Origin: Candidatus Baltobacteraceae bacterium
GTDB lineage: Bacteria > Vulcanimicrobiota > Vulcanimicrobiia > Vulcanimicrobiales > Vulcanimicrobiaceae
Assembly: GCA_036489885.1 (NCBI GenBank)
Contig: DASXEW010000003.1
Coordinates: 1,488,001 to 1,552,000 of the forward strand
Reading direction: 5' to 3'
Length of the DNA stretch: 64,000 nucleotides
Shown here: positions 1 to 64,000 of the stretch, piece by piece
Position numbering within the stretch: position 1 is the first letter of the stretch
Layout: each line of letters starts with the position of its first letter
The notes under the pieces: model-generated
What the model saw: the letters and a program-made list of their open reading frames with translations, nothing else
Told to the model about the DNA's origin: nothing
Databases searched by the model: none
Translations under genes and position numbers: made by a program

Positions 1-1665
1 TTTGCCGTAGATTTCATTGACGCGAGCGATCGTGTCGATCTGGTCCGCCGACTTGTCGTCGCGAATGCGGGCGATACGCGGAAAGCGCAGTGAGAAACCG
101 CTCTTGTGCAGATCGCTCTTCTGGATGACGTCGAACGCGATCTCGACGACGATCTGCGGCTCGACCGGAATCTCGTAGCGCGACAGTCCGAGCTCTTCGT
201 AGGCACGCTCCGCGTCCGGAATACGATGCGCGAGGAACCACGCAGTCATCTCGGCGATCTCGACGTCGGTCAGTCCCGAATAGGCTTTGCCGGTGACGAG
301 CAGCTCGCCGGCTTCGCCGCGCACGGCGAACGTGTAGTCGGAGAGAACCTGCGCGCGCTTGCCGTGGCCCCATTCGACGCCGACGACGACGCAATCGAGA
401 GTATCGAGCTCGCGCTTGAGCTTGAGCCACCACTTACCGCGCTTGCCGGGCGCGTAGGGCGAATCCGTTCGCTTGAAGACAAGGCCTTCGTTTCCGCGCG
501 CACGCGCGGCTTCGAAGCGATCGTGTAAGTCCTCTTGCGTCGCGCCGGCTTCGACGGTGCTCCACCCAGCCGCCTGAACGATGCCGCCCAGCTGCAACCC
601 CGCGAGCTCTTCGCGCCGCGTTTCGAGCGGCTCGTCGAGCAGAAACCGTTCGCCGCGCGCGAGACAATCGAAGACGACGAATACGACGGGGACTTCGGCC
701 TGCAGCCCAGACGTCACGTCTTTGCGCTGCAGCCGTGTTTGCAAGTAGCGAAACGGTAGCACTGCGCCGTCACGCATCGCGACGACCTCGCCGTCGAGGA
801 TGACGTCGTCGGGCAGGTTGTGCATCGCTGCGACAACTTCTGGCCATGCGTTCGTCGTCTCGTTCAAACGGCGTGAGAAGAGCCGAATACGCTCCCCCTG
901 TTTGTGGGCTTGGATGCGAACGCCGTCGTACTTGTCTTCGAGGAGCCAGCTTTGCGTCGCAAGTTCTTTGTATTCGGAGCCGAATTGCATCGGCGATGCG
1001 AGCATGAACGCGATCGGCGTTCCGTAGGCGATCTCGACGTTCGCAAGCGTTCCGTGTTTCGCCGCGATCGCCACAACGCCGACGTCACCGGCTGCCATCG
1101 CGGCGCGGCGCACGTCCGCAACCGGCACTGAAAACGCGGCGGCGATTCCTTCGACGATCAAACCTTCGCGCAAACCGATCCGCAGCTCGCCGGTGAGGAT
1201 CTTGATGATGTACTTCGCTTCCAGGTCGGTTTCGCACGCGCCGAGAATGCGCTCGACCAGCACCTGTCGCTTTTTGTTTGCGAGCTTGCCGGATGCGCTC
1301 GCAGTCTCGTCGAGCAGCGCCATGAAAACGCCCGGCGTCAGTGCTGTCCGGAAGAGTCCGAGATCGTGCGCAGGCCGCACGTGCGACGCGAGCGCTGCAC
1401 CGAGGTCGCCAGTGGCGCGATATCCCCGCGAGAGCTGAGCGTCGGTGATACCCCAAACCGCGCGCGCAGCCGCAACGATTGTCGCGCCGCCGACAGACAG
1501 CGCGCGCTCACTGGTCGGCGCGAATGGGCTCCCGGTGAAAAATCTCGCAGCGGGCGCGAGGTCCGCGTCGTCGAGCGTCCGCAGATACTCGCCGAGCAGC
1601 GCGACCTTTGCGAGTTTGCTCGGGTCGCTCGCGATCGCTTCCGCAGCCTCTGCGAACCTTTTCAC
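1..1665 (-). CDS. ATP-dependent DNA ligase (C-terminus beyond left edge)
   Basis: The reverse strand is open from 1665 to the window edge, giving 555 residues without a stop. It reads as an ATP-dependent DNA ligase, which seals nicks through a lysyl-AMP intermediate. Motif I is KYDGVR with the nucleotidyl lysine at about residue 245 (bases 933-931). Further on are EGLVFK and WWLKLK (motifs IV and V), then an OB-fold region ending near SLRFPRIARIRDDK. The N-terminal part resembles the helical DNA-binding domain of archaeal/LigB-type ligases. I chose the GTG at 1665 because KRFAE follows it, as in the family. A TTG at 1689 is possible, and an in-frame TAG at 1698 limits any longer start. It is divergent from the LysE gene with about 24 bp between starts. 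The C-terminal end lies outside the window. Confidence 0.9.
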   Translation of the reverse strand, partial: MKRFAEAAEAIASDPSKLAKVALLGEYLRTLDDADLAPAARFFTGSPFAPTSERALSVGGATIVAAARAVWGITDAQLSRGYRATGDLGAALASHVRPAHDLGLFRTALTPGVFMALLDETASASGKLANKKRQVLVERILGACETDLEAKYIIKILTGELRIGLREGLIVEGIAAAFSVPVADVRRAAMAAGDVGVVAIAAKHGTLANVEIAYGTPIAFMLASPMQFGSEYKELATQSWLLEDKYDGVRIQAHKQGERIRLFSRRLNETTNAWPEVVAAMHNLPDDVILDGEVVAMRDGAVLPFRYLQTRLQRKDVTSGLQAEVPVVFVVFDCLARGERFLLDEPLETRREELAGLQLGGIVQAAGWSTVEAGATQEDLHDRFEAARARGNEGLVFKRTDSPYAPGKRGKWWLKLKRELDTLDCVVVGVEWGHGKRAQVLSDYTFAVRGEAGELLVTGKAYSGLTDVEIAEMTAWFLAHRIPDAERAYEELGLSRYEIPVEPQIVVEIAFDVIQKSDLHKSGFSLRFPRIARIRDDKSADQIDTIARVNEIYGK

Positions 1666-1689
1666 CGCTTGCCGTGTTGGCGCCAGCAA

Positions 1690-2313
1690 ATGGACCTAAG
1701 CACCTGGGTGGCCTTCGCGGTTCTCGAGACGATCCTGTGCATTACGCCGGGACCGGCGGTGCTGTTCACGGTCGGCTCGACGCTGAGCCGCGGCCGTACT
1801 ACCGGATTCGCGGCGATGAGCGGGATCGTCACCGGAAACACGATCTACTTCGTGCTCTCCGCGACGAGTCTCGGCGCGATTTTGCTCGCATCGTACGAAG
1901 TGTTCACGCTCGTGCGCTGGGTCGGCGCCGCGTATCTCGTGTATATCGGTCTGCGCGCGTTGTTCGGTAAACAAAAGGCCCTGTCCGTAGCAGATGTCCG
2001 CGGTCCCTCGACGTCAAGGGGAGCGTTCGTGGGCGGAACGATGACGCAGCTCTCCAATCCGAAAGCGTTGATCTTTTTCAGCGCGCTGCTTCCGCAGTTT
2101 TTCGATCCCCATCGTTGGCTTGTCGGTCAGGTCGCGATCCTCGGCGTGACCTCGCAAATCATTGAGGCGCTCGTTATGACCGCGTATATTCTGCTCGCCT
2201 CCGGCGTGGCGCAATCGGCAAAGAAGACGGTCGTCGCCGGAATCTTCGAGCGTGTCGCCGGCCTCTTCTTGATTGGCGCCGCGCTCAAGCTGGCACTCAC
2301 GAAACGAACGTAG
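1690..2313 (+). CDS. LysE/RhtB-family amino-acid exporter
   Basis: A 207-residue membrane protein of the LysE/RhtB translocator family, which exports amino acids or related metabolites across the inner membrane. The N-terminal signature TPGPAVLF lies in the first hydrophobic helix (about residues 20-27). Five to six hydrophobic segments follow, and SNPKALIFF, typical of the second half of the family, is near residue 120. Length matches the family (about 205-210). The ATG at 1690 puts the first helix at the N-terminus; the frame is open further upstream but reads Arg-rich there. cysK starts 3 bp after its stop, so the two are probably co-transcribed. That makes export of cysteine or a related thiol compound a reasonable but untested guess. 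Confidence 0.85.
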   Translation: MDLSTWVAFAVLETILCITPGPAVLFTVGSTLSRGRTTGFAAMSGIVTGNTIYFVLSATSLGAILLASYEVFTLVRWVGAAYLVYIGLRALFGKQKALSVADVRGPSTSRGAFVGGTMTQLSNPKALIFFSALLPQFFDPHRWLVGQVAILGVTSQIIEALVMTAYILLASGVAQSAKKTVVAGIFERVAGLFLIGAALKLALTKRT

Positions 2314-2316
2314 GAC

Positions 2317-3279
2317 ATGGCTCGCATCTACGAAAATCTCGCCGACACGTTCGGCAATACGCCCCTCGTGAAGATCCCGCGCTTGAATCGTGGTATCGGC
2401 GCCACGATTCTCGTTAAGATGGAATCGTTCAATCCCGCGGGGAGCGTGAAGGATCGCATCGGCGTCGCGATGATCGAAGCCGCCGAGCGAAACGGATTGC
2501 TCAAGCCGGGGAAAGTCGTCATTGAGCCGACCTCGGGTAATACGGGGATTGCGCTCGCATTCGTGTGCGCAGCCAAAGGTTATCCACTAATTCTCACGAT
2601 GCCCGACACGATGACGATCGAACGGCGCAATCTCTTGCGTGCGTACGGAGCGCAGTTGATTCTTACACCCGGCGCAGGCGGCATGAAAGCTGCGATCGCA
2701 AAAGCCGTCGAGATTCGCGATTCGAATCCCGAGACGTACTACATGCCGGGGCAGTTCGAGAACCCCGCAAATCCGGAGATTCACCGCCGTACGACAGGTG
2801 AAGAGATCTGGCGAGACACGGACGGCGCCGTCGACATCTTCATTGCCGGCGTCGGAACGGGCGGAACGATTACCGGAACCGGCGAGCTGCTACGCTCGCG
2901 CAAACCTTCGATCGAATGCATCACGGTCGAACCGGATACGTCGTGCGTTCTTTCCGGTGGCCAGCCGGGAGCTCACCGCTTACAAGGTCTCGCGCCCGGG
3001 TTCGTTCCGAAGGTGCTGAACACGTCGATCTATAGCGAGGTCATTCAAGTCAGTGTCGATGAGGCGTTTGCAACGTCGCGGCGTCTCGCTCGCGAAGAGG
3101 GAATGCTGGTGGGCATTTCGAGCGGCGCGAACGTGTTCGCCGCGTTGAAAGTCGCTGCGCGCCCCCAGAATTCCGGCAAGCTCATCGTCACCATCGCTGC
3201 GGACAACGGCGAACGCTATCTGTCCAGCCCTCTTTTCACGGAACTTGAAGCAAATGTGGTGGAGTCTGCGTTAACGTAG
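2317..3279 (+). CDS. cysK: Cysteine synthase A (O-acetylserine sulfhydrylase)
   Basis: A 320-residue PLP enzyme that makes cysteine from O-acetylserine and sulfide in the cytoplasm. The PLP lysine is K45 in NPAGSVKDR. The substrate-binding loop TSGNTG is at residues 72-77, the phosphate-binding loop GTGGT at 180-184, and SSGAN lies near 270. These make CysK/CysM certain; length and the SVKDRIG context favour CysK, although cystathionine beta-synthase-like relatives share the fold. It follows the LysE-type exporter by 3 bp and precedes the M16 peptidase gene by 3 bp. It therefore sits in a short co-directional run whose promoter must lie upstream of the exporter. Confidence 0.93.
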
Positions 3280-3282
3280 GGT

Positions 3283-5967
3283 ATGAAGGCCCTGCATATG
3301 AAGTCGCTCTCCTCACTCTGCATTTTGAGCATGCTGGCGGTTTTGTTGGTCGCCCTTGCGCCCGCGCATGCACCGGCGCAAAAAGTCGCAGCTACGACCG
3401 TCACGCGCGCAACGCTCAAGAACGGCATGCAAGTCGTCGTGTTGCGCGATCCGCTCGCGCCCGTCGTCTCATTGATGACGAACTACGAGGTCGGCGCCGA
3501 CGAAGAACCGATCACGGGGCTTGCGCACGCGCAAGAGCACATGATGTTCCGGGGCAGCAAGACCGTTTCGGCCGCGCAATTCGCGGAAGTCACCGCGCTC
3601 CTCGGCGGCAGCTTTGATGCTGATACGCAGAATCAGGTCACGCAGTTCTTTTTCACCGTGCCCGAGCAAGGCCTCGATGCGGCGCTGCATCTTGAAGCAT
3701 CGCGCGCCCAAGGCATTCTTGACACGCAGGCCCTGTGGGAAGAAGAGCGCGGTGCAATCGAACAGGAAGTCCAGCGCGACAACAGTTCGGCGGGTTATCG
3801 GCTGTATGTTAAAGTGCTGCAGAATCTTATGGCCGGTACGCCGTATGCCGATGCGGGGCTCGGAACGATGCAGAGCTTCTCGCAGCAAGTCAGTGGCGCG
3901 CAGCTCAAAGCCTTCTATGCCAAGTGGTATCATCCGAACAATGCGATTCTCGTAATCGCGGGCGACGTCGAACCGAAAGCCACGATCGCAAAGGTCGATG
4001 CGCTGTTCGGCGCGATTCCCGCCAAAGCACTCCCCGCGCGTAAGGCCGTAAGTCTCGGAGCACTGCACCCGCAAACGTTTACGGATACGAGCTCTGATCC
4101 CCAAGCGAGTGTCTTCGTTGGTTACCGCTTTCCGGGTTACGACAATCCGGATTACGCGGCTTCGCAAGTGCTGCTCGATGTGCTGAATAGCCGCCGTGGA
4201 GCGCTGTATGGGCTCGTGGCCGACGGGAAAGCATTCGACGCCGGTGCGCAGGGACAGGCGTACACCAAAGCTGCAATGGCACTCGTCGAGCTCGACGTTG
4301 CGCCGACGGAGTCGCCGAAAACTGCCCTCGCTGAACTGCGCGGCGTGATCGACGGGTATCGCAAGAACGGTTTCCCCGCCGATCTCGTAGCGGCAGCGAA
4401 ATTGCGTGAAGCCGCGCAAGATCAGTTCACGGCAAATTCGATTTCAGGCCTTGCACAAGAGTGGAGTCAGGCGCTTGCGGTCGAGCATCGCTCGCCGGAC
4501 GTCGATCTGGCCGCGCTCGAACGCGTAACGCCGGACGACGTCAATCGCGTCGCGCAGCGCTACATGAGCGTCGAGCCGACAATCGCGTACGCAGTGCCGA
4601 AGAACAGCGGCGAGGTCGGGAGCGGTTCGAGCGCCAAGGCGCCCGAGAACAACACGATCATTCCCGCGCATCAGGAACCGTTGCCGCCGTGGGCGCAGTC
4701 GCTGCTTTCGCAGCTGCGCGTTCCGCCCGATACGACGAATCCGACGATCAGCGTGTTGCCGAACGGTTTGCGTTTGGTCGTTCAGCCCGAAGCGCTCACA
4801 CATACGGTCGTCGTGCGCGGCGCGATTCGCACGTCGCCCGTGATGGAAGAGAAGGCCGGAAAAGACGGCGTCGCATCGCTGGCTTCAACGCTGCTCGACT
4901 ATGGTACGACGACATACGATCGCCTGGCGTATCAGCGCCAGCTCGACAAGATTGCGGCGGACGTTTTTACCGGCACGAGTTTCGGGGTCGACGTCACGAC
5001 GTCGGGTTTTGATCGCGGCGTTCAACTCCTGGCCGATGCCCAGTTGCATCCCGCGATGCGCGAGGCCGATTTCCAGATTGCCAAACGGCAAGAATACCAA
5101 GAAGTCGCAGGTGAAGAGCACAGCCCCGATCATCTCACGCGGCTATCGTTGATTAATGCGCTGTATCCCGAAAGCGATCCGATCCGGCGGCATCCGACCC
5201 CCGATAGTGTGAAAGCACTCACACTGGATGACGTACACGATTGGTACGACACCGCGTACCGTCCCGACCTCACGACGATCGTCGTGATCGGCGACGTGAC
5301 GCCCGCGCAAGCGCAGCAAGTCGTTGAGAAATGGTTCGGCGGCTGGCAGGCGCACGGACCTTTGCCGAACCTCTATCCAAGCGCGGCTCCCAACAACGCA
5401 GCGGCAAATGTTACCGTCCCCGCTACGGGTCGCGTGCAAGATACTGTCATACTGTCGCAGACCTTGGGCCTCAAGCTCGAAGATCCGGACATTCCCGCTT
5501 TGCGCATCGCGAACGCGGCACTGAGCGGCGGGTTCTATGCGTCGATCCTCTTCCACGATCTGCGCGAGACCACGGGCTATGTCTACTCGATCAACAGCGA
5601 CTTCGACCTTGGCCGTACGCGCTCGGCTTTCAGCGTCGTCTACGGTGCGTCGCCCGAGAACGTCTCGAAGGCGAACGCTTTGATCCAAATCGATCTGAAA
5701 GGTATGCAATCGACCCCGATCTCTGCGAATCGCTTGCAAGTAGCAAAGGCGCTGCTCCTCGGACAGCTCGCGACGCAGGGCGAGAGCTATAGCGAGATCG
5801 CGGGTCGCTTCCTTTCGGACGCGCGCGACGGTCTGCCGTTCGACGAGGACACACGCGAGGCGCGTGCCGAGCTGGCGGCCACGCCGCAACAGGTGCAGGA
5901 CGCGATGGCACGATGGATACGTCCCGACGGCTTCGCACAAGTCGTTGAGGGGCCGGCTCCACAGTAG
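3283..5967 (+). CDS. Tandem M16 zinc peptidase, secreted
   Basis: An 894-residue protein with an N-terminal signal peptide (hydrophobic residues about 11-30, then APAQ) and two M16 (pitrilysin/processing-peptidase-like) halves. The first half carries the inverted zinc motif HAQEH (H82, E85, H86) with downstream glutamates in EERGAIEQE (about 153-162), so it should be catalytic. The second half begins near residue 490 (LPNGLRLVV), repeats the fold and lacks HxxEH. It resembles the inactive partner subunit of M16B pairs, fused here in one chain. It is probably periplasmic. ATGs at 3283 and 3298 are both possible starts. The RND pump gene begins 51 bp downstream. Substrate unknown. Confidence 0.9.
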   Translation: MKALHMKSLSSLCILSMLAVLLVALAPAHAPAQKVAATTVTRATLKNGMQVVVLRDPLAPVVSLMTNYEVGADEEPITGLAHAQEHMMFRGSKTVSAAQFAEVTALLGGSFDADTQNQVTQFFFTVPEQGLDAALHLEASRAQGILDTQALWEEERGAIEQEVQRDNSSAGYRLYVKVLQNLMAGTPYADAGLGTMQSFSQQVSGAQLKAFYAKWYHPNNAILVIAGDVEPKATIAKVDALFGAIPAKALPARKAVSLGALHPQTFTDTSSDPQASVFVGYRFPGYDNPDYAASQVLLDVLNSRRGALYGLVADGKAFDAGAQGQAYTKAAMALVELDVAPTESPKTALAELRGVIDGYRKNGFPADLVAAAKLREAAQDQFTANSISGLAQEWSQALAVEHRSPDVDLAALERVTPDDVNRVAQRYMSVEPTIAYAVPKNSGEVGSGSSAKAPENNTIIPAHQEPLPPWAQSLLSQLRVPPDTTNPTISVLPNGLRLVVQPEALTHTVVVRGAIRTSPVMEEKAGKDGVASLASTLLDYGTTTYDRLAYQRQLDKIAADVFTGTSFGVDVTTSGFDRGVQLLADAQLHPAMREADFQIAKRQEYQEVAGEEHSPDHLTRLSLINALYPESDPIRRHPTPDSVKALTLDDVHDWYDTAYRPDLTTIVVIGDVTPAQAQQVVEKWFGGWQAHGPLPNLYPSAAPNNAAANVTVPATGRVQDTVILSQTLGLKLEDPDIPALRIANAALSGGFYASILFHDLRETTGYVYSINSDFDLGRTRSAFSVVYGASPENVSKANALIQIDLKGMQSTPISANRLQVAKALLLGQLATQGESYSEIAGRFLSDARDGLPFDEDTREARAELAATPQQVQDAMARWIRPDGFAQVVEGPAPQ

Positions 5968-6018
5968 CAACCTTTCTGTGAAACCTGCGGTCGGTTGCGA
6001 CCGTAAGGATTCCTGAGA

Positions 6019-9000
6019 ATGTCATTCTTCCTACGGCGCCCCATATTCGCGGCGGTCTGTTCCCTGACGATTTTAATCGCCGGGCTCATCGCAATTCCGA
6101 CGCTGCCCGTCGCGCAGTACCCGGCCATCGCTCCGCCCGTTGTGACCGTCACGGCGAACTACATCGGCGCGAGCCCGCAGGCCGTCGAGGCTTCTGTCAC
6201 GACGCCGCTGGAACAGGCGATCAACGGCGTCGAGGGCATACGCTACATCTCTTCACAGAGTACGCAGGGCACGTCCTCGATAACGGTTACGTTCGATCTC
6301 GGCCGCAATCTGGACATTGCAGCCGCCGACGTGCAGAACGTCGCGCAGTCCGCGCTTGGCCAGTTGCCGGCTGTCGTACAACAGACCGGCATTACCGTAG
6401 GTAAGAATTCCGGATCGTTCGTCATGGCGCTCGGCTTGACGTCGAACAGCAATCAGTACGATACCGAGTTTCTCAGTAACTACGCCGAGCTGAACATCGT
6501 CAACGATCTCAAGCGCGTTCCCGGCGTCTCCGACGTTCTGATTTTCGGTGAACGCCGTTACGCGATGCGCGTCTGGCTCAACCCGGTAGCGCTGAGCTCA
6601 CAAGGTCTGGCAGTTAGCGACGTTCTCAATGCGGTGTCGGAGCAAAACGTTCAGGTTGCCGCCGGGAGAATCGGTGATGCGCCCGAGTCTTCCAACCAAC
6701 CGTATACGATGACGGTCAACGCGGTTGGACAACTGAGCGATCCCAAACAGTTCGCGAACATCATCGTGCGCGCTGATCCGAATGGCGGCTTCACGAAGCT
6801 CGGCGACGTTGCGCGGATCGAGCTCGGAGCCGAAGATTACTCATCGTTCGTTCGCTTCGACGGCAACGACAACGTCGTCGGTTTGGGCGTGATTCAACTC
6901 CCAACGGCGAACGCGCTTTCAGTCTCGCAGGCCGTCAAAGCGCGGCTCGATCAGCTGCAAAAATCGTTCCCGCCGGGCGTGCACTACTCCGTCGCCTTCG
7001 ACAGCACGACGTTCGTGCAAGCCTCGATGAAGGAAGTCGTCGTCACGCTCTTCGTGGCGATCATCCTCGTCATCTTGGTCATCTATCTGTTCTTGCAGGA
7101 TCCGGCGGCGACGCTGATCCCGAGCGCGGTCATTCCGGTCTCGTTGGTCGGTGCGTTTTTCGTGATGGCGATGTTCGGCTTCACGATCAACACGATCACG
7201 CTCTTCGGACTCACCCTCGCCACAGGTCTCGTCGTCGACGACGCAATCGTGGTCATCGAAAACATTGCCCGTTACGGGCAAGAGCACAATATTCGCGGCA
7301 TCGAGGGTGCCGGCGCGGCTATGCGAGAGGTGCAGAGCGCCGTCGTTGCATCGTCGCTCGTGCTGCTCGCCGTCTTTGTTCCCGTCTCGTTCTTCCCGGG
7401 CACGACCGGCCAAGTTTACAAGCAGTTCGCGCTGACGATCGCGGCCTCGATTACGATCTCGCTGTTCGTCGCGTTGACATTGACGCCGACGCTTTCTGCG
7501 ATGCTGCTCAAACACTCGCCGGACGCGACGCGCGGTTTCTTCGGTTGGTTCAACCGGATGTTTGCGAGATTCAAGGGTGCCTACGGCCGCGTTTTGCCGG
7601 GGTTGTTCCGCGCGCGCTGGATCGTGCTCGGTCTCTTTGCGCTTGCGCTCGTTTGGACGGGCGTGCTCTTCAAGACGACGCCGACGGGATTCATACCGCA
7701 AGAGGATCAGGGATACTTCATCGTCCTCGTGCAGGCGCCCGAAGGAACGTCGCTTGCCGGCGAGCGCAAGATCGCGCTCAAAGCCGAGAAGATCATTCGA
7801 GACAATCCTGACGTGGCCGACGTTTTCGACGTCGGCGGATTTAGTTTCGCGGGCAGCAGCCCAGGCCGCGGCGTCATGTTCGTTTTGCTCAAACCCTGGG
7901 ATCAGCGCCCTGGATTCTTCCACTCGGTTACCGGTGTTCTGTACGGCCCGAACGGCGTACAAGGGAAGTTTGCTTCGCAGATACCGGAAGCCCAAATCTT
8001 CGGCTTCAATCCTCCCGCAATTAACGGCGTAGGGAGCATTGGGGGATTCACCTTCGAGCTCGAGGATCGCGGCAACATCGGTTTCCCTGCGCTGATGCAA
8101 ACCGTATATGGATACGAAGGACTCGCCAATCAACCGGGCGGACCGACATCGCAGGTCTTCTCGCAGTTCCGCGACGACGCGCCGCAACTTCAAATCGTGG
8201 TCGATCGCAATAAGGCGAAATCGGTCGGCGTTTCCCTCAACGATCTCTTTAATACGTTGCAGACCGAGCTTGGATCAGACTACGTCAACAACTTCACGTA
8301 CTTGAACCGGGCATATCGCGTCTTCGTACAGGCCGACGCGCCGTACCGTAGTCGAGTTTCCGATCTCCAGAGTCTGTTCGTGCGATCCTCTACCGGCGGT
8401 ATCATCCCGCTGAGTGGACTCGTCAACGTTCAGCAGATCAAGGGACCGCCGACGATCACGCATTACAATCTGTACCGCTCGATCGAGATTGACGGAAACG
8501 CGGCGGATGGTCATGGAACCGGCGAAGCGATTCAGCGCATGCAGCAGATCGCAAAGCAGATCGATCCGCCCGGCGTCAGCTATGAGTGGTCCGGATTGTC
8601 ACTCGAAGAAATCCAGGCTGGCTCTCAGGCTGCGCTCATCTTCCTGCTCGGGTTGGTCTTCGTCTATCTCGTGCTGAGCGCGCAGTACGAATCATTCATC
8701 GATCCGCTCATCGTCATTTTGGCGGTTCCGGCAGCCTTGCTAGGCGCGCTGGTATTCATCAAGTTCAGGTTATTCTTGGGGCACTTGCCCATGCCGTTTG
8801 CGATCATCGGCTACCTCACCAATGGATTCCTAAGATTGGCGAACGGCAATCTCACGCAAGATGCCTACGCGCAAGTTGGTTACGTGATGTTGATCGGACT
8901 CGCGAGCAAGAGTGCCATTCTGATCGTCGAGTTCGCAAATCAACAGCTCAAAGCGGGAGCAACGATCGTCGAGGCCGCGTTCCGCGCAGCGCAAACGAGG

Positions 9001-9264
9001 CTGCGTCCGATCTTGATGACGTCGATTGCATTTATTATTGCAATCTTTCCGCTCGTCGTTGCAACCGGAGCCGGTAGTGGCGCGCGTCAAGCACTCGGTA
9101 CCGCAATCTTCGGCGGAATGTTGATCTCGACGTTCCTCAACTTGGTGATCACGCCCGTGCTTTACGTCGTGATTAAGGGTATCGAGCTTCGCGGTCACGA
9201 TCGTCTGGAAAGGGTTGCTCCGGTTAACGGAAACCCTACGCAGTCGCCGCAAACGGTACCGTAA
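6019..9264 (+). CDS. RND efflux pump permease, HAE1 (AcrB/MexB) family
   Basis: A 1081-residue inner-membrane proton antiporter of the hydrophobe/amphiphile efflux RND family. It begins with the family signature FLRRPIFA and has the expected two repeats of one helix, a large periplasmic loop and five helices. The proton-relay aspartates of TM4 fall exactly at D407 and D408 (GLVVDDA), the AcrB numbering. The loop PIVTV-like region near residue 40 and the C-terminal helices are also typical. The membrane-fusion (AcrA) and outer-membrane (TolC) partners are not adjacent or elsewhere in the window, so the pump must use partners encoded elsewhere. A strong hairpin follows the gene at 9306-9338. 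Confidence 0.95.
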   Translation: MSFFLRRPIFAAVCSLTILIAGLIAIPTLPVAQYPAIAPPVVTVTANYIGASPQAVEASVTTPLEQAINGVEGIRYISSQSTQGTSSITVTFDLGRNLDIAAADVQNVAQSALGQLPAVVQQTGITVGKNSGSFVMALGLTSNSNQYDTEFLSNYAELNIVNDLKRVPGVSDVLIFGERRYAMRVWLNPVALSSQGLAVSDVLNAVSEQNVQVAAGRIGDAPESSNQPYTMTVNAVGQLSDPKQFANIIVRADPNGGFTKLGDVARIELGAEDYSSFVRFDGNDNVVGLGVIQLPTANALSVSQAVKARLDQLQKSFPPGVHYSVAFDSTTFVQASMKEVVVTLFVAIILVILVIYLFLQDPAATLIPSAVIPVSLVGAFFVMAMFGFTINTITLFGLTLATGLVVDDAIVVIENIARYGQEHNIRGIEGAGAAMREVQSAVVASSLVLLAVFVPVSFFPGTTGQVYKQFALTIAASITISLFVALTLTPTLSAMLLKHSPDATRGFFGWFNRMFARFKGAYGRVLPGLFRARWIVLGLFALALVWTGVLFKTTPTGFIPQEDQGYFIVLVQAPEGTSLAGERKIALKAEKIIRDNPDVADVFDVGGFSFAGSSPGRGVMFVLLKPWDQRPGFFHSVTGVLYGPNGVQGKFASQIPEAQIFGFNPPAINGVGSIGGFTFELEDRGNIGFPALMQTVYGYEGLANQPGGPTSQVFSQFRDDAPQLQIVVDRNKAKSVGVSLNDLFNTLQTELGSDYVNNFTYLNRAYRVFVQADAPYRSRVSDLQSLFVRSSTGGIIPLSGLVNVQQIKGPPTITHYNLYRSIEIDGNAADGHGTGEAIQRMQQIAKQIDPPGVSYEWSGLSLEEIQAGSQAALIFLLGLVFVYLVLSAQYESFIDPLIVILAVPAALLGALVFIKFRLFLGHLPMPFAIIGYLTNGFLRLANGNLTQDAYAQVGYVMLIGLASKSAILIVEFANQQLKAGATIVEAAFRAAQTRLRPILMTSIAFIIAIFPLVVATGAGSGARQALGTAIFGGMLISTFLNLVITPVLYVVIKGIELRGHDRLERVAPVNGNPTQSPQTVP

Positions 9265-9305
9265 GTCACAGAGGCGTTGAGCATTGCTGGGAAGAAAGCT
9301 TGAGT

Positions 9306-9338
9306 ACGTCGCTGCGAGGATAATGGACGCAGCGGCGT
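9306..9338 (+). terminator. Strong hairpin after the RND pump gene
   Basis: Two 11-base arms (9306-9316 and 9328-9338) pair completely apart from one G-U wobble, around an 11-base loop. The hairpin lies 42 bp after the pump stop codon and 17 bp before the next start. There is no run of T residues after it, so intrinsic termination is uncertain; it could instead protect the 3' end of the mRNA. Confidence 0.45.
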
Positions 9339-9354
9339 TCTCGCGCTCCCAGGA

Positions 9355-9552
9355 ATGGTTGAGCACATGGTTGATCGACGCCGTCTGAATCTCGCGCGGA
9401 CCGCGACCATCTTGTTTGGGATCGTCGCGGTAACCGATGTTTGGCGGTGGTTGACGACGCGCAACATCGACACGTTCGTGATCGCGGCGGCGTTCACGGC
9501 TGCAACGGTCGTGTGGATCGCTGTCTGCATTCGCTGGAGCCGCCAAATCTGA
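9355..9552 (+). CDS. Small two-helix membrane protein, unknown
   Basis: A 65-residue ORF starting with ATG after a purine-rich AGGA. It has two hydrophobic stretches, about residues 16-32 and 42-60, separated by a basic/polar turn (RWLTTRN). The N-terminus and the extreme C-terminus (RWSRQI) are basic. No family is recognised. Its TGA stop overlaps the first codons of the following HAD gene, an arrangement typical of translational coupling, which supports it being real. It could simply be a small membrane-anchored companion; function unknown. Confidence 0.5.
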   Translation: MVEHMVDRRRLNLARTATILFGIVAVTDVWRWLTTRNIDTFVIAAAFTAATVVWIAVCIRWSRQI

Positions 9553-10223
9553 TCGAAGCAGTTATCTTCGATATGGACGGCGTGCTGCTGGACAGCGAGC
9601 AAATCTGGGACAAAGCACGCGAGAAGTATGTGAAAGACGTCGGTGGCCGCTGGATCGCGAGCGCGCAGCGCGACATGATGGGCATGAGCTCGACTGAGTG
9701 GTCGCAGTACATGCACGACACTCTCAGCGTGCCCCGTCCGCCGAAACAGATCAACGCGGACGTGATCAAACTGATCGAGGAAATCTATGAGCGCGACGGG
9801 TTTCCCATCATTGACGGCGCCCTCGACGCCGTTGAGCGCATTTCTGGGAAATGGCGGCTCGGCGTCGCATCAAGCTCGAACCGGCCGATCATCGACCTCG
9901 TCATGTCGTCGACGCCATTCGGAGCGTTGTTCAAGGTTACGGTCTCGTCGGAAGAGGTCGCGCGCGGTAAGCCCAATCCGGACGTCTATCTGAAAGCGGC
10001 GGAGCTACTCGGCGCACGACCCGATCGCTGCGCAGGCGTCGAGGACTCGCACAATGGGATTCTTGCGTTGCGCAACGCCGGCATGCGTGCGATCGCAATT
10101 CCGAATCTACACTATCCGCCGCACCCAGTCGCCCTCCGCGCCGCTACCGTCGTGCTCGCAACGATCGAGCAATTGACGCCGGACGCCGTCGAGCACGGCA
10201 TCGTCACTTCCCCGCAAGCGTAA
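9513..10223 (+). CDS. HAD-superfamily phosphatase (beta-phosphoglucomutase-like)
   Basis: A HAD subfamily IA hydrolase. Motif I is FDMDGVLLDSE with nucleophile and acid/base aspartates, motif II is SSS (ASSSNRP), the motif III lysine lies in RGKPNPDVY, and motif IV is GVEDSHNG. This set matches beta-phosphoglucomutase/phosphoglycolate phosphatase-like enzymes acting on small phosphorylated metabolites; the substrate is not determinable. The start is unclear: homologues begin only 3-6 residues before FDMDG, yet no ATG exists there. The GTG at 9513 is given here. A CTG at 9549, preceded by GGAG at 9536-9539 and overlapping the upstream stop (CTGA), is an attractive alternative. The gene converges with the Fic-like gene, with only two bases between stops. 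Confidence 0.85.
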   Translation: MDRCLHSLEPPNLIEAVIFDMDGVLLDSEQIWDKAREKYVKDVGGRWIASAQRDMMGMSSTEWSQYMHDTLSVPRPPKQINADVIKLIEEIYERDGFPIIDGALDAVERISGKWRLGVASSSNRPIIDLVMSSTPFGALFKVTVSSEEVARGKPNPDVYLKAAELLGARPDRCAGVEDSHNGILALRNAGMRAIAIPNLHYPPHPVALRAATVVLATIEQLTPDAVEHGIVTSPQA

Positions 10224-10225
10224 TA

Positions 10226-11185
10226 TTACCGGGCGCGGGTTCCGGATGAGATAGGTGGTCTTCCCGCTCGCGACTTGCCGGCGCGATATGCGTCGATCCA
10301 AGGTTGCGTCGTCAGGATCTCACGGCCGCGCGTCACGATGCGCAAACGTCCACGTTGTGCGGCTTTGCGTAGCGCATCGACGCTGAGTCGCGAGCCGGCG
10401 AAGGACGCGAGCGGCTGCAGCGCGCCCGTGTCGACGATTGCTGCGGTCAGGCGCTCGAGATTCGCGCGCACTGCGCGTTCGAGGATGCTCGCGAGCTTGC
10501 TGCGATCGCCGGCGTCGGCGGTGCTAAGTGCATGCTTGTACGAATCGACGAGCGCGTGCGTGATCGTTGCGGGCGGATAACCGAGGCGCGATAGCAGCAA
10601 GTTAACGGCAAGCCGCGCGATACGCCCGTTCCCTTCGACGAAGGGGCGAATGCGTTCGAGACGCTCGTATGCGTCGGCGAGCCATGTGAAGAGTGTATCT
10701 TCATTCGGCGGCCCGCTGCCGATGCGCTCGACGAGCGTCGACATCTCGAACTCGATCAACCAGTGGGGCGTTGTCACAATCCCTTCGCGCACCGGCGGAA
10801 GATTGGTGCGTCGCCATGCCGTTTGCAATGCGGGACGCGGACGCGCCACATCCAGCGGCGCCATTATCGTAACGTGAAGCCGCTCGATCTCAGCGACGGA
10901 GGTAAGCCAACGTGCTCCCGGACGGAAGCGGTGTTCGCGCGCGATGTCGAGCGCCGCACGCGCGTAGCCCAGGACGAGAAGATGATCAGGAAGACTCCCG
11001 GCAACGGTGATGTTGCGTTCGAGGAGCCGCCGGACGGCGAGCGGCGTGAGGTGGACGCCCGCCAGCTCGCATGAGGCGGCAATCTCGTCATAAATGACGT
11101 CGCGCCGGGCGCGCTCGAACCGGCGCGTCGTCGCGGCATCGGCCGGACGGGCCTCGATTTCGGCACGAAGCTCCTGAACCGTCAT
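10226..11185 (-). CDS. Fic-domain protein lacking the catalytic histidine
   Basis: A 319-residue Fic/DOC-fold protein. Fic proteins normally transfer AMP or other groups to target hydroxyls using the motif HxFx(D/E)GNGRxxR. Here the motif is RPFVEGNGRIAR (residues 180-191): everything is kept except the catalytic histidine, which is R180 (CGC at 10648-10646). The N-terminal segment ASCELAGVHLTP (about 37-48) looks like the inhibitory-helix region of class II Fics, but the expected Glu before Gly appears to be Ala. The C-terminal part (about 265-305) looks like a small winged-helix or DNA-binding extension. It is divergent from metH by 75 bp. AMP transfer is unlikely; an ATP/target-binding pseudoenzyme or a different chemistry are possibilities. 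Confidence 0.85.
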   Translation of the reverse strand: MTVQELRAEIEARPADAATTRRFERARRDVIYDEIAASCELAGVHLTPLAVRRLLERNITVAGSLPDHLLVLGYARAALDIAREHRFRPGARWLTSVAEIERLHVTIMAPLDVARPRPALQTAWRRTNLPPVREGIVTTPHWLIEFEMSTLVERIGSGPPNEDTLFTWLADAYERLERIRPFVEGNGRIARLAVNLLLSRLGYPPATITHALVDSYKHALSTADAGDRSKLASILERAVRANLERLTAAIVDTGALQPLASFAGSRLSVDALRKAAQRGRLRIVTRGREILTTQPWIDAYRAGKSRAGRPPISSGTRAR

Positions 11186-11256
11186 TGTCCTCTTTTGTCC
11201 GATATTTGGTTAGCTGGACAATTTCCCCCGGGTACTTGGCGCACGACGGCGATCTA

Positions 11257-11262
11257 TATAAT
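11257..11262 (+). promoter_or_regulatory. Perfect TATAAT overlapping the metH start
   Basis: A consensus -10 hexamer TATAAT overlaps the first ATG of metH. A weak -35-like TTGGCG lies at 11236-11241 with a 15-bp spacer. If used, transcription would start inside the annotated beginning of metH, so it is either a chance match or evidence that the true start is downstream. Confidence 0.25.
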
Positions 11263-14200
11263 GATGGCTTTTCTCGATGCCCTGCGCGACCGGGTCCTCG
11301 TCTTCGACGGGGCCATGGGGACGCAGCTCATGGCTCTCGAGCTCGACGACGCCGCTTTCGGCGGCGCTTCGTATCACGGCTGCAATGAGGCGCTGGTCCT
11401 CACGCGCCCCGAACTGATCTCGAATATCCACGCCGCGTATCTCGAAGCCGGAGCCGACGTCCTCGAGACCGACAGCTTCATGGCCTCACGCCACAAGCTC
11501 GGAGAGTATGGGCTCGCCGAGAAGACCGCTGAGATCAATCGCCGCGCGGCCGAAATCGCGCGCGACGCAGCCGACCGATTCTCGACCCGCGATAAGCCAC
11601 GCTTTGTGGCCGGTGCGCTTGGGCCGACCGGAATGTTGATCTCATCCTCGGATCCGGCGCTCTCGAAAATCACGTTCGAAGAGCTCGCGGCCATTTACGG
11701 CGAGCAAGCGCGGGGGCTTGTCGAGGGTGGCAGCGATTTGCTGCTCCTCGAGACGAGCCAAGATCTCTTAGAGATGAAGGCCGCGATCATCGGCATCGTT
11801 CGCGAGTTCGATCGCGGATTACGACGCGTTCCGATTCAAGCGCAAGCTACGCTCGACGTGACGGGCCGCATGCTGCTTGGCAGCGACATTCGTGCCGTGC
11901 GCGTCACGCTCGAAGCGCTGCCGATCGACGTCATCGGCCTCAATTGTTCGACGGGTCCACAGCACATGCGCGAACCCGTTCGCTATCTCGGTGAAACGTC
12001 GCGCTGTCCGATCGCGGTCATTCCGAACGCCGGCCTTCCGTTGATGGGACCCAAAGGCGAAACGATTTATCCCGAAGGGCCCGAGGAAATGGCGCGCGAG
12101 CTGCTCGCGTTCGTTCGCGACTTTGGCGTCAGCGCGATCGGTGGTTGCTGCGGAACGACGCCGGCGCACATTGTCGAGTTTACTCGCGCCGTTCGCGGGT
12201 TGCGCGGACGCACTCCGACAGTCGAGCGCACGCAGTGGGCGGCATCGGCGATGACGGCGGTAAGCCTGGAGCAAGAGCCGCGTCCGCTGATGATCGGTGA
12301 GCGCATCAACGCTCAAGGCTCGCGCAAAATTAAACGCTTGCTGCTCGAGGACGACTACGACAGCATCATGCTCGTCGCGCGCGAGCAAGTCGAAGGCGGC
12401 GCGCACATCCTTGACGTTTGCACCGCGCTTACCGAGCGCGCAGACGAAGACGTACAGATGGAAGCCGTTGTCAAGAAGCTCGCGCAATCGGTTGAGTCGC
12501 CGGTGATGATCGATTCGACCGAAGCCAAAGTGATCGAACGTGCGCTCAAGATCTACGCGGGCCGTGCTATCGTCAATTCCATTAACTTGGAAAATGGCCG
12601 TGAACGCATCAACGCCGTCATGCCGCTCGTGAAAGAACACGGTGCTGGTGTCGTGGCATTGACGATCGACGAGCAAGGTATGGCGAAGACCGCGGTGCGT
12701 AAGCTCGAGATCGCGCAGCGCATTCACCAGATCGTCACCGAAGAGTTCGGGTTGCCGGAAGGCGCGTTGATTTTCGATGCGCTTACGTTCACGCTCGCGA
12801 CCGGTGACGCAGAGTTCATCGATTCCGCGAGAGAAACGATCGAAGGAATCCGCGCGATCAAAGGGGCGATGCCCGAGGTTCTGACCTCGCTCGGCGTGTC
12901 AAACGTCAGCTTCGGTTTGAAGCCGCATGCGCGTGCAGCCGTGAACTCGGTGATGCTCCATCATTGCGTCGAGGCCGGTCTTGATATGGCGATCTTGAAT
13001 CCGAAAGAGATCACACCCTACTTTGAGCTCAACGGTGAAGAGCGCGAGTTGTGCGACGACCTCGTTCTCAACCGCCGTCCGGATGCGCTTCAGCGGCTCA
13101 TCGCACATTACGAGGAAAAAGGCACGGGCAATACGCCGCAGGTTGCCGCTGCCGAAGATCTCGAGGCGCCCGTCGAGGAGCGCATTCAGTACGCGATCTT
13201 GCACCGGCGCAAGGACGGTATCGAAGCTAAGCTCGACGAGGCGATGAAGGCCCGCGATGCCGTCGAAGTCCTCAACACGATCTTGTTGCCGGCGATGAAA
13301 GAAGTCGGCGATCGGTTTGGACGCGGCGAGCTGATTCTGCCCTTCGTACTGCAGTCCGCCGAAGTGATGAAGAAGGCTGTCGCGCATCTCGAACAATTCC
13401 TCGAGAAAGTCGACGGCGTCACGAAAGGCAAGGTTGTCGTCGCGACCGTCTTCGGCGACGTGCACGACATCGGCAAGAATCTCGTTTGCACGATTCTCTC
13501 AAATAACGGCTACACGGTTTTTGATCTCGGCAAGCAAGTTCCGATGAATACGATCCTCGAGAAGGCGCAGGAAGTCGGCGCGGACGCGATCGGTCTTTCC
13601 GCACTTCTTGTCTCGACGTCGAAGCAGATGCCGATCTGCGTACAAGAACAAGACGCGCGCGGGCTAAGCTTTCCGGTCGTCGTCGGCGGTGCGGCGATCA
13701 ATCGCGAATTCGGCCGGCGCATCGCGTTGCTCGACGAAGGCCAGCGCTGGTTTGCTCCCGGGTTGTTTTATGCGAAAGACGCCTTCGAAGGTCTCGAGAT
13801 CATGGACGTGCTTACCGGCGAGCCGGCACGGCGTGATGCATTCGTCGACAATAAAAAGGATGAAGCTTTCGCGGCAGCTGCGGCAACTAGGAATGCTACT
13901 GCGCTTCCGAAACATGGCCTGACCGCGCGTGGACAGCTCAAGGAAGCCGCCGTGCCGCGCGCGCCGTTCTTGGGCCCGCGCACGCTGCGCGACAGGATCG
14001 ACGTGCGCGAGTTGTGGCCGTGCTTCGACCTCAAGAGTTTGTATCGTCTCTCGTGGGGCGGCTCGAGCGTCAAGGGTGAGGCGTGGGAAGCGCTCGTACG
14101 CGATGAGTTCGAGCCGCGATTGCATTCGTATCAGCAACGGGCGAAGAGCGACGGTCTGCTTGCCCCGCGCGTTGTCTACGGTTACTTCCCGGCGTCCGGA

Positions 14201-14737
14201 GAGGGCGACGATGTCGTCGTGTACTCGCCGAACGATCCCGGGTGGCCGATCGCACGATTTAGTTTTGCACGCCAAGCCGGCGGCGAACACTTGTGCTTGG
14301 CAGACTATCTGCGCGAATCAAAGGAGGGTCGCGCGACGGATTTGATTGCTCTACAGGTGGTCACCGTTGGAGAACGAGCGGCCGAGCGTATCGAACAGCT
14401 GCAAGCTCAGAATGAATACACGGAAGCGTACTTCCTGCACGGCTTCTCGGTGCAGACCGCTGAGGCGCTTGCGGAACACACGCATCGCCGCATTCGTGCC
14501 GAGCTTGGGCTTCCGCCCGAACGCGGCAAACGATATTCATGGGGCTATGGCGCGTGCCCGGATCTCGCGCAACACCAGCTTGTGTGGGAACTGCTCGATG
14601 TCGAAAAGGCGATCGGTGCCCGTCTGACCTCGGCCTTCCAAATCGTCCCTGAGCAATCGACCGCGGCGATTATCATCCATCATCCGCAAGCTGCATACTT
14701 CAATGCGGCCGCCGTTCGGGAGCTTATCGCCAGCTAA
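11261..14737 (+). CDS. metH: Cobalamin-dependent methionine synthase
   Basis: An approximately 1158-residue four-module enzyme that methylates homocysteine from methyl-tetrahydrofolate through methylcobalamin. Visible in order are: the homocysteine/zinc module (FDGAMGTQL at the start, IGGCCGTTP near residue 290), the pterin-binding module (ERINAQGSRK onward), the helical cap and B12 domain with the cobalt-ligand motif DVHDIGKN (about 13456-13480), and the C-terminal AdoMet activation domain (YSWGYGACPD). Length is near the usual 1150-1230. Start: two ATGs at 11261 and 11264 precede AFLDALRDR; the upstream reading frame does not resemble the family. No clear Shine-Dalgarno is present. The B12 salvage locus lies 12 kb downstream. 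Confidence 0.96.
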   Translation: MMAFLDALRDRVLVFDGAMGTQLMALELDDAAFGGASYHGCNEALVLTRPELISNIHAAYLEAGADVLETDSFMASRHKLGEYGLAEKTAEINRRAAEIARDAADRFSTRDKPRFVAGALGPTGMLISSSDPALSKITFEELAAIYGEQARGLVEGGSDLLLLETSQDLLEMKAAIIGIVREFDRGLRRVPIQAQATLDVTGRMLLGSDIRAVRVTLEALPIDVIGLNCSTGPQHMREPVRYLGETSRCPIAVIPNAGLPLMGPKGETIYPEGPEEMARELLAFVRDFGVSAIGGCCGTTPAHIVEFTRAVRGLRGRTPTVERTQWAASAMTAVSLEQEPRPLMIGERINAQGSRKIKRLLLEDDYDSIMLVAREQVEGGAHILDVCTALTERADEDVQMEAVVKKLAQSVESPVMIDSTEAKVIERALKIYAGRAIVNSINLENGRERINAVMPLVKEHGAGVVALTIDEQGMAKTAVRKLEIAQRIHQIVTEEFGLPEGALIFDALTFTLATGDAEFIDSARETIEGIRAIKGAMPEVLTSLGVSNVSFGLKPHARAAVNSVMLHHCVEAGLDMAILNPKEITPYFELNGEERELCDDLVLNRRPDALQRLIAHYEEKGTGNTPQVAAAEDLEAPVEERIQYAILHRRKDGIEAKLDEAMKARDAVEVLNTILLPAMKEVGDRFGRGELILPFVLQSAEVMKKAVAHLEQFLEKVDGVTKGKVVVATVFGDVHDIGKNLVCTILSNNGYTVFDLGKQVPMNTILEKAQEVGADAIGLSALLVSTSKQMPICVQEQDARGLSFPVVVGGAAINREFGRRIALLDEGQRWFAPGLFYAKDAFEGLEIMDVLTGEPARRDAFVDNKKDEAFAAAAATRNATALPKHGLTARGQLKEAAVPRAPFLGPRTLRDRIDVRELWPCFDLKSLYRLSWGGSSVKGEAWEALVRDEFEPRLHSYQQRAKSDGLLAPRVVYGYFPASGEGDDVVVYSPNDPGWPIARFSFARQAGGEHLCLADYLRESKEGRATDLIALQVVTVGERAAERIEQLQAQNEYTEAYFLHGFSVQTAEALAEHTHRRIRAELGLPPERGKRYSWGYGACPDLAQHQLVWELLDVEKAIGARLTSAFQIVPEQSTAAIIIHHPQAAYFNAAAVRELIAS

Positions 14738-14790
14738 AGCAGAGGGAAGAACCGTGCCCCGGCGTACCTTCAAGCGATTCAACCGCTTTT

Positions 14791-14797
14791 GAGGAGG
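14791..14797 (+). promoter_or_regulatory. Strong Shine-Dalgarno of livK
   Basis: GAGGAGG, seven bases before the ATG at 14805. It is one of the strongest ribosome sites in the window and decides the livK start, which fits high expression of the binding protein relative to the permease and ATPase genes that follow. Confidence 0.7.
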
Positions 14798-14804
14798 TTT
14801 GTCG

Positions 14805-16025
14805 ATGCGCTCATTCCCCGCGTTAGGGCGTGCGATTTCACTGGCGGCGGCGGTCGCCATGTTCGGAACGGTTATGGGCGCTCCCGTCCAAGCCGCGACG
14901 ACGTACAAGATAGGTGTCGATCTGCCCATGAGCGGAGCCGATGCCAGCAACGGTATCCCAACAGACAACGGGGTCGTTCTTGCCGTTGAAGAAGCCAACA
15001 AGAAAGGCTTGCCGGGCGGAATCACGCTCGAACACCAAGTGCTCGATGACGCCGTTCAAGGCGTGCACGATCCGGCTGCAGGCAGCCAAAACATCAAAAC
15101 GTTCGCCGCAGATGCGAGCGTGATGGCAGTCGTCGGGCCGTTCAACTCGAACGTGGCGCAAGCCGAGATCCCCGTCACCAACGACGCAGGTCTCGCGCAA
15201 ATCAGCCCGTCGAATACAAACGACAAGTTGACGATCGGCGAGGACGCGAAGAAGCTTCGTCAATCACATCCGGATACGATCACGTACTTCCGCGTTTGCA
15301 CGCGCGACCACTATCAAGGTGCAGCCGGCGCGCAATCCGCAAAGAAGCTCGGCTTCAAGAAGATCTACATCATCGATGACAACGAGACGTACGGTAAAGG
15401 TCTCGCCGACGTATTCGAAGCCGCGTTCAAAGCCGGCGGCGGTACGGTTCTCGGACACGACCACCTGACGAAGAACCAACAAGACTTCAAAGCCCTGCTT
15501 ACCAAAGCCAAGTCGACGAATCCGGACGCCATCTTCTACGGTGGCGTGACGGCGACGGGCGGCGGACTGCTGCGCAAGCAGATGGCAGATGCCGGTATGG
15601 CAAAGACGCCGTACATCGGCGGCGATGGAATCAGTGACGAAGAGTACCTGAAGATCGCAGGTTCGATGGCGGACAACAGCTACTATACGGTGGCTGCTCC
15701 CGATGTCGGAATGGCGAGCGCGCAAGCTTTCAACAAGGCGTATCAAGCCCGCTTCCATGCGGCACCGGGCGCGTACAGTGCGGCTGCATACGCTGCTGCC
15801 AACGTGATCATCAACGCCATCGCGACGGCACAAAAGAGCGGTAGCGTCACGCGCGCTGCGGTGCTCAAGAACATCCAAAACACGAAGGCAATGCCTTCGC
15901 CGGTTGGTCCTGTTGCGTTCGACAAGAACGGCGACACGACCAACGGTGTAATCAGCTTCTATAAGATCGAAGGCACGCCGCCGAAGGCGAAATTCCTCAG
16001 TACCGTCAGCATCGCAACACTCTAG
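14805..16025 (+). CDS. livK: Branched-chain amino-acid ABC transporter, substrate-binding protein
   Basis: A roughly 406-residue periplasmic binding protein of the LivJ/LivK type. It has an N-terminal signal peptide (residues about 1-29, ending near VQAATT), then YKIGVDLPMSG, the family start of lobe 1, and the downstream GAYSAAAYAAANV. It captures Leu/Ile/Val or related amino acids and passes them to LivHM. The ATG at 14805 has a near-perfect Shine-Dalgarno GAGGAGG at 14791-14797; a TTG at 14799 is in frame but would overlap that spacing. A small hairpin (AAGCG/CGCTT arms, about 14772-14788) directly precedes the ribosome site. First gene of a five-gene operon; ligand specificity is inferred only. 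Confidence 0.93.
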   Translation: MRSFPALGRAISLAAAVAMFGTVMGAPVQAATTYKIGVDLPMSGADASNGIPTDNGVVLAVEEANKKGLPGGITLEHQVLDDAVQGVHDPAAGSQNIKTFAADASVMAVVGPFNSNVAQAEIPVTNDAGLAQISPSNTNDKLTIGEDAKKLRQSHPDTITYFRVCTRDHYQGAAGAQSAKKLGFKKIYIIDDNETYGKGLADVFEAAFKAGGGTVLGHDHLTKNQQDFKALLTKAKSTNPDAIFYGGVTATGGGLLRKQMADAGMAKTPYIGGDGISDEEYLKIAGSMADNSYYTVAAPDVGMASAQAFNKAYQARFHAAPGAYSAAAYAAANVIINAIATAQKSGSVTRAAVLKNIQNTKAMPSPVGPVAFDKNGDTTNGVISFYKIEGTPPKAKFLSTVSIATL

Positions 16026-16034
16026 GCCAACTCG

Positions 16035-16946
16035 TTGGAGCTGTTCTTTCAGCAGCTCGTTAACGGGCTGTCGCTCGGTGGTATTTATGCGCTCATAGCC
16101 CTCGGCTATACCATGGTCTACGGGATCATTGAGCTCATAAACTTCGCTCACGGCGACATCTACACACTAGGCTCGTTCTTCTCGCTTTCGATCCTGACAG
16201 TGCTCGGGATCGAGAGCGAGATGCACGGGTTTCCGCTCATCGCGGCAATCATCGGCATCATGGCGGGGGCGATGGTGTTTTGCGGCATCGTCGGTGTCCT
16301 CATCGAGCGATTCGCATATCGTCCCCTCCGCAATGCGCCACGCCTTGCGCCTTTGATCACGGCAATCGGCGTGTCGTTCATTCTCGAGAACATCATGCAA
16401 TTGTGGCAGGGCCCTTCGCCCGTGCCCGTTCCGACCTTCATCCCCGATCCGAGCTTTGTGATCGGCGGTGTATCGATCGAGGTCAAGCAGATTCTCGTCG
16501 TTGGCCTTGCGATCGTCATGATGATCTTACTCAATTTCTTCGTTTACAAGACGAAATTGGGCAAAGCGATGCGCGCGACCGCACAGGATCGCGACGCGGC
16601 GCAGCTGATGGGGATCAACATCAACACGACGATTATGTTGACGTTCTTGATCGGGAGCGCGCTTGCAGGCTCAGCCGGCTTCGTGTCGGGTGTCTACTAC
16701 GGTACGACTTGGTTCTTCAACGGTTTCGCCGCCGGCTTGAAAGCATTCACCGCCGCCGTGCTGGGTGGAATCGGAAACCTTGCCGGCGCCATGCTCGGCG
16801 GATTCTTGATCGGACTCGTCGAGGCGTTCGGTGCGCAATACGTCTCGGATCAATGGACGAACGTCATCGTCTTCTCGCTGCTCGTCCTCGTATTGATCTT
16901 CCGTCCGTCTGGATTGCTCGGCGAATCGCTGCCGAATAAAGTCTAA
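16035..16946 (+). CDS. livH: Branched-chain amino-acid ABC transporter permease
   Basis: A 303-residue inner-membrane permease of the LivH family. It begins QQLVNGLSLGGIYALIALG, the standard LivH first helix, and continues with FAHGD and about eight helices. The coupling-loop region GKAMRATAQDRDAAQLMGI near residue 180 contacts the ATPase subunits. It starts with TTG at 16035, nine bases after livK, and lies three bases before livM. Together with LivM it forms the membrane channel of the HAAT-family importer. Confidence 0.94.
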   Translation: MELFFQQLVNGLSLGGIYALIALGYTMVYGIIELINFAHGDIYTLGSFFSLSILTVLGIESEMHGFPLIAAIIGIMAGAMVFCGIVGVLIERFAYRPLRNAPRLAPLITAIGVSFILENIMQLWQGPSPVPVPTFIPDPSFVIGGVSIEVKQILVVGLAIVMMILLNFFVYKTKLGKAMRATAQDRDAAQLMGININTTIMLTFLIGSALAGSAGFVSGVYYGTTWFFNGFAAGLKAFTAAVLGGIGNLAGAMLGGFLIGLVEAFGAQYVSDQWTNVIVFSLLVLVLIFRPSGLLGESLPNKV

Positions 16947-16949
16947 AGC

Positions 16950-18014
16950 TTGAGCTTCTGGACTGCGCTGGATCCCCGCGTCAAAGGGATCATCGTCGTC
17001 CTCCTCGTCGGGTTCGTCCCGTTCTTCGATCACAACGGTGCGCACTTGAACTTCCTCGCCGATGCGTCGACGTTCGTACTGCTCGCGCTGGGATTGAACA
17101 TCGTCGTCGGATTCGCGGGGCTCTTAGATCTCGGGTACGCCGCGTTCTTTGCGATCGGCAGCTATTCGTACGCGATGCTCGCGAGCGGCCAGTTCAACAT
17201 TCATATCCCGTTTTGGGTGTTGCTGTTTCTGGCCCCGGCGATTACCGCGCTTTTCGGCGTACTGCTCGGTGCTCCGACGCTGCGGCTGCGCGGGGACTAC
17301 CTTGCGATCGTCACGCTCGGTTTCGGCGAGATCGTCCCGCAGACGTTTCTCAATCTTTCGCAGTGGACGAATGGACCCAACGGCATTTCGGCGCTCGATT
17401 CGCCGGTTCTCTTCAACTACAAATTCGGTTTGCAAACGCTCCCGTATTTTTACGTCGGCCTGCTATTGCTCATCGTCGCGATCATTATCGTGCACAACCT
17501 GCAAGACAGCCGCCTCGGCCGATCGTGGATGGCGATTCGCGAAGACGAGCTGGCTGCAGCGCACATGGGCATCAATACGACCAAGGCAAAATTGTCGGCG
17601 TTCGCGCTCGGCGCGTCATTCAGCGGTCTTGCCGGTGTCGCATATGCATCGAAGCTAAGTCTGGTCTCGCCCGACAACTTTCAGTTCAACGTCAGCATCT
17701 TCGTCCTATCGATGCTCGTTCTCGGCGGAATGGGCAACATCTACGGCGTTATCATCGGGAGCCTGCTGCTCTCGTCGCTCGAGCGGTTCATCTTGCCGCA
17801 AGCCACGATTTTCGCCCATAACCTCGGCTTCATGAGCGTCGACTTTTCACAATTCCGCTTCATGATGTACGGCATCATCTTGGTTTCGATCATGCTCTTC
17901 CGGCCTGAGGGATTATTCCCGAGCCGTCAACGCAAGGCGGAACTGCACGCCGCGGAGATCGAAGCGAGCCTCGCCGCGCAGGAGCAGAGCTTGTACGAGG
18001 AGGCCGTGCATTGA
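16950..18014 (+). CDS. livM: Branched-chain amino-acid ABC transporter permease
   Basis: A 354-residue permease with the LivM signatures [20 protein letters not shown] (about residue 50) and [17 protein letters not shown] (about 113), plus a coupling-loop sequence around [13 protein letters not shown]. The C-terminal tail (about residues 325-354) is hydrophilic and Ala/Glu-rich. It starts at TTG 16950. Its TGA overlaps the TTG of livG by four bases, so translation of the two is probably coupled. Confidence 0.94.
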
Positions 18015-18772
18015 GCATCCTCGCCATCAAGAAAGTGACGCAACGCTTCGGCGGCTTGGTAGCCGTTAAGGAGCTCGATTTCGAGGTCGAAGCCGGCTCG
18101 ATCGTCGCCATGATCGGTCCAAACGGCGCCGGGAAATCGACGGTGTTCAATCTGATCACGGGCATCTATAAGCCCAGTGAAGGCGCGATCGAGTTCAACG
18201 GCGCGCAAATTCAAGGACGCTCGACCAGCGCGATCGCGGCGCTTGGTATCGCGCGGACCTTCCAGAACATTCGGCTTTTCGCGTTTATGTCGGCAATCGA
18301 CAACGTCATGACGGGCCGTCATGCGCGCATGCACGCCACGCTGGCGGATTCGCTCTTGAATACACCGCGCGCGCGAAAAGAAGAAGGAAGCGTGCGCGAG
18401 CGCGCCCACGATATATTGAAGTTCTGCGCACTCGACGAGCACGCGCACTCCTACGCGGCGAATCTGGCTTACGGCCCGCAACGCCGTCTCGAGATCGCGC
18501 GCGCGCTCGCGAGCGATCCCAAGCTTTTGCTGCTTGACGAACCCGCGGCCGGAATGAATCCGAACGAGAAGACCGATCTGATGGCGCTGATCCGCCGGAT
18601 TCGCGATACCGGCGTCACGGTGTTTTTGATCGAGCACGACATGGGGCTCGTCATGCAGATCAGCGAGCGAATCGCCGTTCTGGACTACGGGGAAAAGATT
18701 GCCGAAGGTTTGCCTGAAGCGATTCGCGCCAACGAGCGTGTCATCGAAGCTTATCTCGGGAAACCGGCCTGA
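18011..18772 (+). CDS. livG: Branched-chain amino-acid ABC transporter ATPase
   Basis: A 253-residue ABC ATPase of the LivG type. Walker A is GPNGAGKST (about residues 37-45), the signature region is [15 protein letters not shown], Walker B is [13 protein letters not shown] and the switch histidine lies in IEHDMG. The LivG family shows the same degenerate YG signature and the GLARTFQ-like segment seen here ([12 protein letters not shown]). TTG start overlapping livM; its TGA shares a base with the livF ATG (TGATG). Confidence 0.94.
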
Positions 18773-19488
18773 TGCCGCTGCTGCAGCTCGAAAGCGTCGA
18801 ATGTGCGTACGGCCGGATTCGCGCGCTGCGCGGGATCTCGCTGTATGTCGATCAGGGTGAGATCGTCACGCTCATCGGTGCGAACGGCGCGGGCAAGACG
18901 ACGACGCTGCGTTCGATTAGCGGGTTGCTTCGTCCGACAAAAGGCAAGATCACGTTCGACGGCATGGATTGCACGACGACGACGCCCGATAAGATCGTGC
19001 GTCACGGTTTGAGTCACTCGCCCGAGGGCCGCCGCATCTTTGCGCGCATGACCGTTCGCGAGAATCTCGAGCTTGGGGCGTTTACGCGCACGTCTCAAAG
19101 CGAGATTGACGAAGACTTCGCACGCGTCTTCGAGATATTTCCACGCCTCAAAGAGCGCGTCGATCAAAAGGGCGGAACGCTTTCGGGCGGCGAGCAGCAG
19201 ATGCTCGCGATCGCGCGCGCGATGATGTCGCGTCCGCGTCTGTTGCTGCTTGACGAGCCGTCGCTTGGGCTTTCGCCGCTGCTCGTGCAGACGATCTTCA
19301 AGATCATCCGCGAGATCAATGCCGCCGGTACGACGATTCTTCTGATCGAGCAGAACGCACGCCAGGCGCTGCAGATCGCGTCGCGCGGTTATGTCCTCGA
19401 GGTTGGGGAGATCGCGCACACGGCGGCCGCGAGCGAATTACTCGCTAGCGAGGCCGTCCAGGCCGCTTACCTCGGCGGCGCCGCCTAA
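18772..19488 (+). CDS. livF: Branched-chain amino-acid ABC transporter ATPase
   Basis: A 238-residue ABC ATPase of the LivF type: Walker A GANGAGKTT (about residues 37-45), signature LSGGEQQML, Walker B LLLLDEPSLGLSP, switch histidine replaced by Gln (IEQNA) as is normal for LivF. The RHGLSHSPEGRRIF segment is also family-typical. Last gene of the operon; a 340-bp gene-free region follows. Confidence 0.94.
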   Translation: MPLLQLESVECAYGRIRALRGISLYVDQGEIVTLIGANGAGKTTTLRSISGLLRPTKGKITFDGMDCTTTTPDKIVRHGLSHSPEGRRIFARMTVRENLELGAFTRTSQSEIDEDFARVFEIFPRLKERVDQKGGTLSGGEQQMLAIARAMMSRPRLLLLDEPSLGLSPLLVQTIFKIIREINAAGTTILLIEQNARQALQIASRGYVLEVGEIAHTAAASELLASEAVQAAYLGGAA

Positions 19489-19832
19489 GCGAACGGCCGC
19501 GGCGCGATAACCGGGCGCACGTTCGATTTATCGCACGCGAAGCATCTCGCGCGAAGGGCCGCCTCGGGTGACGATTACGCCCCCGCCTGTCATCCCGAGC
19601 GTAGGGAGCGAAGCGACCGTAGTCGAGGGACCACTCGAATGATGCAGGCAGCGAAAGGATGCGGCAAGGTCAGGGCACGATCATGCCCTCAACCTATTGA
19701 GATCGTTGCGCGACCGGGATAAATCCTGCGCTCCCTCGACGACGCGCTCCTGCGGAGCGCTACGCTCGGGATGACAAGAGACTGCGGAGCGCTACGCTCG
19801 GGATGACAAGAGAGTGAGCCTCAGCGACGCGT
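19489..19832. repeat. Gene-free region with REP-like palindromic repeats
   Basis: No gene is seen in these 344 bases. It holds a forward copy of a repeat beginning GTCATCCCGAGCGTAG and ending GTCGAGGGAC (19589-19631), an inverted copy (about 19731-19777), and a perfect 32-bp tandem duplication of the inner half of that copy (19750-19781 and 19782-19813). A separate hairpin, AGGGCA/TGCCCT at 19672-19689, may end the liv operon. The same repeat occurs at 50813-50854 and 61208-61248. It sits between the end of livF and the end of tag, the convergent setting typical of REP elements. Confidence 0.75.
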
Positions 19833-20393
19833 TTACCGTTTCGCTTTGTAGCGGAAGCAGGTGATCAAATGGTCGTTGACCATTCCGGTCGCTTGCATGA
19901 AAGCGTAGGCGATCGTCGTTCCGAAGAACGTGAACCCCGCTTTCTTCATCGCTTTCGCAAATGCGTCGGATTCGTTCGTCGATGCCGGAATCTGCGACGA
20001 AGCTTTTAGCTTGTGGTCGATCCTCTTTCCGCCGACGAAGCTCCACACGAACTCATCGAGGGTTTGACCTGATTCGCGCAGCGCCAAATAGGCGCGCGCA
20101 TTTTTAACCGTGCCTTCGACCTTGGCACGGTTGCGAATGATACCTTCGTTGCGCAGGAGCGATTCGATCTTGCGCTGGTTGAAGCGCGCGATCTTTTCCG
20201 GATCGAAACCGGCGAAGGCTTCGCGATAAGCGTCACGTCGATGAAGGATCGTTTTCCAGCTCAGGCCGGCTTGCGCGCCTTCGAGCGTCACGAACTCGAA
20301 GAGGCGTACGTCGTCATGCGACGGTACGCCCCATTCGGTGTCGTGGTATGCGATCATGAGCGGATCCGTTCCGGCCCATGCGCAGCGGGTTAT
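19833..20393 (-). CDS. tag: DNA-3-methyladenine glycosylase I
   Basis: A base-excision repair enzyme that removes 3-methyladenine. YHDTEWGVP, LEGAQAGLSW, and GTTIAYAFMQATGMVNDH match E. coli Tag along its length. The conserved N-terminal segment TRCAWAGTDP, with the zinc-ligand Cys, is encoded in frame just before the first ATG (20357), but no ATG, GTG or TTG exists there back to the stop at 20462. Alignment to the E. coli start places the initiator at an ATA codon (20393-20391) that overlaps the upstream gene's TAA as ATAA, exactly where ATGA would be expected. ATT codons at 20405 and 20402 are other options. If translation starts at 20357 the zinc Cys and the first 12 residues are lost. Confidence 0.85.
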   Translation of the reverse strand: MTRCAWAGTDPLMIAYHDTEWGVPSHDDVRLFEFVTLEGAQAGLSWKTILHRRDAYREAFAGFDPEKIARFNQRKIESLLRNEGIIRNRAKVEGTVKNARAYLALRESGQTLDEFVWSFVGGKRIDHKLKASSQIPASTNESDAFAKAMKKAGFTFFGTTIAYAFMQATGMVNDHLITCFRYKAKR

Positions 20394-20995
20394 CTTCCGA
20401 ATAATCCCACGTACTGCCCGCGCGCGAGCATCTTGGCACCGCTCTTTGAGAGCAAGAACTCAAGACGTGCGCCCGTGACTTCCGGACCGAAACCGGTGAA
20501 CGCCCGATCGAGTGCCGTCACCGTGATGTAGTAGTGATGCGGTGCATCACCGACCGGCGGACACGGACCACGATATGCACTCGTGCCACCGTCGTTCATG
20601 CCGATGATCGCGCCGGGCGGCATTCCGGTCGCGGCTGCATTGGCTGCAAGGCTCGTCACGTTACCCGGAATATTGTAGACGACCCAATGATTGAAACCGA
20701 TTCCGGTAGGCGCGTCCGTGTCGAACATATGGATGGTGTAGCTTACCGTTCCGGGAGGACCAGCGGACCAGGTTAGCTCCGGAGAAATATTTGATGCTGT
20801 CGCTCCGCCGGCGCCGCAGCCAACCGTTGCGTTGGGAGACGGAATCGTGCCGCCCTTTGAAAACGTCGCGCTCGTTATCGTCAACGTCGGAATGCCGGTC
20901 GGGATGATCGGCGTTGCAAGAGGGGTCGGATACGCTGCGCCAAGCGACGCGACAATAATGCCGGCGAGAACCGTAAGACGTAGGTTCATGCTCAT
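20390..20995 (-). CDS. Exported PEBP/YbhB-family protein
   Basis: A 201-residue member of the phosphatidylethanolamine-binding protein family (YbhB/YbcL type). It has a signal peptide (hydrophobic about residues 6-21, then AAYPTPL), so it is probably exported. Family motifs are NISPELTW (about 69-76), FDTDAP, FNHWVVYNIP and YRGPCPPVG followed by HHYY, which form the anion-binding pocket. Bacterial members have no agreed biochemical role. Its stop overlaps the predicted tag start. It is divergent from the nitroreductase gene with 66 bp between. Confidence 0.9.
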   Translation of the reverse strand: MSMNLRLTVLAGIIVASLGAAYPTPLATPIIPTGIPTLTITSATFSKGGTIPSPNATVGCGAGGATASNISPELTWSAGPPGTVSYTIHMFDTDAPTGIGFNHWVVYNIPGNVTSLAANAAATGMPPGAIIGMNDGGTSAYRGPCPPVGDAPHHYYITVTALDRAFTGFGPEVTGARLEFLLSKSGAKMLARGQYVGLFGR

Positions 20996-21061
20996 CCACC
21001 TTTCGTGGCCGCTACAGTTTGCGGGAAAGGCTCATGCGGCCTTTCGGGGAACCGCGGGCGC

Positions 21062-21613
21062 ATGGACGAGTTAATCCGCCGGCGGCGCAGCATCGGACGT
21101 TCGGAAGGCGAGGTTTCTCGCGAGACGATCACCGAGTTGATCGAAGCCGCAACGTGGGCGCCGAATCATCATCTGACGGAACCGTGGACGTTTACGGTTC
21201 TGACCGGCGATGCACGACGTCAGCTCGGCGATTACTGGTCGAAAACGCGCGCCGACGAGCTTGCGCTCGAAGGCGAGAAACGCGACGGTTTCATCCAAGG
21301 CGAAATGAAGAAACCGCTGCGCGCGCCCGTATTGATCATCGTGAGCACGCGTACCGACCCCGATCCGGTGATTGCAGAAGAAGATTTCGCTGCGACCGCA
21401 GCCGCCGTTCAAAATCTCCTGCTCGCCGCCGAAGAGCGCAATCTCGCCGCGATGTGGCGGACCGGCGACATCGTCTATCATCCAAAGGTCCGACAACATC
21501 TCGGTTTGCATAGGACGGACAAGATCGTCGGTATCATCTACCTCGGCGAGCGCGGCGTCGCCGACGCGCAACCTCGGTCGCGCAAACCACCGGTGATCAA
21601 CTGGCGCTCGTAG
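21062..21613 (+). CDS. Nitroreductase-family flavoprotein
   Basis: A 183-residue nitroreductase-fold protein, closest in style to the small YdjA-type enzymes. RRRRSIG at the start binds the FMN phosphate, AATWAPNHHLTEPW is the conserved flavin/nicotinamide segment, and AAAVQNLLLAAEERNLAAMWRTG forms the later FMN-binding helix region. It would reduce nitro or quinone-like compounds using NAD(P)H; the physiological substrate is unknown. ATG at 21062 gives the family-length protein; the frame is open further upstream but without similarity. Converges with the third pilin-like gene (2 bp between stops). Confidence 0.88.
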   Translation: MDELIRRRRSIGRSEGEVSRETITELIEAATWAPNHHLTEPWTFTVLTGDARRQLGDYWSKTRADELALEGEKRDGFIQGEMKKPLRAPVLIIVSTRTDPDPVIAEEDFAATAAAVQNLLLAAEERNLAAMWRTGDIVYHPKVRQHLGLHRTDKIVGIIYLGERGVADAQPRSRKPPVINWRS

Positions 21614-21615
21614 CA

Positions 21616-22125
21616 CTATTGCAGCACGGCTTGCCCGCATGGAATCGTGTGCGCTTCGGTCGCGACTCCATCCGAGAACGTCAAGCCGATCGTCGTGTCA
21701 CACGCTGGTTCGGAAGATAGCACACCGGCATTCACGGTCCATGACGTCGTCGACGCCGTTCCTGAGCTTGAGATGAAGATTGCAACCGGCGTGAGCGCAA
21801 CATTGCCTTTAAGCGTACGCACCGGCGCGCTGCTCAAGTCGGCGCCTTCGAGCGGACGATAGGGATAAAGCGTCGCGATAAATCCGCCCTGTGTGTCGCC
21901 GGCGATCTCGATTGTCGCCCCGGTGCCGCTCGTCTGCGCAACGGCGCGCGCATCATCGAGAAAGGCGGCAAAGCTCTGCACCGCCGCACGCAGCGCATAT
22001 GACTTTCTTCCAAGCGTGTAGGCGCCGAATCCAGCCGTCACGATGACGATGATCGCGACGCACACGATCGTTTCGATCAGCTTCATCGCGACCATCCATT
22101 CGGTTGAGCGTTGGCGTTGTACCAT
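21616..22125 (-). CDS. Pilin-like protein (GspH/minor pilin style)
   Basis: A 169-residue protein with a type IV pilin-like N-terminus: MKLIETIVCVAIIVIV has Glu at position 5 of the presumed mature chain, then a long hydrophobic helix and a beta-rich C-terminal domain with two cysteines. If translation begins at ATG 22125, a 13-residue basic leader ending in Ala precedes Met-Lys-Leu-Ile-Glu, a plausible prepilin-peptidase site. ATG 22086, which overlaps the upstream stop as ATGA, would give a leaderless form. Third in a row of three similar genes; likely part of a pilus or type II secretion-like fibre, but no machinery genes are nearby. Confidence 0.6.
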   Translation of the reverse strand: MVQRQRSTEWMVAMKLIETIVCVAIIVIVTAGFGAYTLGRKSYALRAAVQSFAAFLDDARAVAQTSGTGATIEIAGDTQGGFIATLYPYRPLEGADLSSAPVRTLKGNVALTPVAIFISSSGTASTTSWTVNAGVLSSEPACDTTIGLTFSDGVATEAHTIPCGQAVLQ

Positions 22126-22841
22126 GTGCTTGGCGGCGTGTTCACGGGATCAGCGCTGACGAATTGCTGCGCGCACGCTCCGGTCCCGCCCGCCACGCAT
22201 TCCCTCAGCGCATGAATGCGCGTGTCCCCCGGATTCATGGCGGCGACCGGCGCAGGTGTGCTGCCGGTCGATGCATTGTTCGTATCGCAGGTCGAAGGCG
22301 TGGTAGGGTCGCAGCCGCCGGCATCGCCTTCGAGGGATACGTCGCGTGCTGCGGACGCATCAGTCATCCCGTCGATCCCAGCGTAGGGTGGCACGCCGAA
22401 CGTTCGCAGCGTCACGTATTCGGTGCGTACGGCAAGCGCCGTGCCGTCGGCGGCGCTAACGGTTTCCGTGATCGTTGCGGCGATGCGGCCTTCAGCGATC
22501 ACCGGATGCGACTGGACGCTCGTCGCCACGACGTTGGGTGATTCGATGTCTCCAAGAGCTCCTTGCAATGCGAACGTGGCTGCCAGCGTGAACGGGCACG
22601 GCGTTGATTCGCACGCCGGCGTTGCCGCGAGCGGCGCAGGCGCTTGTAAGTCGTGCACGCCGGCCGACACTTGTGCAGCGATGCCGTTCTGTAACTGCAA
22701 GCGGGCTTGCGCGAGGCCGATTTGCGCATAGTGCGACGCGGCGTGCCGCGCGCTGATGCGTGCAAAGCCGAGCCAGCCTTCGAGCGCTACGCCTGCGGCG
22801 AGGCCGATGATCGCAATGGAGAAGAGCGCGACCGCAAGCAT
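22083..22841 (-). CDS. PilX/GspK-like minor pilin candidate
   Basis: A 252-residue protein starting MLAVALFSIAIIGLAAGVAL, a hydrophobic N-terminal helix without the Glu5, as in GspK or PilX-type minor pilins. The rest is soluble and Ala/Thr-rich with several cysteines (CESTPC, CDPTTPSTC, CVAGGTGAC). Its ATG lies two bases after the upstream pilin-like gene's stop, and its TGA overlaps an in-frame ATG of the downstream one. No confident family match from sequence; the assignment rests on the N-terminus and the neighbours. Confidence 0.5.
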   Translation of the reverse strand: MLAVALFSIAIIGLAAGVALEGWLGFARISARHAASHYAQIGLAQARLQLQNGIAAQVSAGVHDLQAPAPLAATPACESTPCPFTLAATFALQGALGDIESPNVVATSVQSHPVIAEGRIAATITETVSAADGTALAVRTEYVTLRTFGVPPYAGIDGMTDASAARDVSLEGDAGGCDPTTPSTCDTNNASTGSTPAPVAAMNPGDTRIHALRECVAGGTGACAQQFVSADPVNTPPSTWYNANAQPNGWSR

Positions 22842-22845
22842 ATGC

Positions 22846-23226
22846 TTACGGGACGAGAACGTTGCCCGACGTGTCGACGATCGCGCCTTGCGGTAGCGCT
22901 TCGCGCGAAACCGGATAACGCACCGTCGCATTTTGCGTACCGGACGTCGCGACGAGCACGAGCGTTTGACCATCGATCGTGCTGCGCATCGTGACCGTGC
23001 CGTCGCTCCAGGTTGCGGGCGGCGCGGAAAGAATTGCCGCCGCCGCGCTCGCGTCGTACGCAGCGAGAGCGCGAGCTTCGACGGCGGCGTTGTGCGCCGC
23101 GACGAGCACATGGTCGCGGCTTGGAGGCACACTCGTGACGCGTGAAGATGCTAGCGTCGCGCTGAGCGCCGCGCCGGCGGCGATTGCGGTGAGCCCGATC
23201 CCGATCACGCCTTCGAGGATTGTCAC
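22846..23226 (-). CDS. Pilin-like protein with Glu5
   Basis: A 126-residue protein starting at GTG 23226. It opens MTILEGVIGIGLTAIAAG: Glu at position 5 and a hydrophobic helix, as in a processed pilin. The upstream frame offers no other start before a stop at 23259-23257, and the residue just before Met would be His, so a normal leader with Gly at -1 is absent. The C-terminal two thirds are Ala/Thr/Val-rich without cysteines. First gene of a three-gene run directly after nagA (30 bp). Function inferred only from the N-terminal pattern. Confidence 0.5.
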   Translation of the reverse strand: MTILEGVIGIGLTAIAAGAALSATLASSRVTSVPPSRDHVLVAAHNAAVEARALAAYDASAAAAILSAPPATWSDGTVTMRSTIDGQTLVLVATSGTQNATVRYPVSREALPQGAIVDTSGNVLVP

Positions 23227-23256
23227 GTGCGGGTTGGTACCCGCACCGACGCGTTG

Positions 23257-24426
23257 CTAGCCGCCGATACCCGCGGTGCCGCGTTGGTGCAAATGGACGG
23301 ACCCGTAAACGGGCGTGCCGCCGACGACCGTTGCAACGACGCGCAATTCTTCGTCCCACACGGCGAAATCGGCGCGCATTCCCTCTGCGATCGTTCCGAG
23401 CTCGCGCTCGAGCCCGAGTAGCCGGGCCGGTGCGGCGCTTGCGTTGACGATCGCGCGTTCGAACGGCAAATCGGCATACGACATCAAGTTGCGTACGGCC
23501 TGATCGCAGCGCAGTGCGCTTCCGGCGATCGTTCCGTCTTCGCTGCGCACGACGCCGCCGTCAATGCGATATCCCGATCCGGACGGCGGCATATTGTCCG
23601 TCGCCAAAACCAACCGCTCACCGACGGTGCGGTAGAGCAGATCGACCATCGGCGGTGCGACGTGGTAGCCGTCGCAAATCAACTGGACCGTCGTACGCGC
23701 TTCTTGCATAAACGCGACGAGCAGCGACGGATCCCGGTGATCGAGCGGCGGCATCGCGTTGAACGCGTGCGTCAGCGTACGAAACCCAAGTCCGATCGCG
23801 AGCATCCCTTCGCGATATTTCGCGGCGGTGTGTCCCGCCGCGCACACGATGCCTTGATCGAAAAGAAAGCGCGCGACTTCTTCGGCGCCTTCGATCTCCG
23901 GCGCGAGCGTGACCATGACCAAAGCGCCGTGACAGGCGTCGACCATCTCGCGGGCGCGCTCGACCGTCGGACGCACCACCCAATCGCCGCGATGAACGCG
24001 CCGGAATTTCGGATTGAGGAACGGTCCTTCGAAGTGGATGCCCAAGCACCGCGCGCCGATGCCGCCCTGCTCTTCGAGTTGATTCGCCGACTCGCAGATC
24101 TCACTCGCGGCGTGCAGCATCGACTCCCAGGGTGCGGTAATGATCCCAGCGACAAAGCCGGTAACCCCTTGCTTGACGTACGAGCGAGCGGCTACTTCGA
24201 CCGCGCTCCCCTGATCGCGGTTGAACAGCACGTCCTCGGCGCCGTTCGTGTGGACGTCGATCATCCCGGGCGCGATCGTGGTTTCGGACTTGACCTCGAC
24301 GTCACTCGGGCCGCGCGGCTCCAAAATCGCCGCGACGCGCCCTCGTTCGATGCGCAGGCGTGCTTCGCGCGCGGTGCCGTCGCCAAACGCAATACGCGCT
24401 GGCCCTAATGTATAGGAGTCGGTCAC
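23257..24426 (-). CDS. nagA: N-acetylglucosamine-6-phosphate deacetylase
   Basis: A 389-residue amidohydrolase that removes acetate from GlcNAc-6-phosphate in amino-sugar and peptidoglycan recycling. Key motifs are APGMIDVHTNG, the metal-binding IHFEGPFLN, AAGHTAAKY with a metal His, THAFNAMPPLDHRDPS, and the catalytic-Asp segment ATDNMPPSG. These match NagA throughout. The GTG at 24426 (TDSYTLGPARI follows) gives the family length; upstream the frame is open but Arg-rich. No nagB or PTS gene is nearby; three pilin-like genes follow on the same strand. Confidence 0.92.
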   Translation of the reverse strand: MTDSYTLGPARIAFGDGTAREARLRIERGRVAAILEPRGPSDVEVKSETTIAPGMIDVHTNGAEDVLFNRDQGSAVEVAARSYVKQGVTGFVAGIITAPWESMLHAASEICESANQLEEQGGIGARCLGIHFEGPFLNPKFRRVHRGDWVVRPTVERAREMVDACHGALVMVTLAPEIEGAEEVARFLFDQGIVCAAGHTAAKYREGMLAIGLGFRTLTHAFNAMPPLDHRDPSLLVAFMQEARTTVQLICDGYHVAPPMVDLLYRTVGERLVLATDNMPPSGSGYRIDGGVVRSEDGTIAGSALRCDQAVRNLMSYADLPFERAIVNASAAPARLLGLERELGTIAEGMRADFAVWDEELRVVATVVGGTPVYGSVHLHQRGTAGIGG

Positions 24427-24530
24427 GTCACCAGTCCTTCGACGCGCGCTTCCGTCACCTTCGCGCGCATCCGCTTGGCTTCCATCGCGAGCCGAAAAGG
24501 CGCTCGTACCTCTCGCGCGAACGACGCTTG

Positions 24531-24923
24531 GTGCGAGCGAGGAGGACGTTCGTTCTTGTTGCGGTGCTGGCGGCAGTTTTGTTTCCGATGCCGTCGCAAT
24601 CGCAAGGCCCCGACGTTTGTAAGGCGTCGGTCGGGCAGCGTGTTCTCCTTGAGTCGATCGACTCCGATCCAGACGTCTTCGTGTGGGACAGCCGTTTTCG
24701 CTTGATCGAGTACGCCGCTGGAAATTTCGACAAGGCGAATCAAGTGATGGCTCACACCATACTCGCCAATCCTGGGACGCACGCGATCGTCGCGATGTGC
24801 GCTTCACGCACGGTAAGGCCCGCATACAGTCCGGAAGCCTACGATGCCATCGGTGTCAAAATTACATCCGGCCCTTTCCGCAATCGCTGGGGCTGGGTTA
24901 GCTCCGAAGACGTGCGGGTTTAG
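24531..24923 (+). CDS. Small secreted protein, SH3-like C-terminus
   Basis: An approximately 130-residue protein with an N-terminal export signal (RRTFVLVAVLAAVLF followed by PMPSQSQG). The mature part has two cysteines and ends SGPFRNRWGWVSSEDVRV, reminiscent of the last strands of bacterial SH3-type domains. The start is uncertain: adjacent TTG 24528 and GTG 24531 both precede the signal, and an ATG at 24408 would overlap the divergent nagA start. Function unknown; a periplasmic or wall-associated role is inferred from the signal and the fold hint. Confidence 0.55.
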   Translation: MRARRTFVLVAVLAAVLFPMPSQSQGPDVCKASVGQRVLLESIDSDPDVFVWDSRFRLIEYAAGNFDKANQVMAHTILANPGTHAIVAMCASRTVRPAYSPEAYDAIGVKITSGPFRNRWGWVSSEDVRV

Positions 24924-24927
24924 GTGC

Positions 24928-25752
24928 CTAGTTTTTTGCGTGTGCGATCTGCTCGATCAGCCACTTTAGGCCGGCATTGTAGCGCGGACTCGGGTGCAAA
25001 AGGATGCCCGGATCCGGAATCATTGCGACATTCCCGCGCTGGACTGCGTGCAGTGAACGCCACGGCTCTCGGTTTTCCATGGATTGAAATCCGACTGCGG
25101 GATCGACGACGATAATGTCAGGCTGCAGCGCGAGAACTGCTTCGGCGCTGTATTGGCCGTACGCCTCATTGAGGTTCGCGGCGTTCCTTCCGCCGGCCAT
25201 CTCGATCAGCGCGTTGATGTACGACCGTTTACCGACGGTGTAGATCGGCGCGACGTCGAGAATGACGAAGACACGCGGCGCGCGCGAGCGATCGACGCGC
25301 TGCATCAAACGTGCACTCGTCGCCCGCATGTCCGCGACGAGCGCGTTCGCTTGCCGCTCTCGGCCGAGCAACGCGCCGAGCCGCTGTAGCACGGCATAGA
25401 TTTGCGGGACGGAGTCTTCCGCAAAGAGCTCGACGTGAAGCTTCGCGCGCGCGAGCGGCTGAACGAGCGCTTCTTCTGAGGCATCGCCGACGATCAAGTC
25501 GGGATGCAGTGCGACGATGCGCTCGGCATCGAGGCTCGTGAAGGACGCGACACGCGGAAGGCGCTTTGCGTCCGGGGGAAAGTCGCTGTACTGCGAGACG
25601 CCGACGACGTTTGTGCCTGCCCCGAGCGCAAAGAGATCTTCGGTCAGCGAAGGGATCAACGAAACGACGCGGTGTGCTGCAGGCTGACTCTGCGAGGGCG
25701 TCGCGAGCACGACGAAGACCGAAGCGAGGAACAGAGCGAGAGCGCGTTTCAC
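24928..25752 (-). CDS. btuF: Corrinoid ABC transporter, periplasmic binding protein
   Basis: A 274-residue helical-backbone binding protein of the BtuF class. It has a signal peptide (KRALALFLASVFVVLATPSQSQ), then RVVSLIPSLTEDLFALGAG at the start of lobe 1, LHPDLIVGD, and EMAGGRNAA in lobe 2. The linker helix and length fit BtuF/FhuD-type proteins; the neighbouring bluB, riboswitch and btuBCD point to vitamin B12 or other corrinoids as ligand. The GTG at 25752 was chosen because it places the signal at the N-terminus. It is transcribed away from bluB, with 20 bp between starts, and is therefore outside the riboswitch-controlled operon. Confidence 0.88.
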   Translation of the reverse strand: MKRALALFLASVFVVLATPSQSQPAAHRVVSLIPSLTEDLFALGAGTNVVGVSQYSDFPPDAKRLPRVASFTSLDAERIVALHPDLIVGDASEEALVQPLARAKLHVELFAEDSVPQIYAVLQRLGALLGRERQANALVADMRATSARLMQRVDRSRAPRVFVILDVAPIYTVGKRSYINALIEMAGGRNAANLNEAYGQYSAEAVLALQPDIIVVDPAVGFQSMENREPWRSLHAVQRGNVAMIPDPGILLHPSPRYNAGLKWLIEQIAHAKN

Positions 25753-25772
25753 AGGGAGCGTACTCTGCGGGA

Positions 25773-26420
25773 GTGAACGCCGCTCCTCCCTTGAGATTCG
25801 ACGACGAATTTCGTACGGAACTGACGCAACTGTTCGCGTGGCGGCGCGACGTGCGGCGTTTTCGCGCCGATCCGATTCCCGACGAAATCGTCGAGCGGCT
25901 CGTGGCGACGACGTCGTTTGCGCCATCGGTTGGCTACAGTCAGCCCTCACGTTTCGTGCGGGTCGACGATTCCGGGCGCCGTCTGAACATTATTGCTGAG
26001 TACGAGCGCTGCAATCACCAAGCGGCAGAGGAATACAGCGGAGAGCAGCAGCGTCTCTATGCCGGCATGAAGCTTGCGGGCCTGCGCGAGGCGCCCGTGC
26101 ATCTCGCGGTGTTCGTCGATCGTGACACGCCGCGCGGATCGGGCCTGGGGCGCGCTACGATGCCCGAAACGCTCGCGTATTCGACCGTACTCGCGATCCA
26201 CACGTTGTGGTTGATGGCGCGCGCAATGGGAATCGGGGTCGGCTGGGTTTCGATTCTCGACCCTGACGCCGTCACGCAGATTCTCGACGTTCCGCCGTCG
26301 TGGTCGTTCGTCGCGTATCTATGTCTCGGCTATCCGCAAGAAGAGCATCTTGATCGCGAACTCGTTCGCGCGGGTTGGGAAACCGATGATTCGGAGGCAA
26401 CGAGGCTGCACCGGCGTTGA
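25773..26420 (+). CDS. bluB: 5,6-dimethylbenzimidazole synthase
   Basis: A 215-residue flavin-destroying enzyme of the nitroreductase fold that converts FMNH2 and oxygen to dimethylbenzimidazole, the lower ligand of B12. Family features are FAWRRDVRRFR at the start, SFAPSVGYSQPSRFVRV, and GIGVGWVSILD with the PPSWSFVAYLCLGYP end. The GTG at 25773, preceded by GCGGGAG, gives the standard length. It lies directly upstream of the cobalamin riboswitch, so its own expression is not under that switch. It supplies the base that CobT activates. The oxygen requirement supports aerobic life. Confidence 0.92.
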   Translation: MNAAPPLRFDDEFRTELTQLFAWRRDVRRFRADPIPDEIVERLVATTSFAPSVGYSQPSRFVRVDDSGRRLNIIAEYERCNHQAAEEYSGEQQRLYAGMKLAGLREAPVHLAVFVDRDTPRGSGLGRATMPETLAYSTVLAIHTLWLMARAMGIGVGWVSILDPDAVTQILDVPPSWSFVAYLCLGYPQEEHLDRELVRAGWETDDSEATRLHRR

Positions 26421-26432
26421 CGCAGAACCGGC

Positions 26433-26582
26433 CGGACAGCGTGCTCGCGATGGGAACCCGGTGGAAATCCGGGACGGTCGCGCCACTGTAAGCGGGGAGC
26501 CGCCGAAACGCCACTGGCGCAAGCCGGGAAGGCATCGGCAAACGGCTACGATCCGCGAGTCAGGAAACCGAGCGGGCCGCAT
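26433..26582 (+). ncRNA. Cobalamin riboswitch (B12 element)
   Basis: The leader contains the conserved landmarks of the adenosylcobalamin riboswitch in order: GATGGGAA near 26449, GGTGGAAATCC (about 26460-26470), CGCCACTGTAA (about 26480-26490), a second GCCACTGG, CCGGGAAGG, and the B12 box AGTCAGGAAACC (26559-26570). It ends about 35 bp before the btuB GTG. It should lower expression of btuB and the downstream transport/assembly genes when B12 is plentiful, by terminator formation or by blocking the ribosome site; which one cannot be told here. Confidence 0.95.
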
Positions 26583-26617
26583 TTGATCGCTTCACCTCGC
26601 GTAAAGGTAGGAAGATC

Positions 26618-28426
26618 GTGCTGGCTATCCTATTCGCTGCCGCGCTGACGGCGGCAAGTCCCACTCCGTCGCCACAGCCGAGTGAAATCGGGCATGTCAC
26701 GACGGCCGACCGGCAAGACGAGCCGGTAACAATGACGACGCGTCCGACGTTCGTCGTCGATCGATCGACGATTCAAGCACAAGGCGATCGCACCGTCGCG
26801 GACGCCCTGCGTGACATTCCCGGAATCACGATGTTTCGCTACGGCGCGTTTGGCGCGCAGGCAAACTATGGCGTTCTCGGTGCTACGTCCGAACAAACGC
26901 TGATACTCGTCAACGGCTTTCCGGTCGCCGCGGGGTCGGCGGGATCGATCGATCTCGGAACGTTCTCGACCGTCGACGTCGAGCGCATCGAAGTCGTTGA
27001 AGGCGGCGGCTCGACGCTTTACGGCAGCAGTGCTGTCGGCGGCATCATCAACATCATCACCGGTCACGTCCGTTCACCGTATCTCGAGGTTGCCGACGGA
27101 ACGTATGGCGAGCAAGATGCGCGGCTCGAATTCGCTCTAGGCGGCTTCGGAGTCGGATTCGAGCGCCATACTGCGACGAACGTCTATGACTATCCGAGCC
27201 TCGATGGATTTCCGGCCGGTACTCGCGCGAATTCGTGGGCGCAAGCGACTGCCGGACGTCTCGACTATCAGTCGAATCCGAGCGCAACGTATACGGTCGA
27301 TGCAAGCTTAGGGAACGACGCCGTGAAACTCGGTGTGCCGGGGAACCTCTCGTTTCTCACACCTCTCGCATTGCAAGCGACCGCGCAAGGTGACGGACAC
27401 ATCTCGGTCACGCGTCACACACCGAACTCCGCGCTGAGCCTATCGTTTAGCGGCGCAAATGCGAGACTTGACTACGACGATCCGCAGAACGGAGGCGAAA
27501 ACGACACGTACGACTCTCGCACGCAAGTCTCACTCCGTGACGTCATCGCGAACCCATCCGGTTCGCTTGTCACGGGAATCGATCTCTCGCGGGAAAGCGT
27601 ATTGCTTAACCTCGGCACATTCGCGGTTCCGCCGGCTTCGTCGGCTGCGCAATCGTCCAGCGCCATTTACGCGCAGTATCGCGACAGCATCTCAAACAGT
27701 GTAATCCTTACCGCAGGATTGCGCGGCGAACACGATGCTCCGCAGGCTTCGGTTCTCGAGCCCGCGTTCGGAACGTCCGTACAGCTCGGAAGCACGCGCT
27801 TCTCGGCCAACTACGCGGGTACGTTCCGCGTTCCGACGCTCGACGAGCTCTACTATCCCGGATTTTCGAATCCATCGCTCGTTCCGGAACGTTCGAAAAA
27901 CCTCGACGCAACGTTCAACGCACCGCTAGGCGGGGCGGGTGCGAGCCTCGGCTGGTTCGATCGTGAAGCAACGAATCTGATTGCGCTCAACGCGAGTTTC
28001 GTCCCGGAAAATATCGCGCAAGCGTCGCTCGCAGGATTCGTTTTCTCGGCTCACACTGCGCCGTTTCACGATCTGGTCGCAAAAGTCGGTATAACCGATA
28101 TGTATCGCGCACAGAACCTGACGCTCGGGCAACCCGCCGTCCGCCTCGATTTCGAGCCGGTCACGACGACCACGCTCGGACTCGAACGCGGGTTCTCCGG
28201 GAACGTGGTTGCGTTCGGTGCCGACGCCCAGATTCAAAGCCCGCACAATGAATCGGGCGTGTTGCGCGGCGGACAGACCACGGTCAATGCATACGTGCGC
28301 GGACGATTTGCGCAGAACGTGATCGCGTCGATTCGTGTCTACAACCTCGGCGACGAGCGCTACGCACCGATTCTCGGCTATCCGGCTCCCGGCCGCACCG
28401 TCGAGTTCGAGCTCTCGACGCGGTGA
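26618..28426 (+). CDS. btuB: TonB-dependent corrinoid receptor
   Basis: A 602-residue outer-membrane receptor. It has a short signal peptide (about 1-15), a plug domain (DRSTIQAQGDRTVADALRDI, then LILVNGFPV and VERIEVVEGGGSTLYGSSAVGGIINIIT) and a C-terminal beta-barrel. The plug motifs are those of vitamin receptors. B12 specificity is inferred from the riboswitch in front and btuCD behind. It starts with GTG at 26618, after GGAAG. The last residues are VEFELSTR, without the usual terminal aromatic. TonB/ExbBD are not in the window. Confidence 0.92.
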   Translation: MLAILFAAALTAASPTPSPQPSEIGHVTTADRQDEPVTMTTRPTFVVDRSTIQAQGDRTVADALRDIPGITMFRYGAFGAQANYGVLGATSEQTLILVNGFPVAAGSAGSIDLGTFSTVDVERIEVVEGGGSTLYGSSAVGGIINIITGHVRSPYLEVADGTYGEQDARLEFALGGFGVGFERHTATNVYDYPSLDGFPAGTRANSWAQATAGRLDYQSNPSATYTVDASLGNDAVKLGVPGNLSFLTPLALQATAQGDGHISVTRHTPNSALSLSFSGANARLDYDDPQNGGENDTYDSRTQVSLRDVIANPSGSLVTGIDLSRESVLLNLGTFAVPPASSAAQSSSAIYAQYRDSISNSVILTAGLRGEHDAPQASVLEPAFGTSVQLGSTRFSANYAGTFRVPTLDELYYPGFSNPSLVPERSKNLDATFNAPLGGAGASLGWFDREATNLIALNASFVPENIAQASLAGFVFSAHTAPFHDLVAKVGITDMYRAQNLTLGQPAVRLDFEPVTTTTLGLERGFSGNVVAFGADAQIQSPHNESGVLRGGQTTVNAYVRGRFAQNVIASIRVYNLGDERYAPILGYPAPGRTVEFELSTR

Positions 28427-28430
28427 TTGA

Positions 28431-29417
28431 ATGACGCGCCCAGCAGTGATCGTTGTCGCCCTGCTTGCGCTCGGCGCGGCGATCATTGCGGGCGCCTCGT
28501 GGGGAACGATCGGGTTTTCGCCCGCCGCGATTCTCTCTGCGCTCGCTCATCCGCATGCGCAGACCGATGCGAGCACGGTGCTGTGGTCGCTGCGCCTGCC
28601 GCGCGTTGCGATCGCAGCGCTCGTCGGCGCTGCGCTCGCTGTTGCGGGACTGCTGATGCAAGATCTGCTCGGCAATCCTCTGATCGATCCGTATCTGACC
28701 GGCACGAGCGCGGGTGCGGCACTCGCGATTGCAGTGGCAATTGCGCTCGGCGCGCCGCCGGCGCTGTATTCCGCGATTGCACTCTGCGCCTCGCTTGCGA
28801 CCACATTGCTGGTCGCGGCGCTCTCGCGTGCTGGGACGGGACTCTCGGTCGAGCGCATGATCGTTGCCGGCATTGCCCTTTCGTCGCTGTTCGCCGGACT
28901 TACAACACTCGTGATTTTGTGGTCGCCGTCGGCTTCGGTGTCGCTCAGCATCTTGGCATGGTTGGGCGGAAGTCTCGCGGGGCACGGCTGGCGCGATCTG
29001 GGTTGGGCCGTGCTCTATGCGGCGTGCGGGCTTGCGCTCGCGCTTACGACGATTCCCGCGCTCAACGCGCTGCGACTCGGAACGCGGCGCGCACAGGCGC
29101 TCGGCGTCGATTTGGATCGCACGCGCTGGCTGGTCGTCCTGTCCGCGTGTTTGCTAACGTCGGCAGCCGTAAGTGTTTCTGGCGTGATCGGTTTCGTCGG
29201 CTTGATGGTGCCGCACATCGTGCGCGGCGCGATCGGGCATGACGTACGTTGGACGATCGCCGCGGCACTGCCGGTCGGTGCGATCGTCTTGATTCTTGCC
29301 GACACGTTTGCGCGTTCGGCGACGCCGCCGACGGAAATTCCACTCGGCATTCTTTTGTCGCTCCTGGGCGTGCCCGCGTTTCTGTATCTCGCCTCGCGGC
29401 GGGCGAAGCCGGTATGA
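28431..29417 (+). CDS. btuC: Corrinoid ABC transporter permease (FecCD family)
   Basis: A 328-residue inner-membrane permease with about ten hydrophobic helices. Family motifs include LRLPRVAIAALVGAALAVAG, the LLGNPLIDPYLTGTSAGAAL segment, and the ATPase-contact region around RRAQALGVDLDRTR with SGVIGFVGLMVPHIVR downstream. Four bases separate it from btuB, and its stop overlaps the btuD start as ATGA. It moves corrinoids from BtuF into the cytoplasm. Confidence 0.92.
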   Translation: MTRPAVIVVALLALGAAIIAGASWGTIGFSPAAILSALAHPHAQTDASTVLWSLRLPRVAIAALVGAALAVAGLLMQDLLGNPLIDPYLTGTSAGAALAIAVAIALGAPPALYSAIALCASLATTLLVAALSRAGTGLSVERMIVAGIALSSLFAGLTTLVILWSPSASVSLSILAWLGGSLAGHGWRDLGWAVLYAACGLALALTTIPALNALRLGTRRAQALGVDLDRTRWLVVLSACLLTSAAVSVSGVIGFVGLMVPHIVRGAIGHDVRWTIAAALPVGAIVLILADTFARSATPPTEIPLGILLSLLGVPAFLYLASRRAKPV

Positions 29418-30202
29418 TCGACGCGCAGGATCTGACGCTCGCGTACGGATCGAACGTTGTGCTGCACGACGTCTCGATGCAGCTCGGCGAAGGCGAGCTT
29501 CTGGCGATCATCGGTCCGAATGGCGCGGGTAAATCGACGTTGCTGCGCGCGCTCGGCGGTTTGCACGCGCCGCAGCACGGTAGCGTGATAGTAAACGGCC
29601 GTGCCGTCGCGCAGATGAACGCACAAGAGCGCGCGCGCCGTCTCGCGCTGATCGAAGTCGACAGTGCGCCGGTCGCGAACGTGACCGTACGCGAAGCCGT
29701 TGCGCAAGGGCGCCTTCCGCATCGTCCTTGGTGGCGTTGGAACGAGTTGCCTGAAGACGAAGCGATCATCGACGAAGCTCTCGAACGCGCCCAGCTGACC
29801 GATCGTTCGGAGCGTTCGCTGGATGCGCTTTCGAGCGGCGAACGTCAGCGCGTCTGGGTTGCGCTCGCGCTCGCACAACGCGCGCCGAGCCTGCTGTTTG
29901 ACGAACCAACGACGCATCTCGATCTCGGCCATGCGATGCACATCTTGTCATTGCTGCGCGAGCTCGCCGATGCAGGCACGACCGTGATCATCGTATTGCA
30001 CGATTTGAACGTTGCAGCCGCGCACGCCGACCGCATCGCGCTCGTCGGAAAGAACACGTTGCTCGCCTGCGACGTCCCAGAACGCGTTTTTCAAGAAGAG
30101 TTGCTCTCGACTGCCTACGGGGCGCCGATCGTCGTCCGCCGCGAGGAGGGGATGTTGCTCGCATTCGCAAGGCCACCCCAGCGTAAAGGAGATCCCCGAT
30201 GA
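29414..30202 (+). CDS. btuD: Corrinoid ABC transporter ATPase
   Basis: A 262-residue ABC ATPase of the FecE/BtuD group. Walker A is GPNGAGKST, signature LSSGERQRVWVALAL, Walker B SLLFDEPTTHLD, and the switch His is in VLHDLN. The ATG at 29414 overlaps the btuC stop (ATGA), and the last codons overlap the cobT ATG; the cobT Shine-Dalgarno (AAAGGAG) is inside this gene. Substrate assignment rests on the operon. Confidence 0.92.
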   Translation: MIDAQDLTLAYGSNVVLHDVSMQLGEGELLAIIGPNGAGKSTLLRALGGLHAPQHGSVIVNGRAVAQMNAQERARRLALIEVDSAPVANVTVREAVAQGRLPHRPWWRWNELPEDEAIIDEALERAQLTDRSERSLDALSSGERQRVWVALALAQRAPSLLFDEPTTHLDLGHAMHILSLLRELADAGTTVIIVLHDLNVAAAHADRIALVGKNTLLACDVPERVFQEELLSTAYGAPIVVRREEGMLLAFARPPQRKGDPR

Positions 30203-31257
30203 ATCTGCCGCGCATTCCGCTTCCCGACCCGGCGATCGCAAAAGCCGCGCGCGAGCGCGTCGATCAACTTACGAAGCCTCTCGGAAGCTTGGGGCGCATC
30301 GAAGACTTGGCGGTTCGCCTGTGTGCGATAACCGGCGGCGTTCCAAAGCACGCCTTCGAACGCCGTGCGGTTCTGATCGGCGCGGCCGATCATGGTGTTG
30401 CGCGCGATGGCGTCAGCGCGTATCCGCCGGAGGTCACCGCGCAAATGGTCGGCGGATTCTGCGCGGGCTTCGCCGCGATCAGCGCGTTCGCGCGGGAGGC
30501 CGGCGCCGACGTATTCGTTGCGGATTTCGGCGTCGATGCCGAGCTAGCGCCGCATCCGCAGCTGTTCGATCTCAAAGTTGCACGCGGAACTGCGAGCCTC
30601 GCTCATGGACCGGCTATGTCGCACGATGACGTCGAGCGCGCGCTGGGCGCCGGTATCGAAGCCTTCAATCGCGTTCGCGAACGCATGGGCAGGCTCGATA
30701 TCATCGCGCTCGGCGACATGGGAATCGGTAACACGACGAGCGCCGCGGCATTGATTGCAATCTTCTCGACGACGCCGGTTGGGTTGGTCGTCGGTCGCGG
30801 CACCGGCATCGACGACGAAGCTCTGTCGCGTAAAATCTCGATCGTCGAATCGGCAATTGCGCGCCTCAACGGTAGCGATCCGATCGCGGTCGCAAGCCAG
30901 GTCGGCGGCTACGAAATCGTCGGGCTCGCGGGCGTGATGCTCGCCGCTGCAGCGTCACGCACGCCGGTCGTCGTCGACGGCTTCATCGTCACCGCTGCAG
31001 CGCTGTTGGCGAAGGCACTCGATCCGAATGTCGCTTCGTATCTAATCGCATCGCATCGTTCGCGGGAGGCGGGGCACACGATCGCCTTACGAGCGCTCGG
31101 GCTCGAGCCGCTCTTGGATCTCGACATGCGCCTTGGCGAAGCGACCGGCGCTGCACTCGCACTTCCATTGATCGGCGCGGCTACGCGCATGATCTCCGAG
31201 ATGAAGACATTTGCGGAAGCGGGCGTTTCCACTGCGGAGGGAGCGCCGGTTTCGTGA
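30199..31257 (+). CDS. cobT: Nicotinate-nucleotide--dimethylbenzimidazole phosphoribosyltransferase
   Basis: A 352-residue enzyme that activates dimethylbenzimidazole (product of BluB) to its alpha-ribotide. Motifs are DQLTKPLGSLGRIEDLA at the N-terminus, GAADHGVARDGVSAYP, ALGDMGIGNTTSAAA and RLGEATGAALA, whose Glu (E314) corresponds to the catalytic base in Salmonella CobT. It overlaps btuD and cobS by four bases each, so the enzyme is translated with the importer and the loop-assembly genes. Confidence 0.95.
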   Translation: MNLPRIPLPDPAIAKAARERVDQLTKPLGSLGRIEDLAVRLCAITGGVPKHAFERRAVLIGAADHGVARDGVSAYPPEVTAQMVGGFCAGFAAISAFAREAGADVFVADFGVDAELAPHPQLFDLKVARGTASLAHGPAMSHDDVERALGAGIEAFNRVRERMGRLDIIALGDMGIGNTTSAAALIAIFSTTPVGLVVGRGTGIDDEALSRKISIVESAIARLNGSDPIAVASQVGGYEIVGLAGVMLAAAASRTPVVVDGFIVTAAALLAKALDPNVASYLIASHRSREAGHTIALRALGLEPLLDLDMRLGEATGAALALPLIGAATRMISEMKTFAEAGVSTAEGAPVS

Positions 31258-31970
31258 ACCTGCGGACGCTGGCCGCAGCGTTCTCCTATTTCACGATCTT
31301 TCCAACGGTCAATCGCGAACATACGCCGCCGGCATCAGCTGCGTTCGGATATCTTCCCATCGTCGGCATCATCATCGGCGCGATCGCGGGCTGGGCGGGC
31401 TACGGTCTTTCGCTGCTTGGGCTGCAACCGCTCGCAATTGCATGCGCGTTCGCACTGCCGATCGTGCTCACCGGCGCGCTGCACGTCGATGGGTTTCTTG
31501 ACAGCTGCGATGCGCTGTTTGCGTGCGTCGATCCCGAACAACGTTTGCGCATCCTCAAGGATCCTCATCACGGAACCTTCGCGATTGCGTACTTGGCGGT
31601 CGCGGTCGCCGTATGGATTGCGGCGATTGCGATGCTGCCGCCGGTCGCGTGGCCCGCGTCCTTTGCCTTGGCGGGCGGGATCGGACGCTGGAGTGCAGCC
31701 ATCAATCTCATGCGCTATCCCTACGCGGGCACGGAGCGCTTCACGACCGTTGCCGTCATGGCGAATGCTTTCTTGCTCGGCGTTCTCTCGATGACGGTAG
31801 CGCACTGGGCGCGATTCGCGCTCGTCCCAGTGGCGGCGCTTTCGCTCATAATCGGCGAATGGGCCGCGCGCCGTTTGGGCGGACGCCTGACGGGAGACGT
31901 TTACGGCGCACTCATCATTGTGTGCGAAATTGCAACGCTTACGATCTACGCAGCGCTCTATGGACGATAG
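31254..31970 (+). CDS. cobS: Adenosylcobinamide-GDP ribazoletransferase (cobalamin synthase)
   Basis: A 238-residue integral membrane protein that joins adenosylcobinamide-GDP and alpha-ribazole (phosphate), the last step in B12 nucleotide-loop assembly. The N-terminus AAAFSYFTIFP, the motif LHVDGFLDSCDALFACVDPEQRLRILKD (with the conserved Asp-rich metal site) and the GTFAIAYLA segment are diagnostic. GTG start within GTGA overlapping cobT; its TAG shares a base with the cobU GTG. Confidence 0.94.
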   Translation: MNLRTLAAAFSYFTIFPTVNREHTPPASAAFGYLPIVGIIIGAIAGWAGYGLSLLGLQPLAIACAFALPIVLTGALHVDGFLDSCDALFACVDPEQRLRILKDPHHGTFAIAYLAVAVAVWIAAIAMLPPVAWPASFALAGGIGRWSAAINLMRYPYAGTERFTTVAVMANAFLLGVLSMTVAHWARFALVPVAALSLIIGEWAARRLGGRLTGDVYGALIIVCEIATLTIYAALYGR

Positions 31971-32524
31971 TGCTGACGTTCATTACTGGTCCGGTCCGTT
32001 CTGGGAAAAGTGCGCTTGCGCAGCGTCTTGCGCTGCGTTCGGGTCGTGGCATCGTCTTTTGCGCGACCGCGGCGCTCGACGTCGACGACGAAGAGTGGAG
32101 CGCGCGAATCGCGCGGCATCAAGCCGAACGTCCGAGTGACTGGACGACGATTGAGACGGCCGTCCCGGGGGGTAAGGATCTGGTGACGGCGCTGGACGGC
32201 GCACAAGCGAACCAGATCGTCGTCGTCGATTCGATCGGAACGTGGCTTGCCGACGTCATGGGGCGCCATCCGCTCGGAACGAGCGTCGTGGAATGGCACG
32301 ATCAGATTGAAGCTCATGCGTCGCGTTTGACGAGTACCCTCGAACAATGCGCAGCCGACGTTATCGTAATCAGTGAAGAAGCCGGTTGGGGCGTCGTCCC
32401 GGTGCACGTTTCCGGTCGTGTCTTTCGCGACGTGCTCGGACGAACGAACCAGCGTCTGTGCGCCATGGCGAATGACGCGTTCCTTGTCGTTGCCGGCGCC
32501 GCAATCGATTTGAAGAAAACATGA
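31970..32524 (+). CDS. cobU: Adenosylcobinamide kinase / guanylyltransferase
   Basis: A 184-residue bifunctional P-loop enzyme (CobU/CobP) that phosphorylates adenosylcobinamide and adds GMP. Walker A is GPVRSGKS (residues 7-14). VVVDSIGTWLADV and the SEEAGWGVVP segment, then GRTNQRLCAMAN, are family motifs. The GTG start at 31970 shares its first base with the cobS stop. Presence of cobU implies that imported incomplete corrinoids (cobinamide) can be salvaged. Its stop overlaps the hflX ATG. Confidence 0.93.
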   Translation: MLTFITGPVRSGKSALAQRLALRSGRGIVFCATAALDVDDEEWSARIARHQAERPSDWTTIETAVPGGKDLVTALDGAQANQIVVVDSIGTWLADVMGRHPLGTSVVEWHDQIEAHASRLTSTLEQCAADVIVISEEAGWGVVPVHVSGRVFRDVLGRTNQRLCAMANDAFLVVAGAAIDLKKT

Positions 32525-33558
32525 AAGCGCTCATTGCCGCCGTCGATCTACAGGATCGCGAATCGCCGCTGGCGCCGCAGCTCGAAGAGTTCGCAGCGCT
32601 TGCGCGCGCCGCCGGCGCAACGATCGTGGGTGAAGTCGTGCAGAAGCTGCCCCGCGTAAATGCCGCGACGCTCTTCGGCGCTGGCAAGGCTGCAGAGATC
32701 GCAGGCACCGCGGACGAGCTGGGAGCGGAGGCAGTTCTTGTGTACAACGACTTGCGTCCACGTCAGCGGACCAATCTCGAAAAGGTTATCCCGCTGCAGA
32801 TCATCGATCGCACGATGCTGATTCTCGACGTGTTTGCGCAGCATGCGCGCAGCCGCGAGGGCAAGCTTCAAGTCGAGCTGGCCCAGCTGCGCTACCGGCA
32901 AGCGAATCTCATCGGCGTCGGTACCGAGCTTTCGCGTCTGGGCGGCGGTATCGGAACGCGCGGCCCCGGTGAAACCAAGTTGGAAACCGATCGCCGCCAA
33001 ATTCAACGCCGCATCTCGACGCTGCGCCGTGCGCTCGAAGACGTGCGCACACAGCGCGCTACGCGCCGCGTTTCCGGCGGGCGCGAGCCGCTGGTAGCGC
33101 TCGTCGGGTACACGAACGCCGGAAAAAGCTCGTTGCTCAATCGTTTGACCAGCGGCAAAGATGCGTTTGTTGCGGATCAGCCTTTTGCTACGCTCGACCC
33201 GCTCGTACGCCGCGCTTGGGTTGCGCAGGATCAAACGGTTCGTCTTGCCGATACGGTCGGCTTCATCACGAAACTTCCCGAAGAGCTGGTCAACGCGTTT
33301 CGCGCGACGCTTGAAGAGCTGGAGAGTGCTTCGCTGCTCGTGCACGTGATCGATGCGTCGAATCCGGATTGGCAGCGTCAGAAGAAAGCCGTCGAAGCCA
33401 CACTCGATGAGCTCGGACTCGGTGAGAAGCCCGTGCTCGCGGTCTACAACAAGGTCGATCGCAGTCCGCGAGACGTTCCCAGGGATGCTTTCACGGTTAG
33501 CGCGGTAACCGGCCACGGCATACCCGAGCTGCGCGCCGCGCTTGCCGCGCGCGCCTGA
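32521..33558 (+). CDS. hflX: Ribosome-associated GTPase HflX
   Basis: A 345-residue GTPase that binds the large ribosomal subunit and splits stalled or heat-damaged ribosomes in other bacteria. The HflX N-terminal domain ends in the Gly-rich GTELSRLGGGIGTRGPGE motif (about residues 137-154). The G domain has G1 GYTNAGKSS, G3 DTVGF, and G4 NKVD. The C-terminus is short, without a long extension. It overlaps cobU by four bases (ATGA), so it probably rides on the B12-regulated transcript, an arrangement with no obvious functional logic. Confidence 0.93.
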   Translation: MKALIAAVDLQDRESPLAPQLEEFAALARAAGATIVGEVVQKLPRVNAATLFGAGKAAEIAGTADELGAEAVLVYNDLRPRQRTNLEKVIPLQIIDRTMLILDVFAQHARSREGKLQVELAQLRYRQANLIGVGTELSRLGGGIGTRGPGETKLETDRRQIQRRISTLRRALEDVRTQRATRRVSGGREPLVALVGYTNAGKSSLLNRLTSGKDAFVADQPFATLDPLVRRAWVAQDQTVRLADTVGFITKLPEELVNAFRATLEELESASLLVHVIDASNPDWQRQKKAVEATLDELGLGEKPVLAVYNKVDRSPRDVPRDAFTVSAVTGHGIPELRAALAARA

Positions 33559-33559
33559 C

Positions 33560-34252
33560 GTGCGGCGCGGACTGGTTCTCGTGGTGGTGGCGCTGTGCGC
33601 CTGCGCGCGGCCGAGCGCGAACGGCAATCTCGAGGGATTGTACCGGCAGATTCACCCGAGCGTCGTGTTTCTTACAATGAAGGCTCCCTCGGACGATCCG
33701 AAGATGCATGGCAAGATCGACGACGCGTACGGAAGCGCGTTTGTCGTCGCGAGCGGGGATTGGGGGACGCGGATCATCACCGCCAAGCACGTCATCGACG
33801 ACGCACACAACCTGCGTGCGCGTATCGGCGATGCTGAGCGCGCGCAGACCGTTCGCATCGTAGCACAGGACGATCGCGAGGATCTCGCACTCCTCGAGGT
33901 GAGCGCGATCAGGAACGCCGCCGTCGTCAAGTTCGATAATTCAAATGCCGTCGTTCCGGGTGAACCGATCGGGTTGCTCGGCTATCCGATCCCGGATGCG
34001 TTTATCGACGAGGGCTTGGGAACGACTGCTTCCTTTTATACCGGTCACGTCGCGAGCGTCCGCGACGTCGGCACTCCTGATGAGACGATCGAGCTTGATT
34101 TGCCCGTAATTCCCGGCGAAAGCGGCGCTCCGGTGTTCACGCTCGACGGAAGAGTCATCGGTATGGCCGAGTCGCGTTTCGAAGAAGAGCATGCGATCGG
34201 ATTTGCGACGCCCGTCGACATCATCAAAAAATTTCTATTGCGCGAGCGTTGA
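33560..34252 (+). CDS. Trypsin-like serine protease, probable lipoprotein
   Basis: A 230-residue protein with a chymotrypsin-fold protease domain. The catalytic triad is visible: H77 in TAKHVID, D108 in REDLALL, S188 in GESGAPV. No PDZ domain follows, so it is shorter than DegP/HtrA. The N-terminus (LVLVVVALCACARP) looks like a signal with a lipobox-style Cys at 13 or 15, suggesting anchoring to a membrane facing the periplasm. GTG 33560 begins one base after the hflX stop. Its end overlaps the convergent lipoprotein gene by 18 bp. Substrate unknown. Confidence 0.85.
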   Translation: MRRGLVLVVVALCACARPSANGNLEGLYRQIHPSVVFLTMKAPSDDPKMHGKIDDAYGSAFVVASGDWGTRIITAKHVIDDAHNLRARIGDAERAQTVRIVAQDDREDLALLEVSAIRNAAVVKFDNSNAVVPGEPIGLLGYPIPDAFIDEGLGTTASFYTGHVASVRDVGTPDETIELDLPVIPGESGAPVFTLDGRVIGMAESRFEEEHAIGFATPVDIIKKFLLRER

Positions 34253-34594
34253 TTTCAATCGGATATAACCGGCGTCGCTGGTTTGATCTTTCACGACGTT
34301 GACGTCGAAGCTCGCCGGTATGTACGTGATCGCATTGATGTTCACGGTTTGTTTACCGACGGGAACTTTCGGGAGTACGAAGCCGCCTTTGTTATCGACT
34401 TGCGAAACGACAACCGATCCGACCGAAATGTAGACCGTTGAGACGCTAAGGGGTTCGCCCGTTCGATCGTCGAGCAATCGACCGGTGATCGAGCCGAACT
34501 CCTGGAGGCCGCCTCCGTTCGGATTTTCACACCCGGCGCCGAGCAAGGTCACGACGGCGAGGGCACAGATCAGGCTTCGGGTCAGGATGCGCAA
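34235..34594 (-). CDS. Small lipoprotein with CarboxypepD_reg-like domain
   Basis: A 119-residue protein with a lipoprotein signal (SLICALAVVTLLGAGC, acylated Cys near residue 22) followed by a short Gly-rich linker and one beta-sandwich of the carboxypeptidase-regulatory type (GSITGRLLDDRTGEPLSVST, then VDNKGGFVLPKVPVGKQTV). Such domains usually mediate binding rather than catalysis. It converges on the protease gene with an 18-bp overlap and starts about 60 bp from nuoA, divergently. Role unknown. Confidence 0.75.
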   Translation of the reverse strand: MRILTRSLICALAVVTLLGAGCENPNGGGLQEFGSITGRLLDDRTGEPLSVSTVYISVGSVVVSQVDNKGGFVLPKVPVGKQTVNINAITYIPASFDVNVVKDQTSDAGYIRLKSTLAQ

Positions 34595-34656
34595 GGCCGG
34601 TCCTCCAAAAGTAGCATCGAGGGTCCCGTACGTTGTCTGCGAAAAGTGCCCCGGCT

Positions 34657-35010
34657 ATGTCTCCGTACGGTCCCGTCGCCATTTACTTGGCGCTCGCGTT
34701 CGTCGCCTCGCTGGTGTTCTCCATCGTACCCGGGCTCCTGGGTAAGAAGAAGCCGAATCCGGTTAAGGAGGAGGCGTATGAGTGCGGCGTCGAGCCGACG
34801 TCGGACGTTTCCGGTCGCTTTCCGGTACGCTTCTACCTGATCGCGATGCTCTTTGTGGTCTTGGACGTCGAAGCCGCGTCGTTCTACCCATGGGCCGTTC
34901 AGATGCACGCGCTGCGTGTGTACGGGCTGCTCGAGATGGTCGCGTTCGTCATCGTCCTCGGCATCGGTTATGCGTACGTCTGGAAGCGGGGAGGGTTTCA
35001 GTGGAGGTAG
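34657..35010 (+). CDS. nuoA: NADH-quinone oxidoreductase subunit A
   Basis: A 117-residue membrane subunit of complex I. Three hydrophobic helices and the family motif [10 protein letters not shown], followed by [19 protein letters not shown], identify NuoA; the loop after helix 1 lies near the quinone site. ATG 34657 begins at [10 protein letters not shown]; a TTG at 34633 would add eight residues. First gene of the 14-gene nuo operon; the promoter should lie in the 62-bp gap to the divergent lipoprotein gene. Confidence 0.93.
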
Positions 35011-35483
35011 TCCCAGGAACGCAGTTCTTACTCGCGCGCGTCGACGACGTCGCCCGCTGGGCCCAATCTTCGAGCGTCTGGCCCCTCACAATGGGTCTCG
35101 CCTGCTGCGCCATCGAGATGATGAGCGTGACGGCGCCCGAGTACGATATCGCCCGCCTCGGCTCCGAAGTTTTCCGCGCATCGCCCCGCCAGGCTGACCT
35201 CATGATCGTCTCCGGCCGGGTCGCGCAAAAAATGGGCCCCGTCATCAAGCGGCTCTACGACCAGATGGCCGATCCTAAGTGGGTGATCTCGATGGGCGCC
35301 TGCGCCAGCTCGGGCGGCGTCTTCGATAACTACGCAATCGTCCAAGGCGTTGACACGATCATTCCCGTCGACGTCTACGTCCCCGGGTGTCCGCCGACTC
35401 CCGACGGCTTGCTTTACGCGGTGAACCTCATCCAGCAGCAGATCCGGCAAGGCGGACGGGGAGGCATACTGGCGCGTGCCTAG
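35001..35483 (+). CDS. nuoB: NADH-quinone oxidoreductase subunit B
   Basis: A 160-residue peripheral-arm subunit carrying cluster N2, which passes electrons to quinone. Ligand cysteines are visible as [19 protein letters not shown] and [11 protein letters not shown] at 35001 overlaps the nuoA stop by ten bases (GTGGAGGTAG); no other start fits the family N-terminus. Confidence 0.95.
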
Positions 35484-36072
35484 CCCGCAAACACCACCTC
35501 GCGGGGGAAGTGCCCTCGATCCGACGGCCATCCGGCCCGATATCAACGACGCCGTCATCGAACGAGTCGAACCCGCGCAGCTTCGCGGGCGGCTCGAACA
35601 ATTGAAGGCCGAGGGTGCCTCGATGCTGCTCGACGTCGGCGGCGTCGACTACCTCGAGCGTTCGCCGCGTTTCGACGTCGTCTACCATCTTTTGAAGCTA
35701 CCGGATCGCGCGCTCAATCCCGCGTCCGTCCGCGCGCCCGTGCGCATTCGCGTATTGTGCGGCCTCGACGATGGGCAGTCGCTCCCGACGATGAGCGATC
35801 TGTGGCCGAGCGCCGATTGGCCCGAACGCGAGATCTACGATCTCTTCGGAATTACGTTCGACGGTCACCCCGATTTGCGGCGCATTCAAATGCCGAAGGA
35901 CTGGGAAGGCTATCCGCTGCGCAAAGATTATCCGTTGCGCGGACCTGCGCTCGAGAAAACACCGCGTCCGGATTTTGCGCTGAAGAGCAACTTGCTCGCG
36001 GGAACGCCGGCATCCGGTAGAACGGCGGCTGCACTCGCGAAACAGATCGCCAAGATTCGGGGACAAGCATGA
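35476..36072 (+). CDS. nuoC: NADH-quinone oxidoreductase subunit C
   Basis: A 198-residue 30-kDa-type subunit of the peripheral arm. Family motif [28 protein letters not shown] (in pieces: [12 protein letters not shown] and HPDLRRI) and [13 protein letters not shown] are unmistakable. It is separate from NuoD, not fused as in enterobacteria. GTG start overlaps nuoB by eight bases; the first 15 residues are Pro/Gly-rich. Confidence 0.94.
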
Positions 36073-37280
36073 CGGCGACGCGCGTTCCCCTTGACGTCGT
36101 TGCGATGGAAGGCAACAAGATGTTGCTGTCGCTTGGACCTCAGCATCCGTCGACGCACGGCGTTTTGCAAGTGCTTACCGAGATCGAAGGCGAGACGATC
36201 ACGAAGGCCGATCCGGAGATCGGCTACCTGCACACCGGTATCGAGAAATCGGCCGAAAATCTCTTTTGGCATCAGGCCTCGACCGTCATCGAGCGGATGG
36301 ATTATCTCTCGCCGCTCACCAATGCCATGTGCTACGTCCTCGGTGTCGAGCAGCTGCTCGGCATCACGAGTCATATCCCCGAACGCGCACAACAACTACG
36401 CGTTCTGCTTTGCGAGCTCTCGCGTATTGCCTCGCACTGCGTGTGGCTCGGAACGGGCGGGATCGACCTTGGCGCCATATCGCCGTTCTTCTACGCGTTC
36501 GATTTGCGCGAGAACATTCTGGATCTGTTCGAAGCCTCGGGCGGCGCGCGGATGCATCCGAATTACCTGCGCATAGGCGGCTTACGCGAGGACGTGCCGC
36601 AAGGCTTCCTCGACCGGCTCGACGATCTGATCAAGAAATTCCCGGGCCGCGTCCGCGAGCTGCGTGGCGTTCTGCAAAAGAACCCGATCGTGCAAGACCG
36701 CATGATCGATGTTGCGATCCTCTCGCCGGAAGAGGCGCTTGCGTGGAACATCACGGGACCGCCGCTGCGCGGATCGGGAATCGCGTACGACGTGCGCAAA
36801 GCGTTTCCGTATTCCGGCTACGAGCGATACGAGTTCGAGGTACCAGTACGAACCGAAGGTGATGCCTATGCGCGGTTCTTGGTGCGTCTCGACGAGATGG
36901 ACGAATCGATGAGCATCATCCGCCAAGTTCGCGAGCAGTTGGTCGAGGGTTCGGTGATGATCGACGATACGAAAGTCGGTCCGCCGCCCAAAGAAGCGAT
37001 CGCGCTCTCGATGGAAGCATTGATCCATCACTTCAAATATGTGTCCGAGGGCTTCCGTGTGCCGCCGGGCGACGTGTATCAAGCGGTCGAGGGTCCGCGC
37101 GGCGAGCTCGGCTACTACATCGTTTCCAACGGTGAGAACCGTCCGTGGCGCGTTCGGACGCGTCCGCCTTCCTTCTATAACCTGCAAGTACTCAAGAAGC
37201 TCGCGATCGGCGAGCTGATCGCGGACATGGTCGTGTGCATCGGTTCGCTGGATCCGGTGTTCGGCGAGGTCGACCGATGA
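36069..37280 (+). CDS. nuoD: NADH-quinone oxidoreductase subunit D
   Basis: A 403-residue 49-kDa subunit that forms the quinone pocket with NuoB. LGPQHPSTHGVLQ, the PEIGYLHTGIEK segment, MDYLSPLTN and the C-terminal DPVFGEVDR are characteristic; the quinone-site His and Tyr are in HPSTHG and the following region. ATG start overlaps the nuoC stop; its TGA overlaps nuoE (ATGA). Confidence 0.96.
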   Translation: MTATRVPLDVVAMEGNKMLLSLGPQHPSTHGVLQVLTEIEGETITKADPEIGYLHTGIEKSAENLFWHQASTVIERMDYLSPLTNAMCYVLGVEQLLGITSHIPERAQQLRVLLCELSRIASHCVWLGTGGIDLGAISPFFYAFDLRENILDLFEASGGARMHPNYLRIGGLREDVPQGFLDRLDDLIKKFPGRVRELRGVLQKNPIVQDRMIDVAILSPEEALAWNITGPPLRGSGIAYDVRKAFPYSGYERYEFEVPVRTEGDAYARFLVRLDEMDESMSIIRQVREQLVEGSVMIDDTKVGPPPKEAIALSMEALIHHFKYVSEGFRVPPGDVYQAVEGPRGELGYYIVSNGENRPWRVRTRPPSFYNLQVLKKLAIGELIADMVVCIGSLDPVFGEVDR

Positions 37281-37990
37281 TCGACTTGAGCAGCGAAGCC
37301 AAAGAGATTCTCGCGCGCTACGAAGACCCGCGTTCCGCGACGCTCCAGATCATCTGGCGTTTCCAAGCGGAAGAAGGCTACGTTTCGGCCGACGCGATGA
37401 AACAGACGGCCGAATGGGTCGGCGTGCCGCTCGCCGTCGTCGAGTCGACGGTCTCGTTCTACACGCTGCTGTTCCGCAAGCCCGTCGGAAAGTACATGCT
37501 GCAAGTGTGCCGCAATCTTTCGTGCTCGATCAACGGCGCGGAAGACATCATGGCGTACTTTCGCGAGCAGCTCGGCGTCGGACATCTCGAGACGACGGCC
37601 GACGGACTCTTCTCGTACGAAGAAGTTGAGTGTCTGGCCGCGTGCGATCGCGCACCGTGCATGCAGGTCAATCTCGATTTCGTCTACGATTTGACGCCGA
37701 AGATGGTCGACGACATGCTGGCGGCGATCCGCGGAGGGACGTACGACGTCCCGCCGATGGCGCAGACGAAGAAGCCCGAACGCACGTGGTCCGTCCCCAA
37801 AGATACGGTTCCGAAATCACTGGGTGCGCAGCACGTCTCGAATCCGAACGATGCCGGCGGGATCGGGGATCGCAGTGGCGTCATCATGCTCGACCGCTTC
37901 GTGCGCGACATTACTCCGGATCGTTCGCGCGAGCGTTTGGTGAAAGACGGACGCGCAATTCTTGAGCACGAGGACGGCCATGGACACTAA
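37277..37990 (+). CDS. nuoE: NADH-quinone oxidoreductase subunit E, extended C-terminus
   Basis: A 237-residue 24-kDa subunit holding the [2Fe-2S] cluster N1a. Ligands are in VCRNLSC (two Cys) and ECLAACDRAPC. The thioredoxin-like core ends near residue 155. About 75 further residues (YDVPPMAQTKK to EDGHGH) follow, Pro- and charge-rich; typical NuoE proteins are 160-180 long. ATG 37277 overlaps nuoD; the tail overlaps the nuoF start by 11 bp. Confidence 0.92.
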   Translation: MIDLSSEAKEILARYEDPRSATLQIIWRFQAEEGYVSADAMKQTAEWVGVPLAVVESTVSFYTLLFRKPVGKYMLQVCRNLSCSINGAEDIMAYFREQLGVGHLETTADGLFSYEEVECLAACDRAPCMQVNLDFVYDLTPKMVDDMLAAIRGGTYDVPPMAQTKKPERTWSVPKDTVPKSLGAQHVSNPNDAGGIGDRSGVIMLDRFVRDITPDRSRERLVKDGRAILEHEDGHGH

Positions 37991-39239
37991 ACCGGTATTG
38001 ATGAAGGGCGTCGGCGAGCTCGACTTGCGCTCGATGGACGTCTACAAATCACAAGGCGGCTACGAGATGCTCGAGCGGGCCGTCAAAACGATGCAGCCGG
38101 CCGAGATCGTTTCGATCATCGACAAGTCCGGTCTGCGTGGCCGCGGCGGCGCCGGTTTCCCAACCGGCCGCAAGTGGCAGTTCTTGCCCGACAACGGCGA
38201 GCCGCGCTACATGGTGTGCAACAACGACGAAGCCGAGCCCGGCACGTTCAAGGATCACATGCTGCTCGAGGAAACGCCGCATCAGATCATTGAGGGCATG
38301 CTGATCGGATCGTACGCGATCCGCTCGCATCACGCGTTCATCTATATTCGCGGCGAGTTCAAGCGCGGCTATGAGATCTTTTGCAAGGCAGTTGAGGAAG
38401 CGCGCGCAGCCGGCTATATCGGTAAGGGTATCTGCGGCACCGATTACGACATCGAGCTGACCGTCCATCGCGGCTCGGGAGCGTATATCTGCGGTGAAGA
38501 GACGGCCTTACTGAGTTCGCTCGAAGGCAAGCGCGGCGAGCCGCGGCTCAAGCCGCCGTTCCCCGCGGTCAAAGGGCTCTACGGGAAGCCGACCGTCGTC
38601 AACAATTCCGAGACGCTTGCATATCTGATGCCGATTCTGCGCAACGGCGCGGAGTGGTTCGCGAGCGTCGGTACCGAGAAGTCGAAAGGTTACAAGATCG
38701 TTTCGGTCAGCGGCCACGTGAAGAAGCCGGGCAACTATGAAGTTCCGCTCGGAACGACGCTGCGGCAGCTTATCGACGACTGCGCGGGCGGCTTGCGCGA
38801 CGAGCGCAAGTTCTTGGCAGTGCAGCCGGGCGGCGGCAGCTCGGCGTGTTTGTTCGAAGAGCATCTCGATGTGCCGTACGACTACGAGAACATGGCCAAG
38901 AACGGAACGATGCTCGGTTCCGGTGCGGTCGTCGTGTTCGATGATACGACCGATTTCGTAAAAGCCGCGCTCGCACTCGTGCGTTTTTTCTCGCATGAGT
39001 CGTGCGGACAATGCACGCCGTGCCGCGAAGGCGGCCACTGGCTCGAGCTCATGCTCGAGCGCATCTTGGAAGGCAAGGGCGTGGCGAGCGATATCGACAT
39101 GCTGCTCAGCGTTTCGCACCAGATAACCGGACTGAATTTGTGTCCCCTAGGCGATTCGATCGAGCCGTTCCTCGCATCCGTCGTGAAGCGATTCGAGAGT
39201 CACTTCCGCAAATATATCCGCGAGCCGCAATATGCCTGA
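37980..39239 (+). CDS. nuoF: NADH-quinone oxidoreductase subunit F
   Basis: A 419-residue 51-kDa subunit, the NADH entry point. Motifs are GLRGRGGAGFPTGRKW (NADH/FMN site), CNNDEAEPGTFKD, GAYICGEETALL (FMN) and ESCGQCTPCREG (cluster N3 ligands) with a final Cys in LNLCPLGD. ATG 37980 follows GAGG and lies inside the end of nuoE. A TTG at 37962 is also in frame. Confidence 0.96.
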   Translation: MDTKPVLMKGVGELDLRSMDVYKSQGGYEMLERAVKTMQPAEIVSIIDKSGLRGRGGAGFPTGRKWQFLPDNGEPRYMVCNNDEAEPGTFKDHMLLEETPHQIIEGMLIGSYAIRSHHAFIYIRGEFKRGYEIFCKAVEEARAAGYIGKGICGTDYDIELTVHRGSGAYICGEETALLSSLEGKRGEPRLKPPFPAVKGLYGKPTVVNNSETLAYLMPILRNGAEWFASVGTEKSKGYKIVSVSGHVKKPGNYEVPLGTTLRQLIDDCAGGLRDERKFLAVQPGGGSSACLFEEHLDVPYDYENMAKNGTMLGSGAVVVFDDTTDFVKAALALVRFFSHESCGQCTPCREGGHWLELMLERILEGKGVASDIDMLLSVSHQITGLNLCPLGDSIEPFLASVVKRFESHFRKYIREPQYA

Positions 39240-41256
39240 GCAAAAAATGGCGACCGTTACGATCGACGGCGTGAAGGTCGAAGTCCCGGCCGGTACGCTG
39301 CTCGTCGAAGCTGCGAAGCAAGTTCAAAAAGACATTCCCGTCTATTGCTATCACACGAAGCTCGGGCCGGCGGGTCTGTGCCGCATTTGTCTGGTTGAGA
39401 TCGAGGGAATGCCGAAGCTGCAGATCGCGTGCAACACGGCAGTAACGGACGGCATGGTCGTCAACACCGTCGGCGATAAAGCCAGCGAAGGCCGTCGCGC
39501 GGTTCTCGAAATTCTGTTGCTCAATCACCCGCTCGATTGCCCGATTTGCGACAAAGGCGGCGAGTGCGATTTGCAAGACTTCTCGATGGCCTACGGCCAA
39601 GGTGCTTCGCGTCTCGCCGATCCCAAGGCGCTCAAACCGAAAGCCGTCGATTTGGGTCCGACGATCGTCCTGGATGAAGAGCGGTGCATTCTCTGCTTGC
39701 GCTGCGTGCGTTTTGACGACGTGATCACGCGCGAGCGCTCGCTGCGCACGGAAGATCGTGGCGTACGTGCCATCATTGCAACGGCGACGGGGCAACCGTA
39801 TCGTTCGAAGTTTAGCGGCAACGTGACGGAAATCTGTCCGGTCGGCGCGCTGACCTCCAAAACGTACCGTTTCAAGGCGCGGCCGTGGGATCTGCATCGC
39901 ACCAAGACCACCTGTTTGCAATGCAGCGTCGGTTGCGAGATGAACGTCGATACACGCCACAACATTCCGTTGCGCACGATGACGGATCCGGACGGAAAAA
40001 TCTCAGACGGTTGGCTGTGCGATCGCGGGCGCTACAACGTCGGCTTTTACGACGATGAGCGGCGTCTGACGACACCGACCGTGCGCGATCCCGGCGGCGA
40101 GCAATTGCAAATCGCCTGGGACGATGCGATCTCGTTGTGGGCGACCTCGATTCGCAAGACGATCGATACGCATGGACCGGGTGCAGTCGGCGTGATCGGC
40201 GGTGGCCGGTTGCTCAACGAAGAAGCCTGGCTGCTCCAGCACATCTATCGCGGGCTCGGCGTAAAGAACATCGACTGGCGCGCGGGACGGCAACGTCAGG
40301 CGACACCGGGTCAATACGGCGGGACATTGTCCGATCTCGAGAACGCGCAAGTAATCGTATCGACGCGCCGCCCGCTCTCACGAACCGCGCCGATCGCCGA
40401 TCTGCGTATTCGGAAGGCAGTTCAGCACAAGGGCGCGCGCCTTTTTACTGTTGGCGAGATTCCCGCGGATGCCGCGGTCCCCGAGACGCACATTGCGTCG
40501 CTCGATCGCCTCGTCGACGTGATGCCTGCAAGCGCGCAGCGGATCGCGTTCATCTGGGGCGGCGTGCGCAAAAGCACGGGCGATGACCTCGAACGTGTGT
40601 TGAACACGCTCACCGGCAAGACGCTGCACGTGTTCATCCCGGGCGAACAGCAAAATTCGCGCGGTGCGGAAATGCTGGGCTGCATTCCGCAAGACGGGGG
40701 ACTCGATACGCGCGGAATGCTCGAGGCTGCGCGCGACGGCAAGCTCAAGAGTCTCGCGATTTTTGGTGCGAATCCGCTGGCGCACTATCCGGATCGTGCG
40801 CTCGTCGAGGCCGCACTCGCCAAGGTCGAATTTCTCGTCGTCGGCGAGTTGTTCCCGACCGCAACGGCAAGCGCAGCAACGCTCGTGCTTCCGGTATGCG
40901 GACCCTTCGAGAAGACCGGCACGACGACGAATATCGACGGCGAACGCTTGATGGTCGAAGCCGCATTAATGGCGCCGGATGGTGTCTATTCAGATCTCGA
41001 GATTCTCGTCGGTTTTGCGGAAGCGCTCGGTGTCGAGATTCCGGAGCCCAATGCAATCGAATCCGCAGTTGCGACCGCGCTAGCGGCCCGCGCTTCGAGC
41101 GGACTCGTGAACGCGTCACTCTACCGCGCCGACGAGCTCGCGCCGTCGCTGCGTGAAGACGAAGTCTTCAGTGGCCTGGGTACGGCGGCATTCGATGCGC
41201 CGTTTGCAACGGTGCTGACGGCGCCGCTGGTCGCGACCGCACAGGGAGCCAGCTAA
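39232..41256 (+). CDS. nuoG: NADH-quinone oxidoreductase subunit G
   Basis: A 674-residue 75-kDa subunit with several Fe-S sites: a ferredoxin-like [2Fe-2S] domain (YCYHTKLGPAGLCRICLVE in pieces: CYH and CRICLVE), the His/Cys site DCPICDKGGECDLQD, ERCILCLRCVRF, and CLQCSVGCEMNV at the start of a molybdopterin-oxidoreductase-like domain that has lost the cofactor in complex I. ATG 39232 overlaps nuoF by eight bases; ATG 39247 is an alternative. Its TAA shares a base with nuoH. Confidence 0.95.
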   Translation: MPEQKMATVTIDGVKVEVPAGTLLVEAAKQVQKDIPVYCYHTKLGPAGLCRICLVEIEGMPKLQIACNTAVTDGMVVNTVGDKASEGRRAVLEILLLNHPLDCPICDKGGECDLQDFSMAYGQGASRLADPKALKPKAVDLGPTIVLDEERCILCLRCVRFDDVITRERSLRTEDRGVRAIIATATGQPYRSKFSGNVTEICPVGALTSKTYRFKARPWDLHRTKTTCLQCSVGCEMNVDTRHNIPLRTMTDPDGKISDGWLCDRGRYNVGFYDDERRLTTPTVRDPGGEQLQIAWDDAISLWATSIRKTIDTHGPGAVGVIGGGRLLNEEAWLLQHIYRGLGVKNIDWRAGRQRQATPGQYGGTLSDLENAQVIVSTRRPLSRTAPIADLRIRKAVQHKGARLFTVGEIPADAAVPETHIASLDRLVDVMPASAQRIAFIWGGVRKSTGDDLERVLNTLTGKTLHVFIPGEQQNSRGAEMLGCIPQDGGLDTRGMLEAARDGKLKSLAIFGANPLAHYPDRALVEAALAKVEFLVVGELFPTATASAATLVLPVCGPFEKTGTTTNIDGERLMVEAALMAPDGVYSDLEILVGFAEALGVEIPEPNAIESAVATALAARASSGLVNASLYRADELAPSLREDEVFSGLGTAAFDAPFATVLTAPLVATAQGAS

Positions 41257-42248
41257 TGGACATGGTTCCGGTGTGGCTCATCGTCGTCATCAAGTCGCTC
41301 GTTGTCTTGCTCATCGTGATCACGACGTTCGCCTACTCGATGCTCTTCGAGCGCAAGATTCTCGGCTGGATGCAGCTGCGTCCCGGCCCTGATCGCGTCG
41401 GACCCTGGGGAATGCTACAGCCTGCAGCCGATGCGGTGAAGATGTTCTTCAAAGAAGACCTCACGCCGAAGAACGCCGATCCGGTTATCTACAAACTCGC
41501 CCCGTTCATTTCGTTGATTACGGCCATGGGTGCGTTCGCGATAATCCCCTTCAGCGAAAGCTCTGCGGGATTGTGGGCCGTGGGCAACGTCGACGCGGGA
41601 ATTCTCTATATCTTTGCGCTGACGTCGATCAGCGTCTACGGGATCACGCTGGCCGGATGGGCATCGAGCTCGAAGTATCCGCTACTCGGCTCCATTCGTT
41701 CGACCGCGCAGATGATCTCGTACGAGCTGGCGATGACGCTCTCTGTCGTCGGCGTTCTCATCATGGCCGGAACGACGTCGCTTAGCGGCATCGTGCACGC
41801 GCAGTACAACCTCTGGTTCATCGCGCCGCAGTTCCTCGGCTTCCTGATTTACCTGACGACGGCCGTCGCCGAAACGAATCGCGCGCCATTCGATCTGGTC
41901 GAAGCTGAAACGGAGCTGGTCGGTGGATTCCACACCGAGTACTCAGGCTTGCGCTTCGGATTGTTCTTCATCGCCGAGTATCTGAACATGATCACCGTGT
42001 CGTGCTTGGCGACGCTGCTGTTCCTCGGCGGTTGGTCGGCGCCCCTCGGCTTGACGATGGTTCCCGGAATCGTCTGGTTCGTCGCCAAGGCCGGCGTATT
42101 TCTGTTCATCTACATGTGGCTGCGCGGGACGTTGCCGCGGCTGCGCTACGATCGTCTCATGGCGTTCGGCTGGAAGGTCTTGCTGCCGGTTGCCACGTTG
42201 AACCTGATCGTCACCTCTGCGGTGATAGCTTTTAGGGGTGGCGTCTAA
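41256..42248 (+). CDS. nuoH: NADH-quinone oxidoreductase subunit H
   Basis: A 330-residue membrane subunit linking the quinone cavity to the proton channels. FERKILGWMQLRPGPDRVGPWG, FDLVEAETELVGGFHTEYSG and PRLRYDRLMAFGWKVLLP (quoted here as family landmarks: ERKILGWMQ, EAETELVGG, RYDRLM) are diagnostic, with eight hydrophobic helices. Starts within TAATG shared with nuoG; ends within TAATG shared with nuoI. Confidence 0.96.
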   Translation: MDMVPVWLIVVIKSLVVLLIVITTFAYSMLFERKILGWMQLRPGPDRVGPWGMLQPAADAVKMFFKEDLTPKNADPVIYKLAPFISLITAMGAFAIIPFSESSAGLWAVGNVDAGILYIFALTSISVYGITLAGWASSSKYPLLGSIRSTAQMISYELAMTLSVVGVLIMAGTTSLSGIVHAQYNLWFIAPQFLGFLIYLTTAVAETNRAPFDLVEAETELVGGFHTEYSGLRFGLFFIAEYLNMITVSCLATLLFLGGWSAPLGLTMVPGIVWFVAKAGVFLFIYMWLRGTLPRLRYDRLMAFGWKVLLPVATLNLIVTSAVIAFRGGV

Positions 42249-42844
42249 TGCGCAAGAATCTGTTCAATATCCCGGCAATCGTGATCGGATTTGCGACGAC
42301 GTTTTCGTTTCTCTTCCGCAAACATCCGACCAAGCCGTATCCGAGCCGGAAGAAGCAGCATGCGCCGCGTTTCCACGGCCTGCACGAGCTGCGGCGCTAT
42401 GCAGACGGCAAAGAGCGCTGCATCGGATGCGAGCTGTGCCAAATCGCCTGCCCCGCAAATGCCATCACGGTAATCGGTGCGGAGAACAGCCCCGATGACC
42501 GGCGCTCGCCCGGCGAGCGTTTTGCCGCGCGTTATGAGATCGATGAGTTGCGCTGCATCTTCTGCGGATTGTGTGAAGAAGCGTGCCCGACCGATGCGAT
42601 CGTATTGACGCCGCGCTTTGAGATGTCGGACTACCGGCGCGGTTCGTTCATCTACAGCAAGGACCGTCTGCTCGTTCCACCCGAGGCCGGCGTAGGAACG
42701 CCGCCCGACGAGCGACCCGGCGGAATTCCGGCCGACCTCGGTTCCGTGACGCAGAAGAAGAATACCGTCGACATTCAATCGGGCTACGAGGCGACGTGGC
42801 GCGGCACGATCCTCAAGACGCAGCGTAAAGGGCTCGCGGGTTGA
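42248..42844 (+). CDS. nuoI: NADH-quinone oxidoreductase subunit I
   Basis: A 198-residue ferredoxin-like subunit with two [4Fe-4S] motifs, CIGCELCQIACP (about residues 58-69) and CIFCGLCEEACP (about 103-114), holding clusters N6a and N6b. An N-terminal amphipathic stretch contacts the membrane arm. The C-terminal 60 residues are longer than in minimal homologues and polar. The TTG of nuoJ overlaps its TGA. Confidence 0.95.
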   Translation: MRKNLFNIPAIVIGFATTFSFLFRKHPTKPYPSRKKQHAPRFHGLHELRRYADGKERCIGCELCQIACPANAITVIGAENSPDDRRSPGERFAARYEIDELRCIFCGLCEEACPTDAIVLTPRFEMSDYRRGSFIYSKDRLLVPPEAGVGTPPDERPGGIPADLGSVTQKKNTVDIQSGYEATWRGTILKTQRKGLAG

Positions 42845-43422
42845 TCACGTTCTGGATTCTCGCCGTGCTGATCGTGGCAAGCGCGGTCTTCGTCGTGAGC
42901 GCTTCGCGGCCGGTTTACAGCGTGCTGGGCCTGCTCCTCAATTTTTTGCTCTTGGCGATGATGTACCTGACGCTCGACGCGGAATTCTTGGCCGTCATTC
43001 AGGTCGTCGTTTACAGCGGCGCGATCCTGATGTTGTTCCTGTTCGTGATCGCACTGCTTTCGAGCGGTGTCCGTCAGTTTTCGGTCGGTCCCAATCGTCT
43101 GCCGCGCATTCTTGCGCCGCTGTCGGTCTTTGGAGCGCTTGCACTCGGCGGTTTGCTGTTCGTCATCGTACAGTCGGTCACGCCCTCGCTACCGCAGTCC
43201 ACCGCCGCGAGCGCAGCCGGAAACGCCAACGTCTTCGGGAGCGTCGCGGATTTCGGACAAGCGCTCTTTACGACGTATCTCCTACCATTCGAAGCGACGG
43301 CCTTCGTTTTGATGATTGCGGTTATCGGCGTCATCGCGCTGGCAGGCGACGTCGATCCGCCGCGCCCGCCACGCCGCAAACCACTGCGGAAGCGTGAGCC
43401 GATTTTGAAGGAACGATCGTAG
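42841..43422 (+). CDS. nuoJ: NADH-quinone oxidoreductase subunit J
   Basis: A 193-residue membrane subunit with five hydrophobic helices. The helix with the pi-bulge, EFLAVIQVVVYSGAILMLFL, is the NuoJ hallmark. The C-terminal tail is basic and Pro-rich (PPRPPRRKPLRKRE). TTG start at 42841; TAGTG junction with nuoK. Confidence 0.94.
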   Translation: MITFWILAVLIVASAVFVVSASRPVYSVLGLLLNFLLLAMMYLTLDAEFLAVIQVVVYSGAILMLFLFVIALLSSGVRQFSVGPNRLPRILAPLSVFGALALGGLLFVIVQSVTPSLPQSTAASAAGNANVFGSVADFGQALFTTYLLPFEATAFVLMIAVIGVIALAGDVDPPRPPRRKPLRKREPILKERS

Positions 43423-43727
43423 TGCAGGTCGCGGTCGCGAATTACATCGCCTTATCGGCGATCATTTTCATGATCGGCGTCGGCGGCGTCGTCGCTCGCC
43501 GGAATCCGCTCATCATGTTGATGGGCATCGAGCTGATGTGGAATGCCGCGAATCTCGCCTTCATTGCGTATGCGAAAGCGTACATGAGCAACGCCGGTCA
43601 TGTCTTCGCGTTCCTCGTGATTACCGTCGCGGCGGCTGAAGCTGCCATCGGGCTTGCAATCATCGTAATCGTTTTCCGCCGGGCTGAAAACGTCGACGTC
43701 GACGACGTCGCGGTGTTGAAGGGTTAG
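43422..43727 (+). CDS. nuoK: NADH-quinone oxidoreductase subunit K
   Basis: A 101-residue MnhC-like subunit with three helices and the conserved membrane glutamates in MLMGIELMWNAANL and VAAAEAAIGLAI. GTG start shares a base with the nuoJ stop. Length is exactly that of the family. Confidence 0.95.
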   Translation: MQVAVANYIALSAIIFMIGVGGVVARRNPLIMLMGIELMWNAANLAFIAYAKAYMSNAGHVFAFLVITVAAAEAAIGLAIIVIVFRRAENVDVDDVAVLKG

Positions 43728-43730
43728 CGC

Positions 43731-45749
43731 GTGCCGCAACACGTGATGGGAGTCGAAGGCGTCTACATGCCGCTGTTCGCGATCTGGCTGGCGCCGCTGG
43801 TCGGCGCCATCATCATCTGGGCTTTCGGTCCGTCGTTACGGTCTTGGGGTGGCCCGATCGGTTGCGCTGCGATTGCGGTTTCGTTTTTGGCGACGCTTGC
43901 CTCATGGAATGACGCCACGCGTCAAACCGTCGCGGGCGCGACGACGCTTGTTGGCGCGCATCAGTCGCTCGTGACGTGGGCCAAGGGATTCAACGTTGGA
44001 CTGTTGTGGGATCCGCTCTCGCTGACGTGGGTTTTGATCATCACCGGCATCGGCTTCCTGATCCACTTCTACTCGATGGGCTACATGGCGGGCGACAAAG
44101 GCTACGCGCGCTTTTTCGCCTACATGAATTTCTTCGTCTTTGCGATGCTCACGCTCGTGCTCTCCGACAACTTCGTCGGTTTGCTGATCGGCTGGGGCCT
44201 CGTCGGTCTCGCCTCGTTCTTCTTGATTGGGTTCTGGTACGAACGCCCGTCTGCAGTCGCGGCTGCGACCAAGGCCTTCGTCATGAACGTCGTCGGCGAC
44301 GTCGGAATTCTGTTTGCGATCTTCATCATCGTCGCGGTCGTCGGCTCGATCTCGTACGCCGACGCGTTTGCCGGAGCCGCGGCGCACAAGTTCTCGCCGA
44401 GCCTCCTCTACCTGGCGTGCTTGATGCTCTTCGTGGGTTGCGCGGCCAAGTCGGCGCAGGTTCCGCTGCACTCGTGGCTTCCGGATGCGATGGAAGGCCC
44501 GACGCCGGTCTCCGCGCTGATCCACGCTGCAACGATGGTCACGGCGGGCGTTTATTTGATCGCGCGTTGCTGGCCACTCTGGCAAGGTTCCGCCGATGCG
44601 CGCGAGCTGGTCGGCATCATCGGCGGCGTTACGGCGCTGCTGGGTGCGATCCTCGGCGTCGCGCAATGGGACATCAAACGAATTCTCGCGTATTCGACGA
44701 TGTCGCAGATCGGTTACATGATCATGGCCGTCGGCGTCGGCGCGTACGACGCGGGCGTGCTGCACTTCTTTACGCACGCATGGTTCAAGGCGCAGCTTTT
44801 CCTGACGGCCGGCCTTATCATCCACGCGCTGAACAACGAGCAGGACGTCCGGCTCATGGGCGGCCTGCGTACGCGTCAGCCGTTCGCATTCTGGTCGATG
44901 ACGATCGCGACGCTCTCGATTTGCGGCGTTCCGCCGCTCGCCGGTTTCTTCTCGAAAGATGCCGTCGTCTACGATACGCTCTTGCGCGGACATCCGGAGC
45001 TATACGCCGTTGGTGTCCTCACCGCCGGGATCACCGCCTACTACATGTTCCGCATGATCTTCATTACGTTCTTCGGTGAATATCGCGGCGACGTCGATCC
45101 CTCCAATCTCGGGATTCGGCATCCGGAATTTGCCGGAACACCGGCGGTCGCAGAGCATGCGCACGAGGGGTTCGATGAACACGAACACCACACGCCCGTA
45201 TGGCTCATGGTTGCGCCCGTCGCGGTGCTATGGATCGGAACGATATTCGCCGGTTTCTTGAACGTCGGCGGAGACAGCAGCCCGTGGCATAAGCTGCTCG
45301 AGCCCGTCTTCGGCGCAGCGATTTCGTATCCGGAGGGAACGGCGCCCGTGAGCGAGCTGATTTCGAGCGCGATCGTACTCGCGGTCGTCATTTTGGGCGT
45401 CGCGATTGCGTACGTGCGCTACGGTAACGCCGGAGCGTTACGTGATGCGATCAGCCGGTTGCGCGAAGAGACGGTTTGGATGCCGGCGATTCTCGTCCAT
45501 CTGTTTTACTTCGATCTTGCCATCGACGCGCTGCTGGTTCGTCCGTCGCGTGCCCTCGGATTCTTATTCGGGCAGCTGGTCGATCCGCTTGTCATCGACG
45601 GCACGGTCCGCGAAGCGCGCGTGTCGGCCGTCTGGCTTGGTCACTTGTTCCGCAGTTTCCAGACCGGTCTCGTGCGCGCATACGCCTTGACGATCGTCTT
45701 CGGTGCCGCGGCCTTCATCGTTTACTACGCGATCGTGGCGGTGCATTAA
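43731..45749 (+). CDS. nuoL: NADH-quinone oxidoreductase subunit L
   Basis: A 672-residue antiporter-like subunit. The core motifs are LIGWGLVGLASFFLIGFWY, PLHSWLPDAMEGPTPVSALIHAATMVTAG (landmarks PLHSWLPDAMEGPTPVSAL) and KRILAYSTMSQIGYM. The long lateral helix and final transmembrane segment are at the C-terminus. GTG start at 43731 is given; ATGs at 43746 and 43767 are also in frame. TAATG junction with nuoM. Confidence 0.95.
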   Translation: MPQHVMGVEGVYMPLFAIWLAPLVGAIIIWAFGPSLRSWGGPIGCAAIAVSFLATLASWNDATRQTVAGATTLVGAHQSLVTWAKGFNVGLLWDPLSLTWVLIITGIGFLIHFYSMGYMAGDKGYARFFAYMNFFVFAMLTLVLSDNFVGLLIGWGLVGLASFFLIGFWYERPSAVAAATKAFVMNVVGDVGILFAIFIIVAVVGSISYADAFAGAAAHKFSPSLLYLACLMLFVGCAAKSAQVPLHSWLPDAMEGPTPVSALIHAATMVTAGVYLIARCWPLWQGSADARELVGIIGGVTALLGAILGVAQWDIKRILAYSTMSQIGYMIMAVGVGAYDAGVLHFFTHAWFKAQLFLTAGLIIHALNNEQDVRLMGGLRTRQPFAFWSMTIATLSICGVPPLAGFFSKDAVVYDTLLRGHPELYAVGVLTAGITAYYMFRMIFITFFGEYRGDVDPSNLGIRHPEFAGTPAVAEHAHEGFDEHEHHTPVWLMVAPVAVLWIGTIFAGFLNVGGDSSPWHKLLEPVFGAAISYPEGTAPVSELISSAIVLAVVILGVAIAYVRYGNAGALRDAISRLREETVWMPAILVHLFYFDLAIDALLVRPSRALGFLFGQLVDPLVIDGTVREARVSAVWLGHLFRSFQTGLVRAYALTIVFGAAAFIVYYAIVAVH

Positions 45750-47182
45750 TGCTGACGGCACTTGTTTGTGGAACGTTACTCCTCGGGTTCTTGACCTTCG
45801 CGTTGCCGAAGTCGGCCGACGTTATCGCGAAATGGTACGGCGTCATCGTCGCCCTGGCGGGCTTCGTGCTTGTCATGTTCATCAATCCGTGGAATCCGCC
45901 GGCCCAAGAGTCGACGCATTGGCTCTCGTATCCGTTTAGCGCGAACTATCACTTGGGCGTGAACGGCATCTCGTACGCGCTCGTCCAGTTGCTGACATTG
46001 TGCACCGTTTGCGCGCTGCTCGGAACGAAAGTCCCGCGGCAACGCAACTTCGTCGGCTTGATGTTGCTGCTCGAAGGCTCGATGCTGGGTCTGTTCTTGG
46101 CGCGCGACCTGCTCTTGTTCGCGCTCTTCTGGGATGCGATGCTCATCCCGGTCTTCTTGCTGATGATCGCATGGAGCGTGCATCCGGCGACCGCGTGGCG
46201 CTTCTTGATCTACAACGTGACGGGCGGCCTCTTGTTGCTGCTCGCGACGGCCGCGTACGGCTGGTTGTATGGAACGACCGACGTCATCGACACGGGCGTC
46301 TTGCCGCCGCTCTCCGACAATTGGGCGCCGTGGATCTTCATCGCATTCGCGATCGCTTTCTTGGTGAAGACGCCGGTCTGGCCGTTCCACACCTGGATGC
46401 CGGATACGTACGCAGAGCTGCCTGCGCCGGTTGCGGCCCTCGTCGGCGCCGTGCAGTCCAAAGCCGGACTGTACGGTTTTATCACGATCGGTTTGCCGCT
46501 CTTCGGCCCGCAGATGACGCGCTTCGCACCGTGGTTGATTACGCTCGGGTTCATCGGTCTGTTCTATGGCGCTTTCATTGCGCTAACCGACAACGATGCG
46601 CGCAAGGTCGTCGCGTATAGCTCGCTCTCGCACCTTGGGTTGATTCTCGCGGCCATCGTCGTGCACAACGAATACGCCGTGCGGGGTGCGGTACTATATA
46701 TCGTCGCGCACGGATATTTCACGGCCGCGATGTTCCTGATTATCGGCTACGTTGAATCGCGCGAGGAAACGCGATCGCTTGCACGCATCGGCGGTCTGGC
46801 GCGGGGCAATCCCGTGTTGGCGGGCGCAATGGCGATCGCGGCGCTCGCGATGCTCGGCCTTCCGGGTCTGGCAGGATTCACCGGCGAGCTGTTTATTCTG
46901 GTGGGAATCTATCAGGCCGGCTATGTGTGGCTGGCGGGTATCGCCCTGATTGCGATCGTCCTCGCGTCGGCGTACATGTTGCGCGTCTATCAAGGCTTCA
47001 TGCACGGTCCGGAAAAGCCGGATCTGCCGCAGCGGCCTGATCTCGCGCCGATCGAAGTCTTTGCGCTCGTCCCGTTGTTCGCAGCGCTGGTGATCCTCGG
47101 CGTCTATCCGATCACAGCAAATTATCCCGATCAGGCTTATTCGCTGGTTGCGAATGGCGTCTCAATGGTGGAGAACAAATAG
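45749..47182 (+). CDS. nuoM: NADH-quinone oxidoreductase subunit M
   Basis: A 477-residue antiporter-like proton-pumping subunit. Landmarks are LFWDAMLIPVFLLM with the key membrane Glu region, KTPVWPFHTWMPDTYAELP and KVVAYSSLSHLG. About 14 helices. ATG 45749 shares a base with the nuoL stop; its TAG shares a base with the GTG of nuoN. Confidence 0.95.
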   Translation: MLTALVCGTLLLGFLTFALPKSADVIAKWYGVIVALAGFVLVMFINPWNPPAQESTHWLSYPFSANYHLGVNGISYALVQLLTLCTVCALLGTKVPRQRNFVGLMLLLEGSMLGLFLARDLLLFALFWDAMLIPVFLLMIAWSVHPATAWRFLIYNVTGGLLLLLATAAYGWLYGTTDVIDTGVLPPLSDNWAPWIFIAFAIAFLVKTPVWPFHTWMPDTYAELPAPVAALVGAVQSKAGLYGFITIGLPLFGPQMTRFAPWLITLGFIGLFYGAFIALTDNDARKVVAYSSLSHLGLILAAIVVHNEYAVRGAVLYIVAHGYFTAAMFLIIGYVESREETRSLARIGGLARGNPVLAGAMAIAALAMLGLPGLAGFTGELFILVGIYQAGYVWLAGIALIAIVLASAYMLRVYQGFMHGPEKPDLPQRPDLAPIEVFALVPLFAALVILGVYPITANYPDQAYSLVANGVSMVENK

Positions 47183-48648
47183 TGCCGCATCTGCTCGTCC
47201 CGCCGTTCGGCAACTTTGACTACAACGCGCTCTTCCCGCTCGGCATCGTAGCGATTACGCCGCTCATCGTTTTGCTTGCGGACCTCGTGATGCCGTCGGG
47301 AGAGCCTCGGCGCGGAATTGCCGTCGGAATTTCGGTAGCGGGACTCCTGGCAGCGGCCTACGTGCTGGTCGAGCAGTATCTGTCGCACCAATTCGGACCG
47401 GCCTTCGGCTTTGGATTCGTACTGGGCGGATTCTCGATCGCGTTCAGTCTGATTATTATCGCCGCAGCGGTTTTCTCGATCATGATGGTTCCGACCGAGC
47501 GCGATGACGACAAAGAAGGCCCCGTCTGCGCGCTGATGTTGTGGAGTACGACCGGCGCGATGCTGATGGCCGGCGCCGCCGACCTCATGACGATCTTCCT
47601 CGGCCTCGAGATTTTGTCGCTGGCCCTGTATTGCCTGTGCGGCATGATCAAGGGTGCAAGCGAAATTCGCAAACGCGAAGCGCGTGAAGCGGCGCTGAAA
47701 TATTTGATCCTCTCGTCGATGGCGAGCGGCTTTATGCTCTACGGTATGGCGCTGTTGTTTGGAACGAGCGGATCCGTCAATCTCGCGGCCTTGCAAGCAG
47801 TACCCGCATCGAACCCGCTCTTTACGATGGGCTGTGGCCTATTCATGATCGGCGTTGCCTTTAAAATCGGGCTCGTACCCTTCCACGTTTGGATGCCGGA
47901 CGTGTTCGAAGGCGCACCGATTCCGGCCAGCGCCTACATGAGCGTTGTCACGAAAGCCGCGATGCTGGCCGTGTTCGCCCGCTTTCTCTACAGCGTGCTG
48001 ACGCCGGCGGGACACGAAGCGCTGATTTGGCCCGTCTGGGCAACAGCCGGTTTGTCGATGGTCGTTGGTAACCTTGCTGCGCTCGCACAGATCGACATGA
48101 AGCGTCTGCTTGCCTACAGCGGTATTGCGCAGCTCGGCTACATCATGGCCGCAATGGCTGGAACGTCGACGCTCGGCATGCGCTACGCAATCTTCTATCT
48201 CGGCGCATATCTGTTCATGAATCTTGGGGCATTCAGCGTCACGGCGCTGGTCGCGCGAGATTCTGAAGAAGATGCCCACTTCTCGGCATTCTCCGGGCTT
48301 GGAACGCGGCATCCCGTGCTGGCTGCGGCGATGTCGTTCTTCCTGCTCTCGCTTGCGGGCTTGCCGCCGACGGCCGGCTTCATCGGAAAGATTTTGATTC
48401 TCGCGAGCACGGTCGCTGCCGGTTACGTTTGGCTAGCGGGACTTCTCATCTTGGGTACTGCGATCTCGATCTATGTGTACGTCAAGATCATTCGTGCAAT
48501 GTACGTGCACGTCGATCTGGCACACATTCGCGAAATCAAGCCGCTGAGCCGCGCGCCGTGGATTGGTGTGTGGGCGTGCGCGATCGCGACATTTTTCTTC
48601 GGTTTCTATCCGGTTGCGCTGCACGACGTGCTGCCTCGAATAAGATAA
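47182..48648 (+). CDS. nuoN: NADH-quinone oxidoreductase subunit N
   Basis: A 488-residue antiporter-like subunit, last of the operon. FLGLEILSLALYCLCG, LVPFHVWMPDVFEGAPIP and KRLLAYSGIAQLGY are characteristic, with 13-14 helices. GTG start at 47182. A structured non-coding stretch follows its stop. Confidence 0.95.
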   Translation: MPHLLVPPFGNFDYNALFPLGIVAITPLIVLLADLVMPSGEPRRGIAVGISVAGLLAAAYVLVEQYLSHQFGPAFGFGFVLGGFSIAFSLIIIAAAVFSIMMVPTERDDDKEGPVCALMLWSTTGAMLMAGAADLMTIFLGLEILSLALYCLCGMIKGASEIRKREAREAALKYLILSSMASGFMLYGMALLFGTSGSVNLAALQAVPASNPLFTMGCGLFMIGVAFKIGLVPFHVWMPDVFEGAPIPASAYMSVVTKAAMLAVFARFLYSVLTPAGHEALIWPVWATAGLSMVVGNLAALAQIDMKRLLAYSGIAQLGYIMAAMAGTSTLGMRYAIFYLGAYLFMNLGAFSVTALVARDSEEDAHFSAFSGLGTRHPVLAAAMSFFLLSLAGLPPTAGFIGKILILASTVAAGYVWLAGLLILGTAISIYVYVKIIRAMYVHVDLAHIREIKPLSRAPWIGVWACAIATFFFGFYPVALHDVLPRIR

Positions 48649-48654
48649 CATTGT

Positions 48655-48720
48655 TACGAGCCCCCTCGGGGAATGGGAGTATTGGCGCAATAATGACGGG
48701 CTCGTACTCTTGGGGGCCCC
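48655..48720. other. Inverted-repeat structure after nuoN
   Basis: Between nuoN and the esterase gene (48649-48766) lie perfect 9-base arms TACGAGCCC (48655-48663) and GGGCTCGTA (48698-48706). They enclose a second perfect hairpin ATTG/CAAT (48681-48691) and a C/G-rich mini-stem, and are followed by the palindrome GGGGCCCC (48713-48720). It may be a terminator/3'-end structure of the nuo transcript or a small RNA. No T-run is present. Confidence 0.4.
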
Positions 48721-48766
48721 TTGCGAAGCATGGGGGGCGCGGAGCCTGGGGCGGAGCGCCGTTTAA

Positions 48767-49603
48767 TTGAACTATCGCTTATTCGTCCCCGAAGGACGAC
48801 GTAGAGAGCTTCCGCTTTTTGTTGCGATCCACGGTTGCCGCCAAGGCGCCGAGGATTTTGCGCACGGAACGCGGTTCGATATCCTCGGTGAACGCCACGG
48901 CGCCGCCGTGCTTTATCCCGAGCAAGATGAACGCGCCAACGGCCAACGCTGCTGGAATTGGTTTGCCCCCGAAAATCAGCGTCGCGACGGACCCGAACCC
49001 TCAGCCGTGCTCGATCTCGTCGAGCGCGTGGTGCGCGAAGGAGACATCGACCGCTCGCGGATCTTTCTCGCGGGTCTCTCGGCGGGCGCGTGCTTGGCGA
49101 CGATCCTCGCCGAACAAGCTCCGGACATCTTTGCGGGCGTCGCCGCGATGGCGGGCGTTGCATTGCACGCCGCGCACGACGTCGACAGCGCCTATGCTGC
49201 GATGCGCGGCGAGCGCATGCCGGACATCCCGGCGAACGTTTTGGGCACGGTCGCGTACCGCCGTTCGCGCGCCATCATCTGGGTCGGCGAGCGCGACATT
49301 CGCGTAGCTCCGGTGAACGCATGGTTGCTCGGACGCCAGTTCTCTCAACTCTACGGCCTGAACGCCGAGCCCGACGTCGAGGACATCTTTGGGGGCGGCA
49401 AGCGCGCTCTCTGGCATGACCGATCCGGAATGACACGCCTAGAAGTCCGCGAACTCGATGCCATCGGGCACGCCTGGAGCGGTGGCAGTCTACGCGGTTC
49501 CTACACGGCGCCGGTAGGGCCGAACTTCAGTGAAGCCCTCTTTCGTTTCTTTTTGGAAGAAGGGGAGGCGGAGACGGAGCAAGCCATGCGACAGTGCGGC
49601 TAA
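48767..49603 (+). CDS. PHB-depolymerase-type esterase (alpha/beta hydrolase)
   Basis: A 278-residue alpha/beta hydrolase of the PHB-depolymerase/LpqC esterase family. The oxyanion region is AIHGCRQ (about residues 20-26), the nucleophile is S105 in GLSAGA, and a late His is in AIGHAWSGG. No signal peptide. The start is TTG at 48767, which directly follows an in-frame TAA, so the protein cannot begin earlier; homologues begin at about this point. It may act on polyhydroxyalkanoate or on other esters. Its stop is overlapped by the next GTG. Confidence 0.85.
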   Translation: MNYRLFVPEGRRRELPLFVAIHGCRQGAEDFAHGTRFDILGERHGAAVLYPEQDERANGQRCWNWFAPENQRRDGPEPSAVLDLVERVVREGDIDRSRIFLAGLSAGACLATILAEQAPDIFAGVAAMAGVALHAAHDVDSAYAAMRGERMPDIPANVLGTVAYRRSRAIIWVGERDIRVAPVNAWLLGRQFSQLYGLNAEPDVEDIFGGGKRALWHDRSGMTRLEVRELDAIGHAWSGGSLRGSYTAPVGPNFSEALFRFFLEEGEAETEQAMRQCG

Positions 49604-50823
49604 TCTTCTTGCTCGCGGCAGGGCTGGTGCTGCTTATTGCGCCCGGCCGTGCAACCGCGCAAGACACCGTGCTGGCTGCGTGGACGCAAGCCGGTCCGAA
49701 TGGGACGTACCTCGCCCGCATTATTCGACGCGGCGCGTGTCCCCAAGTCCGCATCGACAATCGCGAAGTAATTTCGCACGAGCGCGCCGGACCTAGCCGC
49801 AATTTCGACGTTCGCACTTGCGAAGCAGCCGTACCGGCGAACGCACGGAGCGTGTCGGTCGCCGGCCATCAGTTGCCGCCACCGCCTGCGAAGATTCGGA
49901 CGATCGCCGTCCTGGGCGACACCGGCTGCCGCATCGAGATCGTCTTTTTTCAAGCCTGCAAAGATCCGGTGAAGTGGCCGTTTCCGACGATTGCGCTGCA
50001 GATTGCGGCCTCGCATCCCGATCTCGTCATTCACGTCGGCGACTACTACTATCGCGAGACGCCCTGTCTCGTACCGGAATGCGCGGGCTCGCCGCACGGT
50101 GACGGCTGGAAAGCGTGGGACGCTGATTTCTTTACGCCGGCCGCGCCGATGTTCGCTGCTGCACCGATTCTTGCCTTACGGGGCAATCACGAAGATTGCG
50201 AGCGCGGCGGAAAAGGCTGGGATCGCTTTCTGTCGATTTATGCGTACGCCGATTGTTCGGAACGCGAAGCGGGTTGGTCGACCTCGATCGACGGTATACG
50301 CTTCTTCGTGCTCGATTCATCGAGCGCACTCGATCCGCGCCCGCGCAGCATTCTTGTGCCCGAGTACAAGCAAGATTTCGCAAAGCTGCGTTCGCTGCCG
50401 CATGAAGATACGTGGCTGCTCAGTCATCGTCCAATGTGGGGAGTCGAAGGTGCAATCGCGGGTGGCGCGCTCCTGCTGAATAAGACGCTGGACGCAGCCG
50501 AAGGCGACCCGCGGACGCTTCCGATCGACCTTTCGATATCCGGGCACGTGCATTTGTTTGAAACGCTGACGTTTGCCGACCATCGTCCGCCTCAAGTGAT
50601 CGTCGGAACCGGAGGCGACACGCTCTCGCCCGACCCTGGTAATATTCAAGGCTTAAAAATCGATAACACGCGAATCGCGCAGGCGACGATCCGTCACGGC
50701 TTTGGGTTCGCGTTGTTCGACGTCGGACGAAAATCGTTCGAAGTCTACGACAGCATCGGCAAGAAAGTCTACGCCTGCAAATATAGCCCCGGCGAGGTTA
50801 GCTGTAACTCTGTGTCATCCTGA
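49594..50823 (+). CDS. Exported metallophosphoesterase
   Basis: A 409-residue calcineurin-like phosphoesterase with a signal peptide (about 1-22, ending ATAQ). The dimetal motifs appear in order: GDTGC (with D), GDYYY, GNHED, SHRP and SGHVH. An N-terminal beta-domain (about 25-95) precedes the catalytic domain, as in purple-acid-phosphatase-like proteins. GTG 49594 overlaps the esterase gene by ten bases. The stop codon and last three residues (VSS) come from a copy of the palindromic repeat at 50813-50854, so the C-terminus may have been altered by its insertion. Confidence 0.88.
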   Translation: MRLIFLLAAGLVLLIAPGRATAQDTVLAAWTQAGPNGTYLARIIRRGACPQVRIDNREVISHERAGPSRNFDVRTCEAAVPANARSVSVAGHQLPPPPAKIRTIAVLGDTGCRIEIVFFQACKDPVKWPFPTIALQIAASHPDLVIHVGDYYYRETPCLVPECAGSPHGDGWKAWDADFFTPAAPMFAAAPILALRGNHEDCERGGKGWDRFLSIYAYADCSEREAGWSTSIDGIRFFVLDSSSALDPRPRSILVPEYKQDFAKLRSLPHEDTWLLSHRPMWGVEGAIAGGALLLNKTLDAAEGDPRTLPIDLSISGHVHLFETLTFADHRPPQVIVGTGGDTLSPDPGNIQGLKIDNTRIAQATIRHGFGFALFDVGRKSFEVYDSIGKKVYACKYSPGEVSCNSVSS

Positions 50824-50854
50824 GCGTAGCGCCAAAGGCGCGTAGTCGAAGGAC
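50813..50854 (+). repeat. REP-like palindromic repeat copy
   Basis: A 42-bp copy beginning TGTCATCCTGAGCGTAGC and ending CGTAGTCGAAGGAC with an internal GCGCC-AAA-GGCGC hairpin. It supplies the TGA (50821-50823) of the metallophosphoesterase gene. Confidence 0.75.
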
Positions 50855-50864
50855 AGAGGTAATC

Positions 50865-51161
50865 ATGCCATTCATGTATTGCGACCCACCCGCAGCAATC
50901 GTGCAGATCCGCCCGGCCGTCGACCAATCACATGCCGGCGCCGGAATGATCAAGCTGAAGAGCGGCGCGACCTTCGAGATCTCGACGCCCGATTCAAACG
51001 ATGGTGACTTCCTCAAGCACCTGAAGAAGACGGACCACATTCTGCTTTGTTACGCGCCGTCGCAGCGCTGGGCCGACGCGGGACCGACGGCTCGAATGGC
51101 TATCGCCGGTGACGTCGAGAGCAAAGCCTACACTTACACACTCTCGTATCCGGCAAAATAG
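50865..51161 (+). CDS. Hypothetical protein, 98 aa
   Basis: A 98-residue, mixed-composition soluble protein (begins MPFMYCDPPAAIVQIRP) with no signal peptide, no membrane segment and no recognised motif. ATG 50865 has a reasonable ribosome site (AGAGG, partly contributed by the flank of the repeat). Codon use is like the neighbours. It converges on the duplicated-Cys protein gene. Function unknown. Confidence 0.55.
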   Translation: MPFMYCDPPAAIVQIRPAVDQSHAGAGMIKLKSGATFEISTPDSNDGDFLKHLKKTDHILLCYAPSQRWADAGPTARMAIAGDVESKAYTYTLSYPAK

Positions 51162-51175
51162 GTTAGCGCGGCTGT

Positions 51176-51928
51176 TTACGGCGCCATGGTGTCGTCGCGT
51201 ACGTTGCCTTTGAAAAGAGCGTGCGCGGTCACCGGATCAATACCGTAGCTTACGGCGCCCGCCTCGCCAAGATAACCGCCTCCGGCGGTGATGACTTTGA
51301 AACACGTCGGGCACGCTTTCTTATTGATGAAGAGCGCCTGTCCGCCGTCATCCGCAAAGTGCATCCACCCCATCACAACGGTTCGCGTCCACGCACAGTG
51401 TCTACCCGTAGCACAGCGTTCGCGACCGACTGCGTATCCATCTATAATTTCTCCCGGAACCCTTACGCCCCAACGCCGGTGTTCGAACGCGTCCAAGGCA
51501 TGCTGCATCGTGAGTGCAGTCCGCAGCGCTGCCGGTAAAGCTGCGGGCGAAATATGCACATGCCGCGCAGAGTTGGCTCGGAGCAGCCTCCCCGCGGAAT
51601 CCGCGTCGAGTCCGTAGTGCTTCAGCCTCCAGGTCGTCATTGGACCACTTCGCGCGGCGAAAACATGAAAGCACGTGTGGCAGCCGTGGACATTCTTGAG
51701 CAAGGCCGTGCCGGACGCGCCTGTCGTCGCATCCTTATAGTTGACGAGCACAAGAGTCGGAATCCAACAGCTGAGGACGCCCCGTGGGCAAGTCATGACC
51801 GTCCAGGTGTACGAGACGACCGCGAGCGATGGGTTGTGTAAATCGTGCGCCACGACCGATTGAACGATCGGCGCCGACTGCGCAAACGCTAGGCGCTGCC
51901 CAAGCGACGCTACGAGGACCAGCGCCAC
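51176..51928 (-). CDS. Secreted protein with duplicated CxnCW/CxTCF module
   Basis: A 250-residue protein with a signal peptide (about 1-17, ending AFAQ). Two copies of a module are visible. Copy 1, about residues 38-118, has C47, C54-W and CHTCF (83-87). Copy 2, about 164-242, has C172, C178 and CPTCF (206-210). Both are followed by a similar stretch ending YGLDADSA...LLRAN and YGIDPVTA...LFKGN. A linker (119-163) separates them. The pattern suggests disulfide or metal binding outside the cytoplasm; I do not recognise the family. GTG 51928 lies just after the acyl-CoA synthetase gene's end (8 bp), without a clear ribosome site. Confidence 0.65.
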   Translation of the reverse strand: MALVLVASLGQRLAFAQSAPIVQSVVAHDLHNPSLAVVSYTWTVMTCPRGVLSCWIPTLVLVNYKDATTGASGTALLKNVHGCHTCFHVFAARSGPMTTWRLKHYGLDADSAGRLLRANSARHVHISPAALPAALRTALTMQHALDAFEHRRWGVRVPGEIIDGYAVGRERCATGRHCAWTRTVVMGWMHFADDGGQALFINKKACPTCFKVITAGGGYLGEAGAVSYGIDPVTAHALFKGNVRDDTMAP

Positions 51929-51935
51929 CAGAACG

Positions 51936-53516
51936 CTAGTTAACGCGCTTTTCGTGGCCTTTCCATTCTTTGTCGCGTAAGACGAATTTCTGAATCTTGC
52001 CGGTTGAGGTTTTCGGAAGCGGACCGAACTCGACGGCCTTCGGCACCTTAAAGCCAGGTAGTTGCTCGCGGCAGAATGCGAGCAGCGCTTCGGCGGTGAG
52101 CATTTGACCCGGCTTGAGCGTAACGAACGCCTTCGGCACCTCGCCCCATTTGCTGTCGGGCATCGCGACAACCGCGCATTCGAGCACCGCGTCGTGCGCG
52201 ACGATCACTTTCTCCACCTGGATCGTCGAGATGTTCTCGCCGCCGCTGATGATCACGTCTTTCGCACGGTCGACGATCTCGATATAGCCGTCGGGCTGAA
52301 TGACGGCGACGTCGCCCGAGTGGAACCAGCCGCCGGCGAACGCCTTTGCCGTCGCTTCGGGATCGTCGTAGTAGCCCTTCATAACGTTGTTGCCGCGCAT
52401 GACGATCTCGCCTGGGGTCTTGCCGTCTGCAGGGACGTCGTTCATCTCGGTGTCGACGACGCGCACATCGCGCGCGTCCATCGTGATCATCGCAACGCCT
52501 TGGCGGCTCTTAAGGCGCGCGCGTTCGGTCTCGTCGGCGCCGTCCCACTGCGGACTCTGCCATTCGCACACCGTGATCGGTCCGTACGTTTCGGTGAGCC
52601 CGTAAACGTGCGTGATCGTCGCGCCGAGCGCTTCCATCTGCTTGATGATCGTCGGCGACGGCGGCGCACCGGCTGTCGTGATGTGAATCTTGTGCGTGAA
52701 GCGCATCGCATCGGGGTCGTTTGCGAGCATGATCCAGACGGTCGGAGCCCCGCACATGTGCGTCACCTTTTCCGTCTCGATCAGCTCGAGAATCTTCTTC
52801 GGATCCACTTTCCGTAAGCACACATGCGTTGCGCCCGCCGCAGTGACGGCGTACGGAAAGATCCACCCGTTGCAGTGGAACATGGGCAGCGTCCATAGAT
52901 ACACGCTCTCAGGTCGCATGTTGGCGTGGAAAATCTCGGCTTGCGCGTTCACGAATGCGCCCCGATATGTGTACATCACCCCCTTGGGGCGGCCGGTCGT
53001 GCCGCTCGTGTAGTTGATCGAAATCGTGTCGTCTTCGTCGATGTCACGCTGTTCTAGTCTCTGCGGATCAGCGCTCGCAATCAACGCTTCGTAAGCGTCG
53101 GGCACGCGGATGCAGCGCATCTTCGGTTTGAGCTCGCGGACGAACTCATCGAAATCGGTGTCGTAGATCAGGATGCTCGCGCCGCAATGCCCGAGGATGT
53201 AATCGATCTCCGGAACCGTCAGCCGGATGTTGATGGCGCACAGTACACCGCCCGCGAGCGGCACCGCAAAGTGGGCTTCGAGAATCGCCGATGAGTTCGG
53301 CGACATGACGGCCACGCGTTCCCCATCGCGAATCCCGAGCGACTGGAGCGCTGCTGCGAAGCGATAGACGCGATCGCGCAGCTGTGGATACGTTCGGCGC
53401 ACGTCGCCGTCGACGACCGCGACCTTGTCGCGAAAAATGTAGGCGCTGCGCTCGAGATAATCGAGCGGTGTGAGTGGCCGCAGATGGACGGCCTTCGGTT
53501 TCGCTGCGACAGCCAT
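51936..53516 (-). CDS. Acyl-CoA synthetase (AMP-forming)
   Basis: A 526-residue adenylate-forming ligase that activates a carboxylic acid to its CoA thioester. Core motifs: YTSGTTGRPKG (P-loop, about residues 170-180), PMFHCNGWIFP, GLTETYGP, GWFHSGDVAV, and PKTSTGKIQKF with the catalytic Lys. The HCNGW form is typical of the medium/long-chain fatty acyl-CoA or acyl-activating (AlkK/AAE) group. Substrate is not determinable. It is followed at 8 bp by the Cys-module protein gene and preceded by the serine hydrolase gene. Confidence 0.93.
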   Translation of the reverse strand: MAVAAKPKAVHLRPLTPLDYLERSAYIFRDKVAVVDGDVRRTYPQLRDRVYRFAAALQSLGIRDGERVAVMSPNSSAILEAHFAVPLAGGVLCAINIRLTVPEIDYILGHCGASILIYDTDFDEFVRELKPKMRCIRVPDAYEALIASADPQRLEQRDIDEDDTISINYTSGTTGRPKGVMYTYRGAFVNAQAEIFHANMRPESVYLWTLPMFHCNGWIFPYAVTAAGATHVCLRKVDPKKILELIETEKVTHMCGAPTVWIMLANDPDAMRFTHKIHITTAGAPPSPTIIKQMEALGATITHVYGLTETYGPITVCEWQSPQWDGADETERARLKSRQGVAMITMDARDVRVVDTEMNDVPADGKTPGEIVMRGNNVMKGYYDDPEATAKAFAGGWFHSGDVAVIQPDGYIEIVDRAKDVIISGGENISTIQVEKVIVAHDAVLECAVVAMPDSKWGEVPKAFVTLKPGQMLTAEALLAFCREQLPGFKVPKAVEFGPLPKTSTGKIQKFVLRDKEWKGHEKRVN

Positions 53517-53530
53517 GGACGGGGGCGTTT

Positions 53531-54949
53531 CTACGGCGTAAGAAGGAGTCCCGCGATTTTGTTCTGCTGATCGAGCATGAACTGAAACTTTAGCTGCGTG
53601 CTCGCCGTGGTCGCTATGTAGATGTAGGCGCGATATCCGCCCTGGTATTGGAAGCCCCCCAATGTGAAGCTGGTTATCGCTCCCATTGCGTTCAGGTACG
53701 CAGCGGCGTTCTTGAGGACCGTGGGCGTCAGTGCTTGAGCCATCTGCGGCGTCAACTGGTCGGCGTCGATCTTTCCGGTTCGCAGACGGTCCAGCCAGTC
53801 GCGCGCGCGTGCGCGCACCGCTGGGTCATCTAGCTCGGCAACGCGTTCCTTTGTTTGCGTCTCGAGCGCCGCGTCGATGCCCGGCAGCAAGACGTCTGCG
53901 ATTTTCGTTGCGGGCAGCGCAAGGCTGAAGTCGATTGTGTTCGCGAGCGTGGCGATCGCGATGCCGTCCTCGGGACACACGAGGTTCTGGGCGGAAAATC
54001 CCGGTAACCCACCGCTGTGCGAGATTATTCGATGACCTCTAATAGTAACGACAAACAGCCCAAAACCGTAGTCCGTCGAGTGTCCGTCTGAGAGCTTCAC
54101 CGGCGTCGTCATCGCAGTCAGCGATTCACGGCTGACGACGCGACCCGAGAAAAGTGCGCGGTCCCATGCGAGTAAGCCGGCAGTCGTCGCAAAGATCTCG
54201 CCGGCGGCGTACGCCCAGCTCACGTCGGCCGTCTGGACCGGTGTAGGCTTCACGGCCGCGGTATAACCGCGCGCTACGTTGTCTCCTTTGGGCGTATTCG
54301 CCGTGATCGCGATGCCGAGCGGTTGCGCAATCCGTTCGTGGAGCACTTGCGCGTACGGCTTTCCGTACAGCTTTTCGATCGTGAGTCCGAGCGCGAGATA
54401 GTTCGTGTTCGAATAGGCCCACAGCGTACCCGGTGGCGACATCAGCGGCTTATCGGCGATGAGCGCAACGAGCGCTGCCGGCTGCACGTTCGGCTCTTTG
54501 TCCAGCCCCTCCGTGTAAACCGCATCCGCATAATCGATGATGCCGCTCGTATGGCTCAGTAGCTGGCGGAGCGTCACTTCCGAAGCGTGCGGGAAAGCAG
54601 GCAGCACCGTTGCAAGCTTGTCATCGAGCGCAAGTTTCTTCGCGTCGACCAATTGCATAACGAGCGCGGCCGTGAATTGCTTCGTAACCGACCCAATGCA
54701 ATACCACGTATCCAGCGTCGCCGGCAGTTTTGGATCGAGATTTCGGCTCCCGCGCGCAGCTTGATACGCAATCGATCCGTCACGCGAGATCGCGACGCTG
54801 AACCCGACGGTCTGCGGCGCCTCACTGGCCTCGGCGATCACCTGTGTCAGCGATGCGCGCTGCTCGGCATTGATGGCCTCATCGGCGCCCGCAAGGCGCG
54901 GGGACAGTGCAAATCCGCTCGCGAGACTGATGGCGTACGAGCGCTTCAC
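53531..54949 (-). CDS. Serine hydrolase, class C beta-lactamase family
   Basis: A 472-residue exported protein (signal about 1-22, ADEAIN follows). The beta-lactamase/penicillin-binding fold shows SxxK as SVTK (S87, K90), YSN (WAYSNTNY near 182) and HSGG in the third position. A C-terminal domain of about 100 residues follows. Such proteins are D-alanyl-D-amino-acid peptidases, esterases or beta-lactamase homologues; no specific substrate can be named. It is probably periplasmic. It ends 14 bp before the acyl-CoA synthetase start. Confidence 0.9.
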   Translation of the reverse strand: MKRSYAISLASGFALSPRLAGADEAINAEQRASLTQVIAEASEAPQTVGFSVAISRDGSIAYQAARGSRNLDPKLPATLDTWYCIGSVTKQFTAALVMQLVDAKKLALDDKLATVLPAFPHASEVTLRQLLSHTSGIIDYADAVYTEGLDKEPNVQPAALVALIADKPLMSPPGTLWAYSNTNYLALGLTIEKLYGKPYAQVLHERIAQPLGIAITANTPKGDNVARGYTAAVKPTPVQTADVSWAYAAGEIFATTAGLLAWDRALFSGRVVSRESLTAMTTPVKLSDGHSTDYGFGLFVVTIRGHRIISHSGGLPGFSAQNLVCPEDGIAIATLANTIDFSLALPATKIADVLLPGIDAALETQTKERVAELDDPAVRARARDWLDRLRTGKIDADQLTPQMAQALTPTVLKNAAAYLNAMGAITSFTLGGFQYQGGYRAYIYIATTASTQLKFQFMLDQQNKIAGLLLTP

Positions 54950-54959
54950 CGCTCGCCGA

Positions 54960-55601
54960 TCAATTAGCGCGCAGTTTGCAGAGGGTGACTTCGAGCGCTT
55001 GCATCACATGCGCGCGTGTCGCTTCCTCGGCCGCATCCGGATTGCGGCTTTCGATGGCACGAAAGATCGCCGAATGCCCCTCAAGCGAATTCTCGGCTTC
55101 AGGGTCGGTGTACATGCGAGCGATGCGATAGTTGAAATAGAATTCGCGATTGCGGCGGATCAAATCGAGCAGGCGCGCATTGTGCGCGGCTTCGATGATC
55201 GCATCGTGAAAGCGATCGTTGACGTCGACGATGTGCTCGCGCGGCGAGCGCACGAGTTTTTTAACGTCGGTTTCGTGGAACGAACCAATCGTGTCGATCT
55301 CATTTTGCGTCGCTCGCATAGCCGCCAAGCGCGAGGCATAGCCCTCGAGTGCGGCGCGCGATTCATAGATCTCGCGAATTTCTTCGGGCGCGTGCTCGCG
55401 TACGACCAGGTGATGGCGTCCGCCATGAATGAGACCCTCGGCGGAAAGGCGCTTGAGGCTCTCGCGCACCGGCGTCCGACTGACGCCGAGACGCTCGGCA
55501 AGATCGAGCTCGACAAGACGTTCGTTTGGACGGATTAGCCCCTTGACGATCTCGTCGCGGAGACGTTCGTAAACCTCGTCCGAAAGCGTCGTAGCGCTCA
55601 C
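54960..55601 (-). CDS. GntR-family regulator, FCD subfamily
   Basis: A 213-residue transcription factor. Residues 1-70 form a winged helix (LAERLGVSRTPVRESLKRLSAEGL). The rest is an all-helical FCD ligand domain with metal-binding residues visible in NDRFHDAI, EGHSAIF and a further His near the end. FCD regulators usually respond to organic or sugar acids and control the adjacent catabolic genes. Divergent from the SDR gene (36 bp between starts), the intergenic likely operator. GTG start at 55601. Confidence 0.92.
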   Translation of the reverse strand: MSATTLSDEVYERLRDEIVKGLIRPNERLVELDLAERLGVSRTPVRESLKRLSAEGLIHGGRHHLVVREHAPEEIREIYESRAALEGYASRLAAMRATQNEIDTIGSFHETDVKKLVRSPREHIVDVNDRFHDAIIEAAHNARLLDLIRRNREFYFNYRIARMYTDPEAENSLEGHSAIFRAIESRNPDAAEEATRAHVMQALEVTLCKLRAN

Positions 55602-55637
55602 GAGGCGAGGAGCGCGTGCGCTCGAAGGCTCATAAGG

Positions 55638-56423
55638 ATGAATTCAAAGACGCAAGTTTCTTTTACCTGCGACCTGCGCGGCAAGACGGCGTTCGTCACC
55701 GGCGGTTCGAGCGGGATTGGCGCGCACCTTGCGGGCGAACTGGCCGCTGCGGGCGCGCGCGTCATCGTCGCTGCACGGCGCGAGCAAGAACTGGCAAAGG
55801 TTGTCGCCGCGATCGAGCAGCGTGGCGGCACAGCTCTCGCCGTTCGAATGGACGTAACCGATTCTGAGAGCGTTGAGAACGGTTTTCTCGTGGCCGAACG
55901 GGAGCTGGGAGTCGCCGACGTGCTGCTCAACAACGCCGGCATCACCATCGTCAAACCCGCACTCGATGCGCGTGTCGAGGATTGGGATAATGTCATCAGC
56001 ACAAACCTTCGCGGTCCGTTTCTGGTCGCCCAAGCCTTTGCGCGACGTCTCATCGCACATTCATCTCCCGGTTCGATCATCAACATCGGTTCGATCATGG
56101 GCGCACGCGTGGCCGGCGGTCTGACATCATATGCTGCAGCCAAAGCCGGACTGCATCATCTCACCCGGGCGCTTGCGCTCGAATGGGCGCGCTACAACAT
56201 TCGCGTCAATGCAATAGCGCCCGGCTACATCATGACCGACATGACACGTGACTTTTTTGCATCGCCGCAAGGCGAGGCCATCGCAAAACGCGTTCCGCAG
56301 CGGCGCATCGGCGAGCTCGACAATCTGGTCGCGCCTATATTGTTGCTCGCATCCGATGCATCGACATATATGACCGGCGCCGTCGTCCCCGTCGACGGCG
56401 GGCATCTCGTCAGTACGCTGTGA
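55638..56423 (+). CDS. Short-chain dehydrogenase/reductase
   Basis: A 261-residue classical SDR. NAD(P)-binding TGGSSGIG is at about 21-28, NNAG near 98-101, the catalytic Ser in NIGSIMG, and YAAAK supplies the catalytic Tyr and Lys. The C-terminal YMTGAVVPVDGG is standard. An Arg-rich stretch after beta-2 (AARREQE) suggests NADP preference. It overlaps the phosphotransferase gene by four bases. It probably oxidises a hydroxy-acid or alcohol in the pathway controlled by the divergent GntR protein. Confidence 0.92.
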   Translation: MNSKTQVSFTCDLRGKTAFVTGGSSGIGAHLAGELAAAGARVIVAARREQELAKVVAAIEQRGGTALAVRMDVTDSESVENGFLVAERELGVADVLLNNAGITIVKPALDARVEDWDNVISTNLRGPFLVAQAFARRLIAHSSPGSIINIGSIMGARVAGGLTSYAAAKAGLHHLTRALALEWARYNIRVNAIAPGYIMTDMTRDFFASPQGEAIAKRVPQRRIGELDNLVAPILLLASDASTYMTGAVVPVDGGHLVSTL

Positions 56424-57418
56424 CCGAATTCGCAGAGCGTTTGCAGGCGTTTGCCGCGCGCGAGCTCGGTATTCGCGAACCGCTGGCGTTCGAACGCATC
56501 CTCGGCGGTCAATCGAACCCGACGTGGTTCGTCGATGCCGGAAAGCAGCGCCTCGTCCTGCGCATGCAGCCTCCGGGCGAGCTTCTTCCGAGCGCGCATG
56601 CGCTCGATCGTGAATCGCGCGTTATTCGAGCTCTCGAAGGCAGCGGTGTTGCCGTTCCACGCGTGCTCACGTACAGCGAAGACCGTTCGGTCGTCGGCAC
56701 GACATTCTATCTCATGGAACGAATCGATGGCCGCGTCTTCCCGCATGCGCGACTCGAAGGCGTTAACGCAATCGACCGGCGCGCAATGTACCGCTCGGCG
56801 GCGGCGATGCTGGCTGCATTGCACGCGGTTGATTGGGAGCGCGCCGGTCTCTCCGACTTCGGCAAACATGAAGACTACTTTGGACGCCAGGTTCGACGGT
56901 GGTCGCGGCAGTGGGAAGCTTCTCGCCGGCGCGAGATTCCTGATCTCGATCGTCTGATCACGCATCTTCCGAAATTTATCCCGAAAGAAAATCCAACCGT
57001 GATCTGCCATGGGGACTATCGCTTTGGAAACTTGATGTACGCGCCGGCTGCAACGGACGTCGTGGGCGTGCTCGATTGGGAACTATCAACGCTGGGTGAT
57101 CCGATGGCCGACGTCGGCTATGTCTGCATGCCGTATCACTTGCCGTCCGGGACGCAAGAAGGCATCGCGGGGCTCGACCATGCGGCGCTCGGTATTCCGA
57201 GCCGAGATGAGCTCGTCGCCGACTACAATGCGGCCGCGGGTGAGAAGCGCGAGCTCTTGCCGTTCCATATCGCCTTTGCGTTTTTCAGATTCGCAGTCAT
57301 CGTTGCCGGTATCGAAGATCGCGCACAGCGCGGCAACGCCGCTCACCCCGATGCGGGCAAGTCATTCGGTCGCGCCGATTTGTATTCGCGCGTCGCTTGC
57401 GAGCTGCTCGGAATCTAG
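56420..57418 (+). CDS. APH/choline-kinase-fold phosphotransferase
   Basis: A 332-residue aminoglycoside-phosphotransferase-family kinase. The catalytic HGDYRFGNLMY (His-x-Asp to Asn) and metal-binding DWELSTLGDPMADVG are intact; the N-terminal RLVLRMQP holds the ATP-binding Lys/Arg region. The subgroup resembles ACAD10/11-type kinases linked to fatty or hydroxy-acid degradation, more than antibiotic resistance. GTG 56420 overlaps the SDR stop (GTGA), so the two are coupled. Substrate unknown. Confidence 0.88.
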   Translation: MTEFAERLQAFAARELGIREPLAFERILGGQSNPTWFVDAGKQRLVLRMQPPGELLPSAHALDRESRVIRALEGSGVAVPRVLTYSEDRSVVGTTFYLMERIDGRVFPHARLEGVNAIDRRAMYRSAAAMLAALHAVDWERAGLSDFGKHEDYFGRQVRRWSRQWEASRRREIPDLDRLITHLPKFIPKENPTVICHGDYRFGNLMYAPAATDVVGVLDWELSTLGDPMADVGYVCMPYHLPSGTQEGIAGLDHAALGIPSRDELVADYNAAAGEKRELLPFHIAFAFFRFAVIVAGIEDRAQRGNAAHPDAGKSFGRADLYSRVACELLGI

Positions 57419-57999
57419 CCGCGAACGGCGACGCGCAAACCGGCACCAATTGCGACGACCGTTTGGGTCAGCCGTGTTTCAGCTTCAACCATGCGAGTGA
57501 ATTCGACCAGCTCGCTTTGGTGCGAGATGACGTTGTCGATTGCGAGGATGCCGTGCGGCGAAAGACTACGCACGAGATGCGGCAAGTACTCGGGATATGC
57601 GGGGCGCTCGGCGTCGAGGAAGATGAAGTCCCAATAACCGCTGCGCGACGAGGCTAGGGTCGAGGCCGCGTCTTCCGTTCTCAACGTGACGCGGTCGAGC
57701 ACACCCGCGCTTTGCAAGTTCTTGCGCGCGTATTCGGTGCGTTCGGGATCGGTGTCGACGGTTAATACCGAGCCCTCCGTTTCTTCTGCGGCGTCGGCCA
57801 GCCAAATCGTTGAATAGCCGCTCGACGTTCCGATCTCGAGGATGTGCTGCGCGTTGCGCGCCCGCACCAGAATTCCTAAGAGCTGAGCGACCGGTGGATC
57901 GACGCTGCGAAAGCGTAAAAGCCGGTCAGCCAGGGCGTCGTCATGTGCTTTGTTGCGAACATACAGCTCGTCGGCTAACTTCTTGCGCGATTCATCCAT
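57415..57999 (-). CDS. Class I O-methyltransferase (COMT/YrrM type)
   Basis: A 194-residue SAM-dependent O-methyltransferase of the catechol/caffeoyl-CoA type. Motif I is LEIGTSSGYSTIW (about 53-65), acidic end VDTDPER, metal Asp in FIFLDAERP and the later Asp-Asn in AIDNV. Substrate is probably a vicinal-diol or related small molecule, but cannot be fixed. Converges on the phosphotransferase gene with a 4-bp overlap. Confidence 0.9.
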   Translation of the reverse strand: MDESRKKLADELYVRNKAHDDALADRLLRFRSVDPPVAQLLGILVRARNAQHILEIGTSSGYSTIWLADAAEETEGSVLTVDTDPERTEYARKNLQSAGVLDRVTLRTEDAASTLASSRSGYWDFIFLDAERPAYPEYLPHLVRSLSPHGILAIDNVISHQSELVEFTRMVEAETRLTQTVVAIGAGLRVAVRG

Positions 58000-58035
58000 C
58001 TAACCCAGCGTGCCCTTGTCGCCCCGAGCAGGCAA

Positions 58036-58725
58036 TTACTTACGTCGCGATACCTTGAATTTTTCGAATTCGGCGCGACGCGACTCGGGCAGCGGATATG
58101 CTTCATCGAGAGCGGTGCCGTCTCGCAGAAGCTTCTGTGAGAACTCGTCTTCAAGTGCCATCTCTTCAGCCTTGCGTAAAAGTGCTTGCGCGTGCTGTGG
58201 CGGGACGACGACTGCGCCGTCGGCATCCGCGACGATGTAGTCTCCCGGTTGCACGAGGGCGCCTCCGCATCCGACGGCGATGTCGGTCTCCCACGCGAGC
58301 ATGTTGCGCGAGTTTGCATCCGGATAAGCGCCGCGCGCCCACACCGCGAGTCCGATATCGCGGATACCGTCGACGTCGCGAATGACACCGTCAGCAACGA
58401 CGCCGGCCGCACCGCGAGCATGCGCGCGTGCCGCAAGCATGTCGCCGAGGACCGCGCCCTCCATGTTACCGGCTGCATCGATCACAAGCACGTCGTCGCG
58501 ATCCAGCGTGTCGATCAGCTTGCGATTGACGCCTTTACTTGGAGCCTTTGCATCTTCGCGCAGCGGCAAGAACCGCAGTGTCCGCGCTTTCCCGGCAATT
58601 CGCCGGTCGGACGTAAGCGCACGTAAACCGAGCATCAGCGTGCGATCGACCCCGAGCTCGCGCAGCACTTGCTTGGCTGTCGCGGTCGGCACCTCGCGCA
58701 AACGTGCGACCGTTTCGTCAGGCAT
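58036..58725 (-). CDS. RraA-family aldolase-like protein
   Basis: A 229-residue member of the RraA/HMG-aldolase family. The active-site motif DGVIRDVDGI (Asp and Arg) and the late GCGGALVQPGDYIVAD are conserved. Free-standing members cleave 4-hydroxy-4-methyl-2-oxoglutarate or oxaloacetate; E. coli RraA instead inhibits RNase E. Here the neighbours (hydroxyacid and aldehyde dehydrogenases) favour an aldolase or decarboxylase. ATG 58725 overlaps the upstream dehydrogenase stop by 8 bp. Confidence 0.87.
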   Translation of the reverse strand: MPDETVARLREVPTATAKQVLRELGVDRTLMLGLRALTSDRRIAGKARTLRFLPLREDAKAPSKGVNRKLIDTLDRDDVLVIDAAGNMEGAVLGDMLAARAHARGAAGVVADGVIRDVDGIRDIGLAVWARGAYPDANSRNMLAWETDIAVGCGGALVQPGDYIVADADGAVVVPPQHAQALLRKAEEMALEDEFSQKLLRDGTALDEAYPLPESRRAEFEKFKVSRRK

Positions 58726-59698
58726 GGACGAGACCGTGCCGGCGCGATTTCGCGTTTTCCCACGCTTGCGGATTCTTCGGGAACGCCGGCAGGTTGCCGT
58801 CCATTGCCGCGAGGATTTGCTCGACCGCGGAACGCGTGCTGCGCTCGTTGGTTTCCGTCGTGAGTCCCGCATTATGCGGCGTCACGATGACGTTCGTCAT
58901 TTTGAACAGACGGTGCGTCGGCGATAAGGGTTCGGGTTGAAACACGTCGAGTGCGGCACCGGCAATTTGCCCGGCTTCGAGAGCCGATGTCAACGCTTCG
59001 AGGTCGAGCACGCCGCCACGCGACGTGTTGACGACATAGGCATCCTTCGGAAGCTTCGCAAGCTCTTTTGCACCGATAAAGTTTTTCGTATCGCCGGTCA
59101 GCTCGAGGCACAAGCACAAGAACCGCACTTCCGGCAGCATCTCATCGAGCGAGCTGACGCGATTGATGTGCAACAGTTGCGGAATGCGCGGATCGACATA
59201 CGGATCGTAGCCAATGACGTTGCAGCCGAATCCCACGCGCAGCTTGCGCGCCAATTCGGAACCGATATAGCCGAGGCCGACGATCCCGACGGTCTTTCCG
59301 CCGAGCTCGAAGATCGGGTAGTCGGTTCGTTTCTCCCAGCCGCTGCCATCCCGCGTTGCGCCTTCCGACCATGTGAAGCGGCGCGCGAGTGCAAGTATCA
59401 ACATAACGGTATGTTCGGAGACGGGAATTCGCCCGAAGCCGCGCTGGTTCACGACCAGAATCCCACACTGCGTGGCGGCATCGATGTCGATGTTGTCGTA
59501 GCCGAAGCCGGACGTCGAGACGACTTGCAGCTTCGGCGCCGCATCGAGGACCTGCGGCGTTACCTTTTGCGGATAGCGGACCCAAAGGCCGCGCGCGTCC
59601 GCCAGAGCTTCGGCCAACTTATCGTCGTCCGAAGCCCCGATGATCGTAACGCGGCAGCCTGCCTGGCGTAGTTGATCCGCACCCGTCGGATCGTACAT
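58718..59698 (-). CDS. D-isomer 2-hydroxyacid dehydrogenase
   Basis: A 326-residue (or longer) NAD-dependent 2-hydroxyacid dehydrogenase of the phosphoglycerate/glyoxylate type. NAD fold: VGLGYIGSELA. The catalytic triad is visible as Arg in NTSRGGVLD, Glu in FQPEPL and His in TPHNAG. The first ATG (59698, MYDPTGADQ) seems late: the upstream codons encode HVVLWRN, a natural first beta-strand, but no ATG, GTG or TTG lies between it and the ALDH stop (59744-59742); a CTG at 59733 is possible. It is followed with overlap by the RraA-like gene. Confidence 0.88.
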   Translation of the reverse strand: MYDPTGADQLRQAGCRVTIIGASDDDKLAEALADARGLWVRYPQKVTPQVLDAAPKLQVVSTSGFGYDNIDIDAATQCGILVVNQRGFGRIPVSEHTVMLILALARRFTWSEGATRDGSGWEKRTDYPIFELGGKTVGIVGLGYIGSELARKLRVGFGCNVIGYDPYVDPRIPQLLHINRVSSLDEMLPEVRFLCLCLELTGDTKNFIGAKELAKLPKDAYVVNTSRGGVLDLEALTSALEAGQIAGAALDVFQPEPLSPTHRLFKMTNVIVTPHNAGLTTETNERSTRSAVEQILAAMDGNLPAFPKNPQAWENAKSRRHGLVHA

Positions 59699-59741
59699 AT
59701 TGCGCCAGAGAACGACGTGGCGCTGTTGGTTGTTGTCCAGC

Positions 59742-61190
59742 TTACGGCAAGCCCATCGAGATGTAGCGGACCTCGAGGTACTCGTTGAGGCCTTCATGCC
59801 CGCCTTCGCGTCCGACACCGGAGTCTTTCACGCCGCCGAATGGTGCGTGCGGTGCCGACGGCACCGGGTCGTTGACGCCGACGATTCCGTATTGGAGTGC
59901 TTCCGCGACGCGGAACGCACGACCGAGATCTTTCGTCCACAGATATCCGGCCAGGCCGTACGGCGTGTCGTTCGCGAGCTTGATCACTTCGGCTTCATCT
60001 TTGAACTTCAGCAGAGGCGCAACCGGACCGAACGTTTCCTCGCGCAACAACCGCATCTCGAGACTGATGTTCGTGAGTACGGTCGGCTCGAAGAAGAGCC
60101 CGCTCGCGCCTTTCTGTTTCCCGCCGGCGCGAGCAACTGCGCCTTTGGAAATGGCGTCGTCAACGTGTGCTTTCACTTTGTCGAAGCCTTGCTGATCGAC
60201 GAGCGGTCCGAGGCGCGTCTCTTCCTCGAGTGGATTGCCGACTTTGATGCCGACGACTTTATCGGCGAGAAGATCCGCAAACTTATCGTAGATTCTCTCC
60301 GAGACGTAGATGCGGTTAGCCGAAACGCAGACTTGGCCGGCGTTGCGGAATTTACACGCGATGACGTCGGTGACCGCGCGATCGATATCCGCGTCCTCGA
60401 AGATGATGTACGGCGCGTGTCCGCCCAGCTCGAGCGAGATGCGTTTCATCGTCGACGCCGACTGCGCATAGAGTTTCTTGCCGACCTCGGTGCTGCCCGT
60501 GAACGTCACCTTGCGGATGCGAGGATCGTTGATGATCACTTCGGAGACGGGAACCGGATCGAGCGCGGTGATGATCTGCAGCGTGCCGGGTGGTCCACCG
60601 GCCTCTTCCCAGAGGCTCGCGATCGCAAGTGCCGTGAGCGGCGTCTGCTCGGCAGGCTTCATGATGAACGTGCATCCGGCTGCAAGCGCCGGCGCAGCTT
60701 TGCGCGTCACCATGCCTGCCGGAAAGTTCCACGGCGTGATGCCGTAGGCCGGGCCGACCGGTTTCTTCATCGTGAAGAGACGTTTGTTGTTATCGTGCGT
60801 CGGGATGATCTCTCCGTACGCGCGTTTTGCTTCCTCGGCGAACCACGACGCGAACGCGGCTGCATATTTGACTTCACCGCGGCCTTCGATGACGGGCTTG
60901 CCCATCTCGTGCGCCATGATGCGCGCGAGTTCGTCCGCATGATCGAGAATCAGCGTATGCCACTTCATGAGAATCGCGGCGCGCTCGTACGCGGTCGTCT
61001 TCGACCACGTTTCAAATGCGCGCACCGCGGCATTCACTGCGGTTCGTGCCTCTTCGGGGCCGCAATCGGCGACCTCCGCGAAGGGCTCCATCGTGGTAGG
61101 ATTCGTGACCGAGAACCGCTTCGAAGTCTCGATCCATTTCCCGTCGATGAACGCCTTGTGGAACTCAGTCTTCGGCCCTACCGTCAGCAT
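59742..61190 (-). CDS. NAD(P)-dependent aldehyde dehydrogenase (SSADH-like)
   Basis: A 482-residue aldehyde dehydrogenase. TPWNFPAGMV, SLELGGHAPY (catalytic Glu), GQVCVSANR (catalytic Cys) and FGGVKDSGVGREGG are all family motifs. The WNFPAGMVTRKAAPALAAG pattern and GQVCVSANR are typical of succinate-semialdehyde dehydrogenase GabD, but glutarate- or other semialdehydes are possible. ATG 61190 has an excellent ribosome site, GGAGGAG at about 61198-61204. A palindromic repeat copy (61208-61248) lies immediately upstream. Confidence 0.93.
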   Translation of the reverse strand: MLTVGPKTEFHKAFIDGKWIETSKRFSVTNPTTMEPFAEVADCGPEEARTAVNAAVRAFETWSKTTAYERAAILMKWHTLILDHADELARIMAHEMGKPVIEGRGEVKYAAAFASWFAEEAKRAYGEIIPTHDNNKRLFTMKKPVGPAYGITPWNFPAGMVTRKAAPALAAGCTFIMKPAEQTPLTALAIASLWEEAGGPPGTLQIITALDPVPVSEVIINDPRIRKVTFTGSTEVGKKLYAQSASTMKRISLELGGHAPYIIFEDADIDRAVTDVIACKFRNAGQVCVSANRIYVSERIYDKFADLLADKVVGIKVGNPLEEETRLGPLVDQQGFDKVKAHVDDAISKGAVARAGGKQKGASGLFFEPTVLTNISLEMRLLREETFGPVAPLLKFKDEAEVIKLANDTPYGLAGYLWTKDLGRAFRVAEALQYGIVGVNDPVPSAPHAPFGGVKDSGVGREGGHEGLNEYLEVRYISMGLP

Positions 61191-61207
61191 GTTCTCAAAT
61201 CTCCTCC

Positions 61208-61248
61208 GTCCCTCGACTACGCGCTTCGGCGCTACGCTCGGGATGACA
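61208..61248 (-). repeat. REP-like palindromic repeat copy
   Basis: A 41-bp inverted copy of the repeat seen at 50813-50854: GTCCCTCGACTACGCGC, TTCG loop, then GCGCTACGCTCGGGATGACA. It lies between the divergent aldehyde dehydrogenase and HAD-ATPase starts, ending 55 bp before the latter. Confidence 0.75.
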
Positions 61249-61303
61249 TGGCAGGATCGTCTCAGGTTGCGTCCTTTCCCGGGTCGGCGGGTATGGGTCC
61301 GGC

Positions 61304-63016
61304 ATGCGCTTTCATGCCCTCGCGGTGGACTTCGATGGAACGCTCGCACACGACAGCCGAGTGGCCGAGCAGGCACTCGAGGCGCTGCGGGCATTGCGGA
61401 AATCCGGCCGCCGTTCCATCCTCGCGACCGGTCGTATCCTCGACGACCTGCGCGGCGTCTACAAGAACCTCGAGTTGTTCGACGCCGTCGTCGCGGAGAA
61501 TGGCGCGGTTCTCTTCGACCCGGCTAGCGGCAAGACCGAACTGCTTGCACCGCCGCCGTCCGAAAAGTTCGTCGAGGCGCTGCGTGCGCGCGGCGTCGCG
61601 CCGCTCGAGGTCGGGCACGTGATCGTTGCGACGTGGCAGCCGCATGAAGCTGCGGTGCTGGAGACGATACGCGAGCTCGGGCTCGATCTGACGGTTATCT
61701 TCAACAAGGGCGCCGTCATGGTATTGCCTTCCGGCATCAACAAAGCGACCGGACTCGAAAAGCAGCTCGAGGCTTTCAAGCTTTCATTCCACAACGTAGC
61801 CGGTATCGGCGACGCAGAAAACGATCTGCGTTTCCTGGAACGCTGCGAAGCATCGGCTGCAGTCTCCAACGCTCTGGACAGCGTCAAAGAGCAATGTGAC
61901 CTTGTGATGGAAGGCGATCACGGACACGGCGTTCGCCAATTCATCGAGCAGATCATCGAGGACGATCTTGCATCGCAATCCGAGCGTATCGATCGCCGTC
62001 ATCGTATCGCGCTCGGGAAGTTGCAAGACGGAGTGCTCGACGTATCGGTCGCGTGCCGCGGCGTCCTGATCGCGGGAACTTCCGGCGGTGGAAAGTCGAC
62101 GATGGCGAGCGCAATCATTGAACGCGTCGCGGAAGGCGGCTATCAATATACGATCTTGGATCCCGAAGGTGATTTTTCCGACCTCGAAGGCGCGATCGCC
62201 GTCGGCGATGCGGAGAGCGAACCCAATCTCGCGACGGTCAGCGACGTCATCACCTCCGGTCAGAACAGCGTAATCTCGCTCGTCGCGATCAAAGTTGACG
62301 ATCGCGCCGTGCAGGCACGGCAGCTGCTCAGCCGCATCGCCGAGTTACGAGCGCGCTTCGGGCGCCCGCATTGGCTGATCATCGATGAGGCGCATCATTT
62401 TTTCCCGGCCGCCGCGAAATCGTCGTCTGATTCGCTCGAGCCGTGTCTCGGCGTCCTGTACACGACGACCGAGCCGCAGCTGGTCGCGACCGAGGCCCTC
62501 CGCTGCGTTGACGTCGTTATCGCGATGGGTGAAGAGCCGCGTGCAACAATCGACGCGGCCCGAAAGCAGCTGGGCATCGAAGGCTCGATCGGCGGCGCCT
62601 CCGTTCCGAAAAAGCTGCGCCGCGGTGAAGCGCTGGTTTGGCGGCGCAGCGACCCTGAAACGCTTGCTCACATCGAGACGATTGCCGGAAAGTCCGAACG
62701 CCGGCGCCACGCGCGAAAATACGCCAAGGGCGAATTGGCGGAAGAGAAGTCGTTCTATTTCACGGGGCCAAAGCGCAAGCTCAATCTCCGCGCGCAGAAC
62801 CTCTTTACGTTCGTGCAGATGGCGGAAGGCGTCGATGACGAGACGTGGACGTACCACTTAAAACGCCACGATTATTCAGGCTGGGTTCGCGAGATGATCG
62901 GCGACGACGATCTCGCTGCTGAATTCCGTGCAACCGAAAGCGAACGCAAGCTCAGCCCCAGCGAAGGCCGTAAACGCATCGCCGAGGCTGTGCGCGAACG
63001 CTATACGGTAGGTTAG
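61304..63016 (+). CDS. HAD-IIB phosphatase fused to P-loop ATPase
   Basis: A 570-residue two-domain protein. Residues 1-210 are a Cof-type HAD phosphatase: VDFDGT (D9, D11), ATGR, K147 in GINKATG, and GDAENDL (D170, D174), with a type IIB cap between. Residues 240 to about 490 are a P-loop ATPase: Walker A GTSGGGKST (258-266), LDPEGDF (286-291), Walker B LIIDEAHHF (358-366); this matches the HerA/VirB4-like DUF87 class. The C-terminal 80 residues are basic and helical. Both active sites look intact. It may couple sugar-phosphate chemistry to an ATP-driven motor, but its role is unknown. Convergent with fumC by 4 bp. Confidence 0.82.
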   Translation: MRFHALAVDFDGTLAHDSRVAEQALEALRALRKSGRRSILATGRILDDLRGVYKNLELFDAVVAENGAVLFDPASGKTELLAPPPSEKFVEALRARGVAPLEVGHVIVATWQPHEAAVLETIRELGLDLTVIFNKGAVMVLPSGINKATGLEKQLEAFKLSFHNVAGIGDAENDLRFLERCEASAAVSNALDSVKEQCDLVMEGDHGHGVRQFIEQIIEDDLASQSERIDRRHRIALGKLQDGVLDVSVACRGVLIAGTSGGGKSTMASAIIERVAEGGYQYTILDPEGDFSDLEGAIAVGDAESEPNLATVSDVITSGQNSVISLVAIKVDDRAVQARQLLSRIAELRARFGRPHWLIIDEAHHFFPAAAKSSSDSLEPCLGVLYTTTEPQLVATEALRCVDVVIAMGEEPRATIDAARKQLGIEGSIGGASVPKKLRRGEALVWRRSDPETLAHIETIAGKSERRRHARKYAKGELAEEKSFYFTGPKRKLNLRAQNLFTFVQMAEGVDDETWTYHLKRHDYSGWVREMIGDDDLAAEFRATESERKLSPSEGRKRIAEAVRERYTVG

Positions 63017-64000
63017 CCGCCGCCGGCGCCGACGCGATCGGCGCTGGGTTCGGTCATCAGCATCGGATCGAGGATTTCTTTGAGCTTCTCCGCGTCGAGA
63101 TCCGTCTTGCGCAGGGCGACCTCGCGTACGGTCTCGCCCGTTTTCGCGGCTTCCTTTGCAATCGCAGCAGCCGCGTCGTAGCCGATGATCGGCGCAAGGC
63201 TCGTGCACATCGAGAGGCCGCGCTCGACCATTGCCGGGCCTTGGCCCGTCGCCTGGATGCCGCTGATGGTCTGCTTCGCGAAATTTGCCGCCGCTGCCCC
63301 GAGCAATTCGATCGAATTGATGAGGTTGTGGGCGACGACCGGCATCATCAGATTGATTTCGAAGTTGCCGCTGGCACCGCCGAATCCGATCGTCGCGTCG
63401 TTGCCGATGACTTGCGCGCACACCATCATCACCGATTCGGCGATGACCGGATTGACTTTGCCCGGCATGATCGAGCTTCCGGGCTGTACTTCGGGTAGCG
63501 TGATCTCGCCGATTCCGGCACGCGGACCGGAACCGATCCAGCGAATGTCGTTTGCGATCTTGAACATCGATACGGCGATCGTGCGCATTGAGCCGCTCGC
63601 CTCAACGGCGTTATCGAGGGTAGACTGTGATTGAAAATGATTGGTGGTCTCACGAATCTCGCTGCCGACGTCTTTGCTCAAGCGCGCGGTCGCGCGCTTC
63701 GCGAACTCCGGGTGCGTGTTGATCCCGGTTCCGACGGCCGTTCCGCCGAGCGCGACTTCCGAGAGTTCTTTCTTGGCGTGATTGGCGCGCTCGACCGCGC
63801 GCTCGATTTGTCCGGCGTAACCGAGAAACTCCTGACCCAGGCGAATCGGCGTTGCGTCTTGCAGATGCGTGCGTCCGGTTTTGATGACGCCCCAAAACTC
63901 TTTGCTCTTCGCATCGAGCGCGGATTTGAGCTCGCGTAGACCGGGAAGTAGCACTTCGTCGATTGCCATCACTGCGCCGACGTGAAGCGCGGTCGGAATC
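63013..64000 (-). CDS. fumC: Class II fumarase (N-terminus beyond right edge)
   Basis: The frame runs 329 residues from the right edge with no start, so the gene is cut. At the edge it reads IPTALHVGAV, where class II fumarases have IPTAMH. The signature GSSIMPGKVNP and the substrate-loop segment GRTHLQDATP, then GTAVGTGIN, place it with FumC; the related aspartate ammonia-lyase shares these, and the QATGQ and final region are compatible with FumC, so FumC is preferred. It interconverts fumarate and malate in the TCA cycle. The C-terminal tail has GAGGG. Confidence 0.88.
   Translation of the reverse strand, partial: IPTALHVGAVMAIDEVLLPGLRELKSALDAKSKEFWGVIKTGRTHLQDATPIRLGQEFLGYAGQIERAVERANHAKKELSEVALGGTAVGTGINTHPEFAKRATARLSKDVGSEIRETTNHFQSQSTLDNAVEASGSMRTIAVSMFKIANDIRWIGSGPRAGIGEITLPEVQPGSSIMPGKVNPVIAESVMMVCAQVIGNDATIGFGGASGNFEINLMMPVVAHNLINSIELLGAAAANFAKQTISGIQATGQGPAMVERGLSMCTSLAPIIGYDAAAAIAKEAAKTGETVREVALRKTDLDAEKLKEILDPMLMTEPSADRVGAGGG

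Follow-up and report, generated by a model that had tools for sequence, protein, structure and literature searches.

The gene and its product

The window, by which we mean the whole 64,000-nucleotide stretch of the Candidatus Baltobacteraceae bacterium genome analyzed here, carries on its plus strand a complete gene (61304–63016) consisting of a single open reading frame, which runs from an ATG to a TAG with no internal stops and encodes 570 amino acids. On the minus strand, a gene resembling those of aldehyde dehydrogenases is divergent from it, and a fumarase-like gene lies tail to tail with it, overlapping it by 4 bases (63013–63016). Both were named by reading their translations, and neither supplies a partner that would explain the protein, as an initial reading of the sequence alone (the sequence-only reading) had concluded. 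The base composition of the open reading frame matches its surroundings (GC 0.614 versus 0.61 in the window; GC3 0.72).

The sequence-only reading described a chain of two domains, an HAD phosphatase joined to a P-loop ATPase. Both halves were recognized as named, by Pfam models scoring above cut-off (Hydrolase_3, PF08282, E = 2e-28; DUF87, PF01935, E = 2.1e-7, 31.7 bits versus a cut-off of 23.2) and by fold comparison. The count of two has to be revised, since a third conserved domain occupies residues about 470–570. The fusion protein thus has three domains: an HAD-IIB domain, a HerA-fold ATPase domain and a C-terminal domain related to OrfY/DUF5752. The AlphaFold2 model of the whole chain is confident (mean pLDDT 93.6, pTM 0.86).

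Conservation was assessed in an alignment of 47 members of the fusion family. Invariant residues were found in the HAD part (D9, D11, T13, K147, D170, N173 and D174), in the ATPase part (G258, G263, K264 and E362, with S265 and D361 conserved in at least 90% of members) and in the C-terminal part (R471, Y473, F484, F486, N499, W515 and H518), which indicates that all three domains are under selection. The HAD active-site residues picked out by the sequence-only reading (D9, D11, K147, D170 and D174) are all among the invariant ones, as are G258, G263, K264 and E362 within the Walker A (258–266) and Walker B (358–366) stretches that it marked.

Occurrence and genomic context of the fusion

A scan of 84,980 species genomes revealed 399 stretches encoding relatives of the protein. 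In the best 80 of these 399, the domains occur in the same order in one gene, those listed span nearly the whole protein, and the loci come from about ten phyla, with carriers in Cyanobacteriota, Pseudomonadota, Planctomycetota, Acidobacteriota, Nitrospirota, Bacteroidota, Chloroflexota, Actinomycetota, Rokubacteria, Melainabacteria and Eremiobacterota. Within the phylum of the window, the distribution is patchy: the fusion is complete in 8 of 149 genomes, the window's own included, and partial in 2 more. Finished plasmids also carry it, annotated as one CDS under the names "HAD-IIB family hydrolase" or "HAD hydrolase family protein". The recurrence of the same fusion at these 80 best loci and on finished plasmids rules out an assembly artefact of adjacent genes. 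It also means that the combination, which the sequence-only reading had called unusual, is in fact common and less surprising than was held. RefSeq proteins of about 570 amino acids named "HAD-IIB family hydrolase", such as WP_067969398.1 and WP_015146385.1, have the same full-length architecture at about 46–47% identity and differ from the protein described here in sequence divergence only.

The fusion family is common in bacteria and apparently unstudied. A literature search found no paper on HAD-IIB with DUF87, which is weak evidence, and an earlier mention of the fusion is possible; a survey of the FtsK-HerA group was reportedly made by Iyer and colleagues in 2004.

Analysis of the 108 immediate neighbors of the fusion loci revealed no common family, the most frequent being Response_reg (5 of 108). 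A short-chain dehydrogenase/reductase (SDR) gene common to 19 loci was considered as an operon partner and rejected, as these are mostly one and the same rhizobial locus. The fusion gene travels alone, and the lack of a conserved neighbor suggests that the protein is self-contained. Several plasmid copies (L125, L126, L127 and L128) lie among stress-type genes, including those for Dps, PRC-barrel, BON, universal stress protein, catalase and hemerythrin.

The HAD-IIB domain

The HAD-IIB phosphatase domain (residues 1–222; 61304–61969, plus strand) scores 65.2 bits with the NCBIfam model HAD-SF-IIB (TIGR01484), above the curated cut-off of 41.8, and contains the full motif set of this class: the DxD nucleophile/acid pair (D9/D11), the motif II threonine (T42, present in at least 90% of the 47 members), the lysine (K147) and the motif IV acidic pair (D170/D174). 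Its best fold match is 1wr8 (Z = 27.0 over 222 residues, rmsd 2.5, 28% identity), and its nearest relatives are small-metabolite phosphatases with a cap. This kinship suggests that the HAD part would be a phosphatase of a small phosphorylated metabolite, and our best guess from HAD-IIB relatedness is that the substrate may be a sugar phosphate or a related phospho-acid.

Among the NCBIfam models, those of the phosphoglycolate, SPP and Cof phosphatases lie closest to the HAD half. It could accordingly be asked whether the protein is a phosphoglycolate-type phosphatase serving metabolite repair, as proposed for the archaeal enzymes PH1421 (1wr8) and TA0175 (1kyt), with the other domains tuning the HAD activity. 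These two enzymes, which are single-domain and not fused, resemble the whole HAD half and share its catalytic residues, and the two highest scores belong to phosphoglycolate phosphatase models (NF002245, 108.9 bits; TIGR01487, 104.2 bits). However, both scores fall below the curated equivalog cut-offs (198 and 122.75, respectively), and the carriers include many heterotrophs, for example Mesorhizobium. We therefore regard this reading as unlikely.

The HAD domain also occurs by itself. Among 242 cyanobacterial genomes, the full fusion was found in 20 and HAD-only relatives, mostly of 225–260 amino acids, in 27. In a maximum-likelihood tree of the HAD domain, the solo forms are nested among the fused ones. 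The pattern needs three changes, interpretable as one fusion followed by two losses, in a tree that has 25 open forks and moderate, unsettled bootstrap support. The nesting of HAD-only forms among fused ones implies that the phosphatase can stand alone and that the ATPase is an add-on, so the HAD half probably works without the ATPase. This is consistent with a phosphatase that acquired the other domains as control parts, which can be lost again.

The ATPase domain

The ATPase domain (residues about 231–467; 61994–62704, plus strand; Walker A, G258–S265; Walker B, 358–362) is matched by the HerA structures 9x1m, 4d2i and 8xav (Z = 19.7), so that similarity to DUF87/HerA proteins is found by both profile and fold. 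A P-loop kinase reading, raised by weak matches to APS-kinase and HprK, was set aside on account of the DE in Walker B and the strong match to the HerA fold.

The domain shares the ATPase core fold, Walker A and Walker B with the HerA/DUF87 translocases. It differs from them in consisting of the core only, in bearing attached HAD and OrfY-like domains, and in two motifs linked to motor function. R455 and K456 of one HerA, from an anti-phage complex, form an arginine finger acting in trans, and the ATPase activity of this HerA fell drastically on mutation of the basic residues of the finger and of Walker A (PMC11291478). The two residues are located at +28/+29 from the Walker B glutamate E427, a spacing that would make them equivalent to GRK within the GRKYG segment of aligned HerA proteins. 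The whole segment, some 11 residues long, is lacking in the fusion family, where GRK is found in none of the 47 aligned members. Likewise, TQR at the TQRP site is found in none of the 47, being replaced by TVHP in 31 and by TTEP or similar in the others. Solo HerA-like proteins of 540–560 amino acids from rhizobial genomes (L163 and L164) have the DPEGDF motif in common with the fusion family and are likely its closest ATPase-only relatives; unlike the fusion family, they keep both GRK and TQR.

The family-wide absence of the finger segment and replacement of TQRP make a HerA-type translocating ring doubtful for the fusion ATPase. The "translocase-type motor" of the sequence-only reading thus holds good as regards the intact Walker motifs, but not as regards the ring. 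ATP binding by the domain is very likely and hydrolysis is possible. The invariant Walker A lysine and Walker B glutamate suggest real ATP hydrolysis, for which other conserved basic residues (R349, R354, R468 and R471) could provide a different finger.

A true HerA-type motor, in which an ATPase ring moves DNA or another polymer while the HAD domain works on a phosphate at that site, such as that of a DNA end or a nucleotide, would account for the HerA fold and for the conservation of Walker A and Walker B. It would also accommodate a solo cyanobacterial HAD of the fusion family that lies directly downstream of a NurA-domain gene (L147, 507–2438), but this is the only locus at which such a linkage was seen, and NurA linkage was rejected as a general feature. 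Set against a motor are the missing finger and altered TQRP site throughout the family, the rarity of defence families among the neighbors of fusion loci, and the closeness of the HAD half to capped small-metabolite phosphatases. We consider a motor distinctly improbable. A defence system was also considered and appears unlikely: PADLOC defence models gave partial P-loop matches only (for example, mad8 at 4.1e-9 over 64 residues and HerA at 1.5e-6 over 49), with no full-length match, and few defence families were seen among the neighbors.

The C-terminal domain and the question of trehalose

The C-terminal helical domain (residues about 469–570; 62708–63013, plus strand) is related to OrfY/DUF5752 by several lines of comparison. 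Searched alone with PF19027 (DUF5752), it gave E = 0.01 and 15.6 bits, below the gathering cut-off of 23; 8 of the 47 fusion members match this model at E ≤ 0.01, the best at 2.8e-4. Modelled separately (pLDDT 90.4), it resembles 4CSO, the OrfY protein of Thermoproteus tenax, whose structure was deposited as that of a transcription factor (Z = 11.2, rmsd 2.1 over 95 residues; next entry 5.1), a score to be read with the caution that Z < 13 for helical domains can mean a common arrangement only. A profile built from fused members alone matched 4CSO at E = 2.5e-4, which is weak but the only significant sequence match in the PDB; a stronger match (1.2e-16) is not independent, because the profile behind it already included a protein of the DUF5752 family. 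As the sequence match backs the fold, kinship with OrfY is credible. OrfY/DUF5752 proteins comprise two repeats of about 100 amino acids each, whereas the fusion protein has one repeat, at the end of the enzyme, and the tandem second repeat is absent.

The same C-terminal domain ends several other proteins, namely sugar-nucleotide enzymes that are fusions of NTP_transferase and phosphomannomutase domains of 945–971 amino acids (L113, 2461–5325; L114, 2790–5702; L115, 2190–5024). A free-standing 149-amino-acid copy that includes the RKYAEG linker (L172, 1064–1510, minus strand) is located some 14 kb away from the complete fusion gene of that genome and may be the remnant of a second copy. In addition, a full-length DUF5752 protein is encoded in a trehalose cluster of Acidobacteriaceae, OtsA-OtsB-DUF5752-TreT (L174, 1–3624; L189), linking the uncharacterized DUF5752/OrfY domain to bacterial trehalose synthesis. 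No paper on DUF5752, or on OrfY with trehalose, was found in the literature, an absence that is weak evidence.

The occurrence of a related C-terminal domain in a protein of a trehalose cluster, together with two Aminobacter plasmids on which the fusion gene lies near genes for trehalose-6-phosphate synthase, amylo-1,6-glucosidase and a GT4 protein, would agree with a trehalose-6-phosphate (or related glycosyl-phosphate) phosphatase having built-in control. However, no match to the synthase OtsA (Glyco_transf_20, PF00982) was found in the window's own genome, which is 96% complete, and 11 of the 18 further carrier genomes searched gave none either. The neighbors in other carriers are unrelated, and the trehalose-6-phosphate phosphatase (T6PP) model is outside the best 25 NCBIfam models of the HAD half, whose nearest models have been given above. 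For carriers lacking OtsA, trehalose-6-phosphate is unlikely as a general substrate; because the genome of the window has no detectable synthase, it is very unlikely to be the general substrate, and we rate a dedicated trehalose-type enzyme as highly improbable.

A proposed phosphatase under control in cis

The explanation that we prefer, and to which we give about an even chance of being correct, is that the protein is a small-metabolite HAD-IIB phosphatase controlled in cis by a non-motor HerA-fold domain and an OrfY-type sensing or docking domain. It starts from what is recognized by sequence or fold, that is, the three domains, the HAD catalytic residues, Walker A and Walker B, the lack of the HerA finger and the OrfY/DUF5752 kinship of the C-terminus; from these we infer phosphatase activity, the use of ATP as a switch and a regulatory role for the C-terminal domain. 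In such a protein, the HAD-IIB domain would dephosphorylate a small metabolite, with a sugar phosphate or a related phospho-acid as the likeliest candidate. The HerA-fold domain would bind, and perhaps hydrolyze, ATP and, rather than working as a HerA-type ring motor, would control the activity or location of the HAD domain in cis, while the OrfY-type domain would sense a metabolite or dock to a partner. A more specific version, which we put forward tentatively and think somewhat unlikely as a whole, is that a HerA-derived ATPase lost its ring-motor function and was recruited as an ATP-dependent switch gating a metabolite phosphatase, with the OrfY-type domain reporting sugar status.

In scores of species across about ten phyla, the protein goes by a name that gives no hint of two of its three domains. 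Should the HerA-fold part prove to act as a switch rather than a motor, the family would show a translocase fold put to use in metabolic control, and would connect OrfY/DUF5752, otherwise seen here in the context of trehalose and NDP-sugars, with an enzyme activity open to direct assay.
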